Origin: Terriglobales bacterium
GTDB taxonomy: Bacteria; Acidobacteriota; Terriglobia; Bryobacterales; Bryobacteraceae
DNA: 64,000 bases
Direction of reading: 5' to 3'
NCBI GenBank assembly: GCA_027485675.1
Contig: JAIXQP010000006.1
Coordinates: forward strand, 62,001 to 126,000
Shown piece by piece: positions 1-64,000 of the stretch. The notes beneath the pieces are model-generated. The model ran no database searches. It had not been told where the DNA came from and saw nothing but the letters and a program-made list of their open reading frames with translations. Position numbers and translations under genes: made by a program. Every line of letters starts with the position of its first letter. Positions within the stretch are counted from its first letter, which is position 1.

Positions 1-1
1 G

Positions 2-1048
2 CCGACGCCAGTATCGCTGCCTACCCTCCCCCCAGCCCCTCCGCCCCCTATCCCGAACCAGAACCCGCCCCATCAGACTTCCGCACCAACCTCGCCGGAA
101 GCATTGCCAACGCAACTGCCGCAGAGCCCTCCTCCCGCTGGCCCGCGTGAAGAACCGGTGACCGTCGAAGCGGTTTTCCGGCTATCCACCGAATCCCCCG
201 AGACGCCCCGTCTCGACGCCCCAAGCGGCCAACCGGCCGAGGATTCACCGCGATCGATAGAGACGGAAACGAAGAGCCCGCAGGGACGGATGCCAGAGCC
301 GCACCAAGGTGACGACACTCGGCCTGGGAGCCCGAGTGAAAACCATAGTGGTCATGCTCGCTCGGACGCAGACGACCGCAAACAGCATAGCGAGTCAGAT
401 GCGAAACGAGAGTTCCCCAAGGTAACCAAACAGGAACCCCCCTTGCCGAACGAGCCGGCAGTTCTGACCGAAAAAACCCCATTTTCCCTGCCGACTCCCC
501 CGCACACAAGATCCGAATGGCCCCAGCCGATCACAAGCCATTCGTCATCCAGTACAGTCCCCGCATTGAAGGAGGTTACCGACCAAGCCCTAAGCTTAGA
601 GCGACGACCGTCCCCACTGCAGTTCCAACTCCGGCTTACACCGGACGACTTTGGCGCACCGAGTGCTAACAGCAATACCGAAGTGCGGCTTAACTTGCTG
701 CAGCGGGGCGAAGAAGTCCTGATGAAGATTCAAGGTGGGAGCGAAACGGTTGCTCGGAATGCTGAGGCGCAATGGGAAAGCCTGGTGGATCGACTCAAGC
801 CACATGGTCTTGAGGCCACTTCGCGCCTATTCGCTCCTGAATTGGCGAAACGCGACGGCGATCCGAGGGCCCCACAGATCGTCGAGCATGCGATGCCCGA
901 CTCCGGATCAAATCCAGGCGACGAACAACGGAGATTCAACCAGGAGCAGCAGCACCAGCAACAACGGCAGAATCGCCAACGCTACCCAACAAAAACCGCG
1001 GCAGGAAAATCGCCATTTTCACTCGAACACGGCGTACCAGGAACCTAA
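2..1048 (+). CDS. fliK: Flagellar hook-length control protein FliK, C-terminal part (cut by window start)
   Basis: The frame is open from the first bases of the window, so the N-terminus lies outside; about 348 residues are visible. FliK is the exported ruler that measures the hook and switches FlhB specificity. The visible part begins with a long Pro/Glu/Ser-rich, low-complexity stretch, typical of the FliK ruler, followed at about residues 205-275 by a compact region (LQFQLRLTPDDFG, then EVRLNLLQRGEEVLMKI) that resembles the FliK C-terminal domain, and ends in a Gln/Arg-rich tail. Position directly before flgD and flgE supports the call. A TTG at 104 could be read as a start, but nothing favours it over a longer gene. 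The family assignment rests on pattern and context. Confidence 0.75.
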   Translation, partial: PTPVSLPTLPPAPPPPIPNQNPPHQTSAPTSPEALPTQLPQSPPPAGPREEPVTVEAVFRLSTESPETPRLDAPSGQPAEDSPRSIETETKSPQGRMPEPHQGDDTRPGSPSENHSGHARSDADDRKQHSESDAKREFPKVTKQEPPLPNEPAVLTEKTPFSLPTPPHTRSEWPQPITSHSSSSTVPALKEVTDQALSLERRPSPLQFQLRLTPDDFGAPSANSNTEVRLNLLQRGEEVLMKIQGGSETVARNAEAQWESLVDRLKPHGLEATSRLFAPELAKRDGDPRAPQIVEHAMPDSGSNPGDEQRRFNQEQQHQQQRQNRQRYPTKTAAGKSPFSLEHGVPGT

Positions 1049-1059
1049 GGAGCTATGAA

Positions 1060-1344
1060 ATGACATCCGCAATCAGCAAAACAACCAGTCCGTTCGACGT
1101 CAACCCCTCCGGCGTAAAGCCGCAGACAGAAAAAGTGGATCCGCTCGCCAACAAGGAGACTTTCTTACAACTTCTTGTTGCCCAGATCAAGAACCAAAAC
1201 CCCTTAAGCCCACAAGATGGCGTTCAGTTTCTGAGCCAGCTGGCCCAGTTTACCGACCTCGAGCAAAGCCTGGGAATGCGTCAGGACATCGCCGCCATCA
1301 AGGACCTTCTGAAAGGCGCTACCCCGACCGAACCGACCGTTTGA
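1060..1344 (+). CDS. flgD: FlgD-type hook-capping/scaffold protein, short form
   Basis: FlgD caps the growing hook and is needed for FlgE polymerisation outside the cell. The 94-residue product carries the conserved N-terminal region (KETFLQLLVAQIKNQNPLSP, then FLSQLAQFTDLEQS) that defines the family. It stops there: the C-terminal tudor/Ig-like domains usual in FlgD of about 220 residues are absent, with a clean stop and no sign of a frameshift before flgE. An AAGGAG at 1047-1052 sits 7 bases before this ATG; an ATG at 1054 would give only a two-codon frame. It lies 11 bases after fliK and 31 before flgE in the flagellar operon. Confidence 0.85.
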   Translation: MTSAISKTTSPFDVNPSGVKPQTEKVDPLANKETFLQLLVAQIKNQNPLSPQDGVQFLSQLAQFTDLEQSLGMRQDIAAIKDLLKGATPTEPTV

Positions 1345-1375
1345 TCCGTTCCTCAATCCTCTACTTGGAGTCCCA

Positions 1376-2620
1376 ATGTTTACCTCATTTTCAACCGCAC
1401 TCTCCGCCCTTGGCGCCCATTCGACGGCAGTTGATGTCGTCGGCAACAATCTTGCCAACTTGAATACTCCGGGATTCAAAGCCAGCGTCGTATCCTTCTA
1501 TGACTTGGTAACGCAGTCACTCGGCGCTGGCCTTGGGGAGACCCAAGTCGGCTTCGGCGTGGCACGGCCGATTACCCTACGGCAATTCTCCCAGGGCGCA
1601 ATTCAGACAAGCGCCGGACCTCTGGACGCGGCAATCCAAGGAGACGGATTCCTCGTACTCCGATCCAAGGCCAACGCTACGATCTACGGCCGGGGAGGAA
1701 ATCTGCAAGTGGACCGCAACGGCGTGCTTCTAACGGCCACCGGAGAGCGGGTCCAAGGCTGGGTCTCCCAGAATGGCGCCCTGAATACGAACCTGCCCAT
1801 CTCCGATGTCGCTGTGCCGGTCGGATCCCTGCGTCCCGCGACTCCCACGAGCGAGATTTCGTTTGACCTAAACCTCAATGCCAGAGCCACAGCGGGTCCG
1901 CCAGCCGATACCTTTTCGACTTCCATGGAGGTCTACGACTCACTTGGGGTTTCTCATATCGTCTCCATTGGCTTCACCAAGACTGCGAACCCAGGAGAAT
2001 GGAGCTACTCCTTCTCTGTCCCAGATTCGGATGTGGCTACGCCAGTAGCTCCGGTCACAGGAGTCGTAAACTTCGACACATCTGGCGCATTGACCAACCC
2101 ACCCGCTGCCGGACCCTTTCCTACCCTGACCATCTCGGGGCTGAACAGCGGTGCTGCTCCGATGGACATTACCTGGAACATGTACAACGGCACCACCCCG
2201 AGGCTGACACAATTTGCCCAACCCTCGGCGATCTCAGCGCTGGGTCAAAACGGAGCAGCGGCGGCTCAACTTGTACGGGTCGGCCTCGGCGACGGTGGTG
2301 TGATCCTGGCACAATACTCAAGCGGTGAACAAGTTGTCGTCGGCCAGTTGGCGATGGCGTCGATTCGGAATCCGGAGTCTCTGATCTCGGTCGGGAACAA
2401 CTCTTATCAGTTGAGTGCTCGTAGTGCCGTTCCGGCCGTTGGAACGCCTGGGACCGGCGGACGCGGCTCCATCATCGGCGGGGCCGTCGAAAATTCAACG
2501 GTAGATATCGCCAAAGAGTTCACCAACCTGATCGTTCTGCAACGGGGCTATCAGGCAAACACCCGGGTAGTCACCACAGTTGACGAGATCAGTCAGGAAA
2601 CGATCAATCTGAAACGCTAG
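1376..2620 (+). CDS. flgE: Flagellar hook protein FlgE
   Basis: Major subunit of the extracellular hook that joins the basal-body rod to the filament. The 414-residue protein begins with the rod-type signature (STALSALGAHSTAVDVVGNN followed by LANLNTPGFKAS) and ends with the matching C-terminal helix (EFTNLIVLQRGYQANTRVV, then ISQETINLKR); the two pair as a coiled coil in axial proteins. The middle contains the FlgE/F/G beta domain and a hook D2-like segment, and the length fits FlgE rather than FlgF/FlgG (about 260). GGAG at 1364-1367 precedes the ATG. It follows flgD, its scaffold. Confidence 0.93.
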   Translation: MFTSFSTALSALGAHSTAVDVVGNNLANLNTPGFKASVVSFYDLVTQSLGAGLGETQVGFGVARPITLRQFSQGAIQTSAGPLDAAIQGDGFLVLRSKANATIYGRGGNLQVDRNGVLLTATGERVQGWVSQNGALNTNLPISDVAVPVGSLRPATPTSEISFDLNLNARATAGPPADTFSTSMEVYDSLGVSHIVSIGFTKTANPGEWSYSFSVPDSDVATPVAPVTGVVNFDTSGALTNPPAAGPFPTLTISGLNSGAAPMDITWNMYNGTTPRLTQFAQPSAISALGQNGAAAAQLVRVGLGDGGVILAQYSSGEQVVVGQLAMASIRNPESLISVGNNSYQLSARSAVPAVGTPGTGGRGSIIGGAVENSTVDIAKEFTNLIVLQRGYQANTRVVTTVDEISQETINLKR

Positions 2621-2640
2621 TTCCATCTTGAAACAAAACC

Positions 2641-2889
2641 ATGAACGTCGCTGAAGAACTCGGACATTGCGCAGACATCCCGATCGAAATCGTCGTTGAA
2701 CTCGACCGAAAGATCATGACTGTTCGAGAAATCTTGAACTTAGGGCCAGGCAGCGTGGTCAAGATGCGCCGGTCTGCCGGGGAGAATATCGATTTGCTCG
2801 CCGGCGACGCGCTCGTCGCGTTCGGGGAAATCGTGATTATTGAGTCTTCGATGGGAGTGCGGATTACGGACTTTAACTTGCAAGAGTGA
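2641..2889 (+). CDS. fliN: Flagellar motor switch protein FliN (short SpoA-domain form)
   Basis: An 82-residue protein that is almost entirely a SpoA (FliN/FliM C-terminal) domain: IPIEIVVELDRKIMTVREIL, a glycine turn (NLGPGSVVKM), and GEIVIIESSMGVRITDF. FliN forms part of the cytoplasmic C-ring that sets rotation direction and docks the export ATPase. It is shorter than usual FliN and lacks any N-terminal extension. A second, longer SpoA protein is encoded at 10406-11251, so the operon carries two FliN-type subunits; no fliM is present in the window. Its stop codon abuts fliO. Confidence 0.9.
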   Translation: MNVAEELGHCADIPIEIVVELDRKIMTVREILNLGPGSVVKMRRSAGENIDLLAGDALVAFGEIVIIESSMGVRITDFNLQE

Positions 2890-2894
2890 TCAGC

Positions 2895-3197
2895 ATGGAA
2901 CCTCTACCAACCATTGCCGCTCTGGCTATCACTTTTGGTCTCCTCGGCGGACTTCTCTGGCTGCTCCGCATTCCCACCTTGACCAAGTTCGGCCGGTCAA
3001 CCCCGTGGATCCGAGAGACGAAGGGAAAGCAATTGTACGCGCTCGAGAAAGTCGTCCTCGGACCGGACTGCACCCTTCACGTCGTGGCATTCAAAGGGGA
3101 GACCATGCTTTTGGCCGTTTCTGGCAAAACGGTTGTGCCAATCCCGTCAACCGCCCCGCGGTCAGAAAGCTTCCGAACTGCGGGAGGATCTCTATGA
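2895..3197 (+). CDS. fliO: Flagellar biosynthesis protein FliO
   Basis: Small bitopic membrane protein that helps assemble the FliP/FliQ/FliR export gate. About 100 residues: a single N-terminal membrane segment (AALAITFGLLGGLLWLL) and a cytoplasmic part with the FliO-like beta pattern (KQLYALEKVVLGPDCTLHVV, then KGETMLLAVSGKTVVPIP). I chose ATG 2895, with AAGAG at 2882-2886, over GTG 2886, which would overlap the fliN stop. The 3' end overlaps fliP by four bases (ATGA at 3194-3197), indicating translational coupling. FliO is poorly conserved, so the call leans on position between fliN and fliP. Confidence 0.8.
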   Translation: MEPLPTIAALAITFGLLGGLLWLLRIPTLTKFGRSTPWIRETKGKQLYALEKVVLGPDCTLHVVAFKGETMLLAVSGKTVVPIPSTAPRSESFRTAGGSL

Positions 3198-3976
3198 GAT
3201 TCGTGACACGCAATGTCCTTTTCGCGTTTTGCGCGCTGGTTTGTTTGCTTTGGAGCGATCAGTTGCAAGCAGCTCCAGCTCCGCGGCCGAGCCCCGAGAT
3301 TCGATTCGAAAGCCCGAACACCGGCCAAGGAACGAACGGAAGTAATACATCGGTAAGTCTACCGATGCAGATCGTCCTGATGTTTACAGGCTTGACGGTC
3401 CTCCCGGCCATCATCATGTCTCTTACTCCCTTCTTGCGGATTACGTTGGTGCTCCACTTTTTGAGGCAGGCGATCGGCACCCAAACCGCCCCTTCGAATC
3501 CGGTACTGCTGGGTCTTGGCCTCTTTCTAACGATGGTGATCATGAACCCTGTACTCACGGAGGTTCACGAAAAGGCTTGGAAGCCTTATGAAGAAGGCAG
3601 GATCGGACTCTCCGAAGCCGCAGCGGCCGGGCAAGTTCCCTTAAAAAACTTTCTGATCCGATACATTCGGGAGAAGGATGTTCAGATGTTGCTTGAGGTC
3701 TCTCATACCCCTCCTCCGAAGTCGGCTGAGGCACTTGACCTCAAAATTCTGTGTGCCGCCTACGTTCTCAGCGAACTAAAGACAGGGTTCCAAATCGGCG
3801 CCATGCTTTTTCTTCCCTTCCTCGTAATCGACATCCTGGTCGCCTCCGTAACACTATCCGTTGGCATCGTCCAACTTCCACCCGTGATGGTATCGGCACC
3901 CTTCAAACTTCTGCTGTTCGTACTCATCGACGGCTGGAACTTGGTCGTTGGATCGCTGGTGAAGTCCTTCCATTAG
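3194..3976 (+). CDS. fliP: Flagellar export gate protein FliP
   Basis: Core subunit of the FliP5-FliQ4-FliR1 export gate in the inner membrane. The 260-residue protein has a cleavable signal peptide (ending near LQAAPAP), a membrane segment with the family signature (LTGLTVLPAIIMSLTPFLRI), the conserved HFLRQAIGTQ and FLTMVIMNPVL segments, a soluble domain, and two C-terminal membrane helices (LFLPFLVIDILVASVTLSVG and KLLLFVLIDGWNLVVGSLVK). The ATG at 3194 is preceded by GGGAGGA at 3182-3188 and overlaps the fliO stop; the frame stays open further upstream, but without a better start. Confidence 0.96.
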   Translation: MRFVTRNVLFAFCALVCLLWSDQLQAAPAPRPSPEIRFESPNTGQGTNGSNTSVSLPMQIVLMFTGLTVLPAIIMSLTPFLRITLVLHFLRQAIGTQTAPSNPVLLGLGLFLTMVIMNPVLTEVHEKAWKPYEEGRIGLSEAAAAGQVPLKNFLIRYIREKDVQMLLEVSHTPPPKSAEALDLKILCAAYVLSELKTGFQIGAMLFLPFLVIDILVASVTLSVGIVQLPPVMVSAPFKLLLFVLIDGWNLVVGSLVKSFH

Positions 3977-3992
3977 CAACGAAGAGAGCCCA

Positions 3993-4262
3993 ATGACAAG
4001 CCCCATGGTAGTTGAAATCGTCCGCCAGGCCTTCACCCAGTGCTTTTGGCTCTGCCTCCCATTGCTAGGTGTTGGCTTCATCGCTGGCGTCCTGATCAGC
4101 CTATTGCAGATCGTCACCTCCATCCAAGACTCGGCGTTCGGAACCGTGCCGCGGCTTGCCGCGTTCCTTCTCGCGCTCTTCGTATTCCTGCCTTGGATGC
4201 TATACCGGCTTACCGAGTACGCGATCTCGATTCTAGGCCATCTCGACAAGTATGCCCGGTAA
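3993..4262 (+). CDS. fliQ: Flagellar export gate protein FliQ
   Basis: An 89-residue protein with two membrane helices (FWLCLPLLGVGFIAGVLISL and FLLALFVFLPWMLYRLTEY) around the short conserved loop QIVTSIQDSAFGTVPR, the normal architecture and length for FliQ. FliQ subunits pack around FliP and FliR in the type III export gate. It begins 16 bases after fliP, and its last 11 bases overlap the fliR start, as is common in fliPQR operons. Confidence 0.96.
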   Translation: MTSPMVVEIVRQAFTQCFWLCLPLLGVGFIAGVLISLLQIVTSIQDSAFGTVPRLAAFLLALFVFLPWMLYRLTEYAISILGHLDKYAR

Positions 4263-5070
4263 CGACTTGAGTTGGGGGATCCACTTGGGCGCAAAGAGCC
4301 TGATCGTCTCGCAGACACTTGTCCTGCACTTCCTGCTGGTGCTCTTCCGGGTTGGAGGGATCTTCGCGTTCATCCCGATTCCGGGGATCAAATCGGCCCT
4401 AGCCCCAACGCGGATCGCCTTGGTCATTCTCACGAGTTGGATCGTCTTCCCATTGACGCCGCCCCTAAGTGGAATCGGCATGACACTTTCGAGCGCCTTC
4501 AGTGTGATGATCGCCGAGGTAAGTCTCGGCCTTCTCATCGGACTTGCCATTCAGTTCCTACATGAAGGCATCGTGCTTGGAGCGAATGCACTGAGCATCC
4601 AGGCAGGATATTCGTACGCTTCGACCGTAGATCCGAACTCCGAAGCCGATTCCTCCGTTCTACAGGTCATCTTGGGCCTATGTGGCTCCTGGCTCTTCCT
4701 CACGCTGGGGCTCGATCGGATTCTCCTCAAGGCGATCTTGACTTCCTTTAGCACCTACGGCCCCGGCACATTCATCGCGAGTCAAAACCACGCTCCCGCA
4801 ATAATTGCCCTGAGTGGCGAGATGTTCGGCCAAGGACTCCGGATCGCGGCACCCATTGTTGGAGTTCTGCTGTTGGTTGACCTCGCGATGGCGCTACTCT
4901 CCCGGCTCCAGCCCCAGATGCAGTTGCTCAATTTGTCGTTTCCCCTAAAGATGCTGCTCAGCCTGGCCGGGCTTTCCCTCTCGGTTACGACGATACCCCA
5001 CCGAGTCATGCAGGCCAGCGAAGGAACGATGAGGTTCATCGAGAAGATTCTCAGTGCGAGCGGAGGATAA
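4252..5070 (+). CDS. fliR: Flagellar export gate protein FliR
   Basis: A 272-residue polytopic membrane protein with the FliR pattern: VLHFLLVLFRVGGIFAFIP near the N-terminus, a SIQAGYSYASTVDPNSEADS loop and the conserved PQMQLLNLSFPLKMLLSLAG near the C-terminus. FliR closes the export gate and interacts with FlhB, whose gene follows with no gap (TAA 5068-5070, GTG 5071). The start at 4252 lies inside fliQ; a weak ribosome site suggests coupling to fliQ translation. Confidence 0.95.
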   Translation: MPGNDLSWGIHLGAKSLIVSQTLVLHFLLVLFRVGGIFAFIPIPGIKSALAPTRIALVILTSWIVFPLTPPLSGIGMTLSSAFSVMIAEVSLGLLIGLAIQFLHEGIVLGANALSIQAGYSYASTVDPNSEADSSVLQVILGLCGSWLFLTLGLDRILLKAILTSFSTYGPGTFIASQNHAPAIIALSGEMFGQGLRIAAPIVGVLLLVDLAMALLSRLQPQMQLLNLSFPLKMLLSLAGLSLSVTTIPHRVMQASEGTMRFIEKILSASGG

Positions 5071-6147
5071 GTGGCCGACCCGAACAAGACAGAAAAGCCG
5101 TCGCCACGAAAGCTTAACAAAGCTCGAGAAGACGGCAACTACGTTGTCAGCAAGGAGTTCATCGCCGCCGTCCAGTTCACAACGTTCTTTGTGATGGTTC
5201 TCCAATTCGGAGACCAATTCGGAACCAGCTGTCGAGATCTGATCACGAGCTGGATCGGCATCGCATTCGAAAGTAAGGACTTGCATCGAGAATCGGTTCA
5301 CGACCTATTGGCCAGGTTGCTGTTTCCCTATCTGCTTCCCATCGTGGGAGTCGGCTTCCTCCTGACTGTTGCGGCGATCGCGGCCCAGCTCCTTGTCTCG
5401 CGCCTCGGAATATCCGCACAGAAGTTGGCCCCACAGTTCAATCGGCTGAATCCGCTGTCCCGTTTGAAGGAGATGCCCAAGCAGAATCTAGTGACGGCCG
5501 GGCAAGCAGCACTTCTTCTGCCCGTCTTTCTAGGGGCCATCTACATCCTGGTTTCGGCGAATGCCGCCAAATTACTATCGCTGCCGAGCAGATCAACAGC
5601 CTCCGGCGCCAGCATCGTGTTCGAAATGATCACCGATCTGTTGTATAAGGCTACTTTCGTATTCCTCATCGTCGGATCTATTGATTGGTACCGGCAACAG
5701 AGCCGTTACACGAAACAACTGAAGATGACGAAACAGGAGGTCAAAGACGAGCACAAAGAGTCGGAAGGGAATCCGCAGCTGAAGGCGAAACTGCGGAAAA
5801 TGCAGCGCGACAATTCCCGGCGCCAGATGATCACCAATGTCCCGAAGGCGTCGGCGATCATTGTCAATCCCACCCACTATTCCGTAGCGATTCGGTACGA
5901 GTTGGGCGGTTCTGGTGCGCCGAAAGTAGTCGCCAAGGGAAAGAACTATCTCGCCCGGCGGATTCGCGAAATCGCGACCGCGAATGAGATTCCGATCGTC
6001 GAGAACCCGCCCCTGGCTCGCGCTCTCTACGCGGCAGTGGATGTCGGCCAGGAGATTCCGCCCCACCTATACCGCGCGGTGGCAGAGATTCTGGCCTATC
6101 TGTTCCGGGTTATGGGCGGACGCCTTCCTGGCAGCATAAATGCATAG
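5071..6147 (+). CDS. flhB: Flagellar export switch protein FlhB
   Basis: FlhB sets export specificity: its cytoplasmic domain cleaves itself at NPTH and then, signalled by FliK, allows filament export. The 358-residue protein opens with the usual KTEKPSPRKLNKAREDGN segment, has four membrane helices between about residues 30 and 215, the charged linker KMTKQEVKDEHKESEGNP, and the intact autocleavage site NPTHYSVAIRYE near residue 270. Start is GTG at 5071, with GGAGG at 5062-5066. It is contiguous with fliR and 15 bases before flhA. Confidence 0.97.
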   Translation: MADPNKTEKPSPRKLNKAREDGNYVVSKEFIAAVQFTTFFVMVLQFGDQFGTSCRDLITSWIGIAFESKDLHRESVHDLLARLLFPYLLPIVGVGFLLTVAAIAAQLLVSRLGISAQKLAPQFNRLNPLSRLKEMPKQNLVTAGQAALLLPVFLGAIYILVSANAAKLLSLPSRSTASGASIVFEMITDLLYKATFVFLIVGSIDWYRQQSRYTKQLKMTKQEVKDEHKESEGNPQLKAKLRKMQRDNSRRQMITNVPKASAIIVNPTHYSVAIRYELGGSGAPKVVAKGKNYLARRIREIATANEIPIVENPPLARALYAAVDVGQEIPPHLYRAVAEILAYLFRVMGGRLPGSINA

Positions 6148-6162
6148 AGATCCTCGAATACC

Positions 6163-8346
6163 ATGGCAACCTCCACAACTCCGGTAGGACCAATCGCCGC
6201 TCGCGGCAATGAACCAGCCTCCGCCTCACCCGCGAAATCAGCGCGGCCGCGCGGTCCCGAGCCCGGTTCCGCGCCGGGGGGAGGAACAAGTTTCAAGGAA
6301 CTGATTTCGTCATTTTCCTGGCGTGACGCCGCCGTCCCCCTGACCGTTCTGGCGATCGTTCTGGCGATGATCACACCGGTCCCGGCGTTGGTGCTCGACC
6401 TTCTTATCACCGCCAACATCACTCTCTCGGTTGTCCTCCTTCTGGTCTCGATCTATATCAACAAGCCCTCCGAGTTTAACGTCTTCCCGACGGCGCTCTT
6501 GCTGATGACCTTGTTCCGGCTCGCCTTAAACATCTCCTCTTCTCGACTCATTCTCCTCAATGGAAACTCAGGCACAGCCGCAGCGGGCGATGTCATTGAG
6601 GCCTTCGGCAATTTCGTCGTTGGCGGCAATTACGTTATCGGACTGGTGATCTTCCTGGTTCTGATCGCCATTCAATATGTAGTGATCAACCACGGCGCCG
6701 TGCGCATTTCAGAGGTAACGGCCCGGTTTACGCTGGACGCCCTGCCTGGGAAACAGATGTCCATCGACTCGGACTTGAACGCGGGGCTTATTGATGAATC
6801 CGAGGCGCGGCGAAGAAGAAAGGAGTTGTCCGCCGAAGCCGAATTCTACGGCGCCATGGACGGCGCCTCTCGCTTCACGCAGCGGGACGCTGTCGCCAGT
6901 ATTCTGATCACCGTAATCAACATTCTGGCGGGATTTCTGATCGGGGTGCTTCAGCACGGAATGGACCTCAAAAAGGCCCTGCAGACCTACACGATCCTCA
7001 CGATCGGCGATGGACTGGTGACCGTGATTCCAGCCTTAATGATCTCGGTCTGCGGAGCGCTGATCATCACCCGCACCGGCTCAGATAATAAGCTTGGACA
7101 GGACATTCAGAAGCAGGTCTTTAGCAACCCCGAGCCACTCCTGCTCTCGGCCGGAGTACTCATGGCGATGTCCATGTTTCCGGGTATGCCGACCATACCG
7201 TTCCTGGCTCTGGGCGGAGCCGCGGGATTCGTTGGGTGGCGCCTGAAGCAAAGCGCCCAATCGGTCGACACGACGGACAAGCCCAACGCCGAGGCGAATA
7301 ATGCCCCAGTGAGGGAAAACCTCGAATCCCTGTTGAAGGTCGAAACGCTTGCGGTCGAGATGGGATTGGGGCTGGTTCGCTTGGTAGAGGGCGGCGCTCA
7401 GTCACCGCTCCTCAGAAGGATCGCTGGAATTCGCCGGCAGCTGGCCACCGACTTGGGCTATTTGCTGCCCGCCGTCCGCGTAACCGACAACTTGCAGTTG
7501 AAGGCCAGAGAATACACGATCTCACTAAAGGGAGCTGAGATTGGGCGGTGTGAGTTGCCAGCCGGGATGGACATGGCCATCCCGACCTCGAAGGACTGTC
7601 CCAAATTGGATGGAATTCCCACAAAGGAACCCGCTTTCGGGATTGCGGCCATTTGGATCCCCACGGAGAAGGCGGAGGAAGCTCGCGCGGCGGGATATAC
7701 GGTTGTTGATGCCGTGAGCGTAATGGCAACTCATCTCGCTGAGACGATTCGGCGATTCGCTCACGAGATCTTCTCAAGGCAGGATGCCAAAAAGCTGCTG
7801 GACCGGATTGCCGAGGACAACCCCAAGTTGATTGAAGATTTGGTTCCCAAATTGCTCCCACTAGCGAGTGTGCAGCGAGTGCTCCAGAACCTGCTTCGTG
7901 AACGAGTTTCGATTCGGGACGGAGCCTCAATCCTCGAAGCCTTGGGAGAAGCAGCGGCGATGACCAAGAATGCCGTTTTATTAACCGAGTACGTCCGTCA
8001 GGCAACTCGGCGGATGGTGATCAAGCCTTATCTGACATCGAATTCCGAGCTCCATGCCTATCTCGTCGATCCTTCGGTCGAGGCCATTCTTGACGCAGGC
8101 ATTGAACACGGTGAAGCGAATTCCATTTTGAACCTCCCTCCCCGAAGAATCCAAGAGATTCTTGACCGGTTTCGGGCGATTCTCGGTGCTCACGATGGAC
8201 CCATCGTCGCCCTCACGGGAAGCAGCAATCGCTACTTTCTGCGCCAGATCACCGAGGGCGCTATCTCCAATCTGACGGTGCTTTCGCACAGCGAGATTCC
8301 CCCAGGCGTAAAGGTACTGGCCCAAGGCGTAATCCGAACGAACTAG
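6163..8346 (+). CDS. flhA: Flagellar export protein FlhA
   Basis: FlhA forms the nonameric export ring that uses proton motive force and docks chaperone-substrate complexes. The 727-residue protein has an unusual Pro/Ala/Gly-rich N-terminal extension of about 45 residues before the first membrane helix. The FHIPEP signature region is clear (KPSEFNVFPTALLLMTLFRL, then ALNISSSRLIL), as is the loop GKQMSIDSDLNAGLIDESEA that binds FlhB and FliH. Eight membrane segments end near residue 360, and the C-terminal cytoplasmic domain is full length. Confidence 0.97.
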   Translation: MATSTTPVGPIAARGNEPASASPAKSARPRGPEPGSAPGGGTSFKELISSFSWRDAAVPLTVLAIVLAMITPVPALVLDLLITANITLSVVLLLVSIYINKPSEFNVFPTALLLMTLFRLALNISSSRLILLNGNSGTAAAGDVIEAFGNFVVGGNYVIGLVIFLVLIAIQYVVINHGAVRISEVTARFTLDALPGKQMSIDSDLNAGLIDESEARRRRKELSAEAEFYGAMDGASRFTQRDAVASILITVINILAGFLIGVLQHGMDLKKALQTYTILTIGDGLVTVIPALMISVCGALIITRTGSDNKLGQDIQKQVFSNPEPLLLSAGVLMAMSMFPGMPTIPFLALGGAAGFVGWRLKQSAQSVDTTDKPNAEANNAPVRENLESLLKVETLAVEMGLGLVRLVEGGAQSPLLRRIAGIRRQLATDLGYLLPAVRVTDNLQLKAREYTISLKGAEIGRCELPAGMDMAIPTSKDCPKLDGIPTKEPAFGIAAIWIPTEKAEEARAAGYTVVDAVSVMATHLAETIRRFAHEIFSRQDAKKLLDRIAEDNPKLIEDLVPKLLPLASVQRVLQNLLRERVSIRDGASILEALGEAAAMTKNAVLLTEYVRQATRRMVIKPYLTSNSELHAYLVDPSVEAILDAGIEHGEANSILNLPPRRIQEILDRFRAILGAHDGPIVALTGSSNRYFLRQITEGAISNLTVLSHSEIPPGVKVLAQGVIRTN

Positions 8347-8359
8347 TAGAGAAGAAACC

Positions 8360-9631
8360 ATGCGACTCAAAACATACTTTGTTGACACCGTCGAAGAGGC
8401 CTTAGTGCGGGCTCGCATTGAGTTTGGGGATGAGGCTATGCTCGTTCACTCGAAGCGTGCCAGCGTCGAGACTGCGCATTTGGGCAACTACGAAGTGGTT
8501 TTCGCTGCCCCACAGACCGCTAAGCCGGCGCCAGAGGTGCGAACGTCGTTGCCGGAATCTCAGCCTATTGATGACCTTGTTCGGAAGCCTCCGATGCGCA
8601 GCGAAGTTCTGATCGCCGAAAAGGCGTCTGGACCAATATCGGATACTCACCAGGCGCGGATTCGCCGTGAGTTGAAAGCGCTGTCGAAACTGATGGACGC
8701 GCCGCCCAGCCAAGAATTGTCTCGCTCGGAAGAGATTCGGCGCACCCTCGACGAACTATACGGATACCTGGCAGAAAGAGAAGTGCGCACAAAGCATATC
8801 GAGGAGATCACAAACCGAATTGGCTTGCAGTTGATGCATGGTGGCCAGATCCCTTCACGGCAGTCGCCCGAAGCGTTTCTCCAGGATGCGCTTGTCGATC
8901 CGCTGGCGCAAGTTTCCAGGAACGAGTTGGCAAAGCGTAGGGTTATCGCACTGATCGGCCCGCCGGGGGCAGGCAAAACGACAACTCTGGCCAAGCTGGC
9001 AGTTCGCGAAGGATTAGCCAACGGGCGGCCTGTGCATGTCTTCGACCTTGACAATCAGCGTATTGGGGGAGGGGACCATCTGCAAACCATCTGTGGCTTG
9101 CTGGGGGTGAGCTACCAGCAGGTGAGTGGGCCAGAGATGTTGTCCGAGATTCTGAGCGGAGTGCGCTCCGACGGGCTGATCTTGATCGATACGCCAGGTC
9201 TCACGGTTGAGGACCGATCCGAACTCGCCGTCATGGGGCTCGGCCTGGGTGACTACATGACGATGGAGCGCCACCTTGTGTTGCCCGCCACGCTTCGAAA
9301 CCCGGAGATGATCCGGTACTGGACGACGTACAGGGTGTGTCAGCCGACTCACCTATTGTTCACCCGGCTCGACGAGTCGCTCTGCTTTGGTCCGGTGTGG
9401 TCGTTGGCCGCCGAATCCCGATTGCCGGTCGAGTGGATGACGACCGGGCGCAAGATCCCTGAATGCATCGTGGAAGCGACTGCGCAGTCAGTCTCCAACC
9501 TGCTCCACCACGGATACTCACCGTCACAGGACCAGGAATTGACTGTGCCCGCCCTCAGACGGTCTCGGAGCGGGGGCGCGCACGCGTACTCCGGAATTCA
9601 AGAAACAGCACGGAGCTTTGCAACGCTATGA
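8360..9631 (+). CDS. flhF: Flagellar SRP-type GTPase FlhF
   Basis: FlhF is an SRP54/FtsY-like GTPase that places the flagellum, often at the pole. The 423-residue protein begins MRLKTYFVDTVEEALVRAR, the usual FlhF N-terminus, has a variable basic linker, and a G domain with the P-loop GPPGAGKTTTLAKLAVREG near residue 200, followed by LILIDTPGL (G3), and TRLDE, corresponding to the G4/TKxD site. AGAGAAG at 8347-8353 precedes the ATG. The stop overlaps the fliA start (ATGA). The partner ATPase FlhG, normally encoded next, is missing here. Confidence 0.93.
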   Translation: MRLKTYFVDTVEEALVRARIEFGDEAMLVHSKRASVETAHLGNYEVVFAAPQTAKPAPEVRTSLPESQPIDDLVRKPPMRSEVLIAEKASGPISDTHQARIRRELKALSKLMDAPPSQELSRSEEIRRTLDELYGYLAEREVRTKHIEEITNRIGLQLMHGGQIPSRQSPEAFLQDALVDPLAQVSRNELAKRRVIALIGPPGAGKTTTLAKLAVREGLANGRPVHVFDLDNQRIGGGDHLQTICGLLGVSYQQVSGPEMLSEILSGVRSDGLILIDTPGLTVEDRSELAVMGLGLGDYMTMERHLVLPATLRNPEMIRYWTTYRVCQPTHLLFTRLDESLCFGPVWSLAAESRLPVEWMTTGRKIPECIVEATAQSVSNLLHHGYSPSQDQELTVPALRRSRSGGAHAYSGIQETARSFATL

Positions 9632-10377
9632 ACGCGAATTTCGCCACCGCCGAAAGACTGAGTAACGATCGGGAGCAATTGATTCTCGATCATCTGCCCC
9701 AAGTACGCCTCATCGCACGTCGCATTCACGAGCGCCTGCCGGGTAGTGTGAGTCTGGACGACTTGGTCTCGACGGGTATCGTGGGGCTCATTTCAGCAAT
9801 CGATCACTTCGATCCGAAGATGAACGTAAAGCTGAAGACGTATGCGGAATACAAAATCCGCGGCGCCATCCTGGATAGCCTCCGGGGAATGGATTGGGCT
9901 CCCCGCCAGCAACGGAAAAGAGTCAAGCAAATCGAGGCAACGATCAACGTTCTCGAACAACGATTGAAGAGAGCGCCGAGCGAAGAAGAGATTGCGGCCG
10001 AATTGAATCTTTCGATGGAGGAGTACCACGAATGGCTAATCGACGTTCGAGGCATCAATCTCGGAAGCCTGGAAGGCTCTGGCGGCGAAGACGAGGGACG
10101 GGATCTTCTTCGCTTCGTCTCCGATAACGAAGAGAACTGGCCTTCCCGTCTCCTTGAACGTTCCGAATTGGAACGTCTCCTTGCCGAGGCGATTGAGCGA
10201 ATGCCGTACGTCGAGCGAACGGTTCTCAGCCTCTACTACCACGAGGAGCTGACTCTGCGCGAAATCGCCAAAGTAGTCAAGCTGCATGAGTCAAGGGTCT
10301 CTCAACTCAAGTCCCATGCGATTCTTCGACTGCGTTCGAACCTCGAAAAGAAGTGGCCGATGCAGGGTGGCCTTTAG
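9628..10377 (+). CDS. fliA: FliA/WhiG-type flagellar RNA polymerase sigma factor
   Basis: A 249-residue sigma factor of the FliA/WhiG group, which directs transcription of late flagellar and chemotaxis genes. Region 2 is clear (RLIARRIHERLPGSVSLDDL, then AEYKIRGAILDSLRGMDW), region 3 carries ATINVLEQRLKRAPSEEEIA, and region 4 ends with LTLREIAKVVKLHESRVSQL. The ATG at 9628 overlaps the flhF stop by four bases; the frame runs further upstream inside flhF but without family similarity. No anti-sigma FlgM gene is adjacent. A consensus sigma-28 promoter was not found in the window by eye. Confidence 0.93.
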   Translation: MNANFATAERLSNDREQLILDHLPQVRLIARRIHERLPGSVSLDDLVSTGIVGLISAIDHFDPKMNVKLKTYAEYKIRGAILDSLRGMDWAPRQQRKRVKQIEATINVLEQRLKRAPSEEEIAAELNLSMEEYHEWLIDVRGINLGSLEGSGGEDEGRDLLRFVSDNEENWPSRLLERSELERLLAEAIERMPYVERTVLSLYYHEELTLREIAKVVKLHESRVSQLKSHAILRLRSNLEKKWPMQGGL

Positions 10378-10405
10378 ATTGCTCAGGGTTAAGTAGGGGC
10401 ACGAA

Positions 10406-11251
10406 ATGGCATCGCCAGACCAACTTCTCGTCGAAGAGTTCACCAAACAGCTCGGGCTGACGCTGGAGGGCATGCTTGGGCAGTCTTGGACGATTGACAG
10501 TGCAGGGTCTGTCGCACCCGAGGCAGTCGCCAGCACCCAAGACCTCCATATCTGGGGGCAAAGGCTCACCATTCACGCCGATCCGCTGTTTCGCGTGATG
10601 ATCGGTCCTTCGGGCTGGAAGGCCATCGGTGGCGCGGCATTGCAAGCCGCGGGAATTGATGACGCCAGTGAGTCCGACGTCCTGAGCACCTACGTCGAGA
10701 TCCTAAGCCAAGCCCTATCCGGGGTCGCCCGTGTCGTCGGGAGCCATCTCGGCAAGGAGGTTGGGCTGGCTAAGGGCGCCGAAGAGACCTCGGTTCCCTC
10801 GCGAGGAAAAATCGTTCATCTTCGGGCCCATGATCCGGAGGGTAACGAGTTTGCGCTGTACTTTGGATTCGCGGATCCATTGATTCGACTCCTTGGCGAG
10901 GAGGAAGACCAAACCAACGAAACGAAGCCAAGCAAGGAACGAATTTCGGAACCGGCCACGGAGGCGCCGCGGTCCGCTCCGCCGGTTGAGAGTTCCAAAA
11001 TGGAACTCCTTATGGATGTCGAGATGCCAGTGAGCGTCTCCTTTGGCAGGGCCCAACTTCCGCTTAAGGATGTCATTAAGCTAACGACGGGATCGATTGT
11101 CGAATTGAATCGAAACGTCAGTGAGCCGGTAGAAGTGATCGTAAACAATTGCGTAATTGCCCGTGGCGAAGTAGTTGTCGTCGAAGGGAATTACGGTATT
11201 CGGATTCACCAGATCGTGAGCCGGGCGGAGCGAATCCGCTCGTTGGACTAA
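10406..11251 (+). CDS. FliN/FliY-like motor switch protein with C-terminal SpoA domain
   Basis: A 281-residue protein whose last 80 residues form a second SpoA domain of this operon (MDVEMPVSVSFGRAQLPLKD, TTGSIVELNRNVSEPVEVIV, then VVEGNYGIRIHQI). The N-terminal 170 residues include SDVLSTYVEILSQALSGVAR, loosely like the helix of CheC/CheX phosphatases, so the domain order could resemble FliY; this part is an inference. A Glu/Pro-rich linker separates the two halves. It probably joins the C-ring beside the short FliN at 2641-2889. It lies 28 bases after fliA and 11 before the next gene. Confidence 0.78.
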   Translation: MASPDQLLVEEFTKQLGLTLEGMLGQSWTIDSAGSVAPEAVASTQDLHIWGQRLTIHADPLFRVMIGPSGWKAIGGAALQAAGIDDASESDVLSTYVEILSQALSGVARVVGSHLGKEVGLAKGAEETSVPSRGKIVHLRAHDPEGNEFALYFGFADPLIRLLGEEEDQTNETKPSKERISEPATEAPRSAPPVESSKMELLMDVEMPVSVSFGRAQLPLKDVIKLTTGSIVELNRNVSEPVEVIVNNCVIARGEVVVVEGNYGIRIHQIVSRAERIRSLD

Positions 11252-11262
11252 GGAGATTTCCC

Positions 11263-11682
11263 GTGATTAGCATTCCGTCGTCGGAGGCATTCTTCCTCTG
11301 CTTTGTGCTTGGCGCCGTGCTGTGCACCTGTCTATTCCTCTTCTTTTCTGCCAAGGTTGACCTGCGTCGGGTCGAGAACCGGCTCGTGGTGCTACAGACA
11401 GCTACGGAACGAAAGACGGAGGAGTCTGAACTTCGATTCAACCTGCTCGAAACCAAGATCTCCGAGGCCGCGGAGAAGATCCAAGGCCTCGATCAAGCGT
11501 TGGAACTGCCAAAGGACGCCGTCGTACAGAACGGTCTGGGCCCGACGCGCGGGAAAAGGACGGCGATCATACGCCTCGCCCAACGGGGAGAAGCAGCCGA
11601 CAAGATCGCGGCGTCCGTGGGAATGCCCAAGAACGAGGTGGACCTGCTGCTGAAAGTTCACCGCGCCATCTCCCAGCGCTAG
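11263..11682 (+). CDS. Flagellar-operon membrane protein with DUF2802-like C-terminus
   Basis: A 139-residue protein: one N-terminal membrane helix (EAFFLCFVLGAVLCTCLFLF), a coiled-coil stretch (RRVENRLVVLQTATERKTEE onward), and a C-terminal helix-turn-helix-like segment (KRTAIIRLAQRGEAADKIAA, then PKNEVDLLLKVHRA) of the type seen in DUF2802/DUF6115 proteins found in flagellar operons. Function is unknown in these families. GTG 11263 follows AGGAG at 11251-11255; the frame is open further upstream inside the previous gene. It is the last gene of the + strand flagellar run. Confidence 0.65.
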   Translation: MISIPSSEAFFLCFVLGAVLCTCLFLFFSAKVDLRRVENRLVVLQTATERKTEESELRFNLLETKISEAAEKIQGLDQALELPKDAVVQNGLGPTRGKRTAIIRLAQRGEAADKIAASVGMPKNEVDLLLKVHRAISQR

Positions 11683-11700
11683 ACAGCATCTCCCTCGATC

Positions 11701-11720
11701 GGAGTTCTTATTCGAACTCC
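11701..11720. terminator. Hairpin between convergent flagellar and PDZ genes
   Basis: Perfect 7-bp inverted repeat GGAGTTC / GAACTCC with a 6-base loop, covering the 3' end of the PDZ gene and lying 19 bases after the flagellar operon stop. There is no T-run on either side, so it could be a weak bidirectional terminator or an RNA 3' end structure; low confidence. Confidence 0.35.
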
Positions 11721-12556
11721 TGAGGCCGGCTGACGGGCCGCGCATTGGGGCGACGTCCAGCTTCGGGTTCACGAACGTCGACGTCAACCGACAGTTCGGT
11801 CCGATTCCGAAGCAGCCGGACGGCAACGGTTCCCTTTTCCTTGCCCGCCGCTACCGCGTTAGTTACTTCTCGCGGCGACGTAACTTTAGTATCATTCACT
11901 CGCAGCAGGACGTCTCCGGCCTTTAGTCCGGCTTTCGCTCCGGGCGAGTTGGGGTGGACGTGCCGGACCAGCACCCCATCCTTAACCCCAAAGAACTCCG
12001 CCAACTGACTTCCGAGGCCCTCGGCTTCGATTCCTAACATCCCGCTTCGCCACAGCAGGAACGGCCGGGGAGTATCCGTAAGCGCCGGCAGTTGGTTCGG
12101 CAAACGCTCTAACTGGGACCACTCCTCCAAGCGCCGACCAGGAAATCCAGGCTTTCGCTGACCAATCGAAGCACTGAGCATTTGCGACGCGCCGCCGCGG
12201 CTCACTTTCAACTTGGCCACCCTTCCCACCGGCGTTTCCCGGACCATCCGAACGAACTGCTCACTGCCTTCCACGCGCTGCCCGTTGTACTCCAGCACAA
12301 CGTCTCCGACCTTGAGGCCGGCCTTGCTAGCCGGGCTCTCGTCATCGACCTGAGTAACTTCCACACCGGCCTCTTCGGATAACCGTAACTCTTTCGCCCG
12401 AGCCTGATCAATCTCGCGGACGCCTACTCCCAAGTAAGACCCGGAACTAACTCCCACAAACATCCGGCGGACATTTTCTTCCGCCGGCAACTGCGCGACC
12501 GCGGGTGCAACCGAGAAAATCACCAGAAGAGAACTTACCAGTAACCGATCCATCAT
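11708..12556 (-). CDS. Secreted protein with two PDZ domains (DegP/DegS-like without protease)
   Basis: A 282-residue protein with a signal peptide (LLVSSLLVIFSVAPAVA) and two PDZ domains: residues about 40-130 (YLGVGVREIDQARAKEL, SPASKAGLKVGDVVLEYNG) and about 175-260 (GMLGIEAEGLGSQLAEFFG, SPGAKAGLKAGDVLLRVND). The carboxylate-binding loops resemble HtrA-family PDZ domains, but no trypsin-like catalytic domain is present, so it should bind rather than cut periplasmic peptides. I chose ATG 12556 because GGGAG lies 8 bases upstream. It follows the sigma/anti-sigma pair in the same direction with a 52-base gap, suggesting an envelope-stress role; that role is inferred. Confidence 0.85.
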   Translation of the reverse strand: MMDRLLVSSLLVIFSVAPAVAQLPAEENVRRMFVGVSSGSYLGVGVREIDQARAKELRLSEEAGVEVTQVDDESPASKAGLKVGDVVLEYNGQRVEGSEQFVRMVRETPVGRVAKLKVSRGGASQMLSASIGQRKPGFPGRRLEEWSQLERLPNQLPALTDTPRPFLLWRSGMLGIEAEGLGSQLAEFFGVKDGVLVRHVHPNSPGAKAGLKAGDVLLRVNDTKVTSPREVTNAVAAGKEKGTVAVRLLRNRTELSVDVDVREPEAGRRPNARPVSRPQEFE

Positions 12557-12608
12557 GAATATCACTCCCTACTTACTTGGACGCCGCACCCAAGAATTGG
12601 TACCGCCG

Positions 12609-13514
12609 CTAGAAAGTTTCAAGCGAAGCATTCATCGACCGAAGTACACGCTGCCCCTGCCGGCGGACATCGAGGTTCTCCTCGCGCTGCATCAACTCCT
12701 GCAGCGCCCCCGCCAAGTCCGAGTTCTGCGCATCGCCCATCGTCAACACATCCACTGCATGGGCGCGAACCATCGGATTCCGGTCCGCGCGCAGCGCCTC
12801 CAGAAGTACGATGCGAACGTCAGCCTGCGCCGCCAGCGGCCGGAGAGTCTCTAACGCCTTCATGCGGACACCATCATCGGGATCCTTGCGCAGCACCTCC
12901 AACAGGGTGTCGCGCACTGCCGCATCGCCGACCCGGCCCCGCAGCAAGTCCAAGGAGTCCACTCGGACCGCAGGATCGGGAGTATTGCGAACCGCGCTCA
13001 CCAGCAGCGACTGCACTCGTTGATCCTCGATGCGGCCGGAGAGCTCCCGCGCCACGGAATCCTGAAAGACGATCCTGATTTGCCCGTTGCCAAGCGATTC
13101 TACCTGGTTGACCGCGGAAACAACGACCGGTTCCGCCGCACTCGGCGCTGACGAAAGCTCCGGGCTGACCCGGGCGACCAGGAATCCAAGGGCAACCAAA
13201 GCGGTACAGCCAGCCAACCGCCAACTCCATCCTGGCAAGCCAAGGGTGGGGAGCCAATGCCGCCATCCCGTCCTCGTCTGCGCTGCCGCCGTCTGCAAGG
13301 AAGCGTCTAACTCCTGCCGGCACGCCGAGAGAAGCTCGAGGGACGGCTCCATCCTTTCCGCCTCCACCGCACGATGGAGCGCCGATAGACGAGCTTCGGA
13401 AGCGCGGCAGACGCTACAACCGTCAAGATGTGCCTCCACGCTCTCTTCCAACTCCGCCGTCAGCTCTCCGTACAAATAGAAGACGAGATTGCTCTCACAC
13501 GCAGCGCAATTCAT
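12609..13514 (-). CDS. Membrane anti-sigma factor with zinc-binding domain and HEAT repeats
   Basis: A 301-residue protein starting with a zinc-binding anti-sigma domain (MNCAACESNLVFYLYGEL, then HLDGCSVCRA; the H-x3-C-x2-C pattern is visible), a single membrane helix (RLAGCTALVALGFLVARV, about residue 103-120), and a periplasmic part of HEAT-like repeats (VRNTPDPAVRVDSLDLLRG, LRKDPDDGVRMKALETLRP, LRADRNPMVRAHAVDVLTM). It should hold the neighbouring ECF sigma factor at the membrane. The start overlaps the sigma gene stop by four bases (13511-13514). HEAT-bearing anti-sigma factors are typical of acidobacteria. Confidence 0.88.
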   Translation of the reverse strand: MNCAACESNLVFYLYGELTAELEESVEAHLDGCSVCRASEARLSALHRAVEAERMEPSLELLSACRQELDASLQTAAAQTRTGWRHWLPTLGLPGWSWRLAGCTALVALGFLVARVSPELSSAPSAAEPVVVSAVNQVESLGNGQIRIVFQDSVARELSGRIEDQRVQSLLVSAVRNTPDPAVRVDSLDLLRGRVGDAAVRDTLLEVLRKDPDDGVRMKALETLRPLAAQADVRIVLLEALRADRNPMVRAHAVDVLTMGDAQNSDLAGALQELMQREENLDVRRQGQRVLRSMNASLETF

Positions 13515-14083
13515 ACAAACTCTCCCAGCGCAACACGCATCTTTTGGGTCGCCCGGAACAGGCAGTTCTTGGCGGCTTCCTCCGACGTCCCCAACGCTTC
13601 CCCGATGGCCCGCAACCGCATTCCTTCGAAATGCCGCATTTCGAACACTACCCTTTCGCGGGGCGTCAACTCGCCCAGCACCGCCTGGATTCTGCCCCGC
13701 AGTTCGTCGGAAAGGACTCGCCGCTGCGGATCGCTGTCCGCCCTCGGCTCAGCCATCGTATCGAGCTGATCAAACTCCTGTCCCGACGGAGCGACGGCAA
13801 CCCGGGGAGCCTCCCGCCGAACCTTACGCCGGCGGAGATGGTCCAGGCAGATATTCGTCACGATTCGGTGCAGCCACGTCGAAAAGCTACAGTCGAATCG
13901 AAACTGTTGCAAGCTGCGATGGACGCGAAGAAAAACTTCCTGGTAGACATCTCGCGCATCTTCCGGCGAACGCAAAAGGTTCAGTGCAATCCGGAGCACA
14001 CTGTGATCGTGAGCGCGGACGAGGACGGCAAAAGCCTCCTCGTCACCCCGTTGAGCCGCCCGAATCAGGGAAGCCTCATCCAT
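13511..14083 (-). CDS. ECF-type RNA polymerase sigma factor (RpoE-like)
   Basis: About 190 residues with sigma region 2 (LIRAAQRGDEEAFAVLVR, then DARDVYQEVFLRVHRSLQQF and FSTWLHRIVTNICLDHLRR) and region 4 (LGELTPRERVVFEMRHFEGM, RLRAIGEALGTSEEAAKNCL). I favour ATG 14083, where AGGAGG lies 13 bases upstream and the family normally begins; ATG 14131 would add 16 residues and cannot be excluded. It overlaps the anti-sigma gene by four bases, so the two should be made in fixed ratio. No -35 with the AAC motif typical of autoregulated ECF promoters was recognised. Confidence 0.9.
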   Translation of the reverse strand: MDEASLIRAAQRGDEEAFAVLVRAHDHSVLRIALNLLRSPEDARDVYQEVFLRVHRSLQQFRFDCSFSTWLHRIVTNICLDHLRRRKVRREAPRVAVAPSGQEFDQLDTMAEPRADSDPQRRVLSDELRGRIQAVLGELTPRERVVFEMRHFEGMRLRAIGEALGTSEEAAKNCLFRATQKMRVALGEFV

Positions 14084-14171
14084 AAAGTCGTACGCCCCTC
14101 CTGGAAGGGCTATGGCATCCACTTTCACCATAGACAACTTCTACAGACGGGCGTACCGACGAATCGTTAGG

Positions 14172-14198
14172 AAAAAAGCGAACTACCCGACCAGTTCG
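14172..14198 (-). terminator. Intrinsic terminator at the end of rpsA
   Basis: Read on the - strand: 6-bp stem CGAACT / AGTTCG with an 8-base loop, then C and six T (T-run at 14177-14172). The stem overlaps the rpsA stop codon at 14185-14183. This is a simple but textbook rho-independent layout and separates rpsA from the ECF sigma gene 100 bases further on. Confidence 0.6.
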
Positions 14199-15919
14199 AG
14201 CGAAATTTTCTTAGCGGCGGGATCCAGGCTGGTAATCCGGAAGCTGCGAACCTGTCCCACTTTGATGGCGTTCGACGTTTTTGCGGCGGGCTCGCCGCCC
14301 TTACCCTCTTTCCACTTCGCCGAAAGCATCGCCGTCAGGGCGCTCACATCGACCGAACCGCCCGACGAAGACCCCCGACCGGCACCCGCGCTAGCGGCTT
14401 CCTTCTTCTCTTCCGCAATCCGGCACTCGCCAAGCACCCCGTCGGCAACTTCCACTTTCAGCAGGTTCGAACGGACATCGGCCACGCGGGCGGTCAAAGT
14501 ATCGCCCACGTTGTGTTCCGCGATAAAGTCATCGGTCTTGGTGGGCTGCAACTGCTTCAGACCCAGCCGGATGCGCCGCCGGTCCTGATCGACCTCCAGC
14601 ACAATCGCCCGCACGACTTCACTGACCTTGACCACATCCTTGGGATGATCGATCCGCTTCTCATTGACCATGTCGCCAATGTGAATCATGCCATCGACGC
14701 CATCGCCCAGATCCACGAACGCGCCAAACGCCTGGATGCTCGTCACCGGGGCCTCCACGATCGCCCCCACCGGGTACTTCTTCACCGCTTCCATGAACGG
14801 ATCACCCAGGGTCTGCTTCAGGCTCAACTGAATCTTCTTATCGCCCGGCTTGAAGTCGAGAATGGCGACTTCCACCTGATCGCCCACCTTCAACAGGTCC
14901 GCCGGCTTACGCACTTTTTTCGCCCACGACATTTCCGAAACGTGGACCAACCCGTCGACGCCCGGCGCCAACTCAATAAAGGCTCCGAAGTCCGTCAAAC
15001 GCGCGACCTTGCCCGCCACCCGGTCACCGACCTTAAACTGGCTCGCGGCCGCGGCCCAGGGATCCGGAATCAACTGCTTCAAGCCGAGCGAAACTTTCTT
15101 GGAGTTCCGGTTGATCTTGAGGATCTTGACCTCAAGTTCGTCGCCGATCTTCACCACATCGGAGGGCTTACCCACCCGATGCCAGCTCATGTCGGTCACG
15201 TGCAACAACCCGTCGACGCCGCCCAGGTCCAAAAACGCTCCGAAATCGGTAACGCTGCGGACACGGCCCTTTACCACCGAGCCTTCCTCCAACTGCTGGA
15301 ACGCGGCTTCCTTCGCCTTGGCAGCCTCTTCTTCGAGGATCACCCGGCGGTCGACGACAACGTCTTCCTTGACCGTATCCAGGTTAATCACCCGGCACTC
15401 GATCTCCTGGCCCACCAGCTTGGCCAATTCAATGGCGTCGCGCGTGCCGCTGCGAGAAGCCGGCATGAACGCGCGGGAGCCCGCGACTTCCACACGCAGT
15501 CCGCCCTTGACCGCTTCGACCACCCGGCCGCCGATGTTGCGTTTCTCTTCGAACGCCGCCTGCAACTCACTCCAGTCCTTGGGACGCTCCACCTTCAGCG
15601 GCGAGAGTTCCAAGGTCCCTTCGGCGTTGCGGCCCGTCACGCTGACCTGAATCAGGTCGCCCACCTGGATATCCGGGACGCCATCGGTGAAGGCGGACTT
15701 CAACAGCACACCTTCGGACTTGCCGCCCAGATCCACGAAGATCGAATCTTCGTTCACGGCGGCCACGGTCCCTTTCAGGACGCCACCTTCAGCGGGCTGG
15801 GGCTCCACAGGTGCGGTCTGCTGGAGTTCAAATTGTTCGAGGATCTCACCGAAGTTCGATTCTTCCGGGTTATTCACCGGTTCTTCCATCGGTTGATCAA
15901 CAGGGTTAGCAGGATTCAT
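14183..15919 (-). CDS. rpsA: 30S ribosomal protein S1
   Basis: S1 binds mRNA on the 30S subunit and helps unfold leaders during initiation. The 578-residue protein contains six S1 repeats: two degenerate N-terminal ones (GVLKGTVAAVNEDSIFVDLG; GGRVVEAVKGGLRVEVAG), three canonical ones (VKGRVRSVTDFGAFLDLGGV, AGKVARLTDFGAFIELAPGV, EAPVTSIQAFGAFVDLGDGV) and a sixth interrupted by a Gly/Ser/Ala-rich insertion of about 50 residues (near AGAGRGSSSGG). The acidic N-terminus is usual. No Shine-Dalgarno precedes the ATG, as is common for rpsA. A terminator follows. Confidence 0.96.
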   Translation of the reverse strand: MNPANPVDQPMEEPVNNPEESNFGEILEQFELQQTAPVEPQPAEGGVLKGTVAAVNEDSIFVDLGGKSEGVLLKSAFTDGVPDIQVGDLIQVSVTGRNAEGTLELSPLKVERPKDWSELQAAFEEKRNIGGRVVEAVKGGLRVEVAGSRAFMPASRSGTRDAIELAKLVGQEIECRVINLDTVKEDVVVDRRVILEEEAAKAKEAAFQQLEEGSVVKGRVRSVTDFGAFLDLGGVDGLLHVTDMSWHRVGKPSDVVKIGDELEVKILKINRNSKKVSLGLKQLIPDPWAAAASQFKVGDRVAGKVARLTDFGAFIELAPGVDGLVHVSEMSWAKKVRKPADLLKVGDQVEVAILDFKPGDKKIQLSLKQTLGDPFMEAVKKYPVGAIVEAPVTSIQAFGAFVDLGDGVDGMIHIGDMVNEKRIDHPKDVVKVSEVVRAIVLEVDQDRRRIRLGLKQLQPTKTDDFIAEHNVGDTLTARVADVRSNLLKVEVADGVLGECRIAEEKKEAASAGAGRGSSSGGSVDVSALTAMLSAKWKEGKGGEPAAKTSNAIKVGQVRSFRITSLDPAAKKISLELVG

Positions 15920-15970
15920 GCGAGATACGAGTACTCTTTATTGTGTCATACCCACTGCGTCTTTCGCTGC

Positions 15971-17353
15971 TCACGTCTCATCGGAAGTCGCAGTTTCCGG
16001 ATCCGCCTCGCCCATCTGCGTCAGCCGGTACCGCAAGGCGTTCCGCGTCAAGCCTAGCAGCCTAGCGGCCTGGCTTTTGTTCCCGCCCGCCCGCCGCAGC
16101 GCTTCCCGAATCAGCGAACGTTCGAACTCGTCGAGCGTCATGCCCGGAGGTAGAAAAGGACTCTCCCCGGCCGCCAGGCTACGCCGCGAAGGCGCCATAT
16201 CCAGCCGCACCTCCGCTTCTTCGAGCACCGGCCCGCTGGCCAGCACGAGGCTCCGCTCCATTACGTTTTCCAGCTCCCGCACGTTGCCGGGCCAATGGTA
16301 GCCCGCCAGCTTGTCGATCGCTCCGGGCGCGAGCGAACGCACCGGCGAGTCCAGTTCCTTAGCGTGTTTGCGCACGAAGAACTCCGCCAGGTACGGGATG
16401 TCTTCGCGACGGTCCCGCAGCGGCGGAATGTTGATGGGAAGAACGTTGAGCCGGTAGTAAAGATCCTGCCGGAAGGTGCCTTGTTCGAGCGCAGCACGCA
16501 GGTCCACATTGGTCGCCGCGATCACGCGCACGTCGATATGCCGCGTCTTATTGCTGCCCAGCCGCTCGAACTCGCGCTCCTGCAGAACGCGCAACAGCTT
16601 CACCTGAATCGACGGAGGCACATCGCCGATCTCATCGAGGAACACGGTGCCGGTATCGGCCTGCTCGAACTTCCCCGGCTTGGCAGTGTTCGCTCCGGTG
16701 AAGGCGCCCTTCTCGTAGCCGAAGAGCTCACTCTCCATCAGGTTCTCCGGAATGGCCGTGCAGTTGATTTTGACGAACGGCTTTTCCCGCCGCGGCGAGT
16801 GCTGATGGATCGCCCGCGCAATCATGTCTTTGCCGACGCCGCTCTCCCCGGCCAGCAGCACCGTAGCCCGGCTCGGCGCCGCCCGTAGCACCGTGGCGAA
16901 CACATCCTGCATGCCGGCGCTCCGCCCGATGATGTTATCGATCTGGTAGCGCCCGCCCAACTCCGCCCGCAGCCGCTGATTCTCTTCCCGTAGCGCCTTC
17001 ACCTCGAAGGCCTTTTCAAGCACCGTCTGCAGATGGTCCAGCGAAAAGGGCTTTTGCACGAAATCCGCAGCCCCGGCCTTCATCGCCGCCACGGCGGTCT
17101 CCACACTCCCAAACGCCGTCATGACCACCACCGGCAGGCCTGGCCGCAAGGACTGGATTCTCGCCACCAGCGCCAGTCCGTCCTCACCCGGCAGGCGCAG
17201 ATCGGTCAGTACGATCCCGGCCCAGTCCAGGCGCGGCATCGCCGCTTCGGCCGATCCCGCCGTCTCCACCTCGAAGCCCGCGGAAGCCAAGTGGAGTTGC
17301 ACCACACGCCGCAGGCGCTCCTCATCTTCAATCACCAAAACCCGTTTGTTCAT
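15971..17353 (-). CDS. Sigma-54-dependent response regulator (NtrC/AtoC family)
   Basis: A 460-residue regulator: receiver domain with phosphoacceptor Asp in GIVLTDLRLPGEDG (about residue 52), AAA+ domain with Walker A GESGVGKD, the sigma-54 contact loop ESELFGYEKGAFTGANT, Walker B TVFLDEIGDV, and a Fis-type HTH at the end (GGNKSQAARLLGLTRNALRY). It activates RNA polymerase holding sigma-54. Its start overlaps the sensor kinase stop (17350-17353), so the two form a two-component pair. Target genes cannot be named from the window; no sigma-54 promoter was recognised nearby. Confidence 0.95.
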   Translation of the reverse strand: MNKRVLVIEDEERLRRVVQLHLASAGFEVETAGSAEAAMPRLDWAGIVLTDLRLPGEDGLALVARIQSLRPGLPVVVMTAFGSVETAVAAMKAGAADFVQKPFSLDHLQTVLEKAFEVKALREENQRLRAELGGRYQIDNIIGRSAGMQDVFATVLRAAPSRATVLLAGESGVGKDMIARAIHQHSPRREKPFVKINCTAIPENLMESELFGYEKGAFTGANTAKPGKFEQADTGTVFLDEIGDVPPSIQVKLLRVLQEREFERLGSNKTRHIDVRVIAATNVDLRAALEQGTFRQDLYYRLNVLPINIPPLRDRREDIPYLAEFFVRKHAKELDSPVRSLAPGAIDKLAGYHWPGNVRELENVMERSLVLASGPVLEEAEVRLDMAPSRRSLAAGESPFLPPGMTLDEFERSLIREALRRAGGNKSQAARLLGLTRNALRYRLTQMGEADPETATSDET

Positions 17354-18618
17354 TGTCCCGTCACGGCCGGCAGCAGGACGCGGAACACGCTCCCCCGCCC
17401 CGGCTCACTATCGAACTCTAATCGTCCACCATGCTCACTGACAATCTTGGCAACAATGGCCAAGCCCAACCCCACCCCTTCCTTCTTCGTCGTGAAGAAC
17501 GGGTTGAAGATGGATTCCCGGTGCTCCGGCGCCACGCCACTGCCCCGGTCGATGACGGCGATCTCCGTCTCCTGCCCGCCCAGCCGCCGGGTCCGCAGCG
17601 TCACCACCGCCCCGACTGGACTCGCCTGCGCCGCATTCAAAATCAGGTTGAAAACCACGCGCTCCATCCACTCGGCGTCCACTTCCACGGGCCGCACCGC
17701 CGGATCGTAATTCTTGTACACCGTCACGGTGGGCGCCGGGGTCATCCGCTCGAACTCCTGTACCACGCGATCGAGCAAACCATGTAGTTCGGTGGGCGCC
17801 CGGTGCAGCGCTAGAGGACGGGCGAACTCGAGGAAGCGTCCGACGAGCGAATTCGCCCGGTCGACATCGGAAGCGATGTAAGCCGCCATCTCCTGCGCCA
17901 GTTCGTTGCCAGCCGGCAACTGTTTCTGCAGCACCTCCGCCGAGGCGCGAATCGTGCCCAGCGGATTGCGCAACTCGTGCGCCAAACCGGCCGTCAACTG
18001 GCCCAGCGCCGCCAGCCGCTCGGAACGGCGCACGGCGTCCTCGGCCTCGCGCAGGTGCTGATTGGCCGCCGCCAGTTCTTCGGCTACCGCCTGGTAACGC
18101 TGCGCTTCGGCGCGGTTCGCCTTCGCCAACTGATAGGTCAGGTAGCCGACCACCGGCAAGAAAATGATGCGCAGCAACAGCTCTTCCCAAATCACCAGAT
18201 AGTCGCTCAACTCGCTCCAATCGACGAAGCCTAGAAAGGAGACGTAGGCGACGCAGGCCAGAGCGGTAAACATTGTCGTCGCCAACGGGCCCGTGGTCGT
18301 TGCCGCGCTTACCACGGGCAACATGAGAATCGGATAGTAGCTCGAGTTGATCGCCGCCGTGTAGCCGAGCACCAGCCAGCAAAGGATCAACTTGATGGTG
18401 ATGGGCAGCAGCTTGCCCCGCTCCGTGCGGAACACCGCAATGCGCGGCTCCGCCAACTGGAAGAGGGCCAACGCCACGATGCACACAACCGACGGGACAT
18501 CGTGAAACGGGCTGGCCAGGGCCAGCGCCGAGAAGAACAACAGCCAGACCAGATCCTGTGCCGCCACAAACGGGAGACGAAACCGGGCGAATCGCCCATT
18601 AGGCTCGGGGGCAGGCAC
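17350..18618 (-). CDS. Membrane sensor histidine kinase (NtrB/AtoS-like)
   Basis: A 422-residue kinase with about six N-terminal membrane helices (residues 15-170), a short coiled linker, the H-box LAHELRNPLGTIRASAEVLQ, and a complete ATP-binding domain: N-box VVFNLILNAAQASP, G1 VIDRGSGVAPEHR, F-box IFNPFFTTKKEG, G2 VGLGLAIVAKIV. There is no separate periplasmic sensor domain, so it probably senses through its membrane part. It pairs with the overlapping sigma-54 regulator. GTG 18618 has no Shine-Dalgarno, but a TAAGAT hexamer ends six bases upstream, compatible with a leaderless transcript. Confidence 0.93.
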   Translation of the reverse strand: MPAPEPNGRFARFRLPFVAAQDLVWLLFFSALALASPFHDVPSVVCIVALALFQLAEPRIAVFRTERGKLLPITIKLILCWLVLGYTAAINSSYYPILMLPVVSAATTTGPLATTMFTALACVAYVSFLGFVDWSELSDYLVIWEELLLRIIFLPVVGYLTYQLAKANRAEAQRYQAVAEELAAANQHLREAEDAVRRSERLAALGQLTAGLAHELRNPLGTIRASAEVLQKQLPAGNELAQEMAAYIASDVDRANSLVGRFLEFARPLALHRAPTELHGLLDRVVQEFERMTPAPTVTVYKNYDPAVRPVEVDAEWMERVVFNLILNAAQASPVGAVVTLRTRRLGGQETEIAVIDRGSGVAPEHRESIFNPFFTTKKEGVGLGLAIVAKIVSEHGGRLEFDSEPGRGSVFRVLLPAVTGQ

Positions 18619-18624
18619 GAAGCC

Positions 18625-18630
18625 ATCTTA
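18625..18630 (-). promoter_or_regulatory. Candidate -10 of the sensor kinase gene
   Basis: TAAGAT on the - strand, six bases before GTG 18618, in the 23-base gap after the sirtuin gene. The spacing would put the transcription start at the start codon. A good -35 is not visible. Confidence 0.4.
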
Positions 18631-18641
18631 TCGCGCCGGCG

Positions 18642-19358
18642 CTAAACCAAGGCGGGCAGAATCTCTCCGCTCGGCCCTTGCAGCGAGATCGCCACACTCG
18701 GCGAAAACGGTGTCGTGGCGACGTTCACTTCCATGACGAATCGCGCCATTTCGATTAGCCCCGCCGCGGGGTAAACCTGCGCGGAGGTCCCCACCACCAG
18801 CAGCACATCGGCCTGCGACACGGCCCGTTCGGCCTCGGCCCACACGATCCGGGGCAAGGCTTCTCCGAACCAGACCACGCCCGGGCGCAGCGGTTCGCCG
18901 CACTCGGGGCACGGCGGAGGCAGCGTGGGATAGGCCAGCGCCCGGTCCTTCCGCTGATACGCACAGGCCGTACAACGCGACTGCCAGATATCCCCGTGCA
19001 CCTTCAGGATCCGGCGGGAACCGGCGCGGTCATGGAGACCGTCGACATTCTGGGTGATCAGGGTGAAGCGGGGCCGCTGCTGCTCCAGGGTCACGAGGGC
19101 GCGGTGGCCGGCGTTCGGTTCGGCCGCGTCAATCAGGCCGCGCCGCCAGAGGTACCACTCCCAGACGGTGCGCGGGTCGCGCGCGAAGGCCTCCGGCGTC
19201 GCGAGTTCCTCCGGGCGGAAATTGCGCCACAAACCACCCGCGCCCCGAAAGGTGGGAATCCCGCTCTCCGCGGAGATGCCTGCCCCGGTGAGCACGGCCA
19301 CGGCATGGGCCGCCGCCAAGCGCTCGCGGGCCGCGCTTAGCTCACGCTGGCCGGCCAT
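18642..19358 (-). CDS. cobB: NAD-dependent protein deacylase, sirtuin (CobB type)
   Basis: A 238-residue class III sirtuin that removes acyl groups from lysines using NAD. Motifs in order: VAVLTGAGISAESGIPTFRG (NAD binding), WEWYLWRRG (the Y-x-x-R pair that in CobB/SIRT5 favours succinyl and malonyl groups), TQNVDGLHDRAG, catalytic His in VHGDIWQSRC, four zinc cysteines (CTAC and CPEC), VVGTSAQVYPAAGL. Its start at 19358 overlaps the end of the heme A synthase gene by 22 bases; the ribosome site (AAGGA) touches the ATG, so a start further upstream in the same frame is possible. Confidence 0.93.
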   Translation of the reverse strand: MAGQRELSAARERLAAAHAVAVLTGAGISAESGIPTFRGAGGLWRNFRPEELATPEAFARDPRTVWEWYLWRRGLIDAAEPNAGHRALVTLEQQRPRFTLITQNVDGLHDRAGSRRILKVHGDIWQSRCTACAYQRKDRALAYPTLPPPCPECGEPLRPGVVWFGEALPRIVWAEAERAVSQADVLLVVGTSAQVYPAAGLIEMARFVMEVNVATTPFSPSVAISLQGPSGEILPALV

Positions 19359-20284
19359 TCCTTCGCCAGCGGCGATGCCGCCGCACTCGCTTGGCCAGCC
19401 GGCCAAGCGCTCAACCAGGCCACCACCGTCATGATCCAGATCCCCTGCGAGACCAGCAGATGCACAATCTGCATCCAGCCCGGAGCGGCGAGGGCAATGT
19501 TCAGAACGCCCAAACCCACTTGGAGAAACACCACGCCCGCCGTCCACCCCAGCAGGCGGCCTTGCGCCGAACCCTGCCGCCGCAGCGCCGTGAAGACCCC
19601 CAGCAGAAACAGCGCCGTGCCCGAGGCGACGAACGGATGGACGATGCGGAGTTGAACCAGAAAGTGCTGGCCCGCGGTGAGGTCCTCGCGAATCCGCGCG
19701 AACAGGCCGGCGCCGAGCGTAGGCGGCACGGGGAACAAGGTATCGCCGAGTGCGGTGATGGCTCCCGTGATGTTGGTTAGGATGAGAGCCAGCAGGGCCG
19801 CTCCCAACAACCGGTACCCGAGGCGCGATGGCGTTTCCTGGCGGCGGTCGCCAATCCACCATGCGGTCGCGGTCGCGGTGGCGGTCAGCAGCAGGGTGTT
19901 GGCGAGATGGATGGAGATGACCAGCGCCCGGCTGACGGAGGCATCATCCACCACCAACTGCTTCTTCACGAGCACCGCGCCGATGAAGCCCTCCACCAGC
20001 AGGAAGAAGAACGCGGCCAGCGCCGCATAGAAACTCCGGCCGCGGCCCTCCCGGCGCCACACCCAGGCCAGCAGTCCGAGGCCCAAAAATCCGCACACTC
20101 CGCTCGTCACGCGATGCGTGAACTCGATGATCGTCTTGGCGCCGGGCGCCTGCGGCACCACCTCGCCATTGCACATCGGCCAATGGTCGCCGCAGCCGGC
20201 GCCTGCGCCGGTAATCCGCACCCAGGCGCCGAACAGGATCACGGCAACCAGGTAGGCGACATAGAACCAGGCGAAACGCTTCAT
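19337..20284 (-). CDS. ctaA: Heme A synthase (COX15/CtaA)
   Basis: Inner-membrane enzyme that oxidises heme O to heme A for aa3-type oxidases. The 315-residue protein has about eight membrane helices and four conserved histidine motifs: IEFTHRVTSGV, VISIHLANTLLL, QLRIVHPFVASG and QIVHLLVSQG, which ligate the two hemes. The extracellular CGDHWPMCNG segment gives the cysteine pair of CtaA. It lies five bases after the DUF1501 gene and overlaps the sirtuin gene, so it is probably co-transcribed with both; no oxidase genes are nearby. Confidence 0.93.
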   Translation of the reverse strand: MKRFAWFYVAYLVAVILFGAWVRITGAGAGCGDHWPMCNGEVVPQAPGAKTIIEFTHRVTSGVCGFLGLGLLAWVWRREGRGRSFYAALAAFFFLLVEGFIGAVLVKKQLVVDDASVSRALVISIHLANTLLLTATATATAWWIGDRRQETPSRLGYRLLGAALLALILTNITGAITALGDTLFPVPPTLGAGLFARIREDLTAGQHFLVQLRIVHPFVASGTALFLLGVFTALRRQGSAQGRLLGWTAGVVFLQVGLGVLNIALAAPGWMQIVHLLVSQGIWIMTVVAWLSAWPAGQASAAASPLAKEWPASVS

Positions 20285-20289
20285 AGCAG

Positions 20290-21747
20290 CTAGGAGAGGA
20301 TCTTCTTGTGCACGACGCCGGCGACGTCGGTCAACCGGAAATCGCGGCCGCTGTAGCGGTAGGTCAACTTCTCATGGTCCAGGCCCAGGAGATGCAGCAC
20401 GGTCGCATGGAAGTCATGAATGTGCATCCGGTCCTCGGCCGCATGGTAGCCGATCTCATCCGTCGCGCCGTAGACGAAACCGGGCTTCACGCCCGCGCCC
20501 GCCATCCAGACGGTGTAGCCGTAGGGATTGTGGTCGCGTCCGTTGCCGCCTTCCGAAATCGGGGTCCGGCCGAACTCACCGGCCCAGATCACCAGGGTGT
20601 CGTCCAGCATGCCGCGCGACTTGAGGTCTTTCAGCAGCCCGGCGATGGGCTTGTCGACCTCATAGGCGTTCGAGGTGTGTTTATTGAACAGGTCCGAATG
20701 CTGGTCCCACTTGTAGCTGTGGGTCGCCTGCACGAAGCGGACGTTCTTTTCGCTCAACCGGCGGGCCAGCAGACACTGCCAGCCGAAGTCGGCTGTCCGC
20801 GGATCGTCCAGGCCGTAGAGCTTCTTGGTCGCCTCGCTCTCCTTATCGACGGCAAAGATCTCGGGGGCCTGGGTCTGCATGCGGAAGGCGAGTTCGAAGG
20901 CCTGAATGCGGGCTTCCATGTTCGGATCGTACTGCCGCATTTCGGCGTGGCGGCGGTTAATGTTCTGGATCATGTCCAGCTCATACCGCTGCTGCTCCGG
21001 GGTCAGGCCCTTGTTAACGAGGTACTGAATCGGCTCGGACTTGATCTCCTCCACCTTCATGCCGGAGTGGCCGATCGGCGTGCCCTGGTAAGCCCCGGGC
21101 AGAAACGCGGAACCAAAGTTCTTCGCGCCGCCATGGGAGAGCGTCGGCTTGATGGTGATATAGCCGGGCAGGTCCTGATTCTCGGTGCCGAGCCCATACA
21201 CCGACCAGGCGCCCATGCTGGGCCGCACGAACGTCGAACTGCCGGTGAAGGATTGCAGCAGGGCTGCCCCGTGATCCACGCCTTCGCCCACCAGCGAACG
21301 GACGATGCAGAGATCGTCCACACAGTCGCGGACGTGCGGAAACAGATCGCTGACCAGAATGCCGCTTTTGCCGCCCGGCCGGAACTCCCAGGGGGACTTC
21401 ATCAGCGGACCCGGCGCTTCGTCAGCGAACGCCAGCGGACGCTTGATCGGCAGAGGCTTGCCGTGGTCGCGGACCAGGCGCTCCTTGAAGTCAAACGTGT
21501 CGATGCTCGACGGGCCGCCGTGCATGAACAGGAAGATCACCTTCTTCGCCCGCGGGGCGAAGTGCGGCTTCCGCGGAGCCAGCGGATTGGTCGCGCCGCC
21601 TTCGGGAGCGGCGGCCTCCGCCATCATGCTGAGAAAGCCGAGATAGCCCAGCCCGCCGCCGGCGGCGCGGAACGCAGCCCGGCGCGACATCGGCTTCACG
21701 CGGCGGGAGAAGACCTCCCGGATCGGATCTTTCGCTTTGTGGTCCAT
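20290..21747 (-). CDS. DUF1501 family protein (secreted, sulfatase-like fold)
   Basis: A 485-residue member of DUF1501, a family expanded in planctomycetes and acidobacteria. The N-terminus has a twin-arginine-like signal (SRRAAFRAAGGGLGYLGFL). Conserved segments include KKVIFLFMHGGPSSIDTFD, DDLCIVRSLVGEGVDHGAAL, and VIWAGEFGRTPISEGGNGRD; these place metal-binding Asp/His residues as in alkaline-phosphatase superfamily enzymes, but no substrate is established. It sits 15 bases after the DUF1549/DUF1553 cytochrome gene, the usual pairing for this family. Confidence 0.92.
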   Translation of the reverse strand: MDHKAKDPIREVFSRRVKPMSRRAAFRAAGGGLGYLGFLSMMAEAAAPEGGATNPLAPRKPHFAPRAKKVIFLFMHGGPSSIDTFDFKERLVRDHGKPLPIKRPLAFADEAPGPLMKSPWEFRPGGKSGILVSDLFPHVRDCVDDLCIVRSLVGEGVDHGAALLQSFTGSSTFVRPSMGAWSVYGLGTENQDLPGYITIKPTLSHGGAKNFGSAFLPGAYQGTPIGHSGMKVEEIKSEPIQYLVNKGLTPEQQRYELDMIQNINRRHAEMRQYDPNMEARIQAFELAFRMQTQAPEIFAVDKESEATKKLYGLDDPRTADFGWQCLLARRLSEKNVRFVQATHSYKWDQHSDLFNKHTSNAYEVDKPIAGLLKDLKSRGMLDDTLVIWAGEFGRTPISEGGNGRDHNPYGYTVWMAGAGVKPGFVYGATDEIGYHAAEDRMHIHDFHATVLHLLGLDHEKLTYRYSGRDFRLTDVAGVVHKKILS

Positions 21748-21762
21748 GGTGAGCCTCGTCCC

Positions 21763-24582
21763 CTAGTCGACGTACATGAATTCGTTCGAAGCGATCAGCA
21801 CGCGGCAGGCGCTCTGCCACGCGTCCACTTCGGTCATCTTGCCGGCAAACTTCTTCTGGAAGCTGTCGACGTAGCTGAGCATCGCGTCGGCCTCGGGCGC
21901 CGAGGCTTCGCGGTTCAGAATGCGGGCGATCGCCCGGTCCACCCGGGGCCGCCCGGCCGGCGTCTCCTTCACGAGAGCCGCCGCCAGGGTCTGCGCCTGC
22001 TCGGCCACGAACTTGCTGTTCATCATGAAGAGAGCCTGCGGAGCCACATTGGTAATGATGCGCCGACCCTGCGGAGTGGTGGCATCACCGAAGTCAAATA
22101 AGTTGAACAGCGCGGGCAGATTCGCCCGGCGCAGGGGCAGATACACCGTCCGGCGCACCTGCTCCTCCGGATTGATGCTCAGCCGCCCGTTCGAATTCTC
22201 GCCGTCCGTGCCGAAGCCGGACTGCATCGTGCCGCCCATGGTCAGGTCGAGCTTCCCGGCGACACCAAGTAAGGCGTCCCGCATCTCTTCCACCTGCAGC
22301 CGGCGCCGCACGGCGCGCGAGAACAGCTTATTCTCCGGATCGGCCTGGAACTGCTCCGGCGCGGTCGCGCTCGCCATCTGGTAAGCGCTCGACAGCATCA
22401 GCTTCCGGTGCATCGCTTTGATGCTCCAGCCGGACGCCACAAACTCGGTCGCCAGGTAGTCGAGCAACTCCGGATGCGTCGGTCGCTCACCCATCCGTCC
22501 GAAATTGTCCGGCGTCCGCACAATCCCTTCGCCGAAGTGGCCCTGCCAGATCCGGTTGACCATCACCCGCGCCGACAACGGATTGTCCGGGCTCGCCAGC
22601 CATTCAGCCAACTCCAGCCGGCCGCTCCCCTGAATGTTCTGCGGCTGCCGGTCGCCGGCCATCACGATGGGAAAACGCTTGGGCGCATCTTCGCCGAGCG
22701 AAGCGTAGTCGCCTCGCACGAAAACCTTCTGCTGCACGGGCGTGCCTTCCTGGACGGCGCAAGCCATCTCCGGCTCCGGCGGCAGACTCTCCTTCAACCG
22801 CTTCTGCTCGGCCTTCAAGGCCGCGAACTCCGCCTTGGCTTCCTCGCTCGCCTGCGCGGTCACTATCGGATCCGAGACGCCCATCGGCCCACTGTTGTCG
22901 AACACCTGCCCGAAGAAGCGATCCTTTTCGTTGATCATCTTCGGCTTCTCGCTGAGCATGTTCTTCTCTTCGATCTGCCGGCGCTGCGGCTTCCGGTAGC
23001 CCTCGAGCTTCTTATGCCAGGCCGCGAGGCTTTCCGTCGTTGACGAAACGAAGCCATTGGCAATGCGCTGCGCCGTCGCGTCGTCAGCCGCCTGATCCCA
23101 CTCGGCCAGCCACGGCCGCGGGACCTCCCGGGCGGCGAAGTACTTCACCCAGCGTTCGAGCATCTTCGCGTCCAACTGACGGGCCGCGGCGATAGCCGCC
23201 ACATCCGCCTTCTTCCGCTCCACTTCCCGCGCCGCCATCATATAGGCCGGAATCTGCGGCACCAGCTTCTCCTGCAGCCGCCGGCGCTCCTTCTCCATGG
23301 CGATCTCGAGATCGATTCCCTTGTGCTGCACCAGCGCCTCGGCCGCCTCGTACTTCTCGTACTGCTCTTTGGGCACGAGCGGGGTGAACAACAGCTTCGA
23401 GACGTGGCTCTGGTCATCCTTGAAGTTCTTGGTCGAAGCAAAGATGCCCACCATGCCGTAGTAGTCCTTGGCGTAGAGGGGGTCGAACTTGTGATCGTGG
23501 CAGCGGGCGCAGGCCAGGGTCACCCCCAGAAAGGTCTTCGATACGGCGTCCACCTGTTCGTCGTAGATGTCGTAGAGCATCTTCTGCTTATCCTGCTGCG
23601 CGATGGCCTTGGCGCCCAGCGCCAGGAACCCGGTGGCGATAATGCCTTCGCGGTTCAGCCCCGGCTTGCCGCCCCGGGCCGGCAACAGGTCGCCCGCCAC
23701 CTGCTCCTTCACAAACTGGTTGTAGGGCAGGTCGTCATTGAAGGCGTTGATCACGTAGTCGCGGTACTTGTAGGCGTAGGGATAGCGATGGTCTTCATCG
23801 TTGCCGGTGGAATCGGCGTACCGGGCGATGTCGAGCCAATGGCGCCCCCACTTTTCGCCGTAGCGCGGCGAGGCCAGCAGCCGGTCGACGACCTTCTTGA
23901 AGGCATCGGGCGAACGGTCGGCCAGGAACTCTTTCATCTCCTGCTCGGTGGGCGGCAGGCCGGTCAGGTCATAGGTGGCCCGGCGCAGCAGCGTCAGCCG
24001 GTCCGCCGCGGGCGCGGGCTTCACGCCCTTCTCTTCGAGCTTGGCAAGCAGGAACGCGTCCACGGGAGCCTGCACCCAGGCTTTGTTCTTCACCGGGGGC
24101 GGCTGGTGCGCTTTGACGGCCTGAAAGGCCCAGAACTGCTTATCCTCTTCCGTGAGCTTATTGCCGTGCTTCCGGGTACCGCTGCCGCCGGCCACGGCGC
24201 CGCCGGCCTTGGGATCATAGCCCGGCCAGGGCGCGCCCATCGTGATCCATTCGCGCAGCGAAGCAATCTCTTCGGCCTTCAGCTTGCCCATCGGCGGCAT
24301 CTTCAGCTTGCCTTCGTAGCTCGTCACCTGGAGCAACAGACTCTGCTCCGGACTCTCCACGTTGACCAGCGATCCGCTGCCCCCACCGGCCATAAAGGCC
24401 GCGGCGCTCGACATGTCGAGGGCCGAGGTTTTCACCTTTTCGTTGTGGCACATCTGGCATTTTTGCGCCAGCACGGGGCGAATCTTCTTCTCAAAAAACT
24501 CGGCCTGTTCTTGATTCGGCACCTGAGCGATCACCGCTCCGGCGAACATCCCAACCAGCCACGCTGCACGGGTTACCATCAT
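21763..24582 (-). CDS. Planctomycete-type cytochrome c protein with DUF1549 and DUF1553
   Basis: A secreted protein of about 939 residues. After a signal peptide (LVGMFAGAVIAQ) comes a heme-binding region with the motif CQMCH, then DUF1549 (PVDAFLLAKLEEKGVKPAPA, GRHWLDIARYADSTGNDED, CARCHDHKFDPLYAKDYYG with a second CxxCH), and the C-terminal DUF1553 (LAEWLASPDNPLSARVMVNR, IWQGHFGEGIVRTPDNFG, RRLQVEEMRDALL). Such proteins are thought to work with DUF1501 partners, perhaps in polysaccharide breakdown; the reaction is unknown. ATG 24582 is preferred; GTG 24591 is possible. First gene of a four-gene - strand run. Confidence 0.92.
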   Translation of the reverse strand: MMVTRAAWLVGMFAGAVIAQVPNQEQAEFFEKKIRPVLAQKCQMCHNEKVKTSALDMSSAAAFMAGGGSGSLVNVESPEQSLLLQVTSYEGKLKMPPMGKLKAEEIASLREWITMGAPWPGYDPKAGGAVAGGSGTRKHGNKLTEEDKQFWAFQAVKAHQPPPVKNKAWVQAPVDAFLLAKLEEKGVKPAPAADRLTLLRRATYDLTGLPPTEQEMKEFLADRSPDAFKKVVDRLLASPRYGEKWGRHWLDIARYADSTGNDEDHRYPYAYKYRDYVINAFNDDLPYNQFVKEQVAGDLLPARGGKPGLNREGIIATGFLALGAKAIAQQDKQKMLYDIYDEQVDAVSKTFLGVTLACARCHDHKFDPLYAKDYYGMVGIFASTKNFKDDQSHVSKLLFTPLVPKEQYEKYEAAEALVQHKGIDLEIAMEKERRRLQEKLVPQIPAYMMAAREVERKKADVAAIAAARQLDAKMLERWVKYFAAREVPRPWLAEWDQAADDATAQRIANGFVSSTTESLAAWHKKLEGYRKPQRRQIEEKNMLSEKPKMINEKDRFFGQVFDNSGPMGVSDPIVTAQASEEAKAEFAALKAEQKRLKESLPPEPEMACAVQEGTPVQQKVFVRGDYASLGEDAPKRFPIVMAGDRQPQNIQGSGRLELAEWLASPDNPLSARVMVNRIWQGHFGEGIVRTPDNFGRMGERPTHPELLDYLATEFVASGWSIKAMHRKLMLSSAYQMASATAPEQFQADPENKLFSRAVRRRLQVEEMRDALLGVAGKLDLTMGGTMQSGFGTDGENSNGRLSINPEEQVRRTVYLPLRRANLPALFNLFDFGDATTPQGRRIITNVAPQALFMMNSKFVAEQAQTLAAALVKETPAGRPRVDRAIARILNREASAPEADAMLSYVDSFQKKFAGKMTEVDAWQSACRVLIASNEFMYVD

Positions 24583-24687
24583 GGACTGCACACACCTCTC
24601 GGCGATCGGAATTCAGACAACTCCGTCATTCTTAAACTATCCCAATTCGCCGCCCCCGTCAAAGGCGGTCCATCGCGCAAGACACGG

Positions 24688-24693
24688 TAAAAT
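24688..24693 (+). promoter_or_regulatory. Candidate -10 of tadA
   Basis: TAAAAT ends nine bases before GTG 24703, so the predicted transcript would have almost no leader. It lies in the 120-base gap to the divergent cytochrome gene. Confidence 0.4.
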
Positions 24694-24702
24694 AAGGCTC
24701 GC

Positions 24703-25173
24703 GTGACACTGAGCGACCACGAAAAGTATATGCACCTGGCTCTCGAACAGGCCCGGCTAGCCGAGGCCGCCGGGGAGGTGCCGGTGGGCGCGGTCGTGGT
24801 GGATGAACACGGCGAGTTACTGGCCGCCGCCCACAATTCGCCGGTCGCGCGGCATGACCCCACGGCCCACGCCGAAATTCTCGCCCTGCGCGCCGCCGGG
24901 CTGCGCCGCGCGAACTACCGGCTCTCCGGCGCGACGCTATACTGCACGCTCGAGCCGTGCATCATGTGCGCGGGCGCCATCGTCCATGCCCGCATCCGCA
25001 CACTCGTCTTCGGCTCCCGGGATCTGCGCTTCGGCGGGGTCCGCAGCAAGTTCGCCCTCGCCGACAGTGACCTGTTGAATCATCAGGTCACGGTCGTCGA
25101 GGGCGTCTTGGGCGACGTTTGCGCCGCCATGCTACAGCGCTTTTTCGCGGGCAAACGGCCGGCGGGGAGCTAA
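24703..25173 (+). CDS. tadA: tRNA-specific adenosine deaminase TadA
   Basis: Converts A34 to inosine in the anticodon of tRNA-Arg(ACG). The 156-residue protein shows the zinc deaminase site: HAE in TAHAEILALRAAG (His ligand, catalytic Glu) and PCIMC in CTLEPCIMCAGAIVHARI (two Cys ligands), plus the N-terminal HEKYMHLALEQARLAEAAGE and VPVGAVVV typical of TadA. It starts with GTG without a Shine-Dalgarno. Its TAA and the stop of the convergent zinc-finger gene share the four bases CTAA (25170-25173). Confidence 0.95.
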   Translation: MTLSDHEKYMHLALEQARLAEAAGEVPVGAVVVDEHGELLAAAHNSPVARHDPTAHAEILALRAAGLRRANYRLSGATLYCTLEPCIMCAGAIVHARIRTLVFGSRDLRFGGVRSKFALADSDLLNHQVTVVEGVLGDVCAAMLQRFFAGKRPAGS

Positions 25174-25754
25174 GCCGCCTTCTTCAAAGGCACCATGCTC
25201 GAAAGCGGTTCGTGCGTCCGCTCCATCTGCACGACCTTCCGCAGGCGGATCTCCGAGAGATCCTCCGGCTTCGAGCCTTTGAAGTACTCATCGAGCGGGA
25301 ACAGAGCAAACGGCCGGAGCTCCCGGAACACCCGGCCGAGCGTCTCCTCGATCCGGTAGACGTGGTGGAAGAACGTACCTTTATCCATTTTGAGCCGGGC
25401 GCAGCACATCACGTTATTCGCACCAAGCAGAAAGTGGAACTTAAAGATCTCGTACTGAATGGGGGTCAACGTCCGCTTCGACACCAGCAAAAAATCTGCC
25501 ATATACTCCTCATCCTTCCGTCCCCAGGTGTTTCGCCGGGCGTGCCCGCCGGAGAATTCCAAACCCACCTGGGTCATGCTCTTTTCTTTAGCGGCACATT
25601 CCCGAAAGCGCCGGTAGCAGGCGCGAAAGATTGTGCGCATCACACAAGAACAAGGTGATGATCCGCCCCGTTTGCCGAGGCGTAGGCCCAACCCGTGGCA
25701 GTGCGTGCACTGCGAGGCGGCGAGCGCGATTGTGTCTGTACGAGTCCATTCCAT
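25170..25754 (-). CDS. Zinc-finger plus HTH-like conserved protein, function unknown
   Basis: A 194-residue protein. Near the N-terminus lies a cysteine cluster CTHCHGLGLRLG followed by PCSC, resembling a DnaJ-type or zinc-ribbon finger. The C-terminal half (RTLTPIQYEIFKFHFLLGAN, CCARLKMDKGTFFHHVYRIE, then LGRVFRELRPFALFPLDEYF) has the spacing of a sigma-region-4-like HTH. I recognise no named family. ATG 25754 is chosen because GAGGAG lies 9 bases upstream; the frame continues further but into the promoter region. It is divergent from the S24-like regulator and convergent with tadA, sharing stop bases. Regulatory role is inferred. Confidence 0.75.
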   Translation of the reverse strand: MEWTRTDTIALAASQCTHCHGLGLRLGKRGGSSPCSCVMRTIFRACYRRFRECAAKEKSMTQVGLEFSGGHARRNTWGRKDEEYMADFLLVSKRTLTPIQYEIFKFHFLLGANNVMCCARLKMDKGTFFHHVYRIEETLGRVFRELRPFALFPLDEYFKGSKPEDLSEIRLRKVVQMERTHEPLSSMVPLKKAA

Positions 25755-25825
25755 TTGTACGATCTCCTCAAGGTAAGCCTTCCGATGTATTCCCAGAAGT
25801 GCGCCCTGCTTCCAATTCCAATCCC

Positions 25826-25853
25826 AGAGTACTTTTCCGGCGATTTCCGTCAA
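25826..25853 (-). promoter_or_regulatory. Sigma-70 promoter of the zinc-finger gene
   Basis: On the - strand: -35 TTGACG (25853-25848), 16-base spacer, -10 TACTCT (25831-25826). This is one of the best consensus matches in the window and predicts a leader of about 65 bases carrying the GAGGAG ribosome site. Confidence 0.6.
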
Positions 25854-25871
25854 CAAAATCGCAATTCTTTC

Positions 25872-25890
25872 GTGAGAATAATTTTCTCAC
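25872..25890. promoter_or_regulatory. Inverted repeat in divergent regulatory region
   Basis: Perfect 7-bp arms GTGAGAA / TTCTCAC around TAATT. It lies 19 bases upstream of the -35 of the zinc-finger gene, a place fitting an operator. AT-rich, not in any gene. The binding protein is unknown; the neighbouring HTH regulator is a candidate. Confidence 0.5.
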
Positions 25891-25931
25891 CCCCACTACC
25901 CCCAAACGCCTTAGTGATTTCAGTAGTTTGC

Positions 25932-25954
25932 GGGTATTCTTATAAGAAATACCC
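25932..25954. promoter_or_regulatory. Near-perfect 22-bp palindrome (one extra A)
   Basis: GGGTATT-CTTATAAG-A-AATACCC: a complete palindrome except for a single inserted A in the right half. It lies in the middle of the 275-base divergent gap. Symmetry of this length is well beyond chance in such a short region and suggests a dimeric repressor site. Confidence 0.55.
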
Positions 25955-25978
25955 ACACAAATTCCAAAAACTTCCTGC

Positions 25979-26001
25979 TACTATTCATAGTAAGCATAGT
26001 A
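25979..26001. promoter_or_regulatory. Palindrome and direct repeats before the S24-like regulator
   Basis: TACTAT-TC-ATAGTA is a 14-base palindrome (25979-25992), and CATAGTA is repeated directly at 25986-25992 and 25995-26001. The cluster ends 27 bases before GTG 26029, where a -10 would lie, so it may be the autoregulatory operator of this gene. Confidence 0.5.
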
Positions 26002-26028
26002 CCTATTTCCCGGAGGAATACCCCGTTC

Positions 26029-26745
26029 GTGCGTCTCTTGCTGCTCTCCCATGTCCAGGAAAGTCTCGTCGAAGAGCTCCGGCGCCGCGTCCGCAACGGC
26101 GAATCCACCGAGCGGGCGTTGGCCAAACTCACCGGCATCTCCCAGCCGCACATGCATAACGTATTGAAAGGAAACCGGTTGCTGTCCGCCGACCTGGCCG
26201 ACATGATCCTGCAAAAGCTGCAACTCTCCATCCTCGATCTCATTGACCGCCAGGAGATGGTGGCTTTTCTCAATCGCAACGCCAACCTGGAGGCGCGCGC
26301 CGTCGCCGTTCCGGTTCTCGAAGGCCTGCTCGGCCCCGGATACCCCCTTCCGCGCCAGGTCTCCTCCCCCCAGGTGCACACCGTCCCGCACGAACAGGTC
26401 GTCAAGGCGACCCAGCCCGTCGTGGTCCGGCTGGCCGCCGATCCGGCGATGGCCGACGTTTTCGCAGAGGGCGACCTGATCCTGCTCGACCAGTCCGAGA
26501 CCTTGCGCAGTTACCTGCAGCCGCACGGCTATTACGTCGTCAACACCGGCGCCGGAGCCATCGTCCGTGCCATCCGGCGGGACGGCAACGACCTGCTGCT
26601 GCTCGCCGGCGCCGACCGGGACCGTCCGGACCCCGATACGCCCCGGTTGCCGCTCGAAAATACCGACCTGCTCCGCCTGATTCTGGCGCGCGTGGTCTGG
26701 CTGAACCGCCGCCGCCGTTGGGACGATCTACCGGCGGGCGGCTAG
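26029..26745 (+). CDS. HTH regulator with degenerate S24 (LexA/CI-like) domain
   Basis: A 238-residue protein. The N-terminal HTH is of XRE type (TERALAKLTGISQPHMHNVL, residues about 27-46). Residues 130-230 have the LexA/CI S24 layout: DPAMADVFAEGDLILLD, YYVVNTGAGAIVRAIR, and LLLLAGADRDRPD. The catalytic pair appears lost: Ala140 stands where the nucleophilic Ser of SMxP would be and Arg180 where the general-base Lys would be. It would then bind DNA without self-cleavage. GTG 26029 follows GGAGGA at 26012-26017. The palindromes upstream suggest autoregulation. The last 18 bases overlap the convergent glycosyltransferase gene. Confidence 0.8.
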   Translation: MRLLLLSHVQESLVEELRRRVRNGESTERALAKLTGISQPHMHNVLKGNRLLSADLADMILQKLQLSILDLIDRQEMVAFLNRNANLEARAVAVPVLEGLLGPGYPLPRQVSSPQVHTVPHEQVVKATQPVVVRLAADPAMADVFAEGDLILLDQSETLRSYLQPHGYYVVNTGAGAIVRAIRRDGNDLLLLAGADRDRPDPDTPRLPLENTDLLRLILARVVWLNRRRRWDDLPAGG

Positions 26746-27858
26746 AACTTCGCGGTAGGTATCGAGCACCTGCGCCGCCGTATCGTACCAACTGAACCGA
26801 CGCACCTGTTCAAAGCCGCGCTCGACCAGGGTGCAGCGCAGGGCCTCGTTCAAAAGCACCTCTTTAATACCTCGCGCGATATCGAAGACGTTCTCGGGCT
26901 TGACGATCATCGCCGCGTCGCCCACCACCTCGGGCAGCGAACTGACCCCGCTGGTCACCACCGGTGTCCCGGAGGCCATCGCTTCGAGCGGCGGCAGCCC
27001 GAACCCTTCATAAAGAGACGGGAACACGAAAACCTCGGCCGCCCGGTAGAAGGCATGGAGCGCCTCGGCCGGCACGAAGCCCAGAAACCGCACCTGCTTT
27101 TCGACCCGGCCCTGCAGCACCGCCCGCCGGATATTCGGATACTTGGACATCTCATCGCCGATGATGACGAGCCGGAGGTCTTTATACCGCGGATGCTGTT
27201 CGAGGTCCTCCCGCAGGACGGCAAAGGCTTCGATGATCCGGGCCACGTTCTTTTGCGGCCGCACGGAGCCGGCGTACAGGAGAAAGGGATAGTGGATCTG
27301 ATACCGGTCGAGCGTTCCCTGCACATCCGCGCCCGCGCCGAGCGTGGGGAAATCGCCGTCGATCGCGTTGTAAATCTTGCGCACCCGGGCCGCGGGGATG
27401 TTCAGCAAATTTTGCACGTCGCGGCGCGTGGATTCACTGACGGCGATCACGCGGTCCGCCCGGACCAGGCCGCGGCGAAAGCGCATCCGGTGCAGCCGGT
27501 CGCGCGCTTCGTTGCCGAAGCCGAAGACCAGCGTCGAAAGATCGTGAATCGTCACGACGTAGGGCCGGGGCAGAAACCACGGCACGGCGTTGAGGGGAAT
27601 GTGCACCAGATCCGGCTTCAGGGTACGCAGAAACCAGGGAAAGGCGATATTGTCGATCCGCTCTTTGTCCGTCCGCTCGTACGCCGTGACCTGAAACCGC
27701 CCCGGCAGCCCGGCCAACTCCTGGACGTGCTCCTGCCGGGCGATGAGCTGAAACGTGAACTCACTTTCGACCTTCGCCAAGGTGCGGACGAGATTTCGGA
27801 TATAGGTACCGTATCCGAAATCCCGCCAATGGCGAACATCAATCGCAACCAGGGCCAT
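26728..27858 (-). CDS. Glycosyltransferase family 4
   Basis: A 376-residue GT-B enzyme that transfers sugar from a nucleotide-sugar donor, probably in the cytoplasm for cell-surface glycans. The N-terminal domain has DVRHWRDFGYGTYIRNLVRT and the acceptor-side VTIHDLSTLVFG; the C-terminal donor domain shows LLYAGSVRPQKNVARIIEAF and the E-x7-E motif in SLYEGFGLPPLEAMASGTP. I chose ATG 27858, six bases after the glyA stop codon; upstream codons in frame belong to glyA. It closes the rpiB-glyA-glycosyltransferase run. Donor and acceptor cannot be told from sequence. Confidence 0.9.
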   Translation of the reverse strand: MALVAIDVRHWRDFGYGTYIRNLVRTLAKVESEFTFQLIARQEHVQELAGLPGRFQVTAYERTDKERIDNIAFPWFLRTLKPDLVHIPLNAVPWFLPRPYVVTIHDLSTLVFGFGNEARDRLHRMRFRRGLVRADRVIAVSESTRRDVQNLLNIPAARVRKIYNAIDGDFPTLGAGADVQGTLDRYQIHYPFLLYAGSVRPQKNVARIIEAFAVLREDLEQHPRYKDLRLVIIGDEMSKYPNIRRAVLQGRVEKQVRFLGFVPAEALHAFYRAAEVFVFPSLYEGFGLPPLEAMASGTPVVTSGVSSLPEVVGDAAMIVKPENVFDIARGIKEVLLNEALRCTLVERGFEQVRRFSWYDTAAQVLDTYREVLAARR

Positions 27859-27863
27859 CCGCG

Positions 27864-29150
27864 CTAGGCCCGCGCCATCTTCCATTCATAAAGCGGGTGG
27901 AGATCGGTCAACTGCCCCACCTTGGTCCGGACGGCATGGATCGCCGGGGACGCTCCTTCGAAGCCGTGCGCGGCAACGGCGTCGAGCACCTCGGTAATCA
28001 GCGCGCCGACCGTTTGCATTTCGGGCGCCGTGAAGCCCCGGGTGGTCAAGGCCGGCGAGCCCACCCGAATGCCACTGGGGTTCATCGGTGGGTTCGTATC
28101 GAAAGGAATACCGTTCTTGTTGACCGTGATGTACGCCTCGTCGAGCGCCTTTTCGGCATCCTTGCCCTTGACGCCCTTGGCGAACACGTCAATGAGAGCG
28201 AGATGAGTATCGGTGCCGCCGCTGACCACGCGGTAGCCGCCGGCCGCAATGGCGGACGCCATCGCCTGCGCGTTTTCAATCACCTGCCGCTGGTAGTCAA
28301 CGAAAGAGGGCTTCAACGCTTCGAGGAAGCAGGTCGCCTTGGCGGCGATGACATGCACGAGCGGACCACCCTGCTGACCCGGGAAGACGCACCGGTCGAT
28401 GATCGCCGCATGCTGGCTCCGGCACAGGATCAGCCCGCTCCGCGGCCCGCGCAGGGTTTTGTGCGTGGTCGTAGTGACCACGTCGGCGTGCAGCATGGGA
28501 TTCGGATAGAGACCGGCGGCCACCAACCCCGAGAAATGGGCCATATCAACGAGGAAGTAGGCGCCGACGGAATCGGCAATCTCCCGGAACTTGGCGAAAT
28601 CGATGACGCGGGGATAGGCGCTCGCCCCGGCGATGATCATTTTCGGCTTATGCTCTTCGGCGAGGCGGGCGACCTGCTCATAGTCGATGCGCTCGTCCCC
28701 CTGCTTCACGCCATAGCCGATGACCTTATAGAGCTTGCCCGAAAAATTCAGTTTGTGGCCGTGCGTCAGGTGTCCGCCGTGCGCAAGGTCCATGCCCAGA
28801 ATCGTGTCGCCCGGTTCGAGCAGCGCCATGAACGCGGCGGCGTTGGCCTGGGAGCCCGAGTGCGGCTGGACGTTGGCGTGTTCGGCCTGAAACAACTGTT
28901 TGGCGCGATCGCGCGCCAGATTCTCAACAACGTCGGCGTACTCACAGCCGCCGTAGTACCGTTTTCCGGGGTAGCCTTCCGCGTATTTGTTGGTGAACAC
29001 ACTGCCAGTGGCTTCGAGAATCGCCTCCGACGTGAAATTCTCGCTGGCGATCAATTCGAGGCGGCTGTTTTGCCGTTCGGCCTCGTGCTGAATCGCTTCG
29101 TATACCTGCGGATCGACTTCGGCCAGGGGCCGGTACATAGAGTTACTCAT
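27864..29150 (-). CDS. glyA: Serine hydroxymethyltransferase
   Basis: PLP enzyme interconverting serine and glycine with tetrahydrofolate; main source of one-carbon units. The 428-residue protein has the N-terminal [35 protein letters not shown], and the PLP-lysine site [16 protein letters not shown]. Length and motifs are normal. Two possible ATG starts exist, 29150 and 29138; AAGGA touches the first. It follows rpiB by six bases. No glycine riboswitch was found; the gene is not first in its transcript. Confidence 0.97.
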
Positions 29151-29156
29151 TCCTTT

Positions 29157-29600
29157 TTATTCCGTCTGCTCCAGAGCTGTGATCTTGTCGAGGCGCCGCT
29201 GATGGCGGCCACCTTCGAATTCCGTCGTCAAGAAGACCTCCACCATCGCTTCGGCCAGCGCCGGTTCGGTGTACTTCTGGCCTATCGCCAGGATGTTGGC
29301 GTCGTTGTGGCGGCGGACGTAGGAGACCTCGTCCGTATTGGTGCCGAGCGCCGCCCGAATGCCTTTGATCTTGTTCGCCGCAATCGACATGCCGACGCCG
29401 CTCGAACACACGAGCAAGCCCTTTTCGGCCGCGCCGTCACGCACCGCATGGCCCACCGCGGCGGCAAAATCGGGGTAGTCGGTCGACTCGGTCGAACTCG
29501 TCCCCAGATCCACCACCTCGTGCCCTTCCGCGCGAAGCTTATCGCGAAGCTGCTCTTTGAGTGCGAAACCCGCGTGGTCAGAGCCGATAGCAATCTTCAT
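29157..29600 (-). CDS. rpiB: Ribose-5-phosphate isomerase B
   Basis: Interconverts ribose 5-phosphate and ribulose 5-phosphate (or allose analogues in some members). The 147-residue protein begins KIAIGSDHAGFALKEQLRDK, has DLGTSSTESTDYPDFAAAV, the active-site cysteine segment LVCSSGVGMSIAANKIKGIR, and RRHNDANILAIGQKYTEPAL. The usual CGTG is CSSG here. It is first in the - strand operon with glyA, divergent from proS with a 47-base gap; no ribosome site is obvious. Confidence 0.94.
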   Translation of the reverse strand: MKIAIGSDHAGFALKEQLRDKLRAEGHEVVDLGTSSTESTDYPDFAAAVGHAVRDGAAEKGLLVCSSGVGMSIAANKIKGIRAALGTNTDEVSYVRRHNDANILAIGQKYTEPALAEAMVEVFLTTEFEGGRHQRRLDKITALEQTE

Positions 29601-29625
29601 AACCGCTTAAACCTTTAGTCTACCA

Positions 29626-29634
29626 TGCTAAAAT
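29626..29634 (+). promoter_or_regulatory. Extended -10 of proS
   Basis: TGCTAAAAT, an extended -10, with TTAAAC 16 bases upstream as weak -35. It ends 13 bases before ATG 29648, giving a leader of about six bases and no room for a ribosome site. Confidence 0.5.
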
Positions 29635-29647
29635 CGGGGAATTCTCT

Positions 29648-31351
29648 ATGTATTGGAGCCAATTGTACGTCCCTACTCTGCGGGAAAACCCCGCCGAGGC
29701 CGAGGTGGTCAGCCATCAACTTCTGCTGCGCGCCGGCTATGTGCGCCAGCTAGCCGCCGGCATCTATAACTATCTGCCGCTCGCGCAGCGCAGCCTGTTG
29801 AAGATCCAGCAGATCATTCGCGAAGAGATGGACGCCATCGGCGCCCAGGAGATGCTCCTGCCGGCGCTGAACCCGGCCGAGGTCTGGAAGGAGTCCGGCC
29901 GCTGGGACGTCATGGGCGACAACATGTTCCGCCTGAAGGACCGCTTCGGCCGCGACCTCTGCCTCGGCATGACGCACGAAGAGGTGATGACGGCGCTCGC
30001 CCGCGGCGAAGTCCGCAGCTACAAGCAGCTGCCCCAGATCTGGTACCAGATCCAGACGAAGTTCCGCGACGAGCCGCGCCCCAAGTCAGGTCTGCTCCGC
30101 GTCCGGCAATTCATTATGAAGGACAGTTACTCCTTCGATCTGCTGCCGGCCGGCCTCGACGTCTCCTATGAGAAGCACCGTGCGGCCTACTACAAAATCT
30201 TCGAACGCTGCGGCCTGAAGTTCCTGGCAGTCGAAGCGCACTCCGGCGCCATGGGCGGCAGCCAGTCGCATGAGTTCATGGTCGAGTCGGCCGCCGGCGA
30301 AGACTTCGTCGCCGTGTGCGAATCGGCCGGCTACGCGGCCAACCTCGAAAAGGCCGTTTCGACGCCCGTGCCCCCGGCGGCGCCCGACGTCGAAGGCGAC
30401 CTCGCCCCCGAAGAGTTCCACACTCCCGGCCAGAAGACCATTGAACAGCTCGTGGCCTTCACCGGCGTCCCCGCCACCAACCTGATGAAATCCGTCGTTT
30501 ATGTTTGCGACGACAAGCCGTACCTGTGTCTGCTCCGCGGCGATCATCAACTGAACGAAGCCAAACTCGGCTCCGCCACCGGCGCCTCCGACTTGCGGCC
30601 CGCGCATCCGGCCGAGATCCAGGACTGGTTCGGCGCCGCCCCCGGCTCGCTGGGCCCCGTGGGCGTGAAGGCCATGCCGATTCTCCTCGACTCGGCGCTG
30701 GCCGGTCGCAAGAACCTGATCACCGGCGCGAACAAGGATGACTACCATCTGCGCCACGTCACCCCCGGCGAGGACTTCACGGCCGTCACGCACGACCTGC
30801 GCCAGGTGGCCGAAGGCGATACCCACGTCGAAACCGGCGCCCCGCTCAAGATCGTGAAGACGGTCGAAATCGGGCACATCTTCAAGCTCGGCTACAAGTA
30901 TTCGGAGTCGATGGGCCTGAAGGTGCTCGACCAGGATGGCAAGGAAGTCACCGTCATCATGGGCAGCTACGGCATCGGCGTCGAGCGTATTCTTTGCGCG
31001 GCGATTGAGCTGTTCCACGATGAAAGCGGCATGTCGATGCCGGCCTCCATCGCTCCGTTCCAGGTGGTCATCACCCCGGTCTACTACTCCGACCCCGCCC
31101 AGAAGGAGGCCGCCGAACAACTCTACAAAGAGTGCAAGGCGCTGGGTATCGATGCCCTGCTCGACGACCGCGATGAGCGCCCCGGCGTGAAGTTCAAGGA
31201 CGCGGAGCTGATCGGAATCCCCTACCGGATCACGATTGGCAAGAAGCTGCCGCAGGGCATCGTCGAAGTCGTCACGCGCCGGACCAAGTCGGCCGAAGAG
31301 GTCACCGTCGCCGGCGCGGCCGCCCACATCGCCCAGCTGCTGCGGGGCTAA
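29648..31351 (+). CDS. proS: Prolyl-tRNA synthetase
   Basis: Class II synthetase charging tRNA-Pro. The 567-residue length and the insertion between motifs 2 and 3 mark the bacterial type with an editing domain (INS, about residues 220-400) that removes Ala-tRNA-Pro. Motif 1 ([20 protein letters not shown]), motif 2 ([17 protein letters not shown], then MKDSYSFD) and motif 3 ([12 protein letters not shown]) are present; the C-terminal anticodon domain starts near [10 protein letters not shown]. The aminotransferase gene follows after four bases. Confidence 0.97.
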
Positions 31352-31355
31352 CGGC

Positions 31356-32447
31356 GTGCTGCGCGATCAATACCCGGCGCTCGCGCGGTTCACCTACTTG
31401 AACACGGCCACCTATGGCCTCGTGTCCCTCCAGGGACGCGCGGCCATGGTGGGCCATCTTGATCGCCGCGACGAGTTCGCCTGCGGCGACTTCCTCAGCT
31501 GGTTCGACGATCTCGACCGGCTCCGCGCCAAACTAGCCCGTCTGGTGGGCGCGCAAGCCAACGACATCGCGTTTGCCCCCAACGCCGCCACCCCGCTTTC
31601 GCTGCTGCTCAACGGCCTCGCCTGGGAACCCGGCGACGAGATCCTCACGCTCGAAAACGAGTTTCCTAACCAGCTCTACTTCCCCGCCCTGCTCGCCGGC
31701 CGCGGCGTGAAGTTCATCGAAGCGCCGTGGGAGCGGCTGCAGGAGCAGGTCACCGCGCGCACCCGCCTGATCGTGGCCAGTCAGGTGAGCTACTCCACCG
31801 GCTTCCGGCCGCGCCTTGAAACGCTCGACCGCCGCGACGCCCTGCTCTATGTGGATGCAACGCAGTGCCTGGGCGGGCTCACCTTCGATTGGGCCGCCGT
31901 GCGTCCGGATCTGCTGGCCGTGAACGCCTACAAGTGGATGCTGGCGCCCAACGGCGCGGCGTTCTACGCCGTCTCGCCCGCGCTCCGCGCCCGGCTCGCC
32001 CCGCAGGTGGTCGGCTGGCGCAGCCACTTCGATTGGCGCAACGTGAACAACCTCCACGCCGCCGCGCCCGTCTTCGCCGAGGCCGCCGAGAAGTACGAAG
32101 GCGGCATGGTGGATTTCCCCAGCCTGTACGCGCTCGAAGCCGCCGTCGATACGTTTTTCGAACTGGGTCCGGAGAAAGTCGAACGCTACGTTTTGGACCT
32201 GAACGAGACGCTGCGTTCCGCGCTCCGCCGGATTGACGGGGTAACGCTCTACAGCGATGAGTTCCCGGCCACCGGTCCAACGCCCATCACCAGCGCCCAT
32301 TTCGCCGGCCAGGAGGCGGGCGAGCTTTCGCGCCGCCTCAAGGCCGAACACAACATTCTCACGTCCGCCCGCTGCGGCCGCCTGCGTCTCTCGCCGCACT
32401 TCTACAACGACGAGAACGACATCGACCGGCTGCTCGCCGCGCTATAG
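31356..32447 (+). CDS. Class V aminotransferase (cysteine desulfurase-like fold)
   Basis: A 363-residue PLP enzyme. The PLP lysine lies in LLAVNAYKWMLAPNGAAF, the PLP-phosphate Asp in LLYVDATQCLGGL, and the N-terminal LNTATYGLV fits the family. No cysteine loop expected of NifS/SufS is obvious, so isopenicillin-N-epimerase-like or related members are as likely; substrate unknown. GTG 31356 is four bases after proS. Its TAG and the TAG of the convergent amidohydrolase lie in the palindrome CTATAG (32442-32447). Confidence 0.82.
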   Translation: MLRDQYPALARFTYLNTATYGLVSLQGRAAMVGHLDRRDEFACGDFLSWFDDLDRLRAKLARLVGAQANDIAFAPNAATPLSLLLNGLAWEPGDEILTLENEFPNQLYFPALLAGRGVKFIEAPWERLQEQVTARTRLIVASQVSYSTGFRPRLETLDRRDALLYVDATQCLGGLTFDWAAVRPDLLAVNAYKWMLAPNGAAFYAVSPALRARLAPQVVGWRSHFDWRNVNNLHAAAPVFAEAAEKYEGGMVDFPSLYALEAAVDTFFELGPEKVERYVLDLNETLRSALRRIDGVTLYSDEFPATGPTPITSAHFAGQEAGELSRRLKAEHNILTSARCGRLRLSPHFYNDENDIDRLLAAL

Positions 32448-33272
32448 GCCGTAGGCTTCTATCGCGTTCTTCGACAGGATCTGCTCCTGCTCGGCCGCCG
32501 AGTAGCGTTTAATGGTCTGCTTGACGAGATCCACCCACGGCTTGTACTGCCCGGCCACCAGCATCACGGGCCAATCGGAGCCGAACAGGAGCCGTTTCGG
32601 CCCGAAGGCCTGCAGCGCGGTGTCGAGATACGGCGCCAGGTCCGCCGAACTCCACTTCGTCCAGTCGGCTTCGGTGATCATGCCCGAAATCTTGCAGTAG
32701 ACATTGGGCCGCTTGCCGAGTTCGATCATGTCTTCGCGCCAGGGCGACAGGATGCGTTCCTTGATCTTCGGCTTGGCGACGTGATCCAGGATGAACATCT
32801 GGTTCGGATGCTGATCGACGAAGCGGATCGACGGCTTCAAGTGGCGTTCGAAGATCAGGATGTCGTAGCGCAGTTTGTACTTGAGCAGCTTCTTGATGCC
32901 GGCGTTGAAATCGGGCCGCAGAATATAGTTGTCGTCCGGCTCGCCTTGAATGACATGCCGCACGCCCTTGAACTTCTTGTGGGTGGCCAAGCGCTCCAGA
33001 TGCTTTTCAACGTCACTCTCCGTCAGCGGCACCCAACCCACGACGCCGCGCAGAAAGTCATGCTTTTCGGCCATCGAAAGCAGCCAGTCGCTCTCTTCGA
33101 CGGTCGTCCGCGCCTGCACGGAGATCGCACCGGAAACCCCGGCGCCGTCGAGCGTCTTCTTCAGATCCGCGGGCAAAAAGTCGCGGCGGATCGTCTTCAT
33201 CTCGTCATTGATCCAGCCGTACTCGGCAGCCGAATACTTCCAGAAGTGATGGTGCGTATCGATAATCGTCAT
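32442..33272 (-). CDS. Amidohydrolase 2 family protein (L-fuconolactonase-like)
   Basis: A 276-residue TIM-barrel metal hydrolase with the N-terminal metal motif DTHHHFWKYSAAEYGW, IRRDFLPADLKKTLDGAG, GVRHVIQGEPDD, HPNQMFILDHVAKP, and the closing LLFGSDWPVMLVAGQY. The layout matches sugar lactonases of L-fucose and related pathways. The start overlaps the stop of the DeoC-like gene by four bases, so both are translated together. The neighbouring carbohydrate-binding protein points to sugar catabolism, but the substrate is inferred. Confidence 0.88.
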   Translation of the reverse strand: MTIIDTHHHFWKYSAAEYGWINDEMKTIRRDFLPADLKKTLDGAGVSGAISVQARTTVEESDWLLSMAEKHDFLRGVVGWVPLTESDVEKHLERLATHKKFKGVRHVIQGEPDDNYILRPDFNAGIKKLLKYKLRYDILIFERHLKPSIRFVDQHPNQMFILDHVAKPKIKERILSPWREDMIELGKRPNVYCKISGMITEADWTKWSSADLAPYLDTALQAFGPKRLLFGSDWPVMLVAGQYKPWVDLVKQTIKRYSAAEQEQILSKNAIEAYGL

Positions 33273-34030
33273 GTGGCTTGGGCCTGGGCCGCCGCGCGCT
33301 TTTTCTCCGCTTCCCGTTCGGCCAGGATTCTCTTCCAATCTTCGAGGATTACGGCCGTGGCGGTGGCGCCGAAGCGGTCGCAGCCTGCATTGTATACCTC
33401 AAAGGCGCGTTCCAGCGTACGGACCCCGCCGGAGGCCTTCATCTTCACCCGGTCTTTCAGAATGGACTTCATCAGCGCCAGGTCCGGCAGCGTGTAGCCG
33501 GTGGGCGCAAAGCAGGTGGAGGTTTCGGCGAAGTCCACCTCGCAGCGCTTGCAGATCCGGCAGAGGATCACCTTGAGATCGTCGGCCAGGTAGCCGTTCT
33601 CGAAGATCACCTTGCAGAGAGCGCCTTCCTGATGACAGCTTTCGCTCATCTGCAGGATCTCGGTTTCAATATGCTGAAATTGCCGCGAGATCATCTTGCC
33701 GACGTTGACGACAAGACTGATCTCTTTGGCGCCGCGGCGGAGCAGATCGCGGCCTTCGTAGAGCTTGGTGGCGGTGTTCGACGAACCGTGCGGGAATCCC
33801 GCGACGCTCGCGACCGCCACCCCGGAGCCATCCAACGTGCGTACAGCCAGGTCCACGTCACAGGGCCGAACCAAGGCGGCGGCCACGCGGTACTCCCGCG
33901 CCAGCCACAGGCCCGCGATGACGTCCTCTTCCGAAAGGTCGGGCCGAGTCAGCGAATGCTCCATCAGCCGGGCGAGATCCTCGTAGGTCTCTAGCGCGGG
34001 CCGGGCTTCTTGTTCGATGTTCGGATCCAT
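33269..34030 (-). CDS. DeoC-family (deoxyribose-phosphate aldolase-like) protein lacking the Schiff-base lysine
   Basis: A TIM-barrel protein of about 253 residues aligned along its length with DERA: LARLMEHSLTRPDLSEEDVI, VASVAGFPHGSSN, KVIFENGYL, DLALMKSIL, KMKASGGVRT. Yet the Schiff-base lysine (ADFVKTSTG in usual members) is Glu169 here (VDFAETSTCFAP), and the catalytic Asp of EIDMV is Ser105 (KEISLVVNVGK); the second lysine (KASGG, Lys198) remains. Codons were checked on the DNA. It is therefore unlikely to be a normal aldolase. ATG 34030 is chosen; 34042 is possible. It overlaps the CBM9-like gene upstream by about 40 bases. Confidence 0.8.
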   Translation of the reverse strand: MDPNIEQEARPALETYEDLARLMEHSLTRPDLSEEDVIAGLWLAREYRVAAALVRPCDVDLAVRTLDGSGVAVASVAGFPHGSSNTATKLYEGRDLLRRGAKEISLVVNVGKMISRQFQHIETEILQMSESCHQEGALCKVIFENGYLADDLKVILCRICKRCEVDFAETSTCFAPTGYTLPDLALMKSILKDRVKMKASGGVRTLERAFEVYNAGCDRFGATATAVILEDWKRILAEREAEKKRAAAQAQAT

Positions 34031-34851
34031 ATCGTTCCCCATTCCTTTAACCGGGTTCGCCCCTTCGGCGTGCCGGTCCACCAATCTTCGTGATGAAAGT
34101 TGCCGAAGTTGCCCGCGCCGCGCTCTTTTTCGTCCAGATCGCCGAGAGCGATGTTCAAACCCATCGGGCGGTCGCCCAGGCGGGTGGAATAGAACTGTCC
34201 CGGCGCGACTTCGAGGCAGGGATCAAAGCTGATCGCCCATTCGAGGATGTAGCCCTTGCCGCCCGGCTTCACCTTCGCGGCGCAGTCCATGGCGTGCGTT
34301 TGAATCCAGCGTTGGTAGGTCGTCCAGGCTTCGAGCTTCGACCGCGGCTCGCCTTCCATCAGTCCGGCGGTTCCCACGCCGCCCAGCCGCGACTTCGTCA
34401 GGTTGCAAACCATCTGCCAGCTCTGCCCGTTGCCGGCGGCATTCTCTTCGGGCGAACTCCACCGGTTGGTGGCGTTCATCAGGATCTCCATCTCATCCCC
34501 AAACCACGGATACCCTTCCCGGGTCAGTTCGTGCGCCTTGGGATTGTTATCCGGCAGCCAGCGCGGCGTATCGATGCCGTAGAGCACATCGTCCGTCACG
34601 TCGAAGCCGAAATAGAGGCGTTTGCCATCATGCTTGACGTACCCCTTGATGGCCAGATCCTTAGGATCCGTGACCGGCGAGAAGGTGGAGATCCACCCTT
34701 GGACGCCCGCAAACGCCGTGGCGTCGGCCCACTCGCCGGGCGTGAAGACCCCGTCCACTTTCGGCGTCGAGCCGGGGAACGCTTCCATCGTCTTCGGGAA
34801 ATCCCCCGCCCAGGCCACCATCGACACGAAGAACAGGAGGCTGCGCCGCAT
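33991..34851 (-). CDS. Secreted protein with CBM9-like carbohydrate-binding domain
   Basis: A 286-residue protein with a signal peptide (LLFFVSMVAWAG) and a CBM9-type beta-sandwich: FPGSTPKVDGVFTPGEWADA, VKHDGKRLYFGFDVTDDVL, WFGDEMEILMNA, YILEWAISFDPC, MGLNIALGDLDE. Such domains bind sugar chain ends and occur in outer-membrane or secreted glycan proteins. It begins five bases after ybgF and precedes the DeoC-like and amidohydrolase genes in the same direction. Ligand unknown. Confidence 0.8.
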   Translation of the reverse strand: MRRSLLFFVSMVAWAGDFPKTMEAFPGSTPKVDGVFTPGEWADATAFAGVQGWISTFSPVTDPKDLAIKGYVKHDGKRLYFGFDVTDDVLYGIDTPRWLPDNNPKAHELTREGYPWFGDEMEILMNATNRWSSPEENAAGNGQSWQMVCNLTKSRLGGVGTAGLMEGEPRSKLEAWTTYQRWIQTHAMDCAAKVKPGGKGYILEWAISFDPCLEVAPGQFYSTRLGDRPMGLNIALGDLDEKERGAGNFGNFHHEDWWTGTPKGRTRLKEWGTIWIRTSNKKPGPR

Positions 34852-34856
34852 AGGGA

Positions 34857-35735
34857 TTACCGCTTCTTCGTGCGGGCCGGCGCGGCCGTCGAAAGCGCCC
34901 GCAGCTCCATCTTCGCCTTCGCGGCGTTTTCATGGGACGGGAATTTCTTGATCAACGTGTCGAACTCGGTGCGCGCTTCGGCCTTGAAGCCGCTCTTGAC
35001 GAGGGCGCGGCCCTTGAGCAACAAGGCATCGGAGGTCTTCACGTTGACGGGGTAGGCCTCCAGCAGCTTATCGAAAGCGGCCAGCGCCGCCGTGTAGTCG
35101 CCGCGCAGGTACTCAATCTCGCCGATGTAGAACTGCACGTTGGGAGCGAGATCGGAGTTGCCGAAGTACTGCAGATAATCCTTGAACTGGGAGATGGCCA
35201 GGTCGGCGTTACCGGACGTCCGGTCCCGCATGGCCGCATTGTAGAGCTGCTCGGCGGAAACGCCCGCGGGCGGGTTTCCGGCGGTCGGCGTGGCGCCGGG
35301 CGGCGGCGGCGGCGGGGCGCTCAGGGTACGAATGGCCTGGCTGAGATCGGAAACCTGATTCTGCAGCTTGCCCAGGCGCGAGGTGAGATCAGCCACCGAC
35401 TCGCGGACTCCCGAAAAATCGCTCGACAACTGGTCTACCTTCGAGCCCAAGCCCGCCACCGGCACTACCAGGTTTTTCTCCTGGTCTTTCAACTTGTCCC
35501 GCAGGCTGGCCTCGAGGACGGCCGTCGCCGTATTGGCCTTGTTTGCTGCATCGAGGGTCTGCTGTAGCAACACCTGAATTGCCGCCAGCTTTTCATCCTG
35601 CGAGCGCTGCAGCGACCGTACCTGGTCCTGCATCTGGAGAATATCCCGCTGCATCTCGAGGATTTCTTTCTTTTGGCCAAACACCATGGGCACGGCGAGC
35701 AGCCCGAGCAGGGCAAAACGAGAGATAGGTTTCAT
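34857..35735 (-). CDS. ybgF: Tol-Pal system protein YbgF (CpoB)
   Basis: Periplasmic partner of TolA that coordinates envelope constriction with peptidoglycan synthesis. The 292-residue protein has a signal peptide, an N-terminal coiled-coil (EMQRDILQMQDQVRSLQRSQ and following), a proline-rich linker (PPPPPPGAT), and C-terminal TPR repeats (AEQLYNAAMRDRTSGNADLA, DLAPNVQFYIGEIEYLRGDY, SDALLLKGRALVKSGFKAEA). Last gene of the tol set; a terminator-like hairpin separates it from pal. Confidence 0.93.
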   Translation of the reverse strand: MKPISRFALLGLLAVPMVFGQKKEILEMQRDILQMQDQVRSLQRSQDEKLAAIQVLLQQTLDAANKANTATAVLEASLRDKLKDQEKNLVVPVAGLGSKVDQLSSDFSGVRESVADLTSRLGKLQNQVSDLSQAIRTLSAPPPPPPGATPTAGNPPAGVSAEQLYNAAMRDRTSGNADLAISQFKDYLQYFGNSDLAPNVQFYIGEIEYLRGDYTAALAAFDKLLEAYPVNVKTSDALLLKGRALVKSGFKAEARTEFDTLIKKFPSHENAAKAKMELRALSTAAPARTKKR

Positions 35736-35753
35736 AACTGGATCGTGAATAGG

Positions 35754-35785
35754 AAAACGGGGGCGAATGCTGCCATCCGCCCCCG
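35754..35785 (-). terminator. Intrinsic terminator between pal and ybgF
   Basis: On the - strand: 8-bp stem CGGGGGCG / CGCCCCCG with a 12-base loop, followed directly by TTTT and a pyrimidine-rich stretch (TTTTCCTATTC). It probably ends part of the tolQ-pal transcripts and lowers ybgF expression. Confidence 0.6.
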
Positions 35786-35807
35786 GCTATTGAGTTTTGA
35801 GTAACGG

Positions 35808-36581
35808 TTACTGCGCCACGAAGTGCGACCGGCGGTTCTTCGACCAGCAGCCTTCGTTGCTTTCCGTACAGGTCGGCCGTTCCTTGCCGTAGGAGATCGT
35901 CCGGAGCCGGTCGGCGGAAACGCCCAGCTGCGTCAGGAAATCCTTGGTGGCGGTGGCGCGGCGGTCACCCAGTCCGAGGTTGTACTCGGCCGAGCCCCGC
36001 TCGTCGCAGTGGCCTTCAATCGTCAGGGTGTTGTTCGGGAACTTACCGAAGATGGTCTTCAGAGCATCAGCGTTCTTCGTCAAGGTCGCGCGGGAGTCTT
36101 CCCGCATTTCGCTCTTGTCGTAATCGAAGTAGATGTCCTGAATGAGCTTGGAGACCATGGTTCCGAAGTCATCCGAAGGCGCCGGAGTGGCCGGCGGCTC
36201 CTTCACGGCCGGAGCGGTCACGTTGACGGTTACCGATTCCGTGACGCTGCCACCCGCGTTGGAGGCGGTCAGCGTGTAGCTGGTCGTCGACGACGGGAAG
36301 ACGCTACGGTTGCCCGAGGCAGAGACGGTGCCCAGGCCCTGGTTGATCGAGACCGTGTCGGCGCCCTTCACGTCCCACTTCAGAACGGAGGCCTGGCCCC
36401 GCTCAATGGTGCTGGGCTCAGCGGTGAAGAAGGCGATCATCGGCTTCTGCACAACCGGCTTCGGGGCTACGGGAGCGGCGGCAGCCGGAGGAGGTGGAAC
36501 GCCCACCTTCTTTCGACAACCGGCCGCGAAAAACGAAAGAGTGAGTGCGAGTGCAAGTACACTGGCGCGTCTGGTGTTCAT
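35808..36581 (-). CDS. pal: Peptidoglycan-associated lipoprotein Pal with Ig-like insert
   Basis: Outer-membrane lipoprotein that binds peptidoglycan and TolB. Lipobox FFAAGC follows a signal peptide. The C-terminal OmpA-type domain is complete (IYFDYDKSEMREDSRATLTK, LTIEGHCDERGSAEYNLGLG, DRRATATKDFLTQLG). Between them, residues about 50-135 form an Ig-like domain (IAFFTAEPSTIERGQASVLK, TSYTLTASNAGGSVTESVTV) not present in E. coli Pal, making it 257 residues long. GAGGAGG lies 11 bases before ATG 36581. It lies between tolB and ybgF. Confidence 0.95.
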   Translation of the reverse strand: MNTRRASVLALALTLSFFAAGCRKKVGVPPPPAAAAPVAPKPVVQKPMIAFFTAEPSTIERGQASVLKWDVKGADTVSINQGLGTVSASGNRSVFPSSTTSYTLTASNAGGSVTESVTVNVTAPAVKEPPATPAPSDDFGTMVSKLIQDIYFDYDKSEMREDSRATLTKNADALKTIFGKFPNNTLTIEGHCDERGSAEYNLGLGDRRATATKDFLTQLGVSADRLRTISYGKERPTCTESNEGCWSKNRRSHFVAQ

Positions 36582-36652
36582 CCTAAAATTTGCCTCCTCA
36601 GTTCTGCTGCAATGCGGTTCTGTTTTGTAATTCTCAAAAACTCGGAGCCGGC

Positions 36653-38008
36653 TTACTTTGTCCATACCGGCTTTTCGTTCACTCCGGCAGAAGTCAACTG
36701 CCGAAGTTGTGTTCCGTCAGCAAGCATCGACCAAATCTGCATCGAGCCGCTTCGATTGGACGAAAAAACCACGTGCCGGCCATCCGGCGCCCAAGTCGGA
36801 TTTTCGTTCCGCCCGGCACCCTGGGTGAGTTGCACGTATTCTCTCGTCGCTACATCCATTATGAAGATATTCCAATTACCGGGCGAGTAGCCCCTCGTCC
36901 ATGCGAAGGCCATGTGCGACCCCTGCGGATTCCAAGAGGGATTGGAGGCTTCTCCTTCTCCGGTGGTCAGACGCGTAACGTCTGTACCATCAATATTCAT
37001 TTTATATATTTGTTGGGGTCCGCCGCGACCCGAAACGAACAATATCTCATTTCCGGTCTTCGGGTTGATTTTCGGCTCCACCTCGATCGACCGGGTATTG
37101 GTCAGCCGCTCGAGCTTGCTGCCGTCGCTGTTGGCCCGGTACAGTTGGGCCCAGCCGCTGGCCGTCGACGAATAAATGATCTGCTTGCCGTCCGGCGTAA
37201 ACGCGGCGGTGGCGTTCATCGAAGCCCGCTGGTTGTAGAACGGAATCTTCCGGCCGGTTTCGAGCGAGTGCACGACGATCTGCGGCGCGCCACCAGCAAA
37301 ACTGGTGAATGCCAGCCGCGTACCGTCCGGCGAAACGTTCGGCATTGTGACCAGATTTTTGTAAAAAGTAAACTGTTTTTGATTCGAGCCGTCGTAGTCC
37401 ATTACCCAGATCTCCTTCGATCCAGAGCGGTTCGACACAAAGTAGATCTTCGATCCCGCCAGACTCTCCACGCCAAACTGCCGCAGAATGTCCGTGGCGA
37501 ACTCGTGCGCGACCTTTCGCGCGCCTTCCTCATCGAGCGAACCGTGATAGATCTTCCCGATTACCTGCGCCCCGGAAACTTCGGGCTGCCGGACGTTGAA
37601 CAACCAACCAAATAGTACCATTTGGTTGTCCTGCTCCGCCGTATAGCCGAAGGCGAGGAAGTCGCTGCTCACCGGCGGTTCGCTCCAATCGAGTAGCCAC
37701 GGCGCCCGCGTCCGGTTATTCGGGTCATACTGCAGCGGCTTCCGGAAATCCTCCGGACGCTGCGGCACATTCAACGGAAACATGCTCTTCGGCGCCATTT
37801 TGAAGACGCCGGCCTGGTCAATGTCGCTAAACAGGGTCTCGTTGAAGGTGGCGGCGAAATTGCCGGCCCGGCCCGCTCCCCGAAAATCCGGAATCGCAAT
37901 CACCGCCTTCTGACCGCCGACGATCCGGCCTACGATGTCAGCGCCCTGCTGACCGTAAGCCAGCGAGGCCGCAACCGCAAAGAGACAAGGGAGAATAAAG
38001 TTCTTCAT
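36653..38008 (-). CDS. tolB: Tol-Pal translocation protein TolB
   Basis: Periplasmic beta-propeller of the Tol system that shuttles between TolA and Pal. The 451-residue protein has a signal peptide, an N-terminal anticodon-binding-like domain, and propeller repeats of WD40/TolB type: IYFVSNRSGSKEIWVMDYDG, VSPDGTRLAFTSFAGGAPQI, FTPDGKQIIYSSTASGWAQL, ILFVSGRGGPQQIYKMNIDG, WAPDGRHVVFSSNRSGSMQI. The start overlaps the tolA stop by four bases (38005-38008). Confidence 0.96.
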   Translation of the reverse strand: MKNFILPCLFAVAASLAYGQQGADIVGRIVGGQKAVIAIPDFRGAGRAGNFAATFNETLFSDIDQAGVFKMAPKSMFPLNVPQRPEDFRKPLQYDPNNRTRAPWLLDWSEPPVSSDFLAFGYTAEQDNQMVLFGWLFNVRQPEVSGAQVIGKIYHGSLDEEGARKVAHEFATDILRQFGVESLAGSKIYFVSNRSGSKEIWVMDYDGSNQKQFTFYKNLVTMPNVSPDGTRLAFTSFAGGAPQIVVHSLETGRKIPFYNQRASMNATAAFTPDGKQIIYSSTASGWAQLYRANSDGSKLERLTNTRSIEVEPKINPKTGNEILFVSGRGGPQQIYKMNIDGTDVTRLTTGEGEASNPSWNPQGSHMAFAWTRGYSPGNWNIFIMDVATREYVQLTQGAGRNENPTWAPDGRHVVFSSNRSGSMQIWSMLADGTQLRQLTSAGVNEKPVWTK

Positions 38009-38775
38009 CGCTGTAGTTGAAATTGAAATTCTACGTTCGCTGAATCCCGCTCAAACTCGCGCGGCAGCGGGGGAAAAGGGGAGGCTTCCTGCACCGCCCG
38101 CTGCGCGGAGTAATCGAGTGGCATGATGCCGCTGCGTTGCGACACCCTGATGTTACGGACGCTGCCGTCCCGCAAAATGTCGAAGGTCACCGCAACAAGA
38201 TTGGCCGTGCGGATGTTCGGGTCGATGTCGTTCGTCCGCCACTTCTCGGCGATCCGCCGTTTGATCAGATCGGCATAGGCGCCGAAGCGGGTGCCGAGCG
38301 GCGTTCCCGTGCCAATGCCCACGCCACCCGCGCCGGGAACACCGAACATCGGATTGGACATCGTGCGGCCCACCGTGGTTTTCAATTCGTTCGTGCGGTC
38401 CACTTCTTTCGGCCGGTACCGATTCTGTTCGGCCGCCACGTCGGCCATCCGCCGCTTCTCCCGCTCCGTCTTCAGCGCAATCGCCTTGGGGTCTTCCTTC
38501 GGCGCCGTCTTCTCCGGCTCCGGTTCCTTCTGCTTCACTTCCGATTCCGTCTCGGCCGCCACCGGATTCGGCCGCGCCTGCCGCACCATCAACGGAATTT
38601 TACTCACCGGCGTAATCGCGAATCCGCCGCCCGGCAACGCGTTCGGGTCGCCCCACTCTTCCCGCTGAAAATTCGGCAGGATGCCGTAGCCGATGATGAC
38701 TCCCATCACCACCGCGTGCAGCACGATGCTCTGCACCAGGGGCGCCCGGGAGCTGCGCTGCCGTGCTGCGATCAT
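38005..38775 (-). CDS. tolA: TolA-like energy transducer with TonB-type C-terminus
   Basis: A 256-residue bitopic protein: one N-terminal membrane helix (LVQSIVLHAVVMGVIIGYGI), a Lys/Glu/Pro-rich periplasmic stretch (VKQKEPEPEKTAPKEDPKAI), and a C-terminal TonB/TolA domain (VAVTFDILRDGSVRNIRVSQ, LDYSAQRAVQEASPFPPLP). It transmits proton-motive energy from TolQR to the outer membrane. Much shorter than E. coli TolA. It overlaps the tolR stop by four bases. Position in the tol operon favours TolA over TonB. Confidence 0.88.
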   Translation of the reverse strand: MIAARQRSSRAPLVQSIVLHAVVMGVIIGYGILPNFQREEWGDPNALPGGGFAITPVSKIPLMVRQARPNPVAAETESEVKQKEPEPEKTAPKEDPKAIALKTEREKRRMADVAAEQNRYRPKEVDRTNELKTTVGRTMSNPMFGVPGAGGVGIGTGTPLGTRFGAYADLIKRRIAEKWRTNDIDPNIRTANLVAVTFDILRDGSVRNIRVSQRSGIMPLDYSAQRAVQEASPFPPLPREFERDSANVEFQFQLQR

Positions 38776-39218
38776 CGTTTCCTGCGGCCGGCTTCATCCA
38801 CCGGCTGGGTGACCATCCGCACGTCCAGCTTCGCTTCGCCGAGCTGCGACACCACTTGCGCAATCGGATCCCACGGCGTCGCCTTGTCGGCGCGCACATA
38901 GACCGCCTTCTGCCCCGGGAACCGCTGCTTCACCACGTCGCCGAGCTCGTTGATGTTCACGGCCTTCTCGTTCAACTGCATCTCACCTTCGCGCGTGATG
39001 GTCACCACCGGCAGATCCTCGGCCGACTGCCGCACCTGCTTCACCTTCGGCACGTCCACTTCGAGGCCGAACTCCATCACATGCGCCGTCAACATGAAGA
39101 TGATCAGCAGCACCAGCACGACGTCCACCAGCGGGATGATATTGATCTCGGCTAACGCCGTCGTCGAACCCCGAAATCGCGATCCGCGTCCGCCCCGGCT
39201 TCCCATTGAAAATGCCAT
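38772..39218 (-). CDS. tolR: TolR/ExbD family protein
   Basis: A 148-residue protein with one membrane helix carrying the essential aspartate (INIIPLVDVVLVLLIIFML) and a periplasmic domain (VVTITREGEMQLNEKAVNI). With TolQ it forms the proton-driven motor of the Tol system. A Gly/Arg-rich stretch precedes the helix. It follows tolQ by three bases. Confidence 0.94.
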   Translation of the reverse strand: MAFSMGSRGGRGSRFRGSTTALAEINIIPLVDVVLVLLIIFMLTAHVMEFGLEVDVPKVKQVRQSAEDLPVVTITREGEMQLNEKAVNINELGDVVKQRFPGQKAVYVRADKATPWDPIAQVVSQLGEAKLDVRMVTQPVDEAGRRKR

Positions 39219-39221
39219 CGG

Positions 39222-39920
39222 TTAGCCCTCGTACGCGCGTTCCACCATGTTCAGGAACTCGAGCGAAAAGTCCTCGAGCCGGGCGCCGATCTCGCGAACG
39301 GAAGCGCCGAAGTAGTTGTAGAAGATCGCCGCCGGAATCGCCGCCGCGAGGCCGGCCGCCGTCGCCACCAGCGCCGCCGCAATGCCCGGGCCCACGGCCC
39401 GCAGGCTCGCGCTGCCCGCCGAACTCAACGCCTGAAAGGCGTCGATGATGCCCAGCACCGTGCCGAAAAGACCGATAAACGGAGTAATCGCCGCGATCGT
39501 CGCGAGCCAGTTCAGGCTGGTTTCCAGGTCGCTGATCTCCTGGCTGATGCCGATCTGCAGGCTCCGTTCAATCGCCGTCCGGTTCGTCAGCTTGCCTTTG
39601 CCGCGCACTTGCCGGTCCACCTCCGCCCAGCCCGCGTCGAAGACGCCCACCACGGGCGCCGTCGGGTACTGCTCACAGGCGGCCGTAATCACGTTCACGT
39701 CCGGCGCCTTGCGGAAGGTCCGGAGGAACTTGCCGTTCTCATCGGTGGCCTTCTTCAAGCGGCCGTATTTTTGAAAAACAATCGTCCAGGAGAACAAGGA
39801 CGAAGCCACCAGCAGCGCCAGCACCGCCAGGGATATCGGGTTATCGGAGCTGATAATACTCCACCAGCTGGGACCAGCCGGAGGGGCGGCTGCGGTCAAG
39901 AGGATAAAGGCGATCAACAA
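39222..39920 (-). CDS. tolQ: TolQ/ExbB family proton channel protein
   Basis: A 232-residue inner-membrane protein with three helices: ISLAVLALLVASSLFSWTIV near the start, and LATIAAITPFIGLFGTVLGI and GIAAALVATAAGLAAAIPAA towards the end, the conserved MotA/TolQ/ExbB region. First gene of the tol operon. It starts with TTG 39920, supported by GGAG six bases upstream; a good promoter lies just before. Confidence 0.94.
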   Translation of the reverse strand: MLIAFILLTAAAPPAGPSWWSIISSDNPISLAVLALLVASSLFSWTIVFQKYGRLKKATDENGKFLRTFRKAPDVNVITAACEQYPTAPVVGVFDAGWAEVDRQVRGKGKLTNRTAIERSLQIGISQEISDLETSLNWLATIAAITPFIGLFGTVLGIIDAFQALSSAGSASLRAVGPGIAAALVATAAGLAAAIPAAIFYNYFGASVREIGARLEDFSLEFLNMVERAYEG

Positions 39921-39935
39921 AGTCTCCAGTCTTTC

Positions 39936-39963
39936 ATTTTAGCGGGACGTTTCAGCCAAACAA
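39936..39963 (-). promoter_or_regulatory. Promoter of the tol-pal operon
   Basis: On the - strand: -35 TTGTTT (39963-39958), 16-base spacer, -10 TAAAAT (39941-39936). It predicts a leader of about 10 bases with the GGAG ribosome site before TTG 39920. Confidence 0.6.
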
Positions 39964-39981
39964 AAAGTTTATCTCTTGTTT

Positions 39982-41625
39982 TTAGTTCCGCGTGTAAACG
40001 ACCCGCCCGCCAAACACCGTCACATCCACGCGGGTCTTGTGAATCTCGGCCGGCGGAATGCGGAACAGGTCCTGCGAAAGGACGACGACATCGGCCAGCA
40101 TGCCCGGCTTGATCTGCCCTTTGAGCGGCTCTTCAAAGCTCGCGTACGCCCCGTTCACGGTGTACGCCCGCAGCGCCGTTTCGACGCTCACCCGCTGCGC
40201 CGGCAGCCAGCCCCCCGCCGGGAGCCCGGTCACGGTCTGCCGGTTCACGGCGTTATGGATGCCGCGAATCGGGTCGAGACTGATCGACGCCGGCCAGTCG
40301 CTCGAAAACACCAGCCGCGCCCCGGCCTTCTCGAGGCTCCGCCAGGCGAAGGAATTCGGCAGCCGCTTCGGGCCAATCGCATGGGACCACACTTCCACCG
40401 TTCCCGGGTCCGCGTGGATCGGCTCCATCGAGGGCAGCACGCCGAGCCGGGCGAAGCGCGGGATGTCGGCGTCCGTGATCGTCTCGATATGCTCAATCCG
40501 GAACCGCGAATCCTTTACCCCATTCACTTTGCGCGCGTGTTCGTAACCGTCCAGCGCCATCCGCACCGCCCGGTCGCCAATGGCGTGCGTCAGAATCTGC
40601 AGGCCGAGTTGGTCCGCCAGCGCCACCGTCGCGTTAAACCGCTCCTGCGTCCAAGCGGCCTTGCCGGTCTCGCCCGGCTTGTTCGAGTACGGTTCGAGCA
40701 TCGCCGCCGTGTGCGACTCAATCACCCCGTCCAGCATCAGCTTGATCGCCGCCACCCGCAACCCCGGCCCCGGGAACTCGGCTCTCTTCGCCGCCCAATC
40801 GCGCAGCGTCGCCGGGTCCGTCAACGGCCCCACGCTGGGCGCAATCGCCGTCCGTACCGTGAGCTTACCCGCCTTGGCAAACTCGGCGAACAGCGAAATC
40901 GTCTCCTCATCGCCGCTCGCGTTCTGCATACTCGTGATGCCGAGACGCGCCAGCAGCGGCATGCCGTCCGCCATCGCCTGCAGGTTTCGCGCCCGGTCCG
41001 GCTGCGGCACAAACTTTCTTACCAATCCCTGCGCCCCCTCTTTCAACGCCCCCGACGGCTCCCCGGCGGCGTTCTTCACCACTTCGCCAAAGCCCTTATA
41101 CTCGGTCGTCCCCGTCACCCCAGCCACCGCCAACGCCTTCGAATTCACCCACGCCGTGTGCCCGTCATAAGCGCTGATAAACACCGGCCGGTCCTTCACC
41201 ACGGCGTCGAGCCACTCCTTCACCGGCAGCTTGCCGCCCGGAAAGCACAAATACTCCCACCCGCGCCCCGTCACCCACCCCGTCCCCGGGTTCTTTGCGA
41301 CAAACTCGCCCACGGCCTTCTGAATCGTTTCGAGCGTGCAGATCCCCGTCAGGTCGATCTCCCGCAGCCCCAGCGCCCCGCCGAGAAAATGCAGGTGCGC
41401 ATCGTTGAAGCCCGGCGTCACCAGCCGACCTTTGGCGTCGATGACGGTCGCCCCGGCCGGCGTCGCTACCTCGTCGCCGCCCACGGCCGCAATGCGCCCT
41501 TCGCGCATCACGACGGTCGAGGCGAATGGCTTCGTTTCGTCACCCGTCCACACGCGGCCGTTGCGAATCACCAGATCCTGGGCCCCGGCCAGAGCCGCCA
41601 CGAGAAGACAAACGAAGAGTCGCAT
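39982..41625 (-). CDS. Secreted amidohydrolase family 3 protein (YtcJ-like)
   Basis: A 547-residue metal-dependent hydrolase with a signal peptide (LFVCLLVAALAGA). Motifs: LVIRNGRVWTGDE, GRLVTPGFNDAHLHFLGG (first metal site), DGVIESHTAAMLEPY, LGLQILTHAIGDRAVRMALD, RIEHIETITDADIPRFARLG, LVFSSDWPASISLDPIRGI, and the closing KPGMLADVVVLSQDLFRIPP. YtcJ-like members act on varied amides; substrate unknown. ATG 41625 follows GGGGA; upstream in-frame codons run into gatB and are ignored. Divergent from gatB. Confidence 0.92.
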   Translation of the reverse strand: MRLFVCLLVAALAGAQDLVIRNGRVWTGDETKPFASTVVMREGRIAAVGGDEVATPAGATVIDAKGRLVTPGFNDAHLHFLGGALGLREIDLTGICTLETIQKAVGEFVAKNPGTGWVTGRGWEYLCFPGGKLPVKEWLDAVVKDRPVFISAYDGHTAWVNSKALAVAGVTGTTEYKGFGEVVKNAAGEPSGALKEGAQGLVRKFVPQPDRARNLQAMADGMPLLARLGITSMQNASGDEETISLFAEFAKAGKLTVRTAIAPSVGPLTDPATLRDWAAKRAEFPGPGLRVAAIKLMLDGVIESHTAAMLEPYSNKPGETGKAAWTQERFNATVALADQLGLQILTHAIGDRAVRMALDGYEHARKVNGVKDSRFRIEHIETITDADIPRFARLGVLPSMEPIHADPGTVEVWSHAIGPKRLPNSFAWRSLEKAGARLVFSSDWPASISLDPIRGIHNAVNRQTVTGLPAGGWLPAQRVSVETALRAYTVNGAYASFEEPLKGQIKPGMLADVVVLSQDLFRIPPAEIHKTRVDVTVFGGRVVYTRN

Positions 41626-41651
41626 TTTCCCCAGTCTGCCAGATCCCGGCG

Positions 41652-41659
41652 AATATACT
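41652..41659. promoter_or_regulatory. Shared, near-symmetric -10 between gatB and the amidohydrolase gene
   Basis: AATATACT: read on + it holds TATACT (41654-41659), ending six bases before gatB ATG 41666; read on - it holds TATATT (41657-41652) at 26 bases from ATG 41625, leaving room for the GGGGA site. Only 40 bases separate the two start codons. Confidence 0.45.
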
Positions 41660-41665
41660 AAGAAG

Positions 41666-43120
<1,455 letters not shown>

Positions 43121-43143
43121 CGCCCGGTTTGCCCTGAACATTT

Positions 43144-43169
43144 CGGGGCCGGATTGTCGCCCGGCCCCG
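43144..43169. terminator. Strong GC-rich hairpin after gatB
   Basis: Perfect 9-bp stem CGGGGCCGG / CCGGCCCCG with an 8-base loop, 24 bases after the gatB stop. There is no T-run behind it; it may work as a rho-aided or structure-only terminator, or protect the gatB mRNA end. Confidence 0.45.
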
Positions 43170-43172
43170 CGC

Positions 43173-43178
43173 TACACT
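43173..43178 (+). promoter_or_regulatory. Candidate -10 of the kinase-like gene
   Basis: TACACT ends six bases before TTG 43185, just behind the hairpin. No -35 is visible. Confidence 0.35.
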
Positions 43179-43184
43179 AACGAG

Positions 43185-43850
43185 TTGTTGCTTACCGAAA
43201 CCGACAGCCGGGCCGGCGACGCCGCAGCCATTGTGGGGCAGATTGCTCACGAACTTCGTCAACCGCTCAGCGCGATGGAGGCGATCGTGTACTACCTCCA
43301 ACTGACCGTTACCGACGATCCGCGCTCCCGGGCGCAGATCGAAAAGCTGCGCCAGTTAATCGAACAATCCGGAGCCATCCTCTCGGACGCCGTTCACTAT
43401 CTCCAATCCGCCCCGCCCCGCCCCGAGCCGCTCGATCTGCACGAAGCGCTGGCCGACTGCCTGGGCCGCCTGGCCCCACTCGATCAACACAAAATCGAGC
43501 TCGACTTGGTGGAACCGGCGCCGGTCCTCCGCTTCGACCGGTCCCAGATGCAGCATCTGATGGCCGCAGCGCTCCGCTTCTATCTGCGCGTTAGCCGTCG
43601 CAGCCATCCGGTAGCGGTATCCACCTGCGTCGAAAACGGGAACGTCATCCTTGCCTTCACCACCGATATCGAAGGCACCGAGATTCATGCCCCCGAAGAC
43701 CTGTTCGCGCCGTTCGAAGACCATCCAGCGGCCGCCGCGGGCCTGGGCCTGGCCAGCATTCGCCGCATCGCCCAAACGCATCGCGGCTCGTGCCACCTGC
43801 TCAAGGGCTCCGGTCCAGAGCTGACGTTGCGCGTCGAACTCCCGCTTTAG
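43185..43850 (+). CDS. Histidine-kinase-like protein, probable pseudokinase
   Basis: A 221-residue protein without membrane segment or sensor. It has an intact HisKA H-box (IVGQIAHELRQPLSAMEAIV, His about residue 22) and a dimerisation helix, but the ATP-binding domain is degraded: the N-box asparagine is missing (SQMQHLMAAALRFYLR), the G1 DxGxG is reduced to FTTDIEGTEI, while the F-box (LFAPFEDHP) and G2 (GLGLASIRRIAQ) are recognisable. It may be a phosphotransfer or dimer partner instead of a kinase. TTG start. Its TAG shares TTAG with the convergent FAD oxidoreductase stop. Confidence 0.75.
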   Translation: MLLTETDSRAGDAAAIVGQIAHELRQPLSAMEAIVYYLQLTVTDDPRSRAQIEKLRQLIEQSGAILSDAVHYLQSAPPRPEPLDLHEALADCLGRLAPLDQHKIELDLVEPAPVLRFDRSQMQHLMAAALRFYLRVSRRSHPVAVSTCVENGNVILAFTTDIEGTEIHAPEDLFAPFEDHPAAAAGLGLASIRRIAQTHRGSCHLLKGSGPELTLRVELPL

Positions 43851-45508
43851 CGCTTCGGCTCCGGCCGGGCCCACGGCGCTTTACTGGGGGCCGCCGGCGG
43901 TTGAAACCGAGCGCGAATGCGGCCCAAAGCCTGCAGTTGAATCTCCACGCCCTGCTCGAAGATGCCGCCTTCGGCCAGCAGCCTCTTCTGCAACTCCGCG
44001 ATCGGGACCGTCTGCACGCTCACCCCGCGCTGCACGGCCAAGGCCGCCGCCACGCCCGCCGCATGGCCCAGAATCATGTACTGCGGCTCCATGCGCAAGC
44101 TCGAATAGGCCACATGGCTGGCCGAGAAACACACCGGTACCAGCAGGTTCTCCGCCTCGGCCGGCTTCGGCACCAGCACCCGGTACGGAATCTGATACGG
44201 CTGCACCGGCACCTCCACATTGCCTTCATTCACGACGAATCCTTCGGCCGAAATATGCCGCTGCACGTTATGCGAGTCCGAGTTGTAGCTGCCCATGCCG
44301 ATCACGTCCGGCTTGGTCCGCTCCGTCTGCAAGTCCTTCTGCGTGGCGACAAAACCACCCACCATGCGCCGCGCCTCGCGCACATAAAGTTGATTCGGCC
44401 AGTGCCCTGTATCCGTGAACTCATCCTTGGCCAACCCCCACTCCCGCGCCTCGGCCTGCAGCGCCGCCGGCACCCGCGGATCGTTCGCCAGGAAGTAGTA
44501 GAACCCCTGTTGGTAGTCGATATGGTCCTGCCAGATCCGCGCCCGCACGGCGTAGCTGCCTTCCGGGTACGCATAGTTCTTGCCGATGTAGTCCGTCGAA
44601 AAACCGCCCCGGTTATTCAGGTCCGCCTTGCCGTTCGGAATCACGCGGATCAGCCCCACCTCATTCATCGTCAACGCCCGGCCCATGTAGCCGGTCATGG
44701 CGGTCAAGTAGCGCGCCAGCAATTCGTACCGCGCCGGATCATAATTCGCCGGCTTCGGCCACGGCACGCGGTTGGCCGGCACCTTCGTTGCGATCACCCG
44801 AAAGTTGTACGCTTGAATCTTCTTGTCGCCGCTCCCCGGCTCGCCGCGCGGCTCGGCCGACACCTCCGGCAACAGCGTCCCATTCGCATCCCGCGCCGGA
44901 ATATCCACGGCGAAATTGTGGTTCCGCGTATGCGCCAGAACCCCAGCCAGCGACTCGCCATAATCCTTCTGCCCCTCGCGGCCATAGGTATACGAAACGC
45001 CCGCCTGCGCCATCAGATCGCCTTCGTAGCTGCAATCGGCAAACACCTTGCCGCGGAACCGGGCGCCGTTCTCCATCACCACTTCGGCCACCCGCGCCCC
45101 CTGCTTCCGCACGCCGGTCTTCTCGACCAGCCGGTGCTGGTAAAGCACCGTCACCCCCGCATCGGCCAGCATCTGCCGCATCACCTTCTCGCCCGCCCCC
45201 GGCTCCGGCATCCAAGCCACCTGCTGCAGATGGCGGTCCATCTCGTAGTGCTTCCCCATGCGCCAGTAGAACTCGAGCGCCATGCCGCCAATCACTTCGC
45301 CCTTGCCCATATCGGTGCCGGACAAGCCGCCCGTCACCATGCCGCCCACGTGGTTCCCCGGTTCAAGCAGCACGGTCTTCAAACCATGCCGCGCGCCGGA
45401 CACCGCCGTCATCACGCCGCCCGCCGTGCCTCCGTACACCACCAGGTCAAACTCCTGCGCCGTCAAACCTAGCGCCAGCGCCAATCCCAATAACCCTACT
45501 TTCCGCAT
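43847..45508 (-). CDS. Secreted FAD-dependent oxidoreductase (PF12831 type)
   Basis: A 553-residue protein with a signal peptide (LLGLALALGLTAQ) and a Rossmann FAD motif (FDLVVYGGTAGGVMTAVSGA), the GNHVGGMVTGGLSGTD loop, KVFADCSYEGDLMAQAGVSY, and near the C-terminus FSASHVAYSSLRMEPQYMIL and HAAGVAAALAVQRGVSV. This family of planctomycete/acidobacterial dehydrogenases has no established substrate; sugar oxidation is a guess. ATG 45508 is preceded by GGAGGAG inside the lpxD end; the two genes overlap by 13 bases. Confidence 0.9.
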   Translation of the reverse strand: MRKVGLLGLALALGLTAQEFDLVVYGGTAGGVMTAVSGARHGLKTVLLEPGNHVGGMVTGGLSGTDMGKGEVIGGMALEFYWRMGKHYEMDRHLQQVAWMPEPGAGEKVMRQMLADAGVTVLYQHRLVEKTGVRKQGARVAEVVMENGARFRGKVFADCSYEGDLMAQAGVSYTYGREGQKDYGESLAGVLAHTRNHNFAVDIPARDANGTLLPEVSAEPRGEPGSGDKKIQAYNFRVIATKVPANRVPWPKPANYDPARYELLARYLTAMTGYMGRALTMNEVGLIRVIPNGKADLNNRGGFSTDYIGKNYAYPEGSYAVRARIWQDHIDYQQGFYYFLANDPRVPAALQAEAREWGLAKDEFTDTGHWPNQLYVREARRMVGGFVATQKDLQTERTKPDVIGMGSYNSDSHNVQRHISAEGFVVNEGNVEVPVQPYQIPYRVLVPKPAEAENLLVPVCFSASHVAYSSLRMEPQYMILGHAAGVAAALAVQRGVSVQTVPIAELQKRLLAEGGIFEQGVEIQLQALGRIRARFQPPAAPSKAPWARPEPKR

Positions 45509-46515
45509 AACTCCTCCACGCGCGCCCGCAACTCTTTCACTTCCGTCTTCAACTCGCCAATCCGCGCCACGTTCGCCAGCTGCGTCAGGTACTCCTTCAA
45601 CGGCCGCGCCGGCGTCCCCCACACCACTTGGTTCCCATGCACAATCTTCGACGTCAACACGCCGCACCCGCTCCCCAGCACGGCCTTCGATTCAATCCGC
45701 GCCTTATCGCCAATCCCCACCTGCCCGCCGATGACGGCGTAATCCTCCACCACCACGCCCCCCGATAAGCCCGTCTGCGCCGCAATCACCACATGGTTCC
45801 CAATCTGGCAGTTATGCGCAATATGCACCATGTTATCGAGCTTCACGCCATTCCCAATCCGCGTCACGCCCAGCGCCGCCCGGTCAATGCAGGCATTAGC
45901 CCCCAACTCAAAGTCGTCGCCGATCTCGACCCGCCCCACCTGCGGGAACTTCTGATACCGCCCTTCGTGCATCACAAATCCGAACCCATCGGCCCCAATC
46001 ACGCAGCCGGAATGCAGCACCGCCCGCGCCCCAATCGTCACCCCGTCATAGATCGTCACTCGAGCATGTAGCAGCGCATTCGGCCCAATCGTCACCCCCG
46101 CGCCCACCGCGCACCCGGCGCCGATCTCGCTGCCCGCGCCGATCTTCGTTCCCGCGCCGAGGCTCGCCTGCGGCCCCACACTGACGCCCTCGCCCAGCTC
46201 CACGCCGTCCCCGATCACCGCCGTCGGATGCACCCCCGCCGCCGCCCGCCGCCGCGGATACAGCGCCATCAGGCACCGGGCAAATGCCCCGCGCGGCTGC
46301 GGCACATAGATCCGCGTCTCGCCCAACGCCACGCCCGGCGTCACCAGCAGGCAGCCGGCCTTCGTCGTCTCCGCCGCCTTGGCGCCCTTGGCGTTGCCGA
46401 CGAAGCTCAACTCCGCCGCCCCGGCCTCTTCGAGCGGCGCCGCGCCCGTAATCTCCCGTTCGCCGTCTCCCGCCCATTCGGCGCCCAGCATCGCTGCAAT
46501 TTCCCGTACTTTCAT
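45496..46515 (-). CDS. lpxD: UDP-3-O-acylglucosamine N-acyltransferase LpxD
   Basis: Third step of lipid A synthesis: N-acylation of UDP-3-O-acyl-glucosamine. The 339-residue protein has the N-terminal uridine-binding domain (VREIAAMLGAEWAGDGEREI, ELSFVGNAKGAKAAETTKAG) and a left-handed beta-helix of hexapeptide repeats, with the catalytic His in VKLDNMVHIAHNCQIGNHVV and the GADGFGFVMHEGRYQKFPQV loop. The C-terminal helix is coiled (GELKTEVKELRARVEELCGK). ATG 46515 matches the family N-terminus. It is divergent from lpxA with only 25 bases between. Confidence 0.96.
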   Translation of the reverse strand: MKVREIAAMLGAEWAGDGEREITGAAPLEEAGAAELSFVGNAKGAKAAETTKAGCLLVTPGVALGETRIYVPQPRGAFARCLMALYPRRRAAAGVHPTAVIGDGVELGEGVSVGPQASLGAGTKIGAGSEIGAGCAVGAGVTIGPNALLHARVTIYDGVTIGARAVLHSGCVIGADGFGFVMHEGRYQKFPQVGRVEIGDDFELGANACIDRAALGVTRIGNGVKLDNMVHIAHNCQIGNHVVIAAQTGLSGGVVVEDYAVIGGQVGIGDKARIESKAVLGSGCGVLTSKIVHGNQVVWGTPARPLKEYLTQLANVARIGELKTEVKELRARVEELCGK

Positions 46516-46520
46516 AGCTC

Positions 46521-46539
46521 GAACGTTATGATAACGTTC
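46521..46539. promoter_or_regulatory. Perfect inverted repeat and two-way -10 between lpxD and lpxA
   Basis: GAACGTTAT-G-ATAACGTTC: 9-bp perfect arms around one base, in the 25-base gap between the two start codons. The centre reads TATGAT on + (46527-46532, eight bases before lpxA ATG) and TATCAT on -, so it may be a symmetric -10 serving both genes, or an operator, or both. Confidence 0.6.
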
Positions 46540-46540
46540 A

Positions 46541-47353
46541 ATGGCCATCGATCCCTCCGCGCGCGTCGCCCCCACGGCCCGCGTCCACCCCGAAGCCCAC
46601 ATCGGGCCCCACACCGTCATCGGCGATTTCTGCCTCATCGAGTCTGATGTCTCGATCGGCGCCCACTGCCTCATCGAGCCCTACGTCTTCATCAAACGCT
46701 GGACCACCCTCGGCGACCACAACGAAATTTCCGCCCACACCGTCCTCGGCACCGACCCGCTCGACCGCGCCTTCACCGGCGAACGCTCCTACCTCACCAT
46801 CGGCCATCACAATAAAATCCGCGAACACTACACCATATCCCGCGGCACCAAGCCCGAGTCCATCACCACCATCGGCGACTACAACTATGTGATGACCTCC
46901 GGCCACATCGCCCACAACGCCACCATCGGCTCCCACTGCACCATCGCCAGTTGCGCCCTCATCGCCGGCTACGTCACCGTCGAAGACCGCGCCTTCATCT
47001 CCGGCGGCGTCGGCATCCATCAGTATTCGAAGATCGGCCGCCTCGCCATGATCGGCGGCAACATCCGCGTCAACCTCGATGCTCCGCCCTACTTCCTCTA
47101 CTCCGAGTTCAACATCGCCCCCCGTGGCCTGAACCTCGTCGGCCTCCGCCGCGCCGGCTTCACCGTGGCCGACATCGCCCCGCTGAAACAAGCCTACCGC
47201 CTCCTCTACCGCTCCGGCCTCAAGCTCGCCGACGCCCTCGCCCGCATCGAAACCGAGCTCCCCGGCGAACACACCCAGCACCTCGTTGACTTCATCCGCT
47301 CCTCCAAACGCGGCATCGCTCGCGAAGGCCGCCCCGGTGATACATTGAGCTAG
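46541..47353 (+). CDS. lpxA: UDP-N-acetylglucosamine acyltransferase LpxA
   Basis: First step of lipid A synthesis: 3-O-acylation of UDP-GlcNAc. The 270-residue protein is a hexapeptide beta-helix (IDPSARVAPTARVHPEAHIG, ISAHTVLGTDPLDRAFTGER) with catalytic His in SGHIAHNATIGSHCTIASCA and the C-terminal helical bundle (GLRRAGFTVADIAPLKQAYR). Length fits LpxA. No Shine-Dalgarno precedes ATG 46541. The tolC-like gene starts at the next base after its stop. The usual partner genes fabZ and lpxB are not beside it. Confidence 0.96.
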   Translation: MAIDPSARVAPTARVHPEAHIGPHTVIGDFCLIESDVSIGAHCLIEPYVFIKRWTTLGDHNEISAHTVLGTDPLDRAFTGERSYLTIGHHNKIREHYTISRGTKPESITTIGDYNYVMTSGHIAHNATIGSHCTIASCALIAGYVTVEDRAFISGGVGIHQYSKIGRLAMIGGNIRVNLDAPPYFLYSEFNIAPRGLNLVGLRRAGFTVADIAPLKQAYRLLYRSGLKLADALARIETELPGEHTQHLVDFIRSSKRGIAREGRPGDTLS

Positions 47354-48691
47354 TTGCGCAGCATTCTCCTCCTTCTCACCCTCTGCTCCTGGGCCCTCGC
47401 GCAGGAGATCAGCCTGCCCGAAGCCGTCAAGCAAGCCACTGCCAAATACCCCTCGGTGCAGGTCTCGCTCGACCAGGTTTCCGAAGCCGCGGCCGGCATC
47501 AACCTCGCCCGTCTCGCCTATCTCCCCCGCGCCGAAATGCTCGGGCAAATCAACCGCGCCACCGCCAATAACGTCTTCGGCCTACTCCTCCCGCAAACCG
47601 TCGTCTCGCCCATCTCCGGGCCCCTCCTTCCCACCGGCGCCGCCTTCTCCAACGTCTGGGGCACCGCCGTCGGCGTGATGATCAACTGGGAACCCTTTGA
47701 CTTCGGCCGCCGCCAATCGGAAGTCGCCTCCGCCGCCGCCAGCAAGACCCGCGCCGAAGCCGCCGTCGCCCGCACCGAACTCGAAGTCGCCACCGCCACC
47801 GCCGACGCATATCTCACGGCTCTCGCCGCCCAGCAGACCGTCCTCTCCGCCCAAGCCGCCGTCACCCGCTCGCAGGAACTCGTCCGCCTCACCGAAGCCC
47901 TCGTCAAGGCCGACCTCCGGCCCGGCGCCGACCTCTCCCGCATCCAATCCGAAGTGCTCCTCGCCCAGGCGCAAGTCGTCCGCGCCGAACAGTCCGCCGC
48001 CACCGCCCGCGCCACGCTCGTGCAGTTCACTGGCCCCGCCACGCCCGTCAACTCCTTCCGTTCCCTGCCCCCGGCCACCCCGCCCACCGGCATCGCCACG
48101 GCCCATCCCATCCTTCGCGAGCAGCAAGCCGCCATCGACGAAATCAAGTCCCGGCAAACGGTGCTCGATAAAAGCTGGTACCCCCGCCTGAATACGCAGG
48201 CCAACGTCTTCGGCCGCGGCTCCGGCACCAATCTCGAAGGCCCCAATCCCGGCGGCGCCGCCGGCCTCGGCCCCAACACCGGCAACTGGGCCATCGGCGC
48301 CACCGTCACCTTTCCGCTGCTCGAATACAAAACCCTCCGCGCCCGCCGCCAAATCGAACAGCAGCGCGTCGCCCGCGAGTCTTCCCGCAATGCGCTCCTC
48401 GAACGCGAACTCGCGGCCGCCCTCGACCGCGCGCAGATCGCCGTCGCCACCGCCCGCAACCTCGCCACCATCACGCCCCAGCAGGTCACGCTGCTCCGTC
48501 AGACCCTCGACCAAACCACCGCCCGCTACCGCGCCGGCCTCGCCAATCTCACCGAAGTCACCGACACCCAGCGCCAACTCACCCAGGCCGAAATCGACCA
48601 CGCCCTTGCCGTACTCAACGTCTGGCGCGCCGAACTCGCCCTCGCCGCCACGCAAGGCGACCTCACTCCCTTCCTGAGCAAGGTGCCCTAA
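47354..48691 (+). CDS. TolC-family outer membrane efflux protein
   Basis: A 445-residue outer-membrane channel of RND pumps. Signal peptide (ILLLLTLCSWALAQ), two outer membrane efflux repeats with long coiled helices (LPEAVKQATAKYPSVQVSLD, RAEAAVARTELEVATATADA, and the second LLERELAAALDRAQIAVATA), ending with YRAGLANLTEVTDTQRQLTQ, the typical groove signature. TTG 47354 directly follows the lpxA stop. First gene of an efflux trio. Confidence 0.9.
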   Translation: MRSILLLLTLCSWALAQEISLPEAVKQATAKYPSVQVSLDQVSEAAAGINLARLAYLPRAEMLGQINRATANNVFGLLLPQTVVSPISGPLLPTGAAFSNVWGTAVGVMINWEPFDFGRRQSEVASAAASKTRAEAAVARTELEVATATADAYLTALAAQQTVLSAQAAVTRSQELVRLTEALVKADLRPGADLSRIQSEVLLAQAQVVRAEQSAATARATLVQFTGPATPVNSFRSLPPATPPTGIATAHPILREQQAAIDEIKSRQTVLDKSWYPRLNTQANVFGRGSGTNLEGPNPGGAAGLGPNTGNWAIGATVTFPLLEYKTLRARRQIEQQRVARESSRNALLERELAAALDRAQIAVATARNLATITPQQVTLLRQTLDQTTARYRAGLANLTEVTDTQRQLTQAEIDHALAVLNVWRAELALAATQGDLTPFLSKVP

Positions 48692-48695
48692 ACCG

Positions 48696-51600
48696 ATGCG
48701 CCTCGTCCTCTTCGCCCTCCGCCGCCCGGTCACCATCCTCGTCGCCGTCCTCGCCATCCTCCTTTCGGCCTGGCTCGCCAGCCGCCGCATCGCCGTCGAC
48801 ATCTTCCCCGAAATCGGCCAGCCCGCTATCTTCGTCGCGCAGCCCTATGGCGGCATGGATCCCTCCCAAATGGAGGGCTACCTGACCTACTACTACGAGT
48901 ATCACTTCCTCTACATCGCGGGCATCGAACACGTCGAGTCGAAGAATATCCAGGGCGCTTCGCTGATGAAGCTCTACTTCCATCCCGGCACCGACATGGC
49001 GCAGGCCATGGCGCAGGTCATCGGCTACGTCACCCGCTCCCGCGCCTTCATGCCGCCCGGCGTGGTCGGTCCGTTCATCACGCGCTTCGACGGCGGCTCC
49101 GTCCCCGTCGGCCAGCTCATCTTCTCGAGTCCCACCCGTCCGCCCAGCGAAATGCAGGACATCGCGCTCAACCGCGTCCGCCCGCTCTTCGCCACGCTCC
49201 CCGGCGTCTCCGCCCCGCCGCCCTTTGGCGGTAACCAGCGCACCATTGTCGTCCGCCTCGATCCCGATAAACTCCGCAGCTACCGCATCTCGCCGGAAGA
49301 AGCCATCGCCGCCGTCAACCGCGCCTCCAGCGTCCAACCCGCCGGCAACATCCGCATCGGCGACCTCAACAATTTCGCCACGTCCAACGCCGCCCTCGGC
49401 GCCAACCTGCCGGAGCTGATGGACGCCCCCGTCCGCCCCGGCGAGAACCCGCCGGTCTTTCTCCGCGACATCGGCGTTGTCGAAAACGGCACCGACATCC
49501 TCACCGCCTACGCCCACGTCAACGGCAAGCGCACGGTCTACATGCAGATCACCAAGCGCTCCGACGCGTCCACCCTCGACGTCATCAAGTCCGTCCGCGC
49601 CAACCTGCCGGCCTTCAAAGCGGTCTGCCCAGAAGACGTCGACGTCCGCGTCGAGTTCGATCAATCGACCGTTGTCACCCAGTCGCTCCGCACGCTCGCC
49701 AACGAAGCCGTCCTCGGCGCCGTGCTCACGGGGCTCATGGTCCTGCTCTTCCTCCGCGATTGGCGCAGCAGCCTCATCGTCATCACGACGATTCCCGTCG
49801 CCTTGCTCTCCGCCGTGGTCGGCCTCTGGGCCCTCGGCCAAACCATCAACATCATGACCCTCGGCGGCCTCGCCCTCGCCGTCGGCGTGCTGGTCGACGA
49901 AGCAACGGTCGAGATCGAAAACATCCACGCCCATATGGCCGGCGGCCTAGCCCGCGTGCAGAGCGTGCTCGAAGCCTGTCAGAAGACGGCCATGGCCCGG
50001 CTGCTCTCGATGCTCACCATCCTCGCCGTCTTCGCCCCGGCTCTGTTCATGACCGGCGTGGGCCGCCAGCTCTTCGTGCCGCTCTCGCTCGCCGTGGCGC
50101 TCGCGATGGGCGCGAGCTACGTTCTTTCGAGCACCCTCGTTCCCATCCTCGCCGCGAAGTTCGTCCGCCCCGCCACGCACCGGCCCAGCAATGCGCTCTA
50201 TAGCAATCTCCTCGGCGCCCTGCTGCCCCTGCGCTGGATCCTCGCCCCGCTCTATCTGCTGGCCACCGGCGGCCTTCTCTATCTCCTCGTCCCCACCCTC
50301 GGCACCGAACTCTTCCCCACCGCCGACGCCGGCCAGTTCAAGCTCCGCCTCCGCGCCGCCACCGGCACCCGCATCGAACGCACCGAAGAGTACGCCCTGC
50401 AGGCGCTCAAGCTGATCCAACGCGAAGTGCCCGTCGCAATCAGCTCGGCCTTCATCGGCGTGCAGCCCGCCAGCTACCCCATCAACACCATCTTCCTCTG
50501 GACCTCCGGCCCCCACGAAGCCGTCTTCCAAGTGGCCCTGAAGCCGGAAGCCACGCTCCGCGGCGAAGCCCTCCGCGAGCGCCTGCGCGCCGTCTTCGCG
50601 AAGGAACTCCCGCAAGTGCAGATGTCGTTTGAAGCCGGCGACATCGTCAGCGACGTCATGTCCTTCGGCTCGCCCACGCCCGTCGAAGTCGCCATCCAGG
50701 GCCCCGCCCTGCCCGCCAACCGCGCCCACGCCGAAAAGGTGATGGCCGAACTCCGCAAGCTGCCCGCCCTGCGCGATCTCCAGTTCGCCCAACCCCTCGA
50801 CTATCCCACCGTCGACGTTCAGATCGATCGAGAACGCGCCGGCCAATACGGCCTCACCATGGCCAACGTCGCCCGCTCCCTGGTCGCCGCCACCTCGAGC
50901 TCCCGCTTCGTCGACCCCAACTACTGGCGCGACCCCAACTCCGGCAACGCCTTCCAGATTCAAGTCGAAATCCCGCAGCACCGCATGGCATCCATCGCCG
51001 ATCTCGCCGACCTCCCCGTTATGCAGAACCGCGAGGCGCGCCCCACCCTCGGCGACGTCGCCACCATCAAGCCCGGCAAGACCTACGGCCTCGTTGAGCG
51101 CTACAACATGCAGCGCGTCGTCTCCATCACGGCCAACCTGCATGGCGTGCCGCTCGGCGTCGCCGAAAAGCAGATTCGCGAAGCCATCAAGAAAGCGGGC
51201 GAACCGGCGCGCGGCGTCACCGTGAATGTCCGCGGCCAGGTCCCGGCCCTGAACTCCACGCTCGATGGTCTCCGCCTCGGCCTCGCCATCGCCATCGCGG
51301 CCATCTTCCTGCTCCTAACGGCCAACTTCCAAAGCGTCCGCCTAGCGCTCGTTGTCCTGGCCACGGTGCCCGCCGTGCTCACTGGCGTCGTCCTCGCCCT
51401 GCAGTTCACCGGCACCACGCTCAACATCCAGAGCTTCATGGGCGCCATCATGGCCACCGGCATCGCCGTCGCCAACTCCATCCTCCTCGTCACCTTTGCC
51501 GAACTCGCCCGCAAGTCCGGCGGCTCCATCACGGAAGCCGCCGCCGCCCGGCTCCGCGCCGTACTGATGACGGCCTTCGCCATGATGGCCGGCATGGCGC

Positions 51601-51767
51601 CCATCGCTCTAGGCGCGGAGCAAACCGCCCCGCTCGGCCGCGCCGTCCTCGGCGGGCTCGCGCTCGCCACTGTTGCCACGCTCACCGTCGTGCCGCTCTT
51701 TTACCAGATCCTCCAACCCCAAAACGCCCGCGATGCCTCCCTGCTACCTCATGAAGACAACCATTAG
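48696..51767 (+). CDS. RND-family efflux pump, inner-membrane permease
   Basis: A 1023-residue AcrB-type transporter with twelve membrane helices and two large periplasmic loops. The first helix (FALRRPVTILVAVLAILLSA), IKRSDASTLDVIKSVRANLP-type porter segments, TM4 (LAVGVLVDEATVEIENIHAH) and TM10 (GAIMATGIAVANSILLVTFA) are clear. In AcrB the proton relay is two Asp in TM4 and a Lys in TM10; here they read Asp401-Glu402 and Ala926, so coupling must differ. Substrate unknown. The gene order is channel-permease-adaptor. Confidence 0.93.
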   Translation: MRLVLFALRRPVTILVAVLAILLSAWLASRRIAVDIFPEIGQPAIFVAQPYGGMDPSQMEGYLTYYYEYHFLYIAGIEHVESKNIQGASLMKLYFHPGTDMAQAMAQVIGYVTRSRAFMPPGVVGPFITRFDGGSVPVGQLIFSSPTRPPSEMQDIALNRVRPLFATLPGVSAPPPFGGNQRTIVVRLDPDKLRSYRISPEEAIAAVNRASSVQPAGNIRIGDLNNFATSNAALGANLPELMDAPVRPGENPPVFLRDIGVVENGTDILTAYAHVNGKRTVYMQITKRSDASTLDVIKSVRANLPAFKAVCPEDVDVRVEFDQSTVVTQSLRTLANEAVLGAVLTGLMVLLFLRDWRSSLIVITTIPVALLSAVVGLWALGQTINIMTLGGLALAVGVLVDEATVEIENIHAHMAGGLARVQSVLEACQKTAMARLLSMLTILAVFAPALFMTGVGRQLFVPLSLAVALAMGASYVLSSTLVPILAAKFVRPATHRPSNALYSNLLGALLPLRWILAPLYLLATGGLLYLLVPTLGTELFPTADAGQFKLRLRAATGTRIERTEEYALQALKLIQREVPVAISSAFIGVQPASYPINTIFLWTSGPHEAVFQVALKPEATLRGEALRERLRAVFAKELPQVQMSFEAGDIVSDVMSFGSPTPVEVAIQGPALPANRAHAEKVMAELRKLPALRDLQFAQPLDYPTVDVQIDRERAGQYGLTMANVARSLVAATSSSRFVDPNYWRDPNSGNAFQIQVEIPQHRMASIADLADLPVMQNREARPTLGDVATIKPGKTYGLVERYNMQRVVSITANLHGVPLGVAEKQIREAIKKAGEPARGVTVNVRGQVPALNSTLDGLRLGLAIAIAAIFLLLTANFQSVRLALVVLATVPAVLTGVVLALQFTGTTLNIQSFMGAIMATGIAVANSILLVTFAELARKSGGSITEAAAARLRAVLMTAFAMMAGMAPIALGAEQTAPLGRAVLGGLALATVATLTVVPLFYQILQPQNARDASLLPHEDNH

Positions 51768-52794
51768 CCTCGCCCTCCTCTGCGCCGCGGGCCTGCTGGC
51801 CCAGGAGACCGTCGCCGTCGTCGTCCAACCGCTCGACCGCAAGCTCCGCCTGCCCGCCGAGATCCTGCCGTATCAAGCCGTCGACCTCCACGCCCGCGTG
51901 CCCGGCTTCGTCGAGAAAGTGGAAGTGGACCGCGGCAGCGTGGTCCGCAAAGGGCAGTTGCTCATTGAACTGGTCGCGCCCGAACTCTGGGCCCAGCTCG
52001 CCGAAGTCGAAGCCAAAGCCGTCGCCGTCGAAAGCCAGCGCGCCGAAGCCGAAGCCCGTCTCGCGAGCCAGGAAGCGGTGCTCGAACGGCTCAAGCAGGC
52101 GGCCACCACGGCCGGCGCTGTCGCCGGCATCGAGGTCATCCAGACGCAGAAAGCGGCCGACGCCTTGAAGTCGCAGATCACGAGCATCCAAAGCCAGGCC
52201 CGCGCCACGCGCGCCTCCGCCGCGGCCATCTCCGAACTCATCGGCTATCTCAAAGTGACGGCGCCTTTTGACGGCGTCATCACCGCCCGCCACGTCCACC
52301 CCGGCGCCCTGGCCAACGGGCCGCTGCTGCGCCTCGAACAGGTCAACCGCCTCCGCGTCGTCGTCGCCGTGCCGGAGTCCGAAGTGGCCACCATGGTCCC
52401 CGGCGCGAACGTTCCCTTCACCATCGCCGGCGGCCTCTCCGGCAGCGGCGCCATCGCGCGGATCTCCCGCTCGCTCGACCCCAAGACGCGAACCATGCCC
52501 GTCGAGCTCGAAGTAGCCAATCCCACGGGCAAACTCAGCCCCGGCATGTATGCCGAAGCCACGTGGCCCGCCCGCCGCGCCAAGCCGTCCATCCTCGTTC
52601 CGCCAACGAGCGTCGTCACGACCACGGAGAAGGTCTTCGTCATCCGCAACAACAACGGCCAGGCCGAACACGTTCCTGTGGCCAAGGGCGCGCCCGCCGG
52701 CGACCTGCTCGAAGTCTTCGGCGACCTCAACGCCGGCGACAAGATCCTCCGCCGCGGCTCCGACGAGATTCGCCCCGGCACCGCAATCAAATAA
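51751..52794 (+). CDS. RND efflux periplasmic adaptor (HlyD/AcrA family)
   Basis: A 347-residue membrane fusion protein linking permease and TolC channel. Signal peptide (ISLALLCAAGLLAQ), biotinyl-lipoyl halves (VDLHARVPGFVEKVEVDRGS and KVTAPFDGVITARHVHPGAL), a coiled hairpin between them rich in Glu/Ala (AEVEAKAVAVESQRAEAEAR), and a beta-barrel (VVVAVPESEVATMVPGANVP). ATG 51751 overlaps the permease gene by 17 bases; ATG 51733 is an alternative. Confidence 0.92.
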   Translation: MKTTISLALLCAAGLLAQETVAVVVQPLDRKLRLPAEILPYQAVDLHARVPGFVEKVEVDRGSVVRKGQLLIELVAPELWAQLAEVEAKAVAVESQRAEAEARLASQEAVLERLKQAATTAGAVAGIEVIQTQKAADALKSQITSIQSQARATRASAAAISELIGYLKVTAPFDGVITARHVHPGALANGPLLRLEQVNRLRVVVAVPESEVATMVPGANVPFTIAGGLSGSGAIARISRSLDPKTRTMPVELEVANPTGKLSPGMYAEATWPARRAKPSILVPPTSVVTTTEKVFVIRNNNGQAEHVPVAKGAPAGDLLEVFGDLNAGDKILRRGSDEIRPGTAIK

Positions 52795-52847
52795 AAGCAA
52801 TGAGCCGTTTCCATCTCCGCTGACGAGTTGTCCGGCAGGAGACTCTC

Positions 52848-53174
52848 ATGGCTGAAACCTCAAAACTCATTCTACGCGGTCCCGCGATCCCGCCACTTTC
52901 GTTCACCTATCAGAAAATCGAAACCATCGTCGGGAACACCTCGATCCCCTTTCTCAAGCAACCCGCCGGATCCACCGCCGTCTTCACCATTCCGCTCACC
53001 GGTGGTGCCTTGGCCGGCATGCAACACCTCTTCACTCTGCAGGAAACCGAAACCGTCTGTTTCACTTCCATGGGACGCGATGACATCGACTGGGCCTCGC
53101 AGCCGCGATCAACCAAAGTGCTGGAAGTGAACCAGATCGGAGGAAAAACACTGTTAAAGCTACAGCTCGTGTAG
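52848..53174 (+). CDS. Small conserved-looking protein, function unknown
   Basis: A 108-residue protein starting MAETSKLILRGPAIPPLSFT with no membrane segment, no signal peptide and no recognised motif; alternating hydrophobic residues (STAVFTIPLTGGALAGMQHL, TKVLEVNQIGGKTLLKLQLV) suggest an all-beta domain. A good ribosome site (GGCAGGAG at 52833-52840) supports it as a real gene. It stands 53 bases after the adaptor gene and its stop is one base from the convergent kup stop. Confidence 0.6.
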   Translation: MAETSKLILRGPAIPPLSFTYQKIETIVGNTSIPFLKQPAGSTAVFTIPLTGGALAGMQHLFTLQETETVCFTSMGRDDIDWASQPRSTKVLEVNQIGGKTLLKLQLV

Positions 53175-53175
53175 C

Positions 53176-55065
53176 TTACAAATCCATCTGTGTTCCAATC
53201 TCCACCACATGCCGGTGCGGCAGGCCGAAGAAGCGATCCGCCGCCACGGCATTCTTTTGCAGCAGCGTGAAGATGGTTTCCGCCACCACGCCCATGTGCC
53301 CCTTCGACGAAGCCACGAAGTTCTCGCGGCCCAGATAGTAGGTCACGTCTGGATAACGGAACGGGATGCCGGCGCTTTCGACGGCCTGTTCGAGCACCGG
53401 CACCACGTCGGGTTCTTCCATGAAGCCGAAACGCACCACCACGCGGTAGAACCCGTCTTCGAGCGCCGTCACCGTGTATCGGTGCTCAGCGGCAACCAGC
53501 GGTTCATCCGCCACCCGGATCGTCAGCAACACCACGGTCTCCTGCAGCGCCCGGCTCCGCTCCACATGGTGCACCAGCACCGGCGGCAGCATGTCCGCAC
53601 TTGAGGCCATGAACACCGCCGTGCCCGGCACCCGGGCCGCCAGGCGTTCCCGGTAGCGGGATTCAGCCACCTCCTTGGTCGGGAAGCGCCGTTGGTAGCG
53701 CAGGGCAATCAACGTGCGTCCCCGGTTCCAGATCACCATCACCGTCAACACCGCCGCGCCGATCAATACCGGCACCCATCCGCCGTCGAGAAACTTGCCC
53801 AGGTTGGCGCCCAGGAACGGGAGATCGACCACCAGGAACAGCACCAGCAATCCCGCGGATTGGGCCAGCGCCCACTTCCACCGATGCCGGATCACCAGGA
53901 AGTACATCACCGAGGTGATCACCATTGTCCCGGTCACCGCAATGCCATACGCCGCCGCCAACCGCGACGACGCCCCGAAAGCGATCACCAGCGCCAGACA
54001 CCCGATCGCCAGCAGATAGTTCACCTGCGGAATGTAGATTTGTCCCTCCATTTGGTGGGCCGTATGACGCACCTGCACCCGCGGGAAGAACCCTAACTGC
54101 ATCGCCTGCCGCGTCAGCGAAAACGCGCCCGAAATCAACGCCTGCGAGGCGATAATCGCCGCCATGCTCGAAAGCACCACCAGCGCATAAGTCGCCCACC
54201 CGGCCGGCACCATATCGAAGAACGGGTTGTCCATCGACCGCGGCTCCCGCAACGCATGGGCGCCCTGGCCGAAGTAGGCGAGCAGGAGCGCCGGCATCAC
54301 GAAGCCCAGCCACACCGCTCGAATCGGCTTAATCCCGAAATGCCCCATGTCCGCATAGAGCGCTTCGCCGCCGGTCACGGCCAGCACCACCGACGCAAGA
54401 ATATGCATGCCGGAGAAGCCGTGATGCGTGAAGTAGTAGACGGCGTGGTGCGGCATCACCGCTCCCAGAATCTCCGGATTGTGCGAGATGTGATAGATCC
54501 CCAACCCGCCCAGCGTCATGAACCACACAATCATCACCGGCCCGAACAACTTGCCCACCGTCCCCGTGCCCCGGCTTTGGATCGCGAACAGGACAACCAG
54601 AATCACGCAACTGATCGGCACCACCGCCGAGCCAAATCGCGGGTCCGCCACGGCCAACCCCTCCACGGCGCCCAACACCGAAATCGCCGGAGTAATAATC
54701 CCATCGCCATACAGCAACGCCGCCCCCACCACCGCGAACAGCGCCACGGCCGAAATCCGCCCGGGCTTGGCTCCCCGCATCGTTTCCGGCACCAGGGCCA
54801 GCAGCGCGAAAATGCCGCCCTCCCCGTTGTTCTCGGCCTTCATGATGAACGTCAGGTACTTCACCGTCACCACGAGAGTGAGCGCCCAAAAGATCAGCGA
54901 CAGAATGCCGTAAAGATCAGCCTGCGTGGCGCGCTCGTGCCCCGCCGCGTGCAGGCACTCCTTCAGCGTGTACAGCGGACTGGTGCCAATGTCTCCAAAT
55001 ACGACTCCTAGCGCGCCCAACGCGAGGCTGCGGAAACTTGCCGTATGGTGATGGTTTTCGGACAT
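53176..55065 (-). CDS. kup: Potassium uptake protein Kup
   Basis: A 629-residue KUP/HAK-type K+/H+ symporter with twelve membrane helices. The N-terminal FRSLALGALGVVFGDIGTSP, LYTLKECLHAAG, EGGIFALLALVP and YGDGIITPAISVLGAVEGL are family signatures; the C-terminal cytoplasmic domain (from about 460) is complete. A TACTCT hexamer ends six bases before ATG 55065, and there is no Shine-Dalgarno. Divergent from the beta-helix operon. Confidence 0.97.
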   Translation of the reverse strand: MSENHHHTASFRSLALGALGVVFGDIGTSPLYTLKECLHAAGHERATQADLYGILSLIFWALTLVVTVKYLTFIMKAENNGEGGIFALLALVPETMRGAKPGRISAVALFAVVGAALLYGDGIITPAISVLGAVEGLAVADPRFGSAVVPISCVILVVLFAIQSRGTGTVGKLFGPVMIVWFMTLGGLGIYHISHNPEILGAVMPHHAVYYFTHHGFSGMHILASVVLAVTGGEALYADMGHFGIKPIRAVWLGFVMPALLLAYFGQGAHALREPRSMDNPFFDMVPAGWATYALVVLSSMAAIIASQALISGAFSLTRQAMQLGFFPRVQVRHTAHQMEGQIYIPQVNYLLAIGCLALVIAFGASSRLAAAYGIAVTGTMVITSVMYFLVIRHRWKWALAQSAGLLVLFLVVDLPFLGANLGKFLDGGWVPVLIGAAVLTVMVIWNRGRTLIALRYQRRFPTKEVAESRYRERLAARVPGTAVFMASSADMLPPVLVHHVERSRALQETVVLLTIRVADEPLVAAEHRYTVTALEDGFYRVVVRFGFMEEPDVVPVLEQAVESAGIPFRYPDVTYYLGRENFVASSKGHMGVVAETIFTLLQKNAVAADRFFGLPHRHVVEIGTQMDL

Positions 55066-55071
55066 TCAATC

Positions 55072-55077
55072 AGAGTA
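55072..55077 (-). promoter_or_regulatory. Candidate -10 of kup
   Basis: TACTCT on the - strand, six bases before ATG 55065, with TTGATT 15 bases further upstream as a weak -35. Fits a leaderless transcript. Confidence 0.4.
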
Positions 55078-55103
55078 ACCCGTTCTGAAGGCAATCAATG
55101 GGA

Positions 55104-55109
55104 TATGAT
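55104..55109 (+). promoter_or_regulatory. Candidate -10 of the beta-helix operon
   Basis: TATGAT ends 15 bases before ATG 55125 in the 59-base gap to the divergent kup gene; it predicts a leader under 10 bases. Confidence 0.4.
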
Positions 55110-55124
55110 CGAAATCCTTCCACC

Positions 55125-57032
55125 ATGCGCCTCGCTCTCCTCCTCTTCGCCGCCTGCGCTCTGCATGCCCAGAACGCCACGAAAACTGGCCGGTTCCATG
55201 TCGAACACCCCACTTTGCTGAACCTCGGATTCGAGTGGGCCATCGAAGGCGACGAGAACCGCAACGCGACCGTCGACGTCCGTTTCCGCAAGGCTGGAAC
55301 CACCGCCTGGCGCCCCGCCCTGCCGCTCCTCCGCATCGGCGGCGAACGCCCCCACCGCGACCGCGAAAGCATGACCTACACCGTCCCCCACGGCTTCGCC
55401 GGCAGCATCTTCAACCTCGAACCCGGCACCAGCTACGAATGCGAGTTCACCCTCCGCGACCCCGACGGCATCACCGGCCAAGCCATCCAGAAAGCGACCG
55501 TCGCCACCCGCACCGAACCCCAACCCTACAAGGGCGGCCGCGTCCTCCACGTCTATCCCGCCGACCACGAAGGCCCCAAACTCGAACCCAGCTTCATCGG
55601 CTTCAAAGCCGCCTACTACGGCGAAGGCCGCGGCGATTGGACCGCCGTCCGCATGACCAAGGCCCAGCCCGGCGACACCATCCTCATCCACGCCGGCCTC
55701 TACCGCCCCGACCGCCTCAACTACGTCGACCCGCTCAGCGCCCCCTTCACCGGCTATTGGCCGCTCTCGCTCAAAGGCACCGCCGAAAAGCCCATCACCA
55801 TCAAAGGCGCGGGCGATGGCGAAGCCATCTTCGACGGCGCCGGCAACCACAAGCTCTTCGATGTCCAGGCCACCCACCATCACATCTTCGAAGGCCTCAC
55901 CTTCCGCAACACCGAAGTCGCCATCTTCGCCGGCGACAAAGAGGTGATGGGCGCCGTCAACCTCACCGTCCGCAACTGCCGTTTTGAAGACATCGGCGCC
56001 GGTGTCTGGACCGAAAACGCCGGCTCCCGCGACTTCCTCATCACCGACAATCTCTTCCTCGGCCGCGAAGATCAGATGCGCCTCATCGGCTGGAACCAGG
56101 CCGGCTCCCGCGCCGCCGGCATCTACCCCTCCCATCAACTTCGCAGCTTCTTCGCCGTCAAGGTCTACGGCCCCGGCCACGTCATCGCCCACAACTCCAT
56201 CGCCTACTTCCACGACGGCATCTGCATCTCCACCTACGGCCCGCCCGAAGACGACCTCGAACGCCAGCCCTCCTCCATCGACATTTACAACAACGACATT
56301 CATCTCTCGAACGACGACTTCATCGAGTCCGACGGCGGCGTCCACAACATCCGCATCTATCAGAACCGCGGCGTGAACGCGGCGCACAACGGCTATAGCG
56401 CCCAGCCGATGTTCGGCGGCCCCGTCTACTTCTTCCGCAACATCGCCTACAACATCCCCAACGGCGGCGCCTTCAAACTCAGCGCCTCCCCCGCTGGCAT
56501 CATCGCCCATCACAACACGATGATCGCCGAACAAGCCGCCCGCGACCCCTACGCGAACGCGCACTTCCGCAACAACCTCTTCCTCGGCCGCGACGCCCCC
56601 AACAAAGGCATCATGAACTGGGCCTTCGGCTCTGCCCAATACAGCTCGGACTACAACGGCTACCGCCCCAATCGCAACGTCGCGAAGCAATACAGTTGGC
56701 TCGCCCCGCCCGCCAACTCGTGGAAAGAGTTCGCCACCCTCGCCGAGTTCCAACAGGCCATCGGCCAGGAGGCCCACGGCATCGAAGTCGACTACGACAT
56801 TTTCGAAAGCCTCACCGCTCCGGACTTCAAGCGCCGCTATCACGTCTATCACGCGATGGACCTCAACTTCCGCCTGAAGCCTACGGCCAAGGCGGTGGAC
56901 GCAGGGCAAGTTCTGCCCACCATCAACGATGGCTTCAAAGGCAAGGCGCCGGATCTGGGTGCTTTGGAGGCCGGCCAGCCCGAACCGCATTACGGCCCCC
57001 GCTGGCTCACCTGGAAGCCCTTCTATCGATGA
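55125..57032 (+). CDS. Secreted right-handed beta-helix protein
   Basis: A 635-residue protein with a signal peptide (LALLLFAACALHAQ), a fibronectin-like N-terminal segment (RNATVDVRFRKAGTTAWRPA, FNLEPGTSYECEFTLRDPDG) and a central parallel beta-helix of pectate-lyase type (ITIKGAGDGEAIFDGAGNHK, HHIFEGLTFRNTEVAIFAGD, LTVRNCRFEDIGAGVWTENA, SIDIYNNDIHLSNDDFIESD, IRIYQNRGVNAAHNGY). Such folds are polysaccharide lyases or hydrolases; the catalytic residues could not be assigned. Its stop overlaps the next gene (ATGA at 57029-57032). Confidence 0.85.
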   Translation: MRLALLLFAACALHAQNATKTGRFHVEHPTLLNLGFEWAIEGDENRNATVDVRFRKAGTTAWRPALPLLRIGGERPHRDRESMTYTVPHGFAGSIFNLEPGTSYECEFTLRDPDGITGQAIQKATVATRTEPQPYKGGRVLHVYPADHEGPKLEPSFIGFKAAYYGEGRGDWTAVRMTKAQPGDTILIHAGLYRPDRLNYVDPLSAPFTGYWPLSLKGTAEKPITIKGAGDGEAIFDGAGNHKLFDVQATHHHIFEGLTFRNTEVAIFAGDKEVMGAVNLTVRNCRFEDIGAGVWTENAGSRDFLITDNLFLGREDQMRLIGWNQAGSRAAGIYPSHQLRSFFAVKVYGPGHVIAHNSIAYFHDGICISTYGPPEDDLERQPSSIDIYNNDIHLSNDDFIESDGGVHNIRIYQNRGVNAAHNGYSAQPMFGGPVYFFRNIAYNIPNGGAFKLSASPAGIIAHHNTMIAEQAARDPYANAHFRNNLFLGRDAPNKGIMNWAFGSAQYSSDYNGYRPNRNVAKQYSWLAPPANSWKEFATLAEFQQAIGQEAHGIEVDYDIFESLTAPDFKRRYHVYHAMDLNFRLKPTAKAVDAGQVLPTINDGFKGKAPDLGALEAGQPEPHYGPRWLTWKPFYR

Positions 57033-57754
57033 GCGTAAAGTCGAAAGTTCGCACCGCCGCCAAGTGGCTCGCCGGGGCCGCCGCCGTCGGCGCCGCCGTG
57101 TATGGCACGCAAGCCGGAGCGGCCTGGCTGCGCTACGGCATTCCGAATCGAGAAGACCCGAGCAGCGAAGACAAAGACCTAATCCTCAACGCCCTCCTGC
57201 CCGGCTACGAGATCGTCGAGCGCCACAGCATCGCCGTCGACGCGCCCTTCGATATCACCTTCCAAACGGCGTGCGAGATCGACCTCGAAGACTCGCGCCT
57301 CTCCCGCGCCGTCTTCCGTGCCCGCGAACGCCTGCTCGGCACCACACCGCGAGACAATCTCCTGCCCCGCGGCATCCTCGCGCAGACCAAGGCCCTCGGC
57401 TGGGCCACCCTCGCCGAAGTCCCCCACCACGAGATCGTCATGGGCGCGGTAACCCAACCGTGGCTCGCCGATGTCGTCTTCCGCGGCCTGCCACTAGACG
57501 AGTTCCTGGCCTTCGATGACCCCGCCTACGTCAAGATCGTCTGGACCCTCCGCGCCGATCGGGTCACGGCCACCACCTCCGTCTTCCGCACCGAAACCCG
57601 CGCGTTGGCCTGCGGCCCCGAAGCGCGCGCGAAGTTCCGCCGCTATTGGTCGCTCGTCTCCCCCGGCATCGCGTTGATCCGCCTCACGCTGCTGAAACCC
57701 GTCAAGCAGGAAGCCGAGCGCCGCTTCGCCGCAACGGCGGATCGAACGGTATGA
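57029..57754 (+). CDS. Membrane-anchored protein, START/SRPBCC-like by pattern
   Basis: A 241-residue protein with one N-terminal hydrophobic helix (WLAGAAAVGAAVYGTQAGAA) and a soluble domain beginning EIVERHSIAVDAPFDITF, continuing through GWATLAEVPHHEIVMGAVTQ and FRTETRALACGPEARAKFRR to YWSLVSPGIALIRLTLL. The arrangement recalls uncharacterised proteins with a helix-grip fold that bind hydrophobic ligands; this is inference. Overlaps both neighbours by ATGA. Confidence 0.65.
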   Translation: MSVKSKVRTAAKWLAGAAAVGAAVYGTQAGAAWLRYGIPNREDPSSEDKDLILNALLPGYEIVERHSIAVDAPFDITFQTACEIDLEDSRLSRAVFRARERLLGTTPRDNLLPRGILAQTKALGWATLAEVPHHEIVMGAVTQPWLADVVFRGLPLDEFLAFDDPAYVKIVWTLRADRVTATTSVFRTETRALACGPEARAKFRRYWSLVSPGIALIRLTLLKPVKQEAERRFAATADRTV

Positions 57755-58683
57755 AACTCCTGTCCGCAGTTCTCTTCAGCACGGCGGCCCTCGCCCAGCC
57801 CCCTCCGGTTGAGTTCGTCTCCGTGTTCAACGCGTACGGCCAAGTGGAAGTGGAAGGCTACGGCCCGGCTGTCCGCGCTCGCCTCGTCGGCTGCGGCGTC
57901 GATAGCACCACCGATTCCGCCGGACGGTTCACTCTCTCCGGCCGCGTGAGAGCGGGCGGCTATCTGGGTTGTTCCGTCCAGGTCACGCTCCCCGGCTGCG
58001 ATCCGCTCGAAGTACCGCTGCCTGCTCCGGCGGGCTCCGTCAATCTGGGCGTTCTGATTCTGAAACCATCCATCAAAGCAGAGCAGGCCGGATCCGTCAG
58101 CTTCCTCTCGTTGGGCGCGCCGCCAGAGGTGCAGAAGCTGAAGCAGCGGGCCTTGAAGAGCATCCAGGAAAGCAAGTGGGCGGACGCGCAGCGGAGCCTG
58201 CAGTCCGCGCTCCAGAGGTACGAAACCGATCCGGAGTCCTGGCACGGAATAGGCCTCAGCTACCGTCAGCAAGGCAAGCGGAACGAGGCCCGCTCCGCCT
58301 TCGAGAAGGCGGCGGCCCTGGACCAACGTTTCGTGCCGCCCCTCATCGAACTCTCCCTGATGGCCCTGCAGGAGAAGAGCTGGACCATTGCCATCGAACG
58401 CGGCCGCCAAGCCCTCCAACACAACCCGGCCAACTTTCCGCAGGCCCGCATCTATCTCGCCACGGCCTTCCTGAATACCGGAGATTTCGCCGCCGCCGAA
58501 CAGGAGGCGCGCGGCGCAACGCCTCTTCCCAAGGCTCATCACCTTCTCGGCGTCGCTCTCGCCAAACTCGACCGCCTCCCGGAGGCCATCCAGCAGTTCG
58601 AACAGTTCCTCACCCTGGCCCCGAACGCGCCGGAGGCCGCCACCGTGCGCGAACACTTGGCTATGCTGAAAGTCCGCCAATGA
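57751..58683 (+). CDS. Secreted TPR protein with carboxypeptidase-regulatory-like domain
   Basis: A 310-residue protein with a signal peptide (LLSAVLFSTAALAQ), an N-terminal beta domain of CarboxypepD_reg type (DSTTDSAGRFTLSGRVRAGG, GCSVQVTLPGCDPLEVPLPA) with three cysteines, and TPR repeats from about residue 130 (KSIQESKWADAQRSLQSALQ, GIGLSYRQQGKRNEARSAFE, VALAKLDRLPEAIQQFEQFL). It likely scaffolds an exported complex; no enzyme motif is seen. Chained by ATGA to the genes on both sides. Confidence 0.8.
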   Translation: MKLLSAVLFSTAALAQPPPVEFVSVFNAYGQVEVEGYGPAVRARLVGCGVDSTTDSAGRFTLSGRVRAGGYLGCSVQVTLPGCDPLEVPLPAPAGSVNLGVLILKPSIKAEQAGSVSFLSLGAPPEVQKLKQRALKSIQESKWADAQRSLQSALQRYETDPESWHGIGLSYRQQGKRNEARSAFEKAAALDQRFVPPLIELSLMALQEKSWTIAIERGRQALQHNPANFPQARIYLATAFLNTGDFAAAEQEARGATPLPKAHHLLGVALAKLDRLPEAIQQFEQFLTLAPNAPEAATVREHLAMLKVRQ

Positions 58684-59606
58684 TCCTCACGCTCCTCTTC
58701 TGGCTCGTCATCCTGCTCAATCTGGCCGTCATCGGCTTCTGGTTCGTCCTGGCCCTCGCCGCCGCACCCAGCGCGCACACGGGCTCGCTGCCGGTCATCG
58801 GCATCGCCTCGATTCCCATCGCCGTTCTCGTCGTTCTCGCCATCGTCTTCCACCGCTCCACCACGCCACTCTGGCGCATCGCGGCCACCCTGCTCGCCGC
58901 CGCCCCCGCCCTGTGGTTCACGGTTACGCTCATCACCAGCAAAGCGCAAATCGCCGCCGTCACGGACGCAACCGGCCAGCTCACCTTCTTCCCCGCCGGA
59001 CCCGCCCGCGACCTCGCTACCGCCATCACCAACAACGACGCCGCCAACGCCGCCCGGCTCCTTCCCCAGGTGAACGTCAACGGCCCCGGCTTTGAAGGCA
59101 TGACCCTCCTGACCCTAGCGATGCGTCAGCTCCGCAAGACGCCCGGCAATCACGAAGTTCTCTCTCTCCTCCTGAAGGCCGGAGCCAACCCCAACCTTGT
59201 CCCCGGCCAACTCGACGACCTCCCCCTCACCACCGCGCTCCAGCTCAGCGCCAAAAGCGGCCCCGAACCGGTCCATCTCCTCCTCGCCGCCGGGGCCAAC
59301 CCCAACGCCGCAAGCGCCTTCGGCACCCCCGCCTACTTCAACGCCATCGGCCCGGCCACGCAGGTTCCCGACCTGCTGCCCGCCCTGCTCGACCGCGGCG
59401 CCGATGTTCACGCCAAGGACCAGCAAGGCCACACCGCGCTCCATCGCGCCGCCACTATCCCCAACTGGCCCGCCGCCCTCCTGCTACTGCGAAAGGGCGC
59501 CGATCGGAACCAGGTTCAGAACCTCGGGCAAATGGTTGCGCAACGCCAAGGCACGCATCCCGGCGAACCCGGCCTCGCCGAGGTAGCGCAGTTCCTGCTA
59601 CAGTAG
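58680..59606 (+). CDS. Membrane protein with ankyrin repeats
   Basis: A 308-residue protein with three N-terminal membrane helices (LFWLVILLNLAVIGFWFVLA, IASIPIAVLVVLAIVF, IAATLLAAAPALWFTVTLI) and a C-terminal ankyrin domain: EGMTLLTLAMRQLRKTPGNH, VLSLLLKAGANPNLVPG, PVHLLLAAGANPNAASA, LPALLDRGADVHAKDQQGHT, ALHRAATIPNWPAALLLLRK. It probably holds a protein partner at the inner membrane. Its start overlaps the TPR gene stop; the glyoxalase gene follows after four bases. Confidence 0.82.
   Translation: MILTLLFWLVILLNLAVIGFWFVLALAAAPSAHTGSLPVIGIASIPIAVLVVLAIVFHRSTTPLWRIAATLLAAAPALWFTVTLITSKAQIAAVTDATGQLTFFPAGPARDLATAITNNDAANAARLLPQVNVNGPGFEGMTLLTLAMRQLRKTPGNHEVLSLLLKAGANPNLVPGQLDDLPLTTALQLSAKSGPEPVHLLLAAGANPNAASAFGTPAYFNAIGPATQVPDLLPALLDRGADVHAKDQQGHTALHRAATIPNWPAALLLLRKGADRNQVQNLGQMVAQRQGTHPGEPGLAEVAQFLLQ
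59599..59604 (+). promoter_or_regulatory. Candidate extended -10 of the glyoxalase-like gene
   Basis: TGC-TACAGT at the very end of the ankyrin gene, six bases before ATG 59611; would give a leaderless transcript. Confidence 0.35.
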
Positions 59607-59610
59607 CGCC

Positions 59611-59985
59611 ATGCTCGGAGACTGTTCCGCCATCACCTTCAGCTTCACCACGAACCCGGAGCGAGCCAAAGCGTTCTACACCAACACTCTCGGCCTCTCC
59701 TTCCTCAACCAGGACGACTACGCCCTCGTCTTCAACGTCAACGGCGCCCTACTCCGCGTTTCGCTCGTGCCGGAGCATGTGCCCACCCCGCATCCCATCC
59801 TCGGCTGGCAGGTCCCCGACATCGCCGCGGCGGTCAAGAAACTCGCGCAGGCCGGGGTCACCTTCGAACGCTATCCGTTCCTCGAACAGGACGAACTCGG
59901 CATCTGGACCTCGCCCGACGGCGTCGCCAAAGTGGCCTTCTTCAAAGACCCCGATGGCAACGTCCTTAGCCTGACACAGGCCTAA
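59611..59985 (+). CDS. Glyoxalase/bleomycin-resistance (VOC) family protein
   Basis: A 124-residue member of the vicinal-oxygen-chelate superfamily: ITFSFTTNPERAKAFYTNTL, GLSFLNQDDYALVFNVNGAL, GWQVPDIAAAVKKLAQAGVT, VAKVAFFKDPDGNVLSLTQ. The closing segment is the usual metal/substrate strand, but the full His/Glu metal set is not evident, so activity is uncertain. Shares CTAA (59982-59985) with the stop of the convergent hydrolase. Confidence 0.85.
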   Translation: MLGDCSAITFSFTTNPERAKAFYTNTLGLSFLNQDDYALVFNVNGALLRVSLVPEHVPTPHPILGWQVPDIAAAVKKLAQAGVTFERYPFLEQDELGIWTSPDGVAKVAFFKDPDGNVLSLTQA

Positions 59986-60758
59986 TCCCCGACGCCCTGC
60001 TGTAACAAACGGCGATACTCCGGAAACAGCCCGATCGTATTGTGCCCCGCGCCGTCCACCACGGCGTACTCCGCCACGCCCCCGGCAAACCGTGTCCGCA
60101 GCAGTTCCGTGCTCCACCGCGGAATCACCTCGTCCTCCCCCGCGGCGATCAGCAGCGTGGGCGCCCGCACGATATCCGCCACCGCGGACGACAGATACGG
60201 ATCTCGCAACAACCACCGCACCGGCAGATACGGAAACCGCCGCTCGGCAATCTCGAGCAGACTGTCAAACGGCGTCACCAGGACCAACCGGTCCACCGGC
60301 CGCGACGCCGCCACCTGCACCGCCACCCCGCTGCCCAGGCTCCGGCCCATCACCACAACCCTCTCGTGCTCCGCCTTTACCCGATCGAAGAGCGCCAACC
60401 CATCCAGGACCAATGCCGCCTCAGAGGGGAGTCCGGCACTCCCGCCGTAGCCTCGGTACCGCATCAGATAAAGAGCCGTATCCGGAAACAGCCGCGAAAA
60501 CTCGGGCAGGTTCAGCGCCACGTCTTCGGCGTTCCCGCCAAAGTAGAGCAGCGCCTTCCGGCCTGCATGGGGCCGTGTCAGGACCAGGACCGGATCTCCG
60601 TGCGGATACAGCCGCATCCGCGGCACGCCCTCCGGCTCCGCCCCGCCCGTCGGGAAATAGATCAGCGAACGCTGGCAGAAGTAGAGCAGCGCGCACAGAC
60701 CCGCATAACCAAGCGCCACCACGATAACCCCGAACCCGGCCACCCGCGCGAAGCCCAT
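59982..60758 (-). CDS. Membrane-anchored alpha/beta hydrolase
   Basis: A 258-residue protein with an N-terminal membrane helix (GFGVIVVALGYAGLCALLYF) and an alpha/beta hydrolase domain like the YfhR/Bem46 group: LIYFPTGGAEPEGVPRMRLY, LLYFGGNAEDVALNLPEFSR, YRGYGGSAGLPSEAALVLDG, nucleophile GRSLGSG, catalytic Asp in LIAAGEDEVIP and His in VDGAGHNT. Substrate unknown. ATG 60758 suits a TATGCT seven bases upstream; ATG 60770 is the alternative and would touch the divergent gene. Confidence 0.9.
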   Translation of the reverse strand: MGFARVAGFGVIVVALGYAGLCALLYFCQRSLIYFPTGGAEPEGVPRMRLYPHGDPVLVLTRPHAGRKALLYFGGNAEDVALNLPEFSRLFPDTALYLMRYRGYGGSAGLPSEAALVLDGLALFDRVKAEHERVVVMGRSLGSGVAVQVAASRPVDRLVLVTPFDSLLEIAERRFPYLPVRWLLRDPYLSSAVADIVRAPTLLIAAGEDEVIPRWSTELLRTRFAGGVAEYAVVDGAGHNTIGLFPEYRRLLQQGVGD

Positions 60759-60771
60759 ACAGTAGAGCATA
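60758..60771. promoter_or_regulatory. Interlocked -10 elements of the hydrolase and AAC(3)-like genes
   Basis: TACAGT on + (60758-60763), seven bases before ATG 60771, and TATGCT on - (60771-60766), seven bases before ATG 60758. Each hexamer touches the other gene's start codon; only 12 bases lie between the starts. Confidence 0.4.
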
Positions 60772-61559
60772 TGCCTGCCGTACGCTCTACACTCACGGCT
60801 GATCTCCAGCGCCTCGGCGTCGCCCCCGGCATGACCCTCATGGTCCACGCGGCCGTCCGCTCCCTCGGCCCGGTCACCGGCGGCGTCAATGTCGTCGTCC
60901 AGTCCCTCCTCGATGCCGTCGGCCCCACCGGCACCCTCGTCGCCTACGTCGACTTCGAGCCCTTCTTTGAAGACGAAGACGAAACCGAAGTGCCCGTCTT
61001 CGATAAACGCATCGCCCATGCCGCCCGCGACCACGGCGTCCTCCACGAAACCTTGCGGAACTGGCCCGGCACCCTCCGCAGCGACCACCCCGACGCCGGC
61101 GTCGCCGCCCTCGGCCCTCTCGCCGCATGGATCACCGCCGAACATCCGTTCCAATACGGGTACGGCCCGGGCACTCCCTTCGAGAAGGTGCTCAAGGCCA
61201 ACGGCAGCGTCCTGATGCTCGGAGCGCCCCTCGATACCATCACGCTCCTCCACTACGCCGAGCACGAGGCCCGCATTCCCAACAAACGCATCCACCGCTA
61301 CCGCCGCCTTATGCCCACCTCCTCGGGCCCCCAATGGATCGACTTCGAAGAGTTCGATACCGGTGATCCCGTGAACAGCGACCTTCCGCAGAACGTCTTC
61401 GAACAGATCGCCACCGCCTTTCTCGCCACCGGCCGGGGGACCACCGGCTCCGTCGGCGCCGCCCCGGCCTATCTTTTACCCGCCCCGGAACTCGTCCGTT
61501 TCGGGATCCAATGGCTGGAACGCTACTTCGCAGAGCCTGCAGCGCGAAACGCTCACTGA
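60771..61559 (+). CDS. AAC(3)-family antibiotic N-acetyltransferase-like protein
   Basis: A 262-residue member of the aminoglycoside 3-N-acetyltransferase (Antibiotic_NAT) family: LQRLGVAPGMTLMVHAAVRS, GTLVAYVDFEPFF, GTLRSDHPDAGVAALGPLAA, YGPGTPFEKVLKANGSVLML, GAPLDTITLLHYAEHEARIP with the catalytic His. Many chromosomal members (YokD-like) act on other amines, so resistance is not implied. An acidic insert (FFEDEDETEVPVFDKRIAHA) replaces the usual loop. It is divergent from the hydrolase and 67 bases before the methyltransferase. Confidence 0.88.
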   Translation: MPAVRSTLTADLQRLGVAPGMTLMVHAAVRSLGPVTGGVNVVVQSLLDAVGPTGTLVAYVDFEPFFEDEDETEVPVFDKRIAHAARDHGVLHETLRNWPGTLRSDHPDAGVAALGPLAAWITAEHPFQYGYGPGTPFEKVLKANGSVLMLGAPLDTITLLHYAEHEARIPNKRIHRYRRLMPTSSGPQWIDFEEFDTGDPVNSDLPQNVFEQIATAFLATGRGTTGSVGAAPAYLLPAPELVRFGIQWLERYFAEPAARNAH

Positions 61560-61610
61560 GCCCCATCCCGGCGAGACCCGCCCCTTTTGCAGTCCCTCGC
61601 CGGAATCGTC

Positions 61611-61616
61611 TACACT
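61611..61616 (+). promoter_or_regulatory. Candidate -10 of the methyltransferase gene
   Basis: TACACT ends 10 bases before ATG 61627, in the 67-base gap after the acetyltransferase gene. Very short predicted leader. Confidence 0.35.
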
Positions 61617-61626
61617 CACGAAGCCG

Positions 61627-62997
61627 ATGTCCAACACCTACGATCAGGTCCTCTACCCCAGCAAGGCTTTCCAGGACACCCACCCCGATCGCCTCGCCAC
61701 CGTCGCCGCGCTCCATGGACTGCAGCCGCCCACCCGCGCCTGCCGCGTCCTCGACGTCGGCTGCGGCGATGGCAGCAACCTCATCCCCCTCGCCGTCGCC
61801 CTGCCCGGCTCCCACTTCGTCGGCATCGACCTCGCCGCCCGGCCCATCGCCATCGGCCAGGGCACCATCGCCCGCCTCGGCCTCTCGAACGTCGAACTCC
61901 ACGCCCTTGACATCCTCGACTTCCCCGCCCACCTCGGCCCGTTCGATTACATCATCGCCCACGGCTTCTGTTCCTGGGTGCCGCCCTTTGTCCTCGACGC
62001 CTTCTTCGCCCTCTGCCAGCGGCATCTCTCGCCCCACGGCGTCGTCTTTGCCAGTTACAACACCTATCCCGAAGGCCACCTCCGCGAGGCCACCCGCCGC
62101 ATCCTCCGCCACCCCGGCGCGGACTCCGTCGCCGGCGCCAAAGCCTATCTCGCCACCGTCCGCCAGCAGGCAACCAATCCCGTCTGGACGACGATCCTCG
62201 ACTCCGAAATCGAGCGGCTGAACGCCCGCGACGAAAACGTAACCTATCACGACGAACTCGGCGGCGCCTATCACTGCTTCTACGTCGCTCACTTCCTCGA
62301 ACGGGCCGCCGCGTTCGGGCTCCAATTCCTCAGCGAAGCCAAGCTCCGCGCGGTACTCTCGCCGCCGTTCTCCCGCGAAGCGCTCGCGCAGCCGAACGAG
62401 GCCGCCTATCAGCAGGCGCTCGATTTCGCCACTTTTCAGGGCTTCCGGCGCACTCTCCTCTGCCGCGCCGAAAACCCCGTCGACCGGGACGGCTTCGCCG
62501 GCCGCCTGCCCGAGTTACTTCTCGCCTCTCCGCTTCGCTTCGTCAGCCGTTCGGCCAACGGCGGCGAAACCTTCCGGAACGAGCGGGGTCCCGGACAGGC
62601 CGAACTGAACCATCCCCAGCTTCTCGCCCTGCTCCACCAACTCGAATCGCTCTGGCCGCAAGCCCGGCCCATCGCCAGCCTCCTCCCGCCCGACCCCGAC
62701 CCGGCCGTTCTCAACCAGATTCTGGCGCTCGCCGCCGCCGGGCTCGTCGCCCTGCGCAGCTTCGAGCTTCCGGCCGCCTCCGCCCCCGCCCGCTACCCAG
62801 TAGCCAGCCCCCTCGCCCGGCTCCAGGCCTCCAGCGGTCCGCTGCTCACCACGCTGCTCCACACCCACGTCCAGATCGAGGAAGCGGCCGGGCGCCAATT
62901 CCTCCAACTGCTCGACGGCACCCGCGCCGCCTCCAGCTTGGCCGTCGGCGGCGAGACCCTCAAAGCGCTTTACCGGATGGGCTTGATGATCGCCTAA
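61627..62997 (+). CDS. SAM-dependent methyltransferase with regulatory domain
   Basis: A 456-residue protein. The N-terminal class I methyltransferase domain has the SAM motif CRVLDVGCGDGSNLIPLAVA, an acidic GIDLAARP after strand 2 and FDYIIAHGFCSWVPPFV. Behind it lies a methyltransferase regulatory-type domain (VTYHDELGGAYHCFYVAHFL, ERAAAFGLQFLSEAKL) and a winged-helix-like C-terminus. Related proteins methylate protein lysines or are uncharacterised; substrate unknown. Its stop shares CTAA (62994-62997) with the convergent dehydrogenase gene. Confidence 0.88.
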   Translation: MSNTYDQVLYPSKAFQDTHPDRLATVAALHGLQPPTRACRVLDVGCGDGSNLIPLAVALPGSHFVGIDLAARPIAIGQGTIARLGLSNVELHALDILDFPAHLGPFDYIIAHGFCSWVPPFVLDAFFALCQRHLSPHGVVFASYNTYPEGHLREATRRILRHPGADSVAGAKAYLATVRQQATNPVWTTILDSEIERLNARDENVTYHDELGGAYHCFYVAHFLERAAAFGLQFLSEAKLRAVLSPPFSREALAQPNEAAYQQALDFATFQGFRRTLLCRAENPVDRDGFAGRLPELLLASPLRFVSRSANGGETFRNERGPGQAELNHPQLLALLHQLESLWPQARPIASLLPPDPDPAVLNQILALAAAGLVALRSFELPAASAPARYPVASPLARLQASSGPLLTTLLHTHVQIEEAAGRQFLQLLDGTRAASSLAVGGETLKALYRMGLMIA

Positions 62998-64000
62998 AGC
63001 CGGAACAGCTTCTCGGACTGGATGCCCTTAAACGCGTTCCGCGTATCCACCACAATCTTCGACGCGGCCAGAATCGCCTCCCGGTCAAACGCGGTGTGAT
63101 CGGTAATCAGCACGGTGCAATCGGCCGCCGCGCACGCCGCAAGCTCCTCCTGCGAATCCATCGCCAGCCCGTCCATCCGCAGATGCGGCACAAATGGATC
63201 GCTGTAGCTCAGCACGGCGCCGCGCTGCTTCAGCACATGGATGATGTCCAGCGCCGGCGACTCCCGCACGTCCTCGATGTTCTTCTTGTACGCCACCCCA
63301 AGCACATGAATCTTCGAATCGCGTAACGGCTTCCGGTGCTCGTTCAAGGCATGTTGCACCTTGTCCACCACGAAGTGCGGCATCTGGCCGTTAATGTAGC
63401 CCGCCAGATCAATGAAACGGGCCTCAATGCCTTGTTGCCGGGACTTCCAGGCCAGGTAGAACGGATCGACCGGAATGCAGTGACCACCCAGGCCGGGACC
63501 GGGATAAAACGGCATGAAGCCGAACGGTTTCGTCGCCGCGGCGTCAATCACCTCCCAAACGTTGATCCCCATCCGGTCGCACATCATCGCCATCTCGTTC
63601 ACCAGGCCGATATTGATCATGCGGAAGGTGTTCTCAAGCAGCTTCACCATCTCCGCCACGCTCGTCGAAGTCACCGGCACCACCGTATCGAGCGACTGCC
63701 CGTAAAACAGCGCGCCCAGCTCCGTGCAGGCCGGCGTAATGCCGCCGACGACTTTCGGAATGTTCCGCGTCTGATACTTCGCGTTGCCGGGGTCCACCCG
63801 CTCGGGCGAGAAGCAGACAAAAAAGTCCTCGCCCACCTTCAGGCCAGACTTTTCGAGCAGCGGCAGCACAAGTTCGTCGGTCGTCCCCGGATAGGTCGTC
63901 GATTCGAGAATCACCAGCGTCCCCGGCCGCAGATACTTCGCAATCTGCTCGGTCGAGTTCACAATGAAGCTCATGTCCGGGTCTTTCGTCTTGCGCAGGG
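62994..64000 (-). CDS. Nucleotide-sugar dehydrogenase (UDP-GlcNAc/ManNAc 6-dehydrogenase type), N-terminus outside window
   Basis: The frame continues to the window end (codons before Met 63974 read LRKTKDPD, the usual lead into this region), so at least 335 residues are present and the NAD-binding start is missing. Visible: LVILESTTYPGTTDELVLPL, catalytic-Cys segment GLGGHCIPVDPFYLAWKSRQ, KIHVLGVAYKKNIEDVRESP, and the UDP-binding C-terminal domain. The family oxidises UDP-N-acetylhexosamines to uronic acids for surface polysaccharides; GlcNAc and ManNAc types cannot be told apart. Confidence 0.92.
   Translation of the reverse strand, partial: LRKTKDPDMSFIVNSTEQIAKYLRPGTLVILESTTYPGTTDELVLPLLEKSGLKVGEDFFVCFSPERVDPGNAKYQTRNIPKVVGGITPACTELGALFYGQSLDTVVPVTSTSVAEMVKLLENTFRMINIGLVNEMAMMCDRMGINVWEVIDAAATKPFGFMPFYPGPGLGGHCIPVDPFYLAWKSRQQGIEARFIDLAGYINGQMPHFVVDKVQHALNEHRKPLRDSKIHVLGVAYKKNIEDVRESPALDIIHVLKQRGAVLSYSDPFVPHLRMDGLAMDSQEELAACAAADCTVLITDHTAFDREAILAASKIVVDTRNAFKGIQSEKLFRL

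Follow-up and report, generated by a model that had tools for sequence, protein, structure and literature searches.

A DeoC-family protein without the Schiff-base lysine, encoded behind tol-pal-cpoB in Acidobacteriota: a predicted pseudoenzyme in a clade with apparently repeated loss of catalytic residues

Results

The deoC locus and its product

The window analyzed here, a stretch of 64,000 nucleotides from contig JAIXQP010000006.1 of a Terriglobales bacterium, carries on its minus strand a run of genes in the order tolQ, tolR, tolA, tolB, pal, cpoB, a gene for a predicted exported protein, deoC, and an amidohydrolase gene, with gaps that are short or negative (Table 1). The stop of deoC overlaps the start of the amidohydrolase gene in a shared ATGA, and its start lies 40 bp inside the 3' end of the exported-protein gene (33991-34851). 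Searches of Pfam and NCBIfam with the predicted exported protein gave no match, and the PDB search gave none better than E 0.7. A protein of this type sits between cpoB and deoC in many relatives. The eight closest relatives that were examined carry the amidohydrolase gene next to deoC, free of stops and 91-96% identical. The idea that this gene and the neighboring aminotransferase gene are decaying was rejected, as both are without stops in relatives.

Table 1. Features of the deoC locus in the window
Feature	Position	Strand	Basis or remark
Amidohydro_2 protein	32442..33272	-	resembles L-fucono-lactonase, under the cutoff of that model
DeoC-family protein without the Schiff-base lysine (253 aa)	33269..34030	-	ORF translation, NCBIfam profile, structure model
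Codon 198 AAG (Lys), second active-site lysine, retained	33437..33439	-	sequence, translation
Codon 169 GAA (Glu), Schiff-base lysine site	33524..33526	-	sequence, translation, alignment to DERAs
Codon 105 AGT (Ser), catalytic Asp site	33716..33718	-	sequence, translation, alignment to DERAs
Predicted exported protein	33991..34851	-	sugar-binding (CBM9-like) by eye only
cpoB/ybgF-like	34857..35735	-	name by eye
pal-like	35808..36665	-	name by eye
tolB-like	36653..38008	-	name by eye
tolA/TonB-like	38005..38775	-	name by eye
tolR-like	38772..39218	-	name by eye
tolQ-like	39222..39920	-	name by eye

The deoC product matches NCBIfam TIGR00126 (deoC) at 172.5 bits (cutoff 117.3), and its Pfam DeoC score of 21.4 is under the cutoff of 23.8. 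Five alignments to solved DERAs place Glu169 under the Lys of the K-T-S-T motif and Ser105 under the Asp of E-[VI]-D-M-V. The D-H-S-L motif has lost its Asp as well, with E24 in its place. We take Ser105 to correspond to E. coli D102 and Lys198 to E. coli K201. The Schiff-base lysine of E. coli DERA, the counterpart of Glu169, is K167 (PMC7671976).

A preliminary description of this DNA had reported Glu169 in place of the Schiff-base lysine, Ser105 in place of the catalytic Asp, and a retained Lys198. The GAA codon and the five alignments confirm the first of these, the AGT codon and the alignments confirm the second, and the AAG codon confirms the third. Residue 105 is not conserved, though: in the nine closest proteins, it is Ser in one, Gly in three, and Ala in five. 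E169 is neither chance nor a read error, since eight close relatives (87-95% identical) carry it too.

The window protein was modeled as a complete, confident barrel (mean pLDDT 96.3), which is consistent with the earlier statement that the barrel scaffold remains. All 50 PDB matches listed by the structure search were DERAs or entries titled aldolase, with TM-scores of 0.75-0.84 by query length and 26-36% identity. Compared to DERA (DeoC, TIGR00126), the window protein has the same TIM-barrel fold, the DeoC profile, and the lysine of strand 7 (K198, in KASGG), but it lacks the Schiff-base lysine of strand 6 (E169) and the catalytic Asp of strand 4 (S105) and carries conserved residues specific to its clade. 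These substitutions lend good support to the earlier view that the protein does not work as a usual type of aldolase, and that view is probably correct.

Other DeoC copies in the same genomes

The window genome encodes two further DeoC paralogs in which the catalytic Asp, the Schiff-base Lys, and the second Lys (D, K, and K) are intact. A second, higher-scoring DeoC with D, K, and K was found in 28 of the 30 genomes that hold the window branch. The branch gene itself passes the TIGR00126 cutoff in 22 of these 30 genomes, though it lacks the Schiff-base lysine in 29, which is a warning on the use of this curated equivalog. The exception, in G215, retains the Lys and is without the Asp and the second lysine. 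The search found no DeoC with the lysine in G009 and G016, two genomes of the window genus that are listed as 97% complete; the gene without the lysine (hereafter K-less) was the only match there. A prozyme, that is, a dead subunit that activates a live DERA paralog, was rejected as a general explanation because these two genomes have no other DeoC match.

Relatives linked to tol-pal

Homologs were collected from 101 genomes of relatives (91 with a match at E <= 0.001), from 237 family genomes (101 with a match at E <= 1e-50; two places, G101 contig 459 and G244 contig 72, were left unfetched), and from named contigs, where the best 80 of 568 matches were used. After matches of <120 residues and near-copies were dropped, 150 distinct homologs were left, including those from the best 80 of 568 contig matches. 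A homolog was scored as linked when pal, cpoB, tolB, or a gene of the 33991-34851 type lay within 2.5 kb on the same strand, and 89 of the 150 were linked. When a quick tree was rooted with a canonical DERA from the window genome, the linked branch formed a clade of 97 rows (SH-aLRT 97). Gene linkage with tol-pal-cpoB, as for a Tol-Pal component, was scored in 89 of these 97 rows. Beside the clade stand 52 unlinked relatives from several phyla. Titles of named clade members, among the best 80 of 568 contig matches, include Bryobacteraceae, Bryobacterales, Candidatus Solibacter, Candidatus Sulfopaludibacter, Terriglobia, and Acidobacteria bacterium; the window DeoC branch sits 3' of tol-pal-cpoB in Bryobacteraceae-type Acidobacteriota. 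Two clade members not scored as tol-pal-linked, L196 and L200 (G194 and G193), carry T in place of the Schiff-base lysine and E in place of the catalytic Asp.

The tol-pal operon upstream is the common neighbor of the K-less loci, a set that linkage also helped to define. Downstream genes were surveyed up to 1.5 kb on the same strand, with nine rows near contig ends left out. The 49 K-less linked loci are followed by an AroD-AroE fusion in 19, an amidohydrolase of the window type in nine, another Amidohydro_2 subfamily in four (two adjacent, one 1.1 kb on, and one a weak match 1.2 kb on), and neither in 17. AroD-AroE follows 26 of the 34 linked loci with the lysine (K-type), the other eight having neither, and three of the 58 unlinked loci.

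Repeated loss of the catalytic residues

The Schiff-base Lys is missing in 55 of 96 readable clade rows versus none of the 52 unlinked relatives, all of which retain D, K, and K. Ten letters replace it: E in 15 rows, S in 13, V in seven, R, Q, and A in four each, G in three, T and C in two each, and H in one. Among the 89 linked rows, the Lys is present in 36, absent in 52, and cut in one, and all three residues are present in 33. One homolog on a cut contig (L132) was kept out of the residue counts and the careful tree.

Parsimony on this careful tree (102 rows, trait columns removed) required 14 changes for the Lys site (the middle 95% of 1000 bootstrap trees gave 13-15, and the minimum was 13), 11 for the Asp site, and 10 for the second Lys. 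A stricter count, of changes forced by starred branches of the quick tree, gave six, eight, and four, respectively. The Lys appears to have been lost many separate times while the protein stayed conserved. Lys198 is present in 41 of the 52 K-less linked proteins and was lost in 11 (Q in five, E in five, and D in one). A reverse charge swap, K at 169 with Glu at 198, is seen in L187 and L197, compared to E169/K198 in the window protein.

Selection on the K-less proteins

The reading frame is open in every one of the 55 K-less proteins and spans at least 227 aa. Values of dN/dS were calculated pairwise by the Nei-Gojobori method, which is rough where dS is above 1, as it is in several groups. 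Across eight close genomes, deoC had a dN/dS of 0.079, like its tol-pal neighbors (tolQ 0.078, tolR 0.035, tolA 0.087, tolB 0.034, pal 0.094, and cpoB 0.057); the exported-protein gene had 0.081 and the amidohydrolase gene 0.041. Among nine further K-less groups, seven had medians of 0.059-0.19, and the other two, each a single pair, had 0.33 and 0.38. Values ran from 0.04 to 0.11 in five linked groups of K-type, and two unlinked groups had 0.08 and 0.18. Given its low dN/dS and complete modeled barrel, the window deoC is not a decaying pseudogene. L118, a far more degraded clade member, is also still modeled as a full barrel (pLDDT 93.8).

An enzyme homolog that lacks the catalytic residues and is under purifying selection, if weaker in the two pairs at 0.33 and 0.38, has the marks of a pseudoenzyme. 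From these sequence features, we infer that the window-genus protein is a DERA-fold pseudoenzyme, with a predicted absence of activity.

Residues acquired by the linked clade

Sites were called ancestral when invariant in both the unlinked and the K-type linked proteins and acquired when gained by the linked clade. In the 52 linked K-less proteins, the median retention was 0.96 for 24 acquired sites versus 0.80 for 52 ancestral sites (p=0.010 with site 169 removed, since its loss defines this set; p=0.008 with it included). Using one row per loss lineage (18 hand-picked rows), retention was 0.89 versus 0.78 (p=0.030), and the contrast gave p=0.049 when the four catalytic sites were removed. 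The better retention of acquired sites is a modest trend, and it appears to hold in each of these comparisons. Active-site positions were among the worst retained (D24 0.33, D105 0.37, N145 0.35, G178 0.46, A200 0.23, and T225 0.48), and some core sites erode equally (I110 0.25). Eight acquired residues had a retention of 1.0: D58, R94, R99, R116, F118, E124, Q127, and R162. R98 was also fully retained but fell just below the acquired-site cutoff, and the acquired positions 74, 149, and 156 also get lost.

Many of the acquired residues are polar and lie on or beside helices 2-4 (R55, D58, D60, Y91, R94, D95, R99, R116, F118, E124, and Q127, with R98 joining by a looser cut), while R162 and W232 lie elsewhere. 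They persist in K-type and K-less members alike. On helical wheels, the direction of the acquired polar residues differs from that of the hydrophobic face by 117 degrees for helix 3 and by 148 degrees for helix 4; for helix 2, the hydrophobic moment is weak. In the modeled barrel, the acquired residues may form a contiguous surface patch.

Discussion

We consider it probable that an aldolase of this family gained a second, non-catalytic role and then repeatedly lost catalysis, leaving a pseudoenzyme in the window genus. A competent DeoC paralog would have been placed behind tol-pal-cpoB in the ancestor of the Bryobacteraceae-type Acidobacteriota. The tol-pal-linked DeoC would then have gained new conserved residues, many of them polar, on or beside helices 2-4. 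These would most likely serve the second role, as a candidate surface to which a protein partner could bind or through which a new oligomer could form. Many lineages would then have lost catalysis, the window genus through K169E and the loss of Asp105 and Asp24; catalysis may have become dispensable because the second role was fixed and another DERA is usually present in the genome. A bifunctional DeoC ancestor is the simplest account.

Another possibility, raised in the preliminary description, is that the protein acts as a new lyase or isomerase for its lactonase-like and sugar-binding neighbors. In this reading, the E169/K198 pocket would catalyze a different reaction coupled to the downstream amidohydrolase. 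K198 is indeed present in all 15 linked E169 proteins, and the amidohydrolase gene is ATGA-coupled and intact in the eight close relatives (91-96% identical; dN/dS 0.041). However, E169 is restricted to one clade of 20 rows (15 E, three S, and two V), made up of the window genus and three rows of other genera, and residue 105 in the 15 linked E169 proteins is A in five, S in five, G in three, and N in two. Nine other letters (S, V, R, Q, A, G, T, C, and H) stand at 169 in other lineages, several phosphate-site and pocket residues erode, and the loop after the site is partly lost in the E169 proteins L104 and L033 and the S169 proteins L038, L039, and L041. Nor is the amidohydrolase a constant neighbor, being of the window type at only nine of 49 K-less loci. 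Because the Lys has given way to ten letters and residue 105 is variable even in the nine closest proteins, Glu or Ser as a shared replacement catalyst was rejected, and either residue is unlikely to be a new catalyst. A new enzyme is not supported as a general explanation, and we think it improbable, though Lys198 may take part in some pocket chemistry. If instead Lys198 on strand 7 were now the Schiff-base lysine, the protein would still be a class I aldolase. It is kept in every window-genus linked protein read, even where adjacent residues erode, and the lysine of KDPG aldolase has reportedly been moved between neighboring strands by engineering. Against this, K198 is lost in 11 of the 52 K-less linked proteins (about 10 changes on the tree), and Asp105 is gone as well. 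No linked protein has E at both 169 and 198; a K-E salt bridge between these sites would account for this and for the co-occurrence of K198 with E169 and fits as well as catalysis. A moved nucleophile therefore seems very unlikely to us.

Relaxed selection would make deoC a redundant second DERA copy that drifts, its frame kept only to couple the translation of neighboring genes. The intact DeoC elsewhere in 28 of 30 genomes, the overlaps of deoC with neighboring genes at both its start and stop, the lack of a match at E <= 1e-50 in 136 of the 237 family genomes, and the two K-less pairs at dN/dS 0.33 and 0.38 all point this way. Yet dN/dS is 0.059-0.19 in the other K-less groups, the frames are open in all 55 K-less proteins, and many acquired residues are near-invariant, so we give drift little chance of being the explanation.

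The link of the K-less DeoC to Tol-Pal is one of gene position, which is no proof of a functional tie, and linkage was part of the definition of the set. A tentative idea, which we hold to be rather doubtful, is that Acidobacteriota recruited a cytoplasmic aldolase paralog to regulate the Tol-Pal envelope machine or its expression, or to serve as a scaffold for it, and discarded its catalysis about 14 times. If it were true, these lineages would be bacterial natural replicates of one enzyme-to-pseudoenzyme step.

The aldolase domain of adducin is an animal class II aldolase of another superfamily than DeoC. It is described as an aldolase fold that has become a domain for binding proteins and has no catalytic function; its likeness to the K-less DeoC is that of an aldolase fold repurposed without catalysis (PMC12599920). 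The fungal Ssd1 pseudonucleases of the Dis3L2/RNase II family are described as having conserved a non-catalytic function while losing catalysis at least four times independently (PMC8097288). The linked DeoC follows a similar pattern, with repeated catalytic loss in a protein that is kept, but it is a bacterial aldolase rather than a fungal nuclease, with about 14 inferred losses and a putative second function. LsrF, a DERA relative with a class I aldolase-fold TIM barrel, is described as having an exact role not evident from sequence; unlike the window protein, it retains its catalytic lysine, K203 (PMC2728841).

Intact and catalytically stripped proteins occur side by side in one linked orthologous group, in which about 14 independent losses are inferred. 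The proposed order, new residues first and loss of catalysis later, is directly testable because the linked orthologs include both states. The protein accompanies the Tol-Pal operon in a phylum that is abundant in soil; in a search of the open-access literature by title and start of abstract, no report of a DERA lacking the lysine or of deoC together with tol-pal was recognized, which does not prove that there is none.

Among the 61 unlinked rows, the neighbors of four lysine-bearing relatives (L031, L044, L111, and L112) were looked at and include ROK, GFO/IDH/MocA, xylose-isomerase-like, GH130, or SIS genes. With such genes beside them, the members of this branch may act on a substrate other than deoxyribose-5-phosphate, and the unlinked relatives may not be true DERAs. 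The AroD-AroE fusion (type I 3-dehydroquinase / shikimate dehydrogenase) follows deoC on its 3' side at 45 of the 83 tol-pal-linked loci with enough sequence, for example at L059:7402-8946. In the window genome, a fusion that is 64% identical lies on another contig (G000 contig 22:1792-3306).
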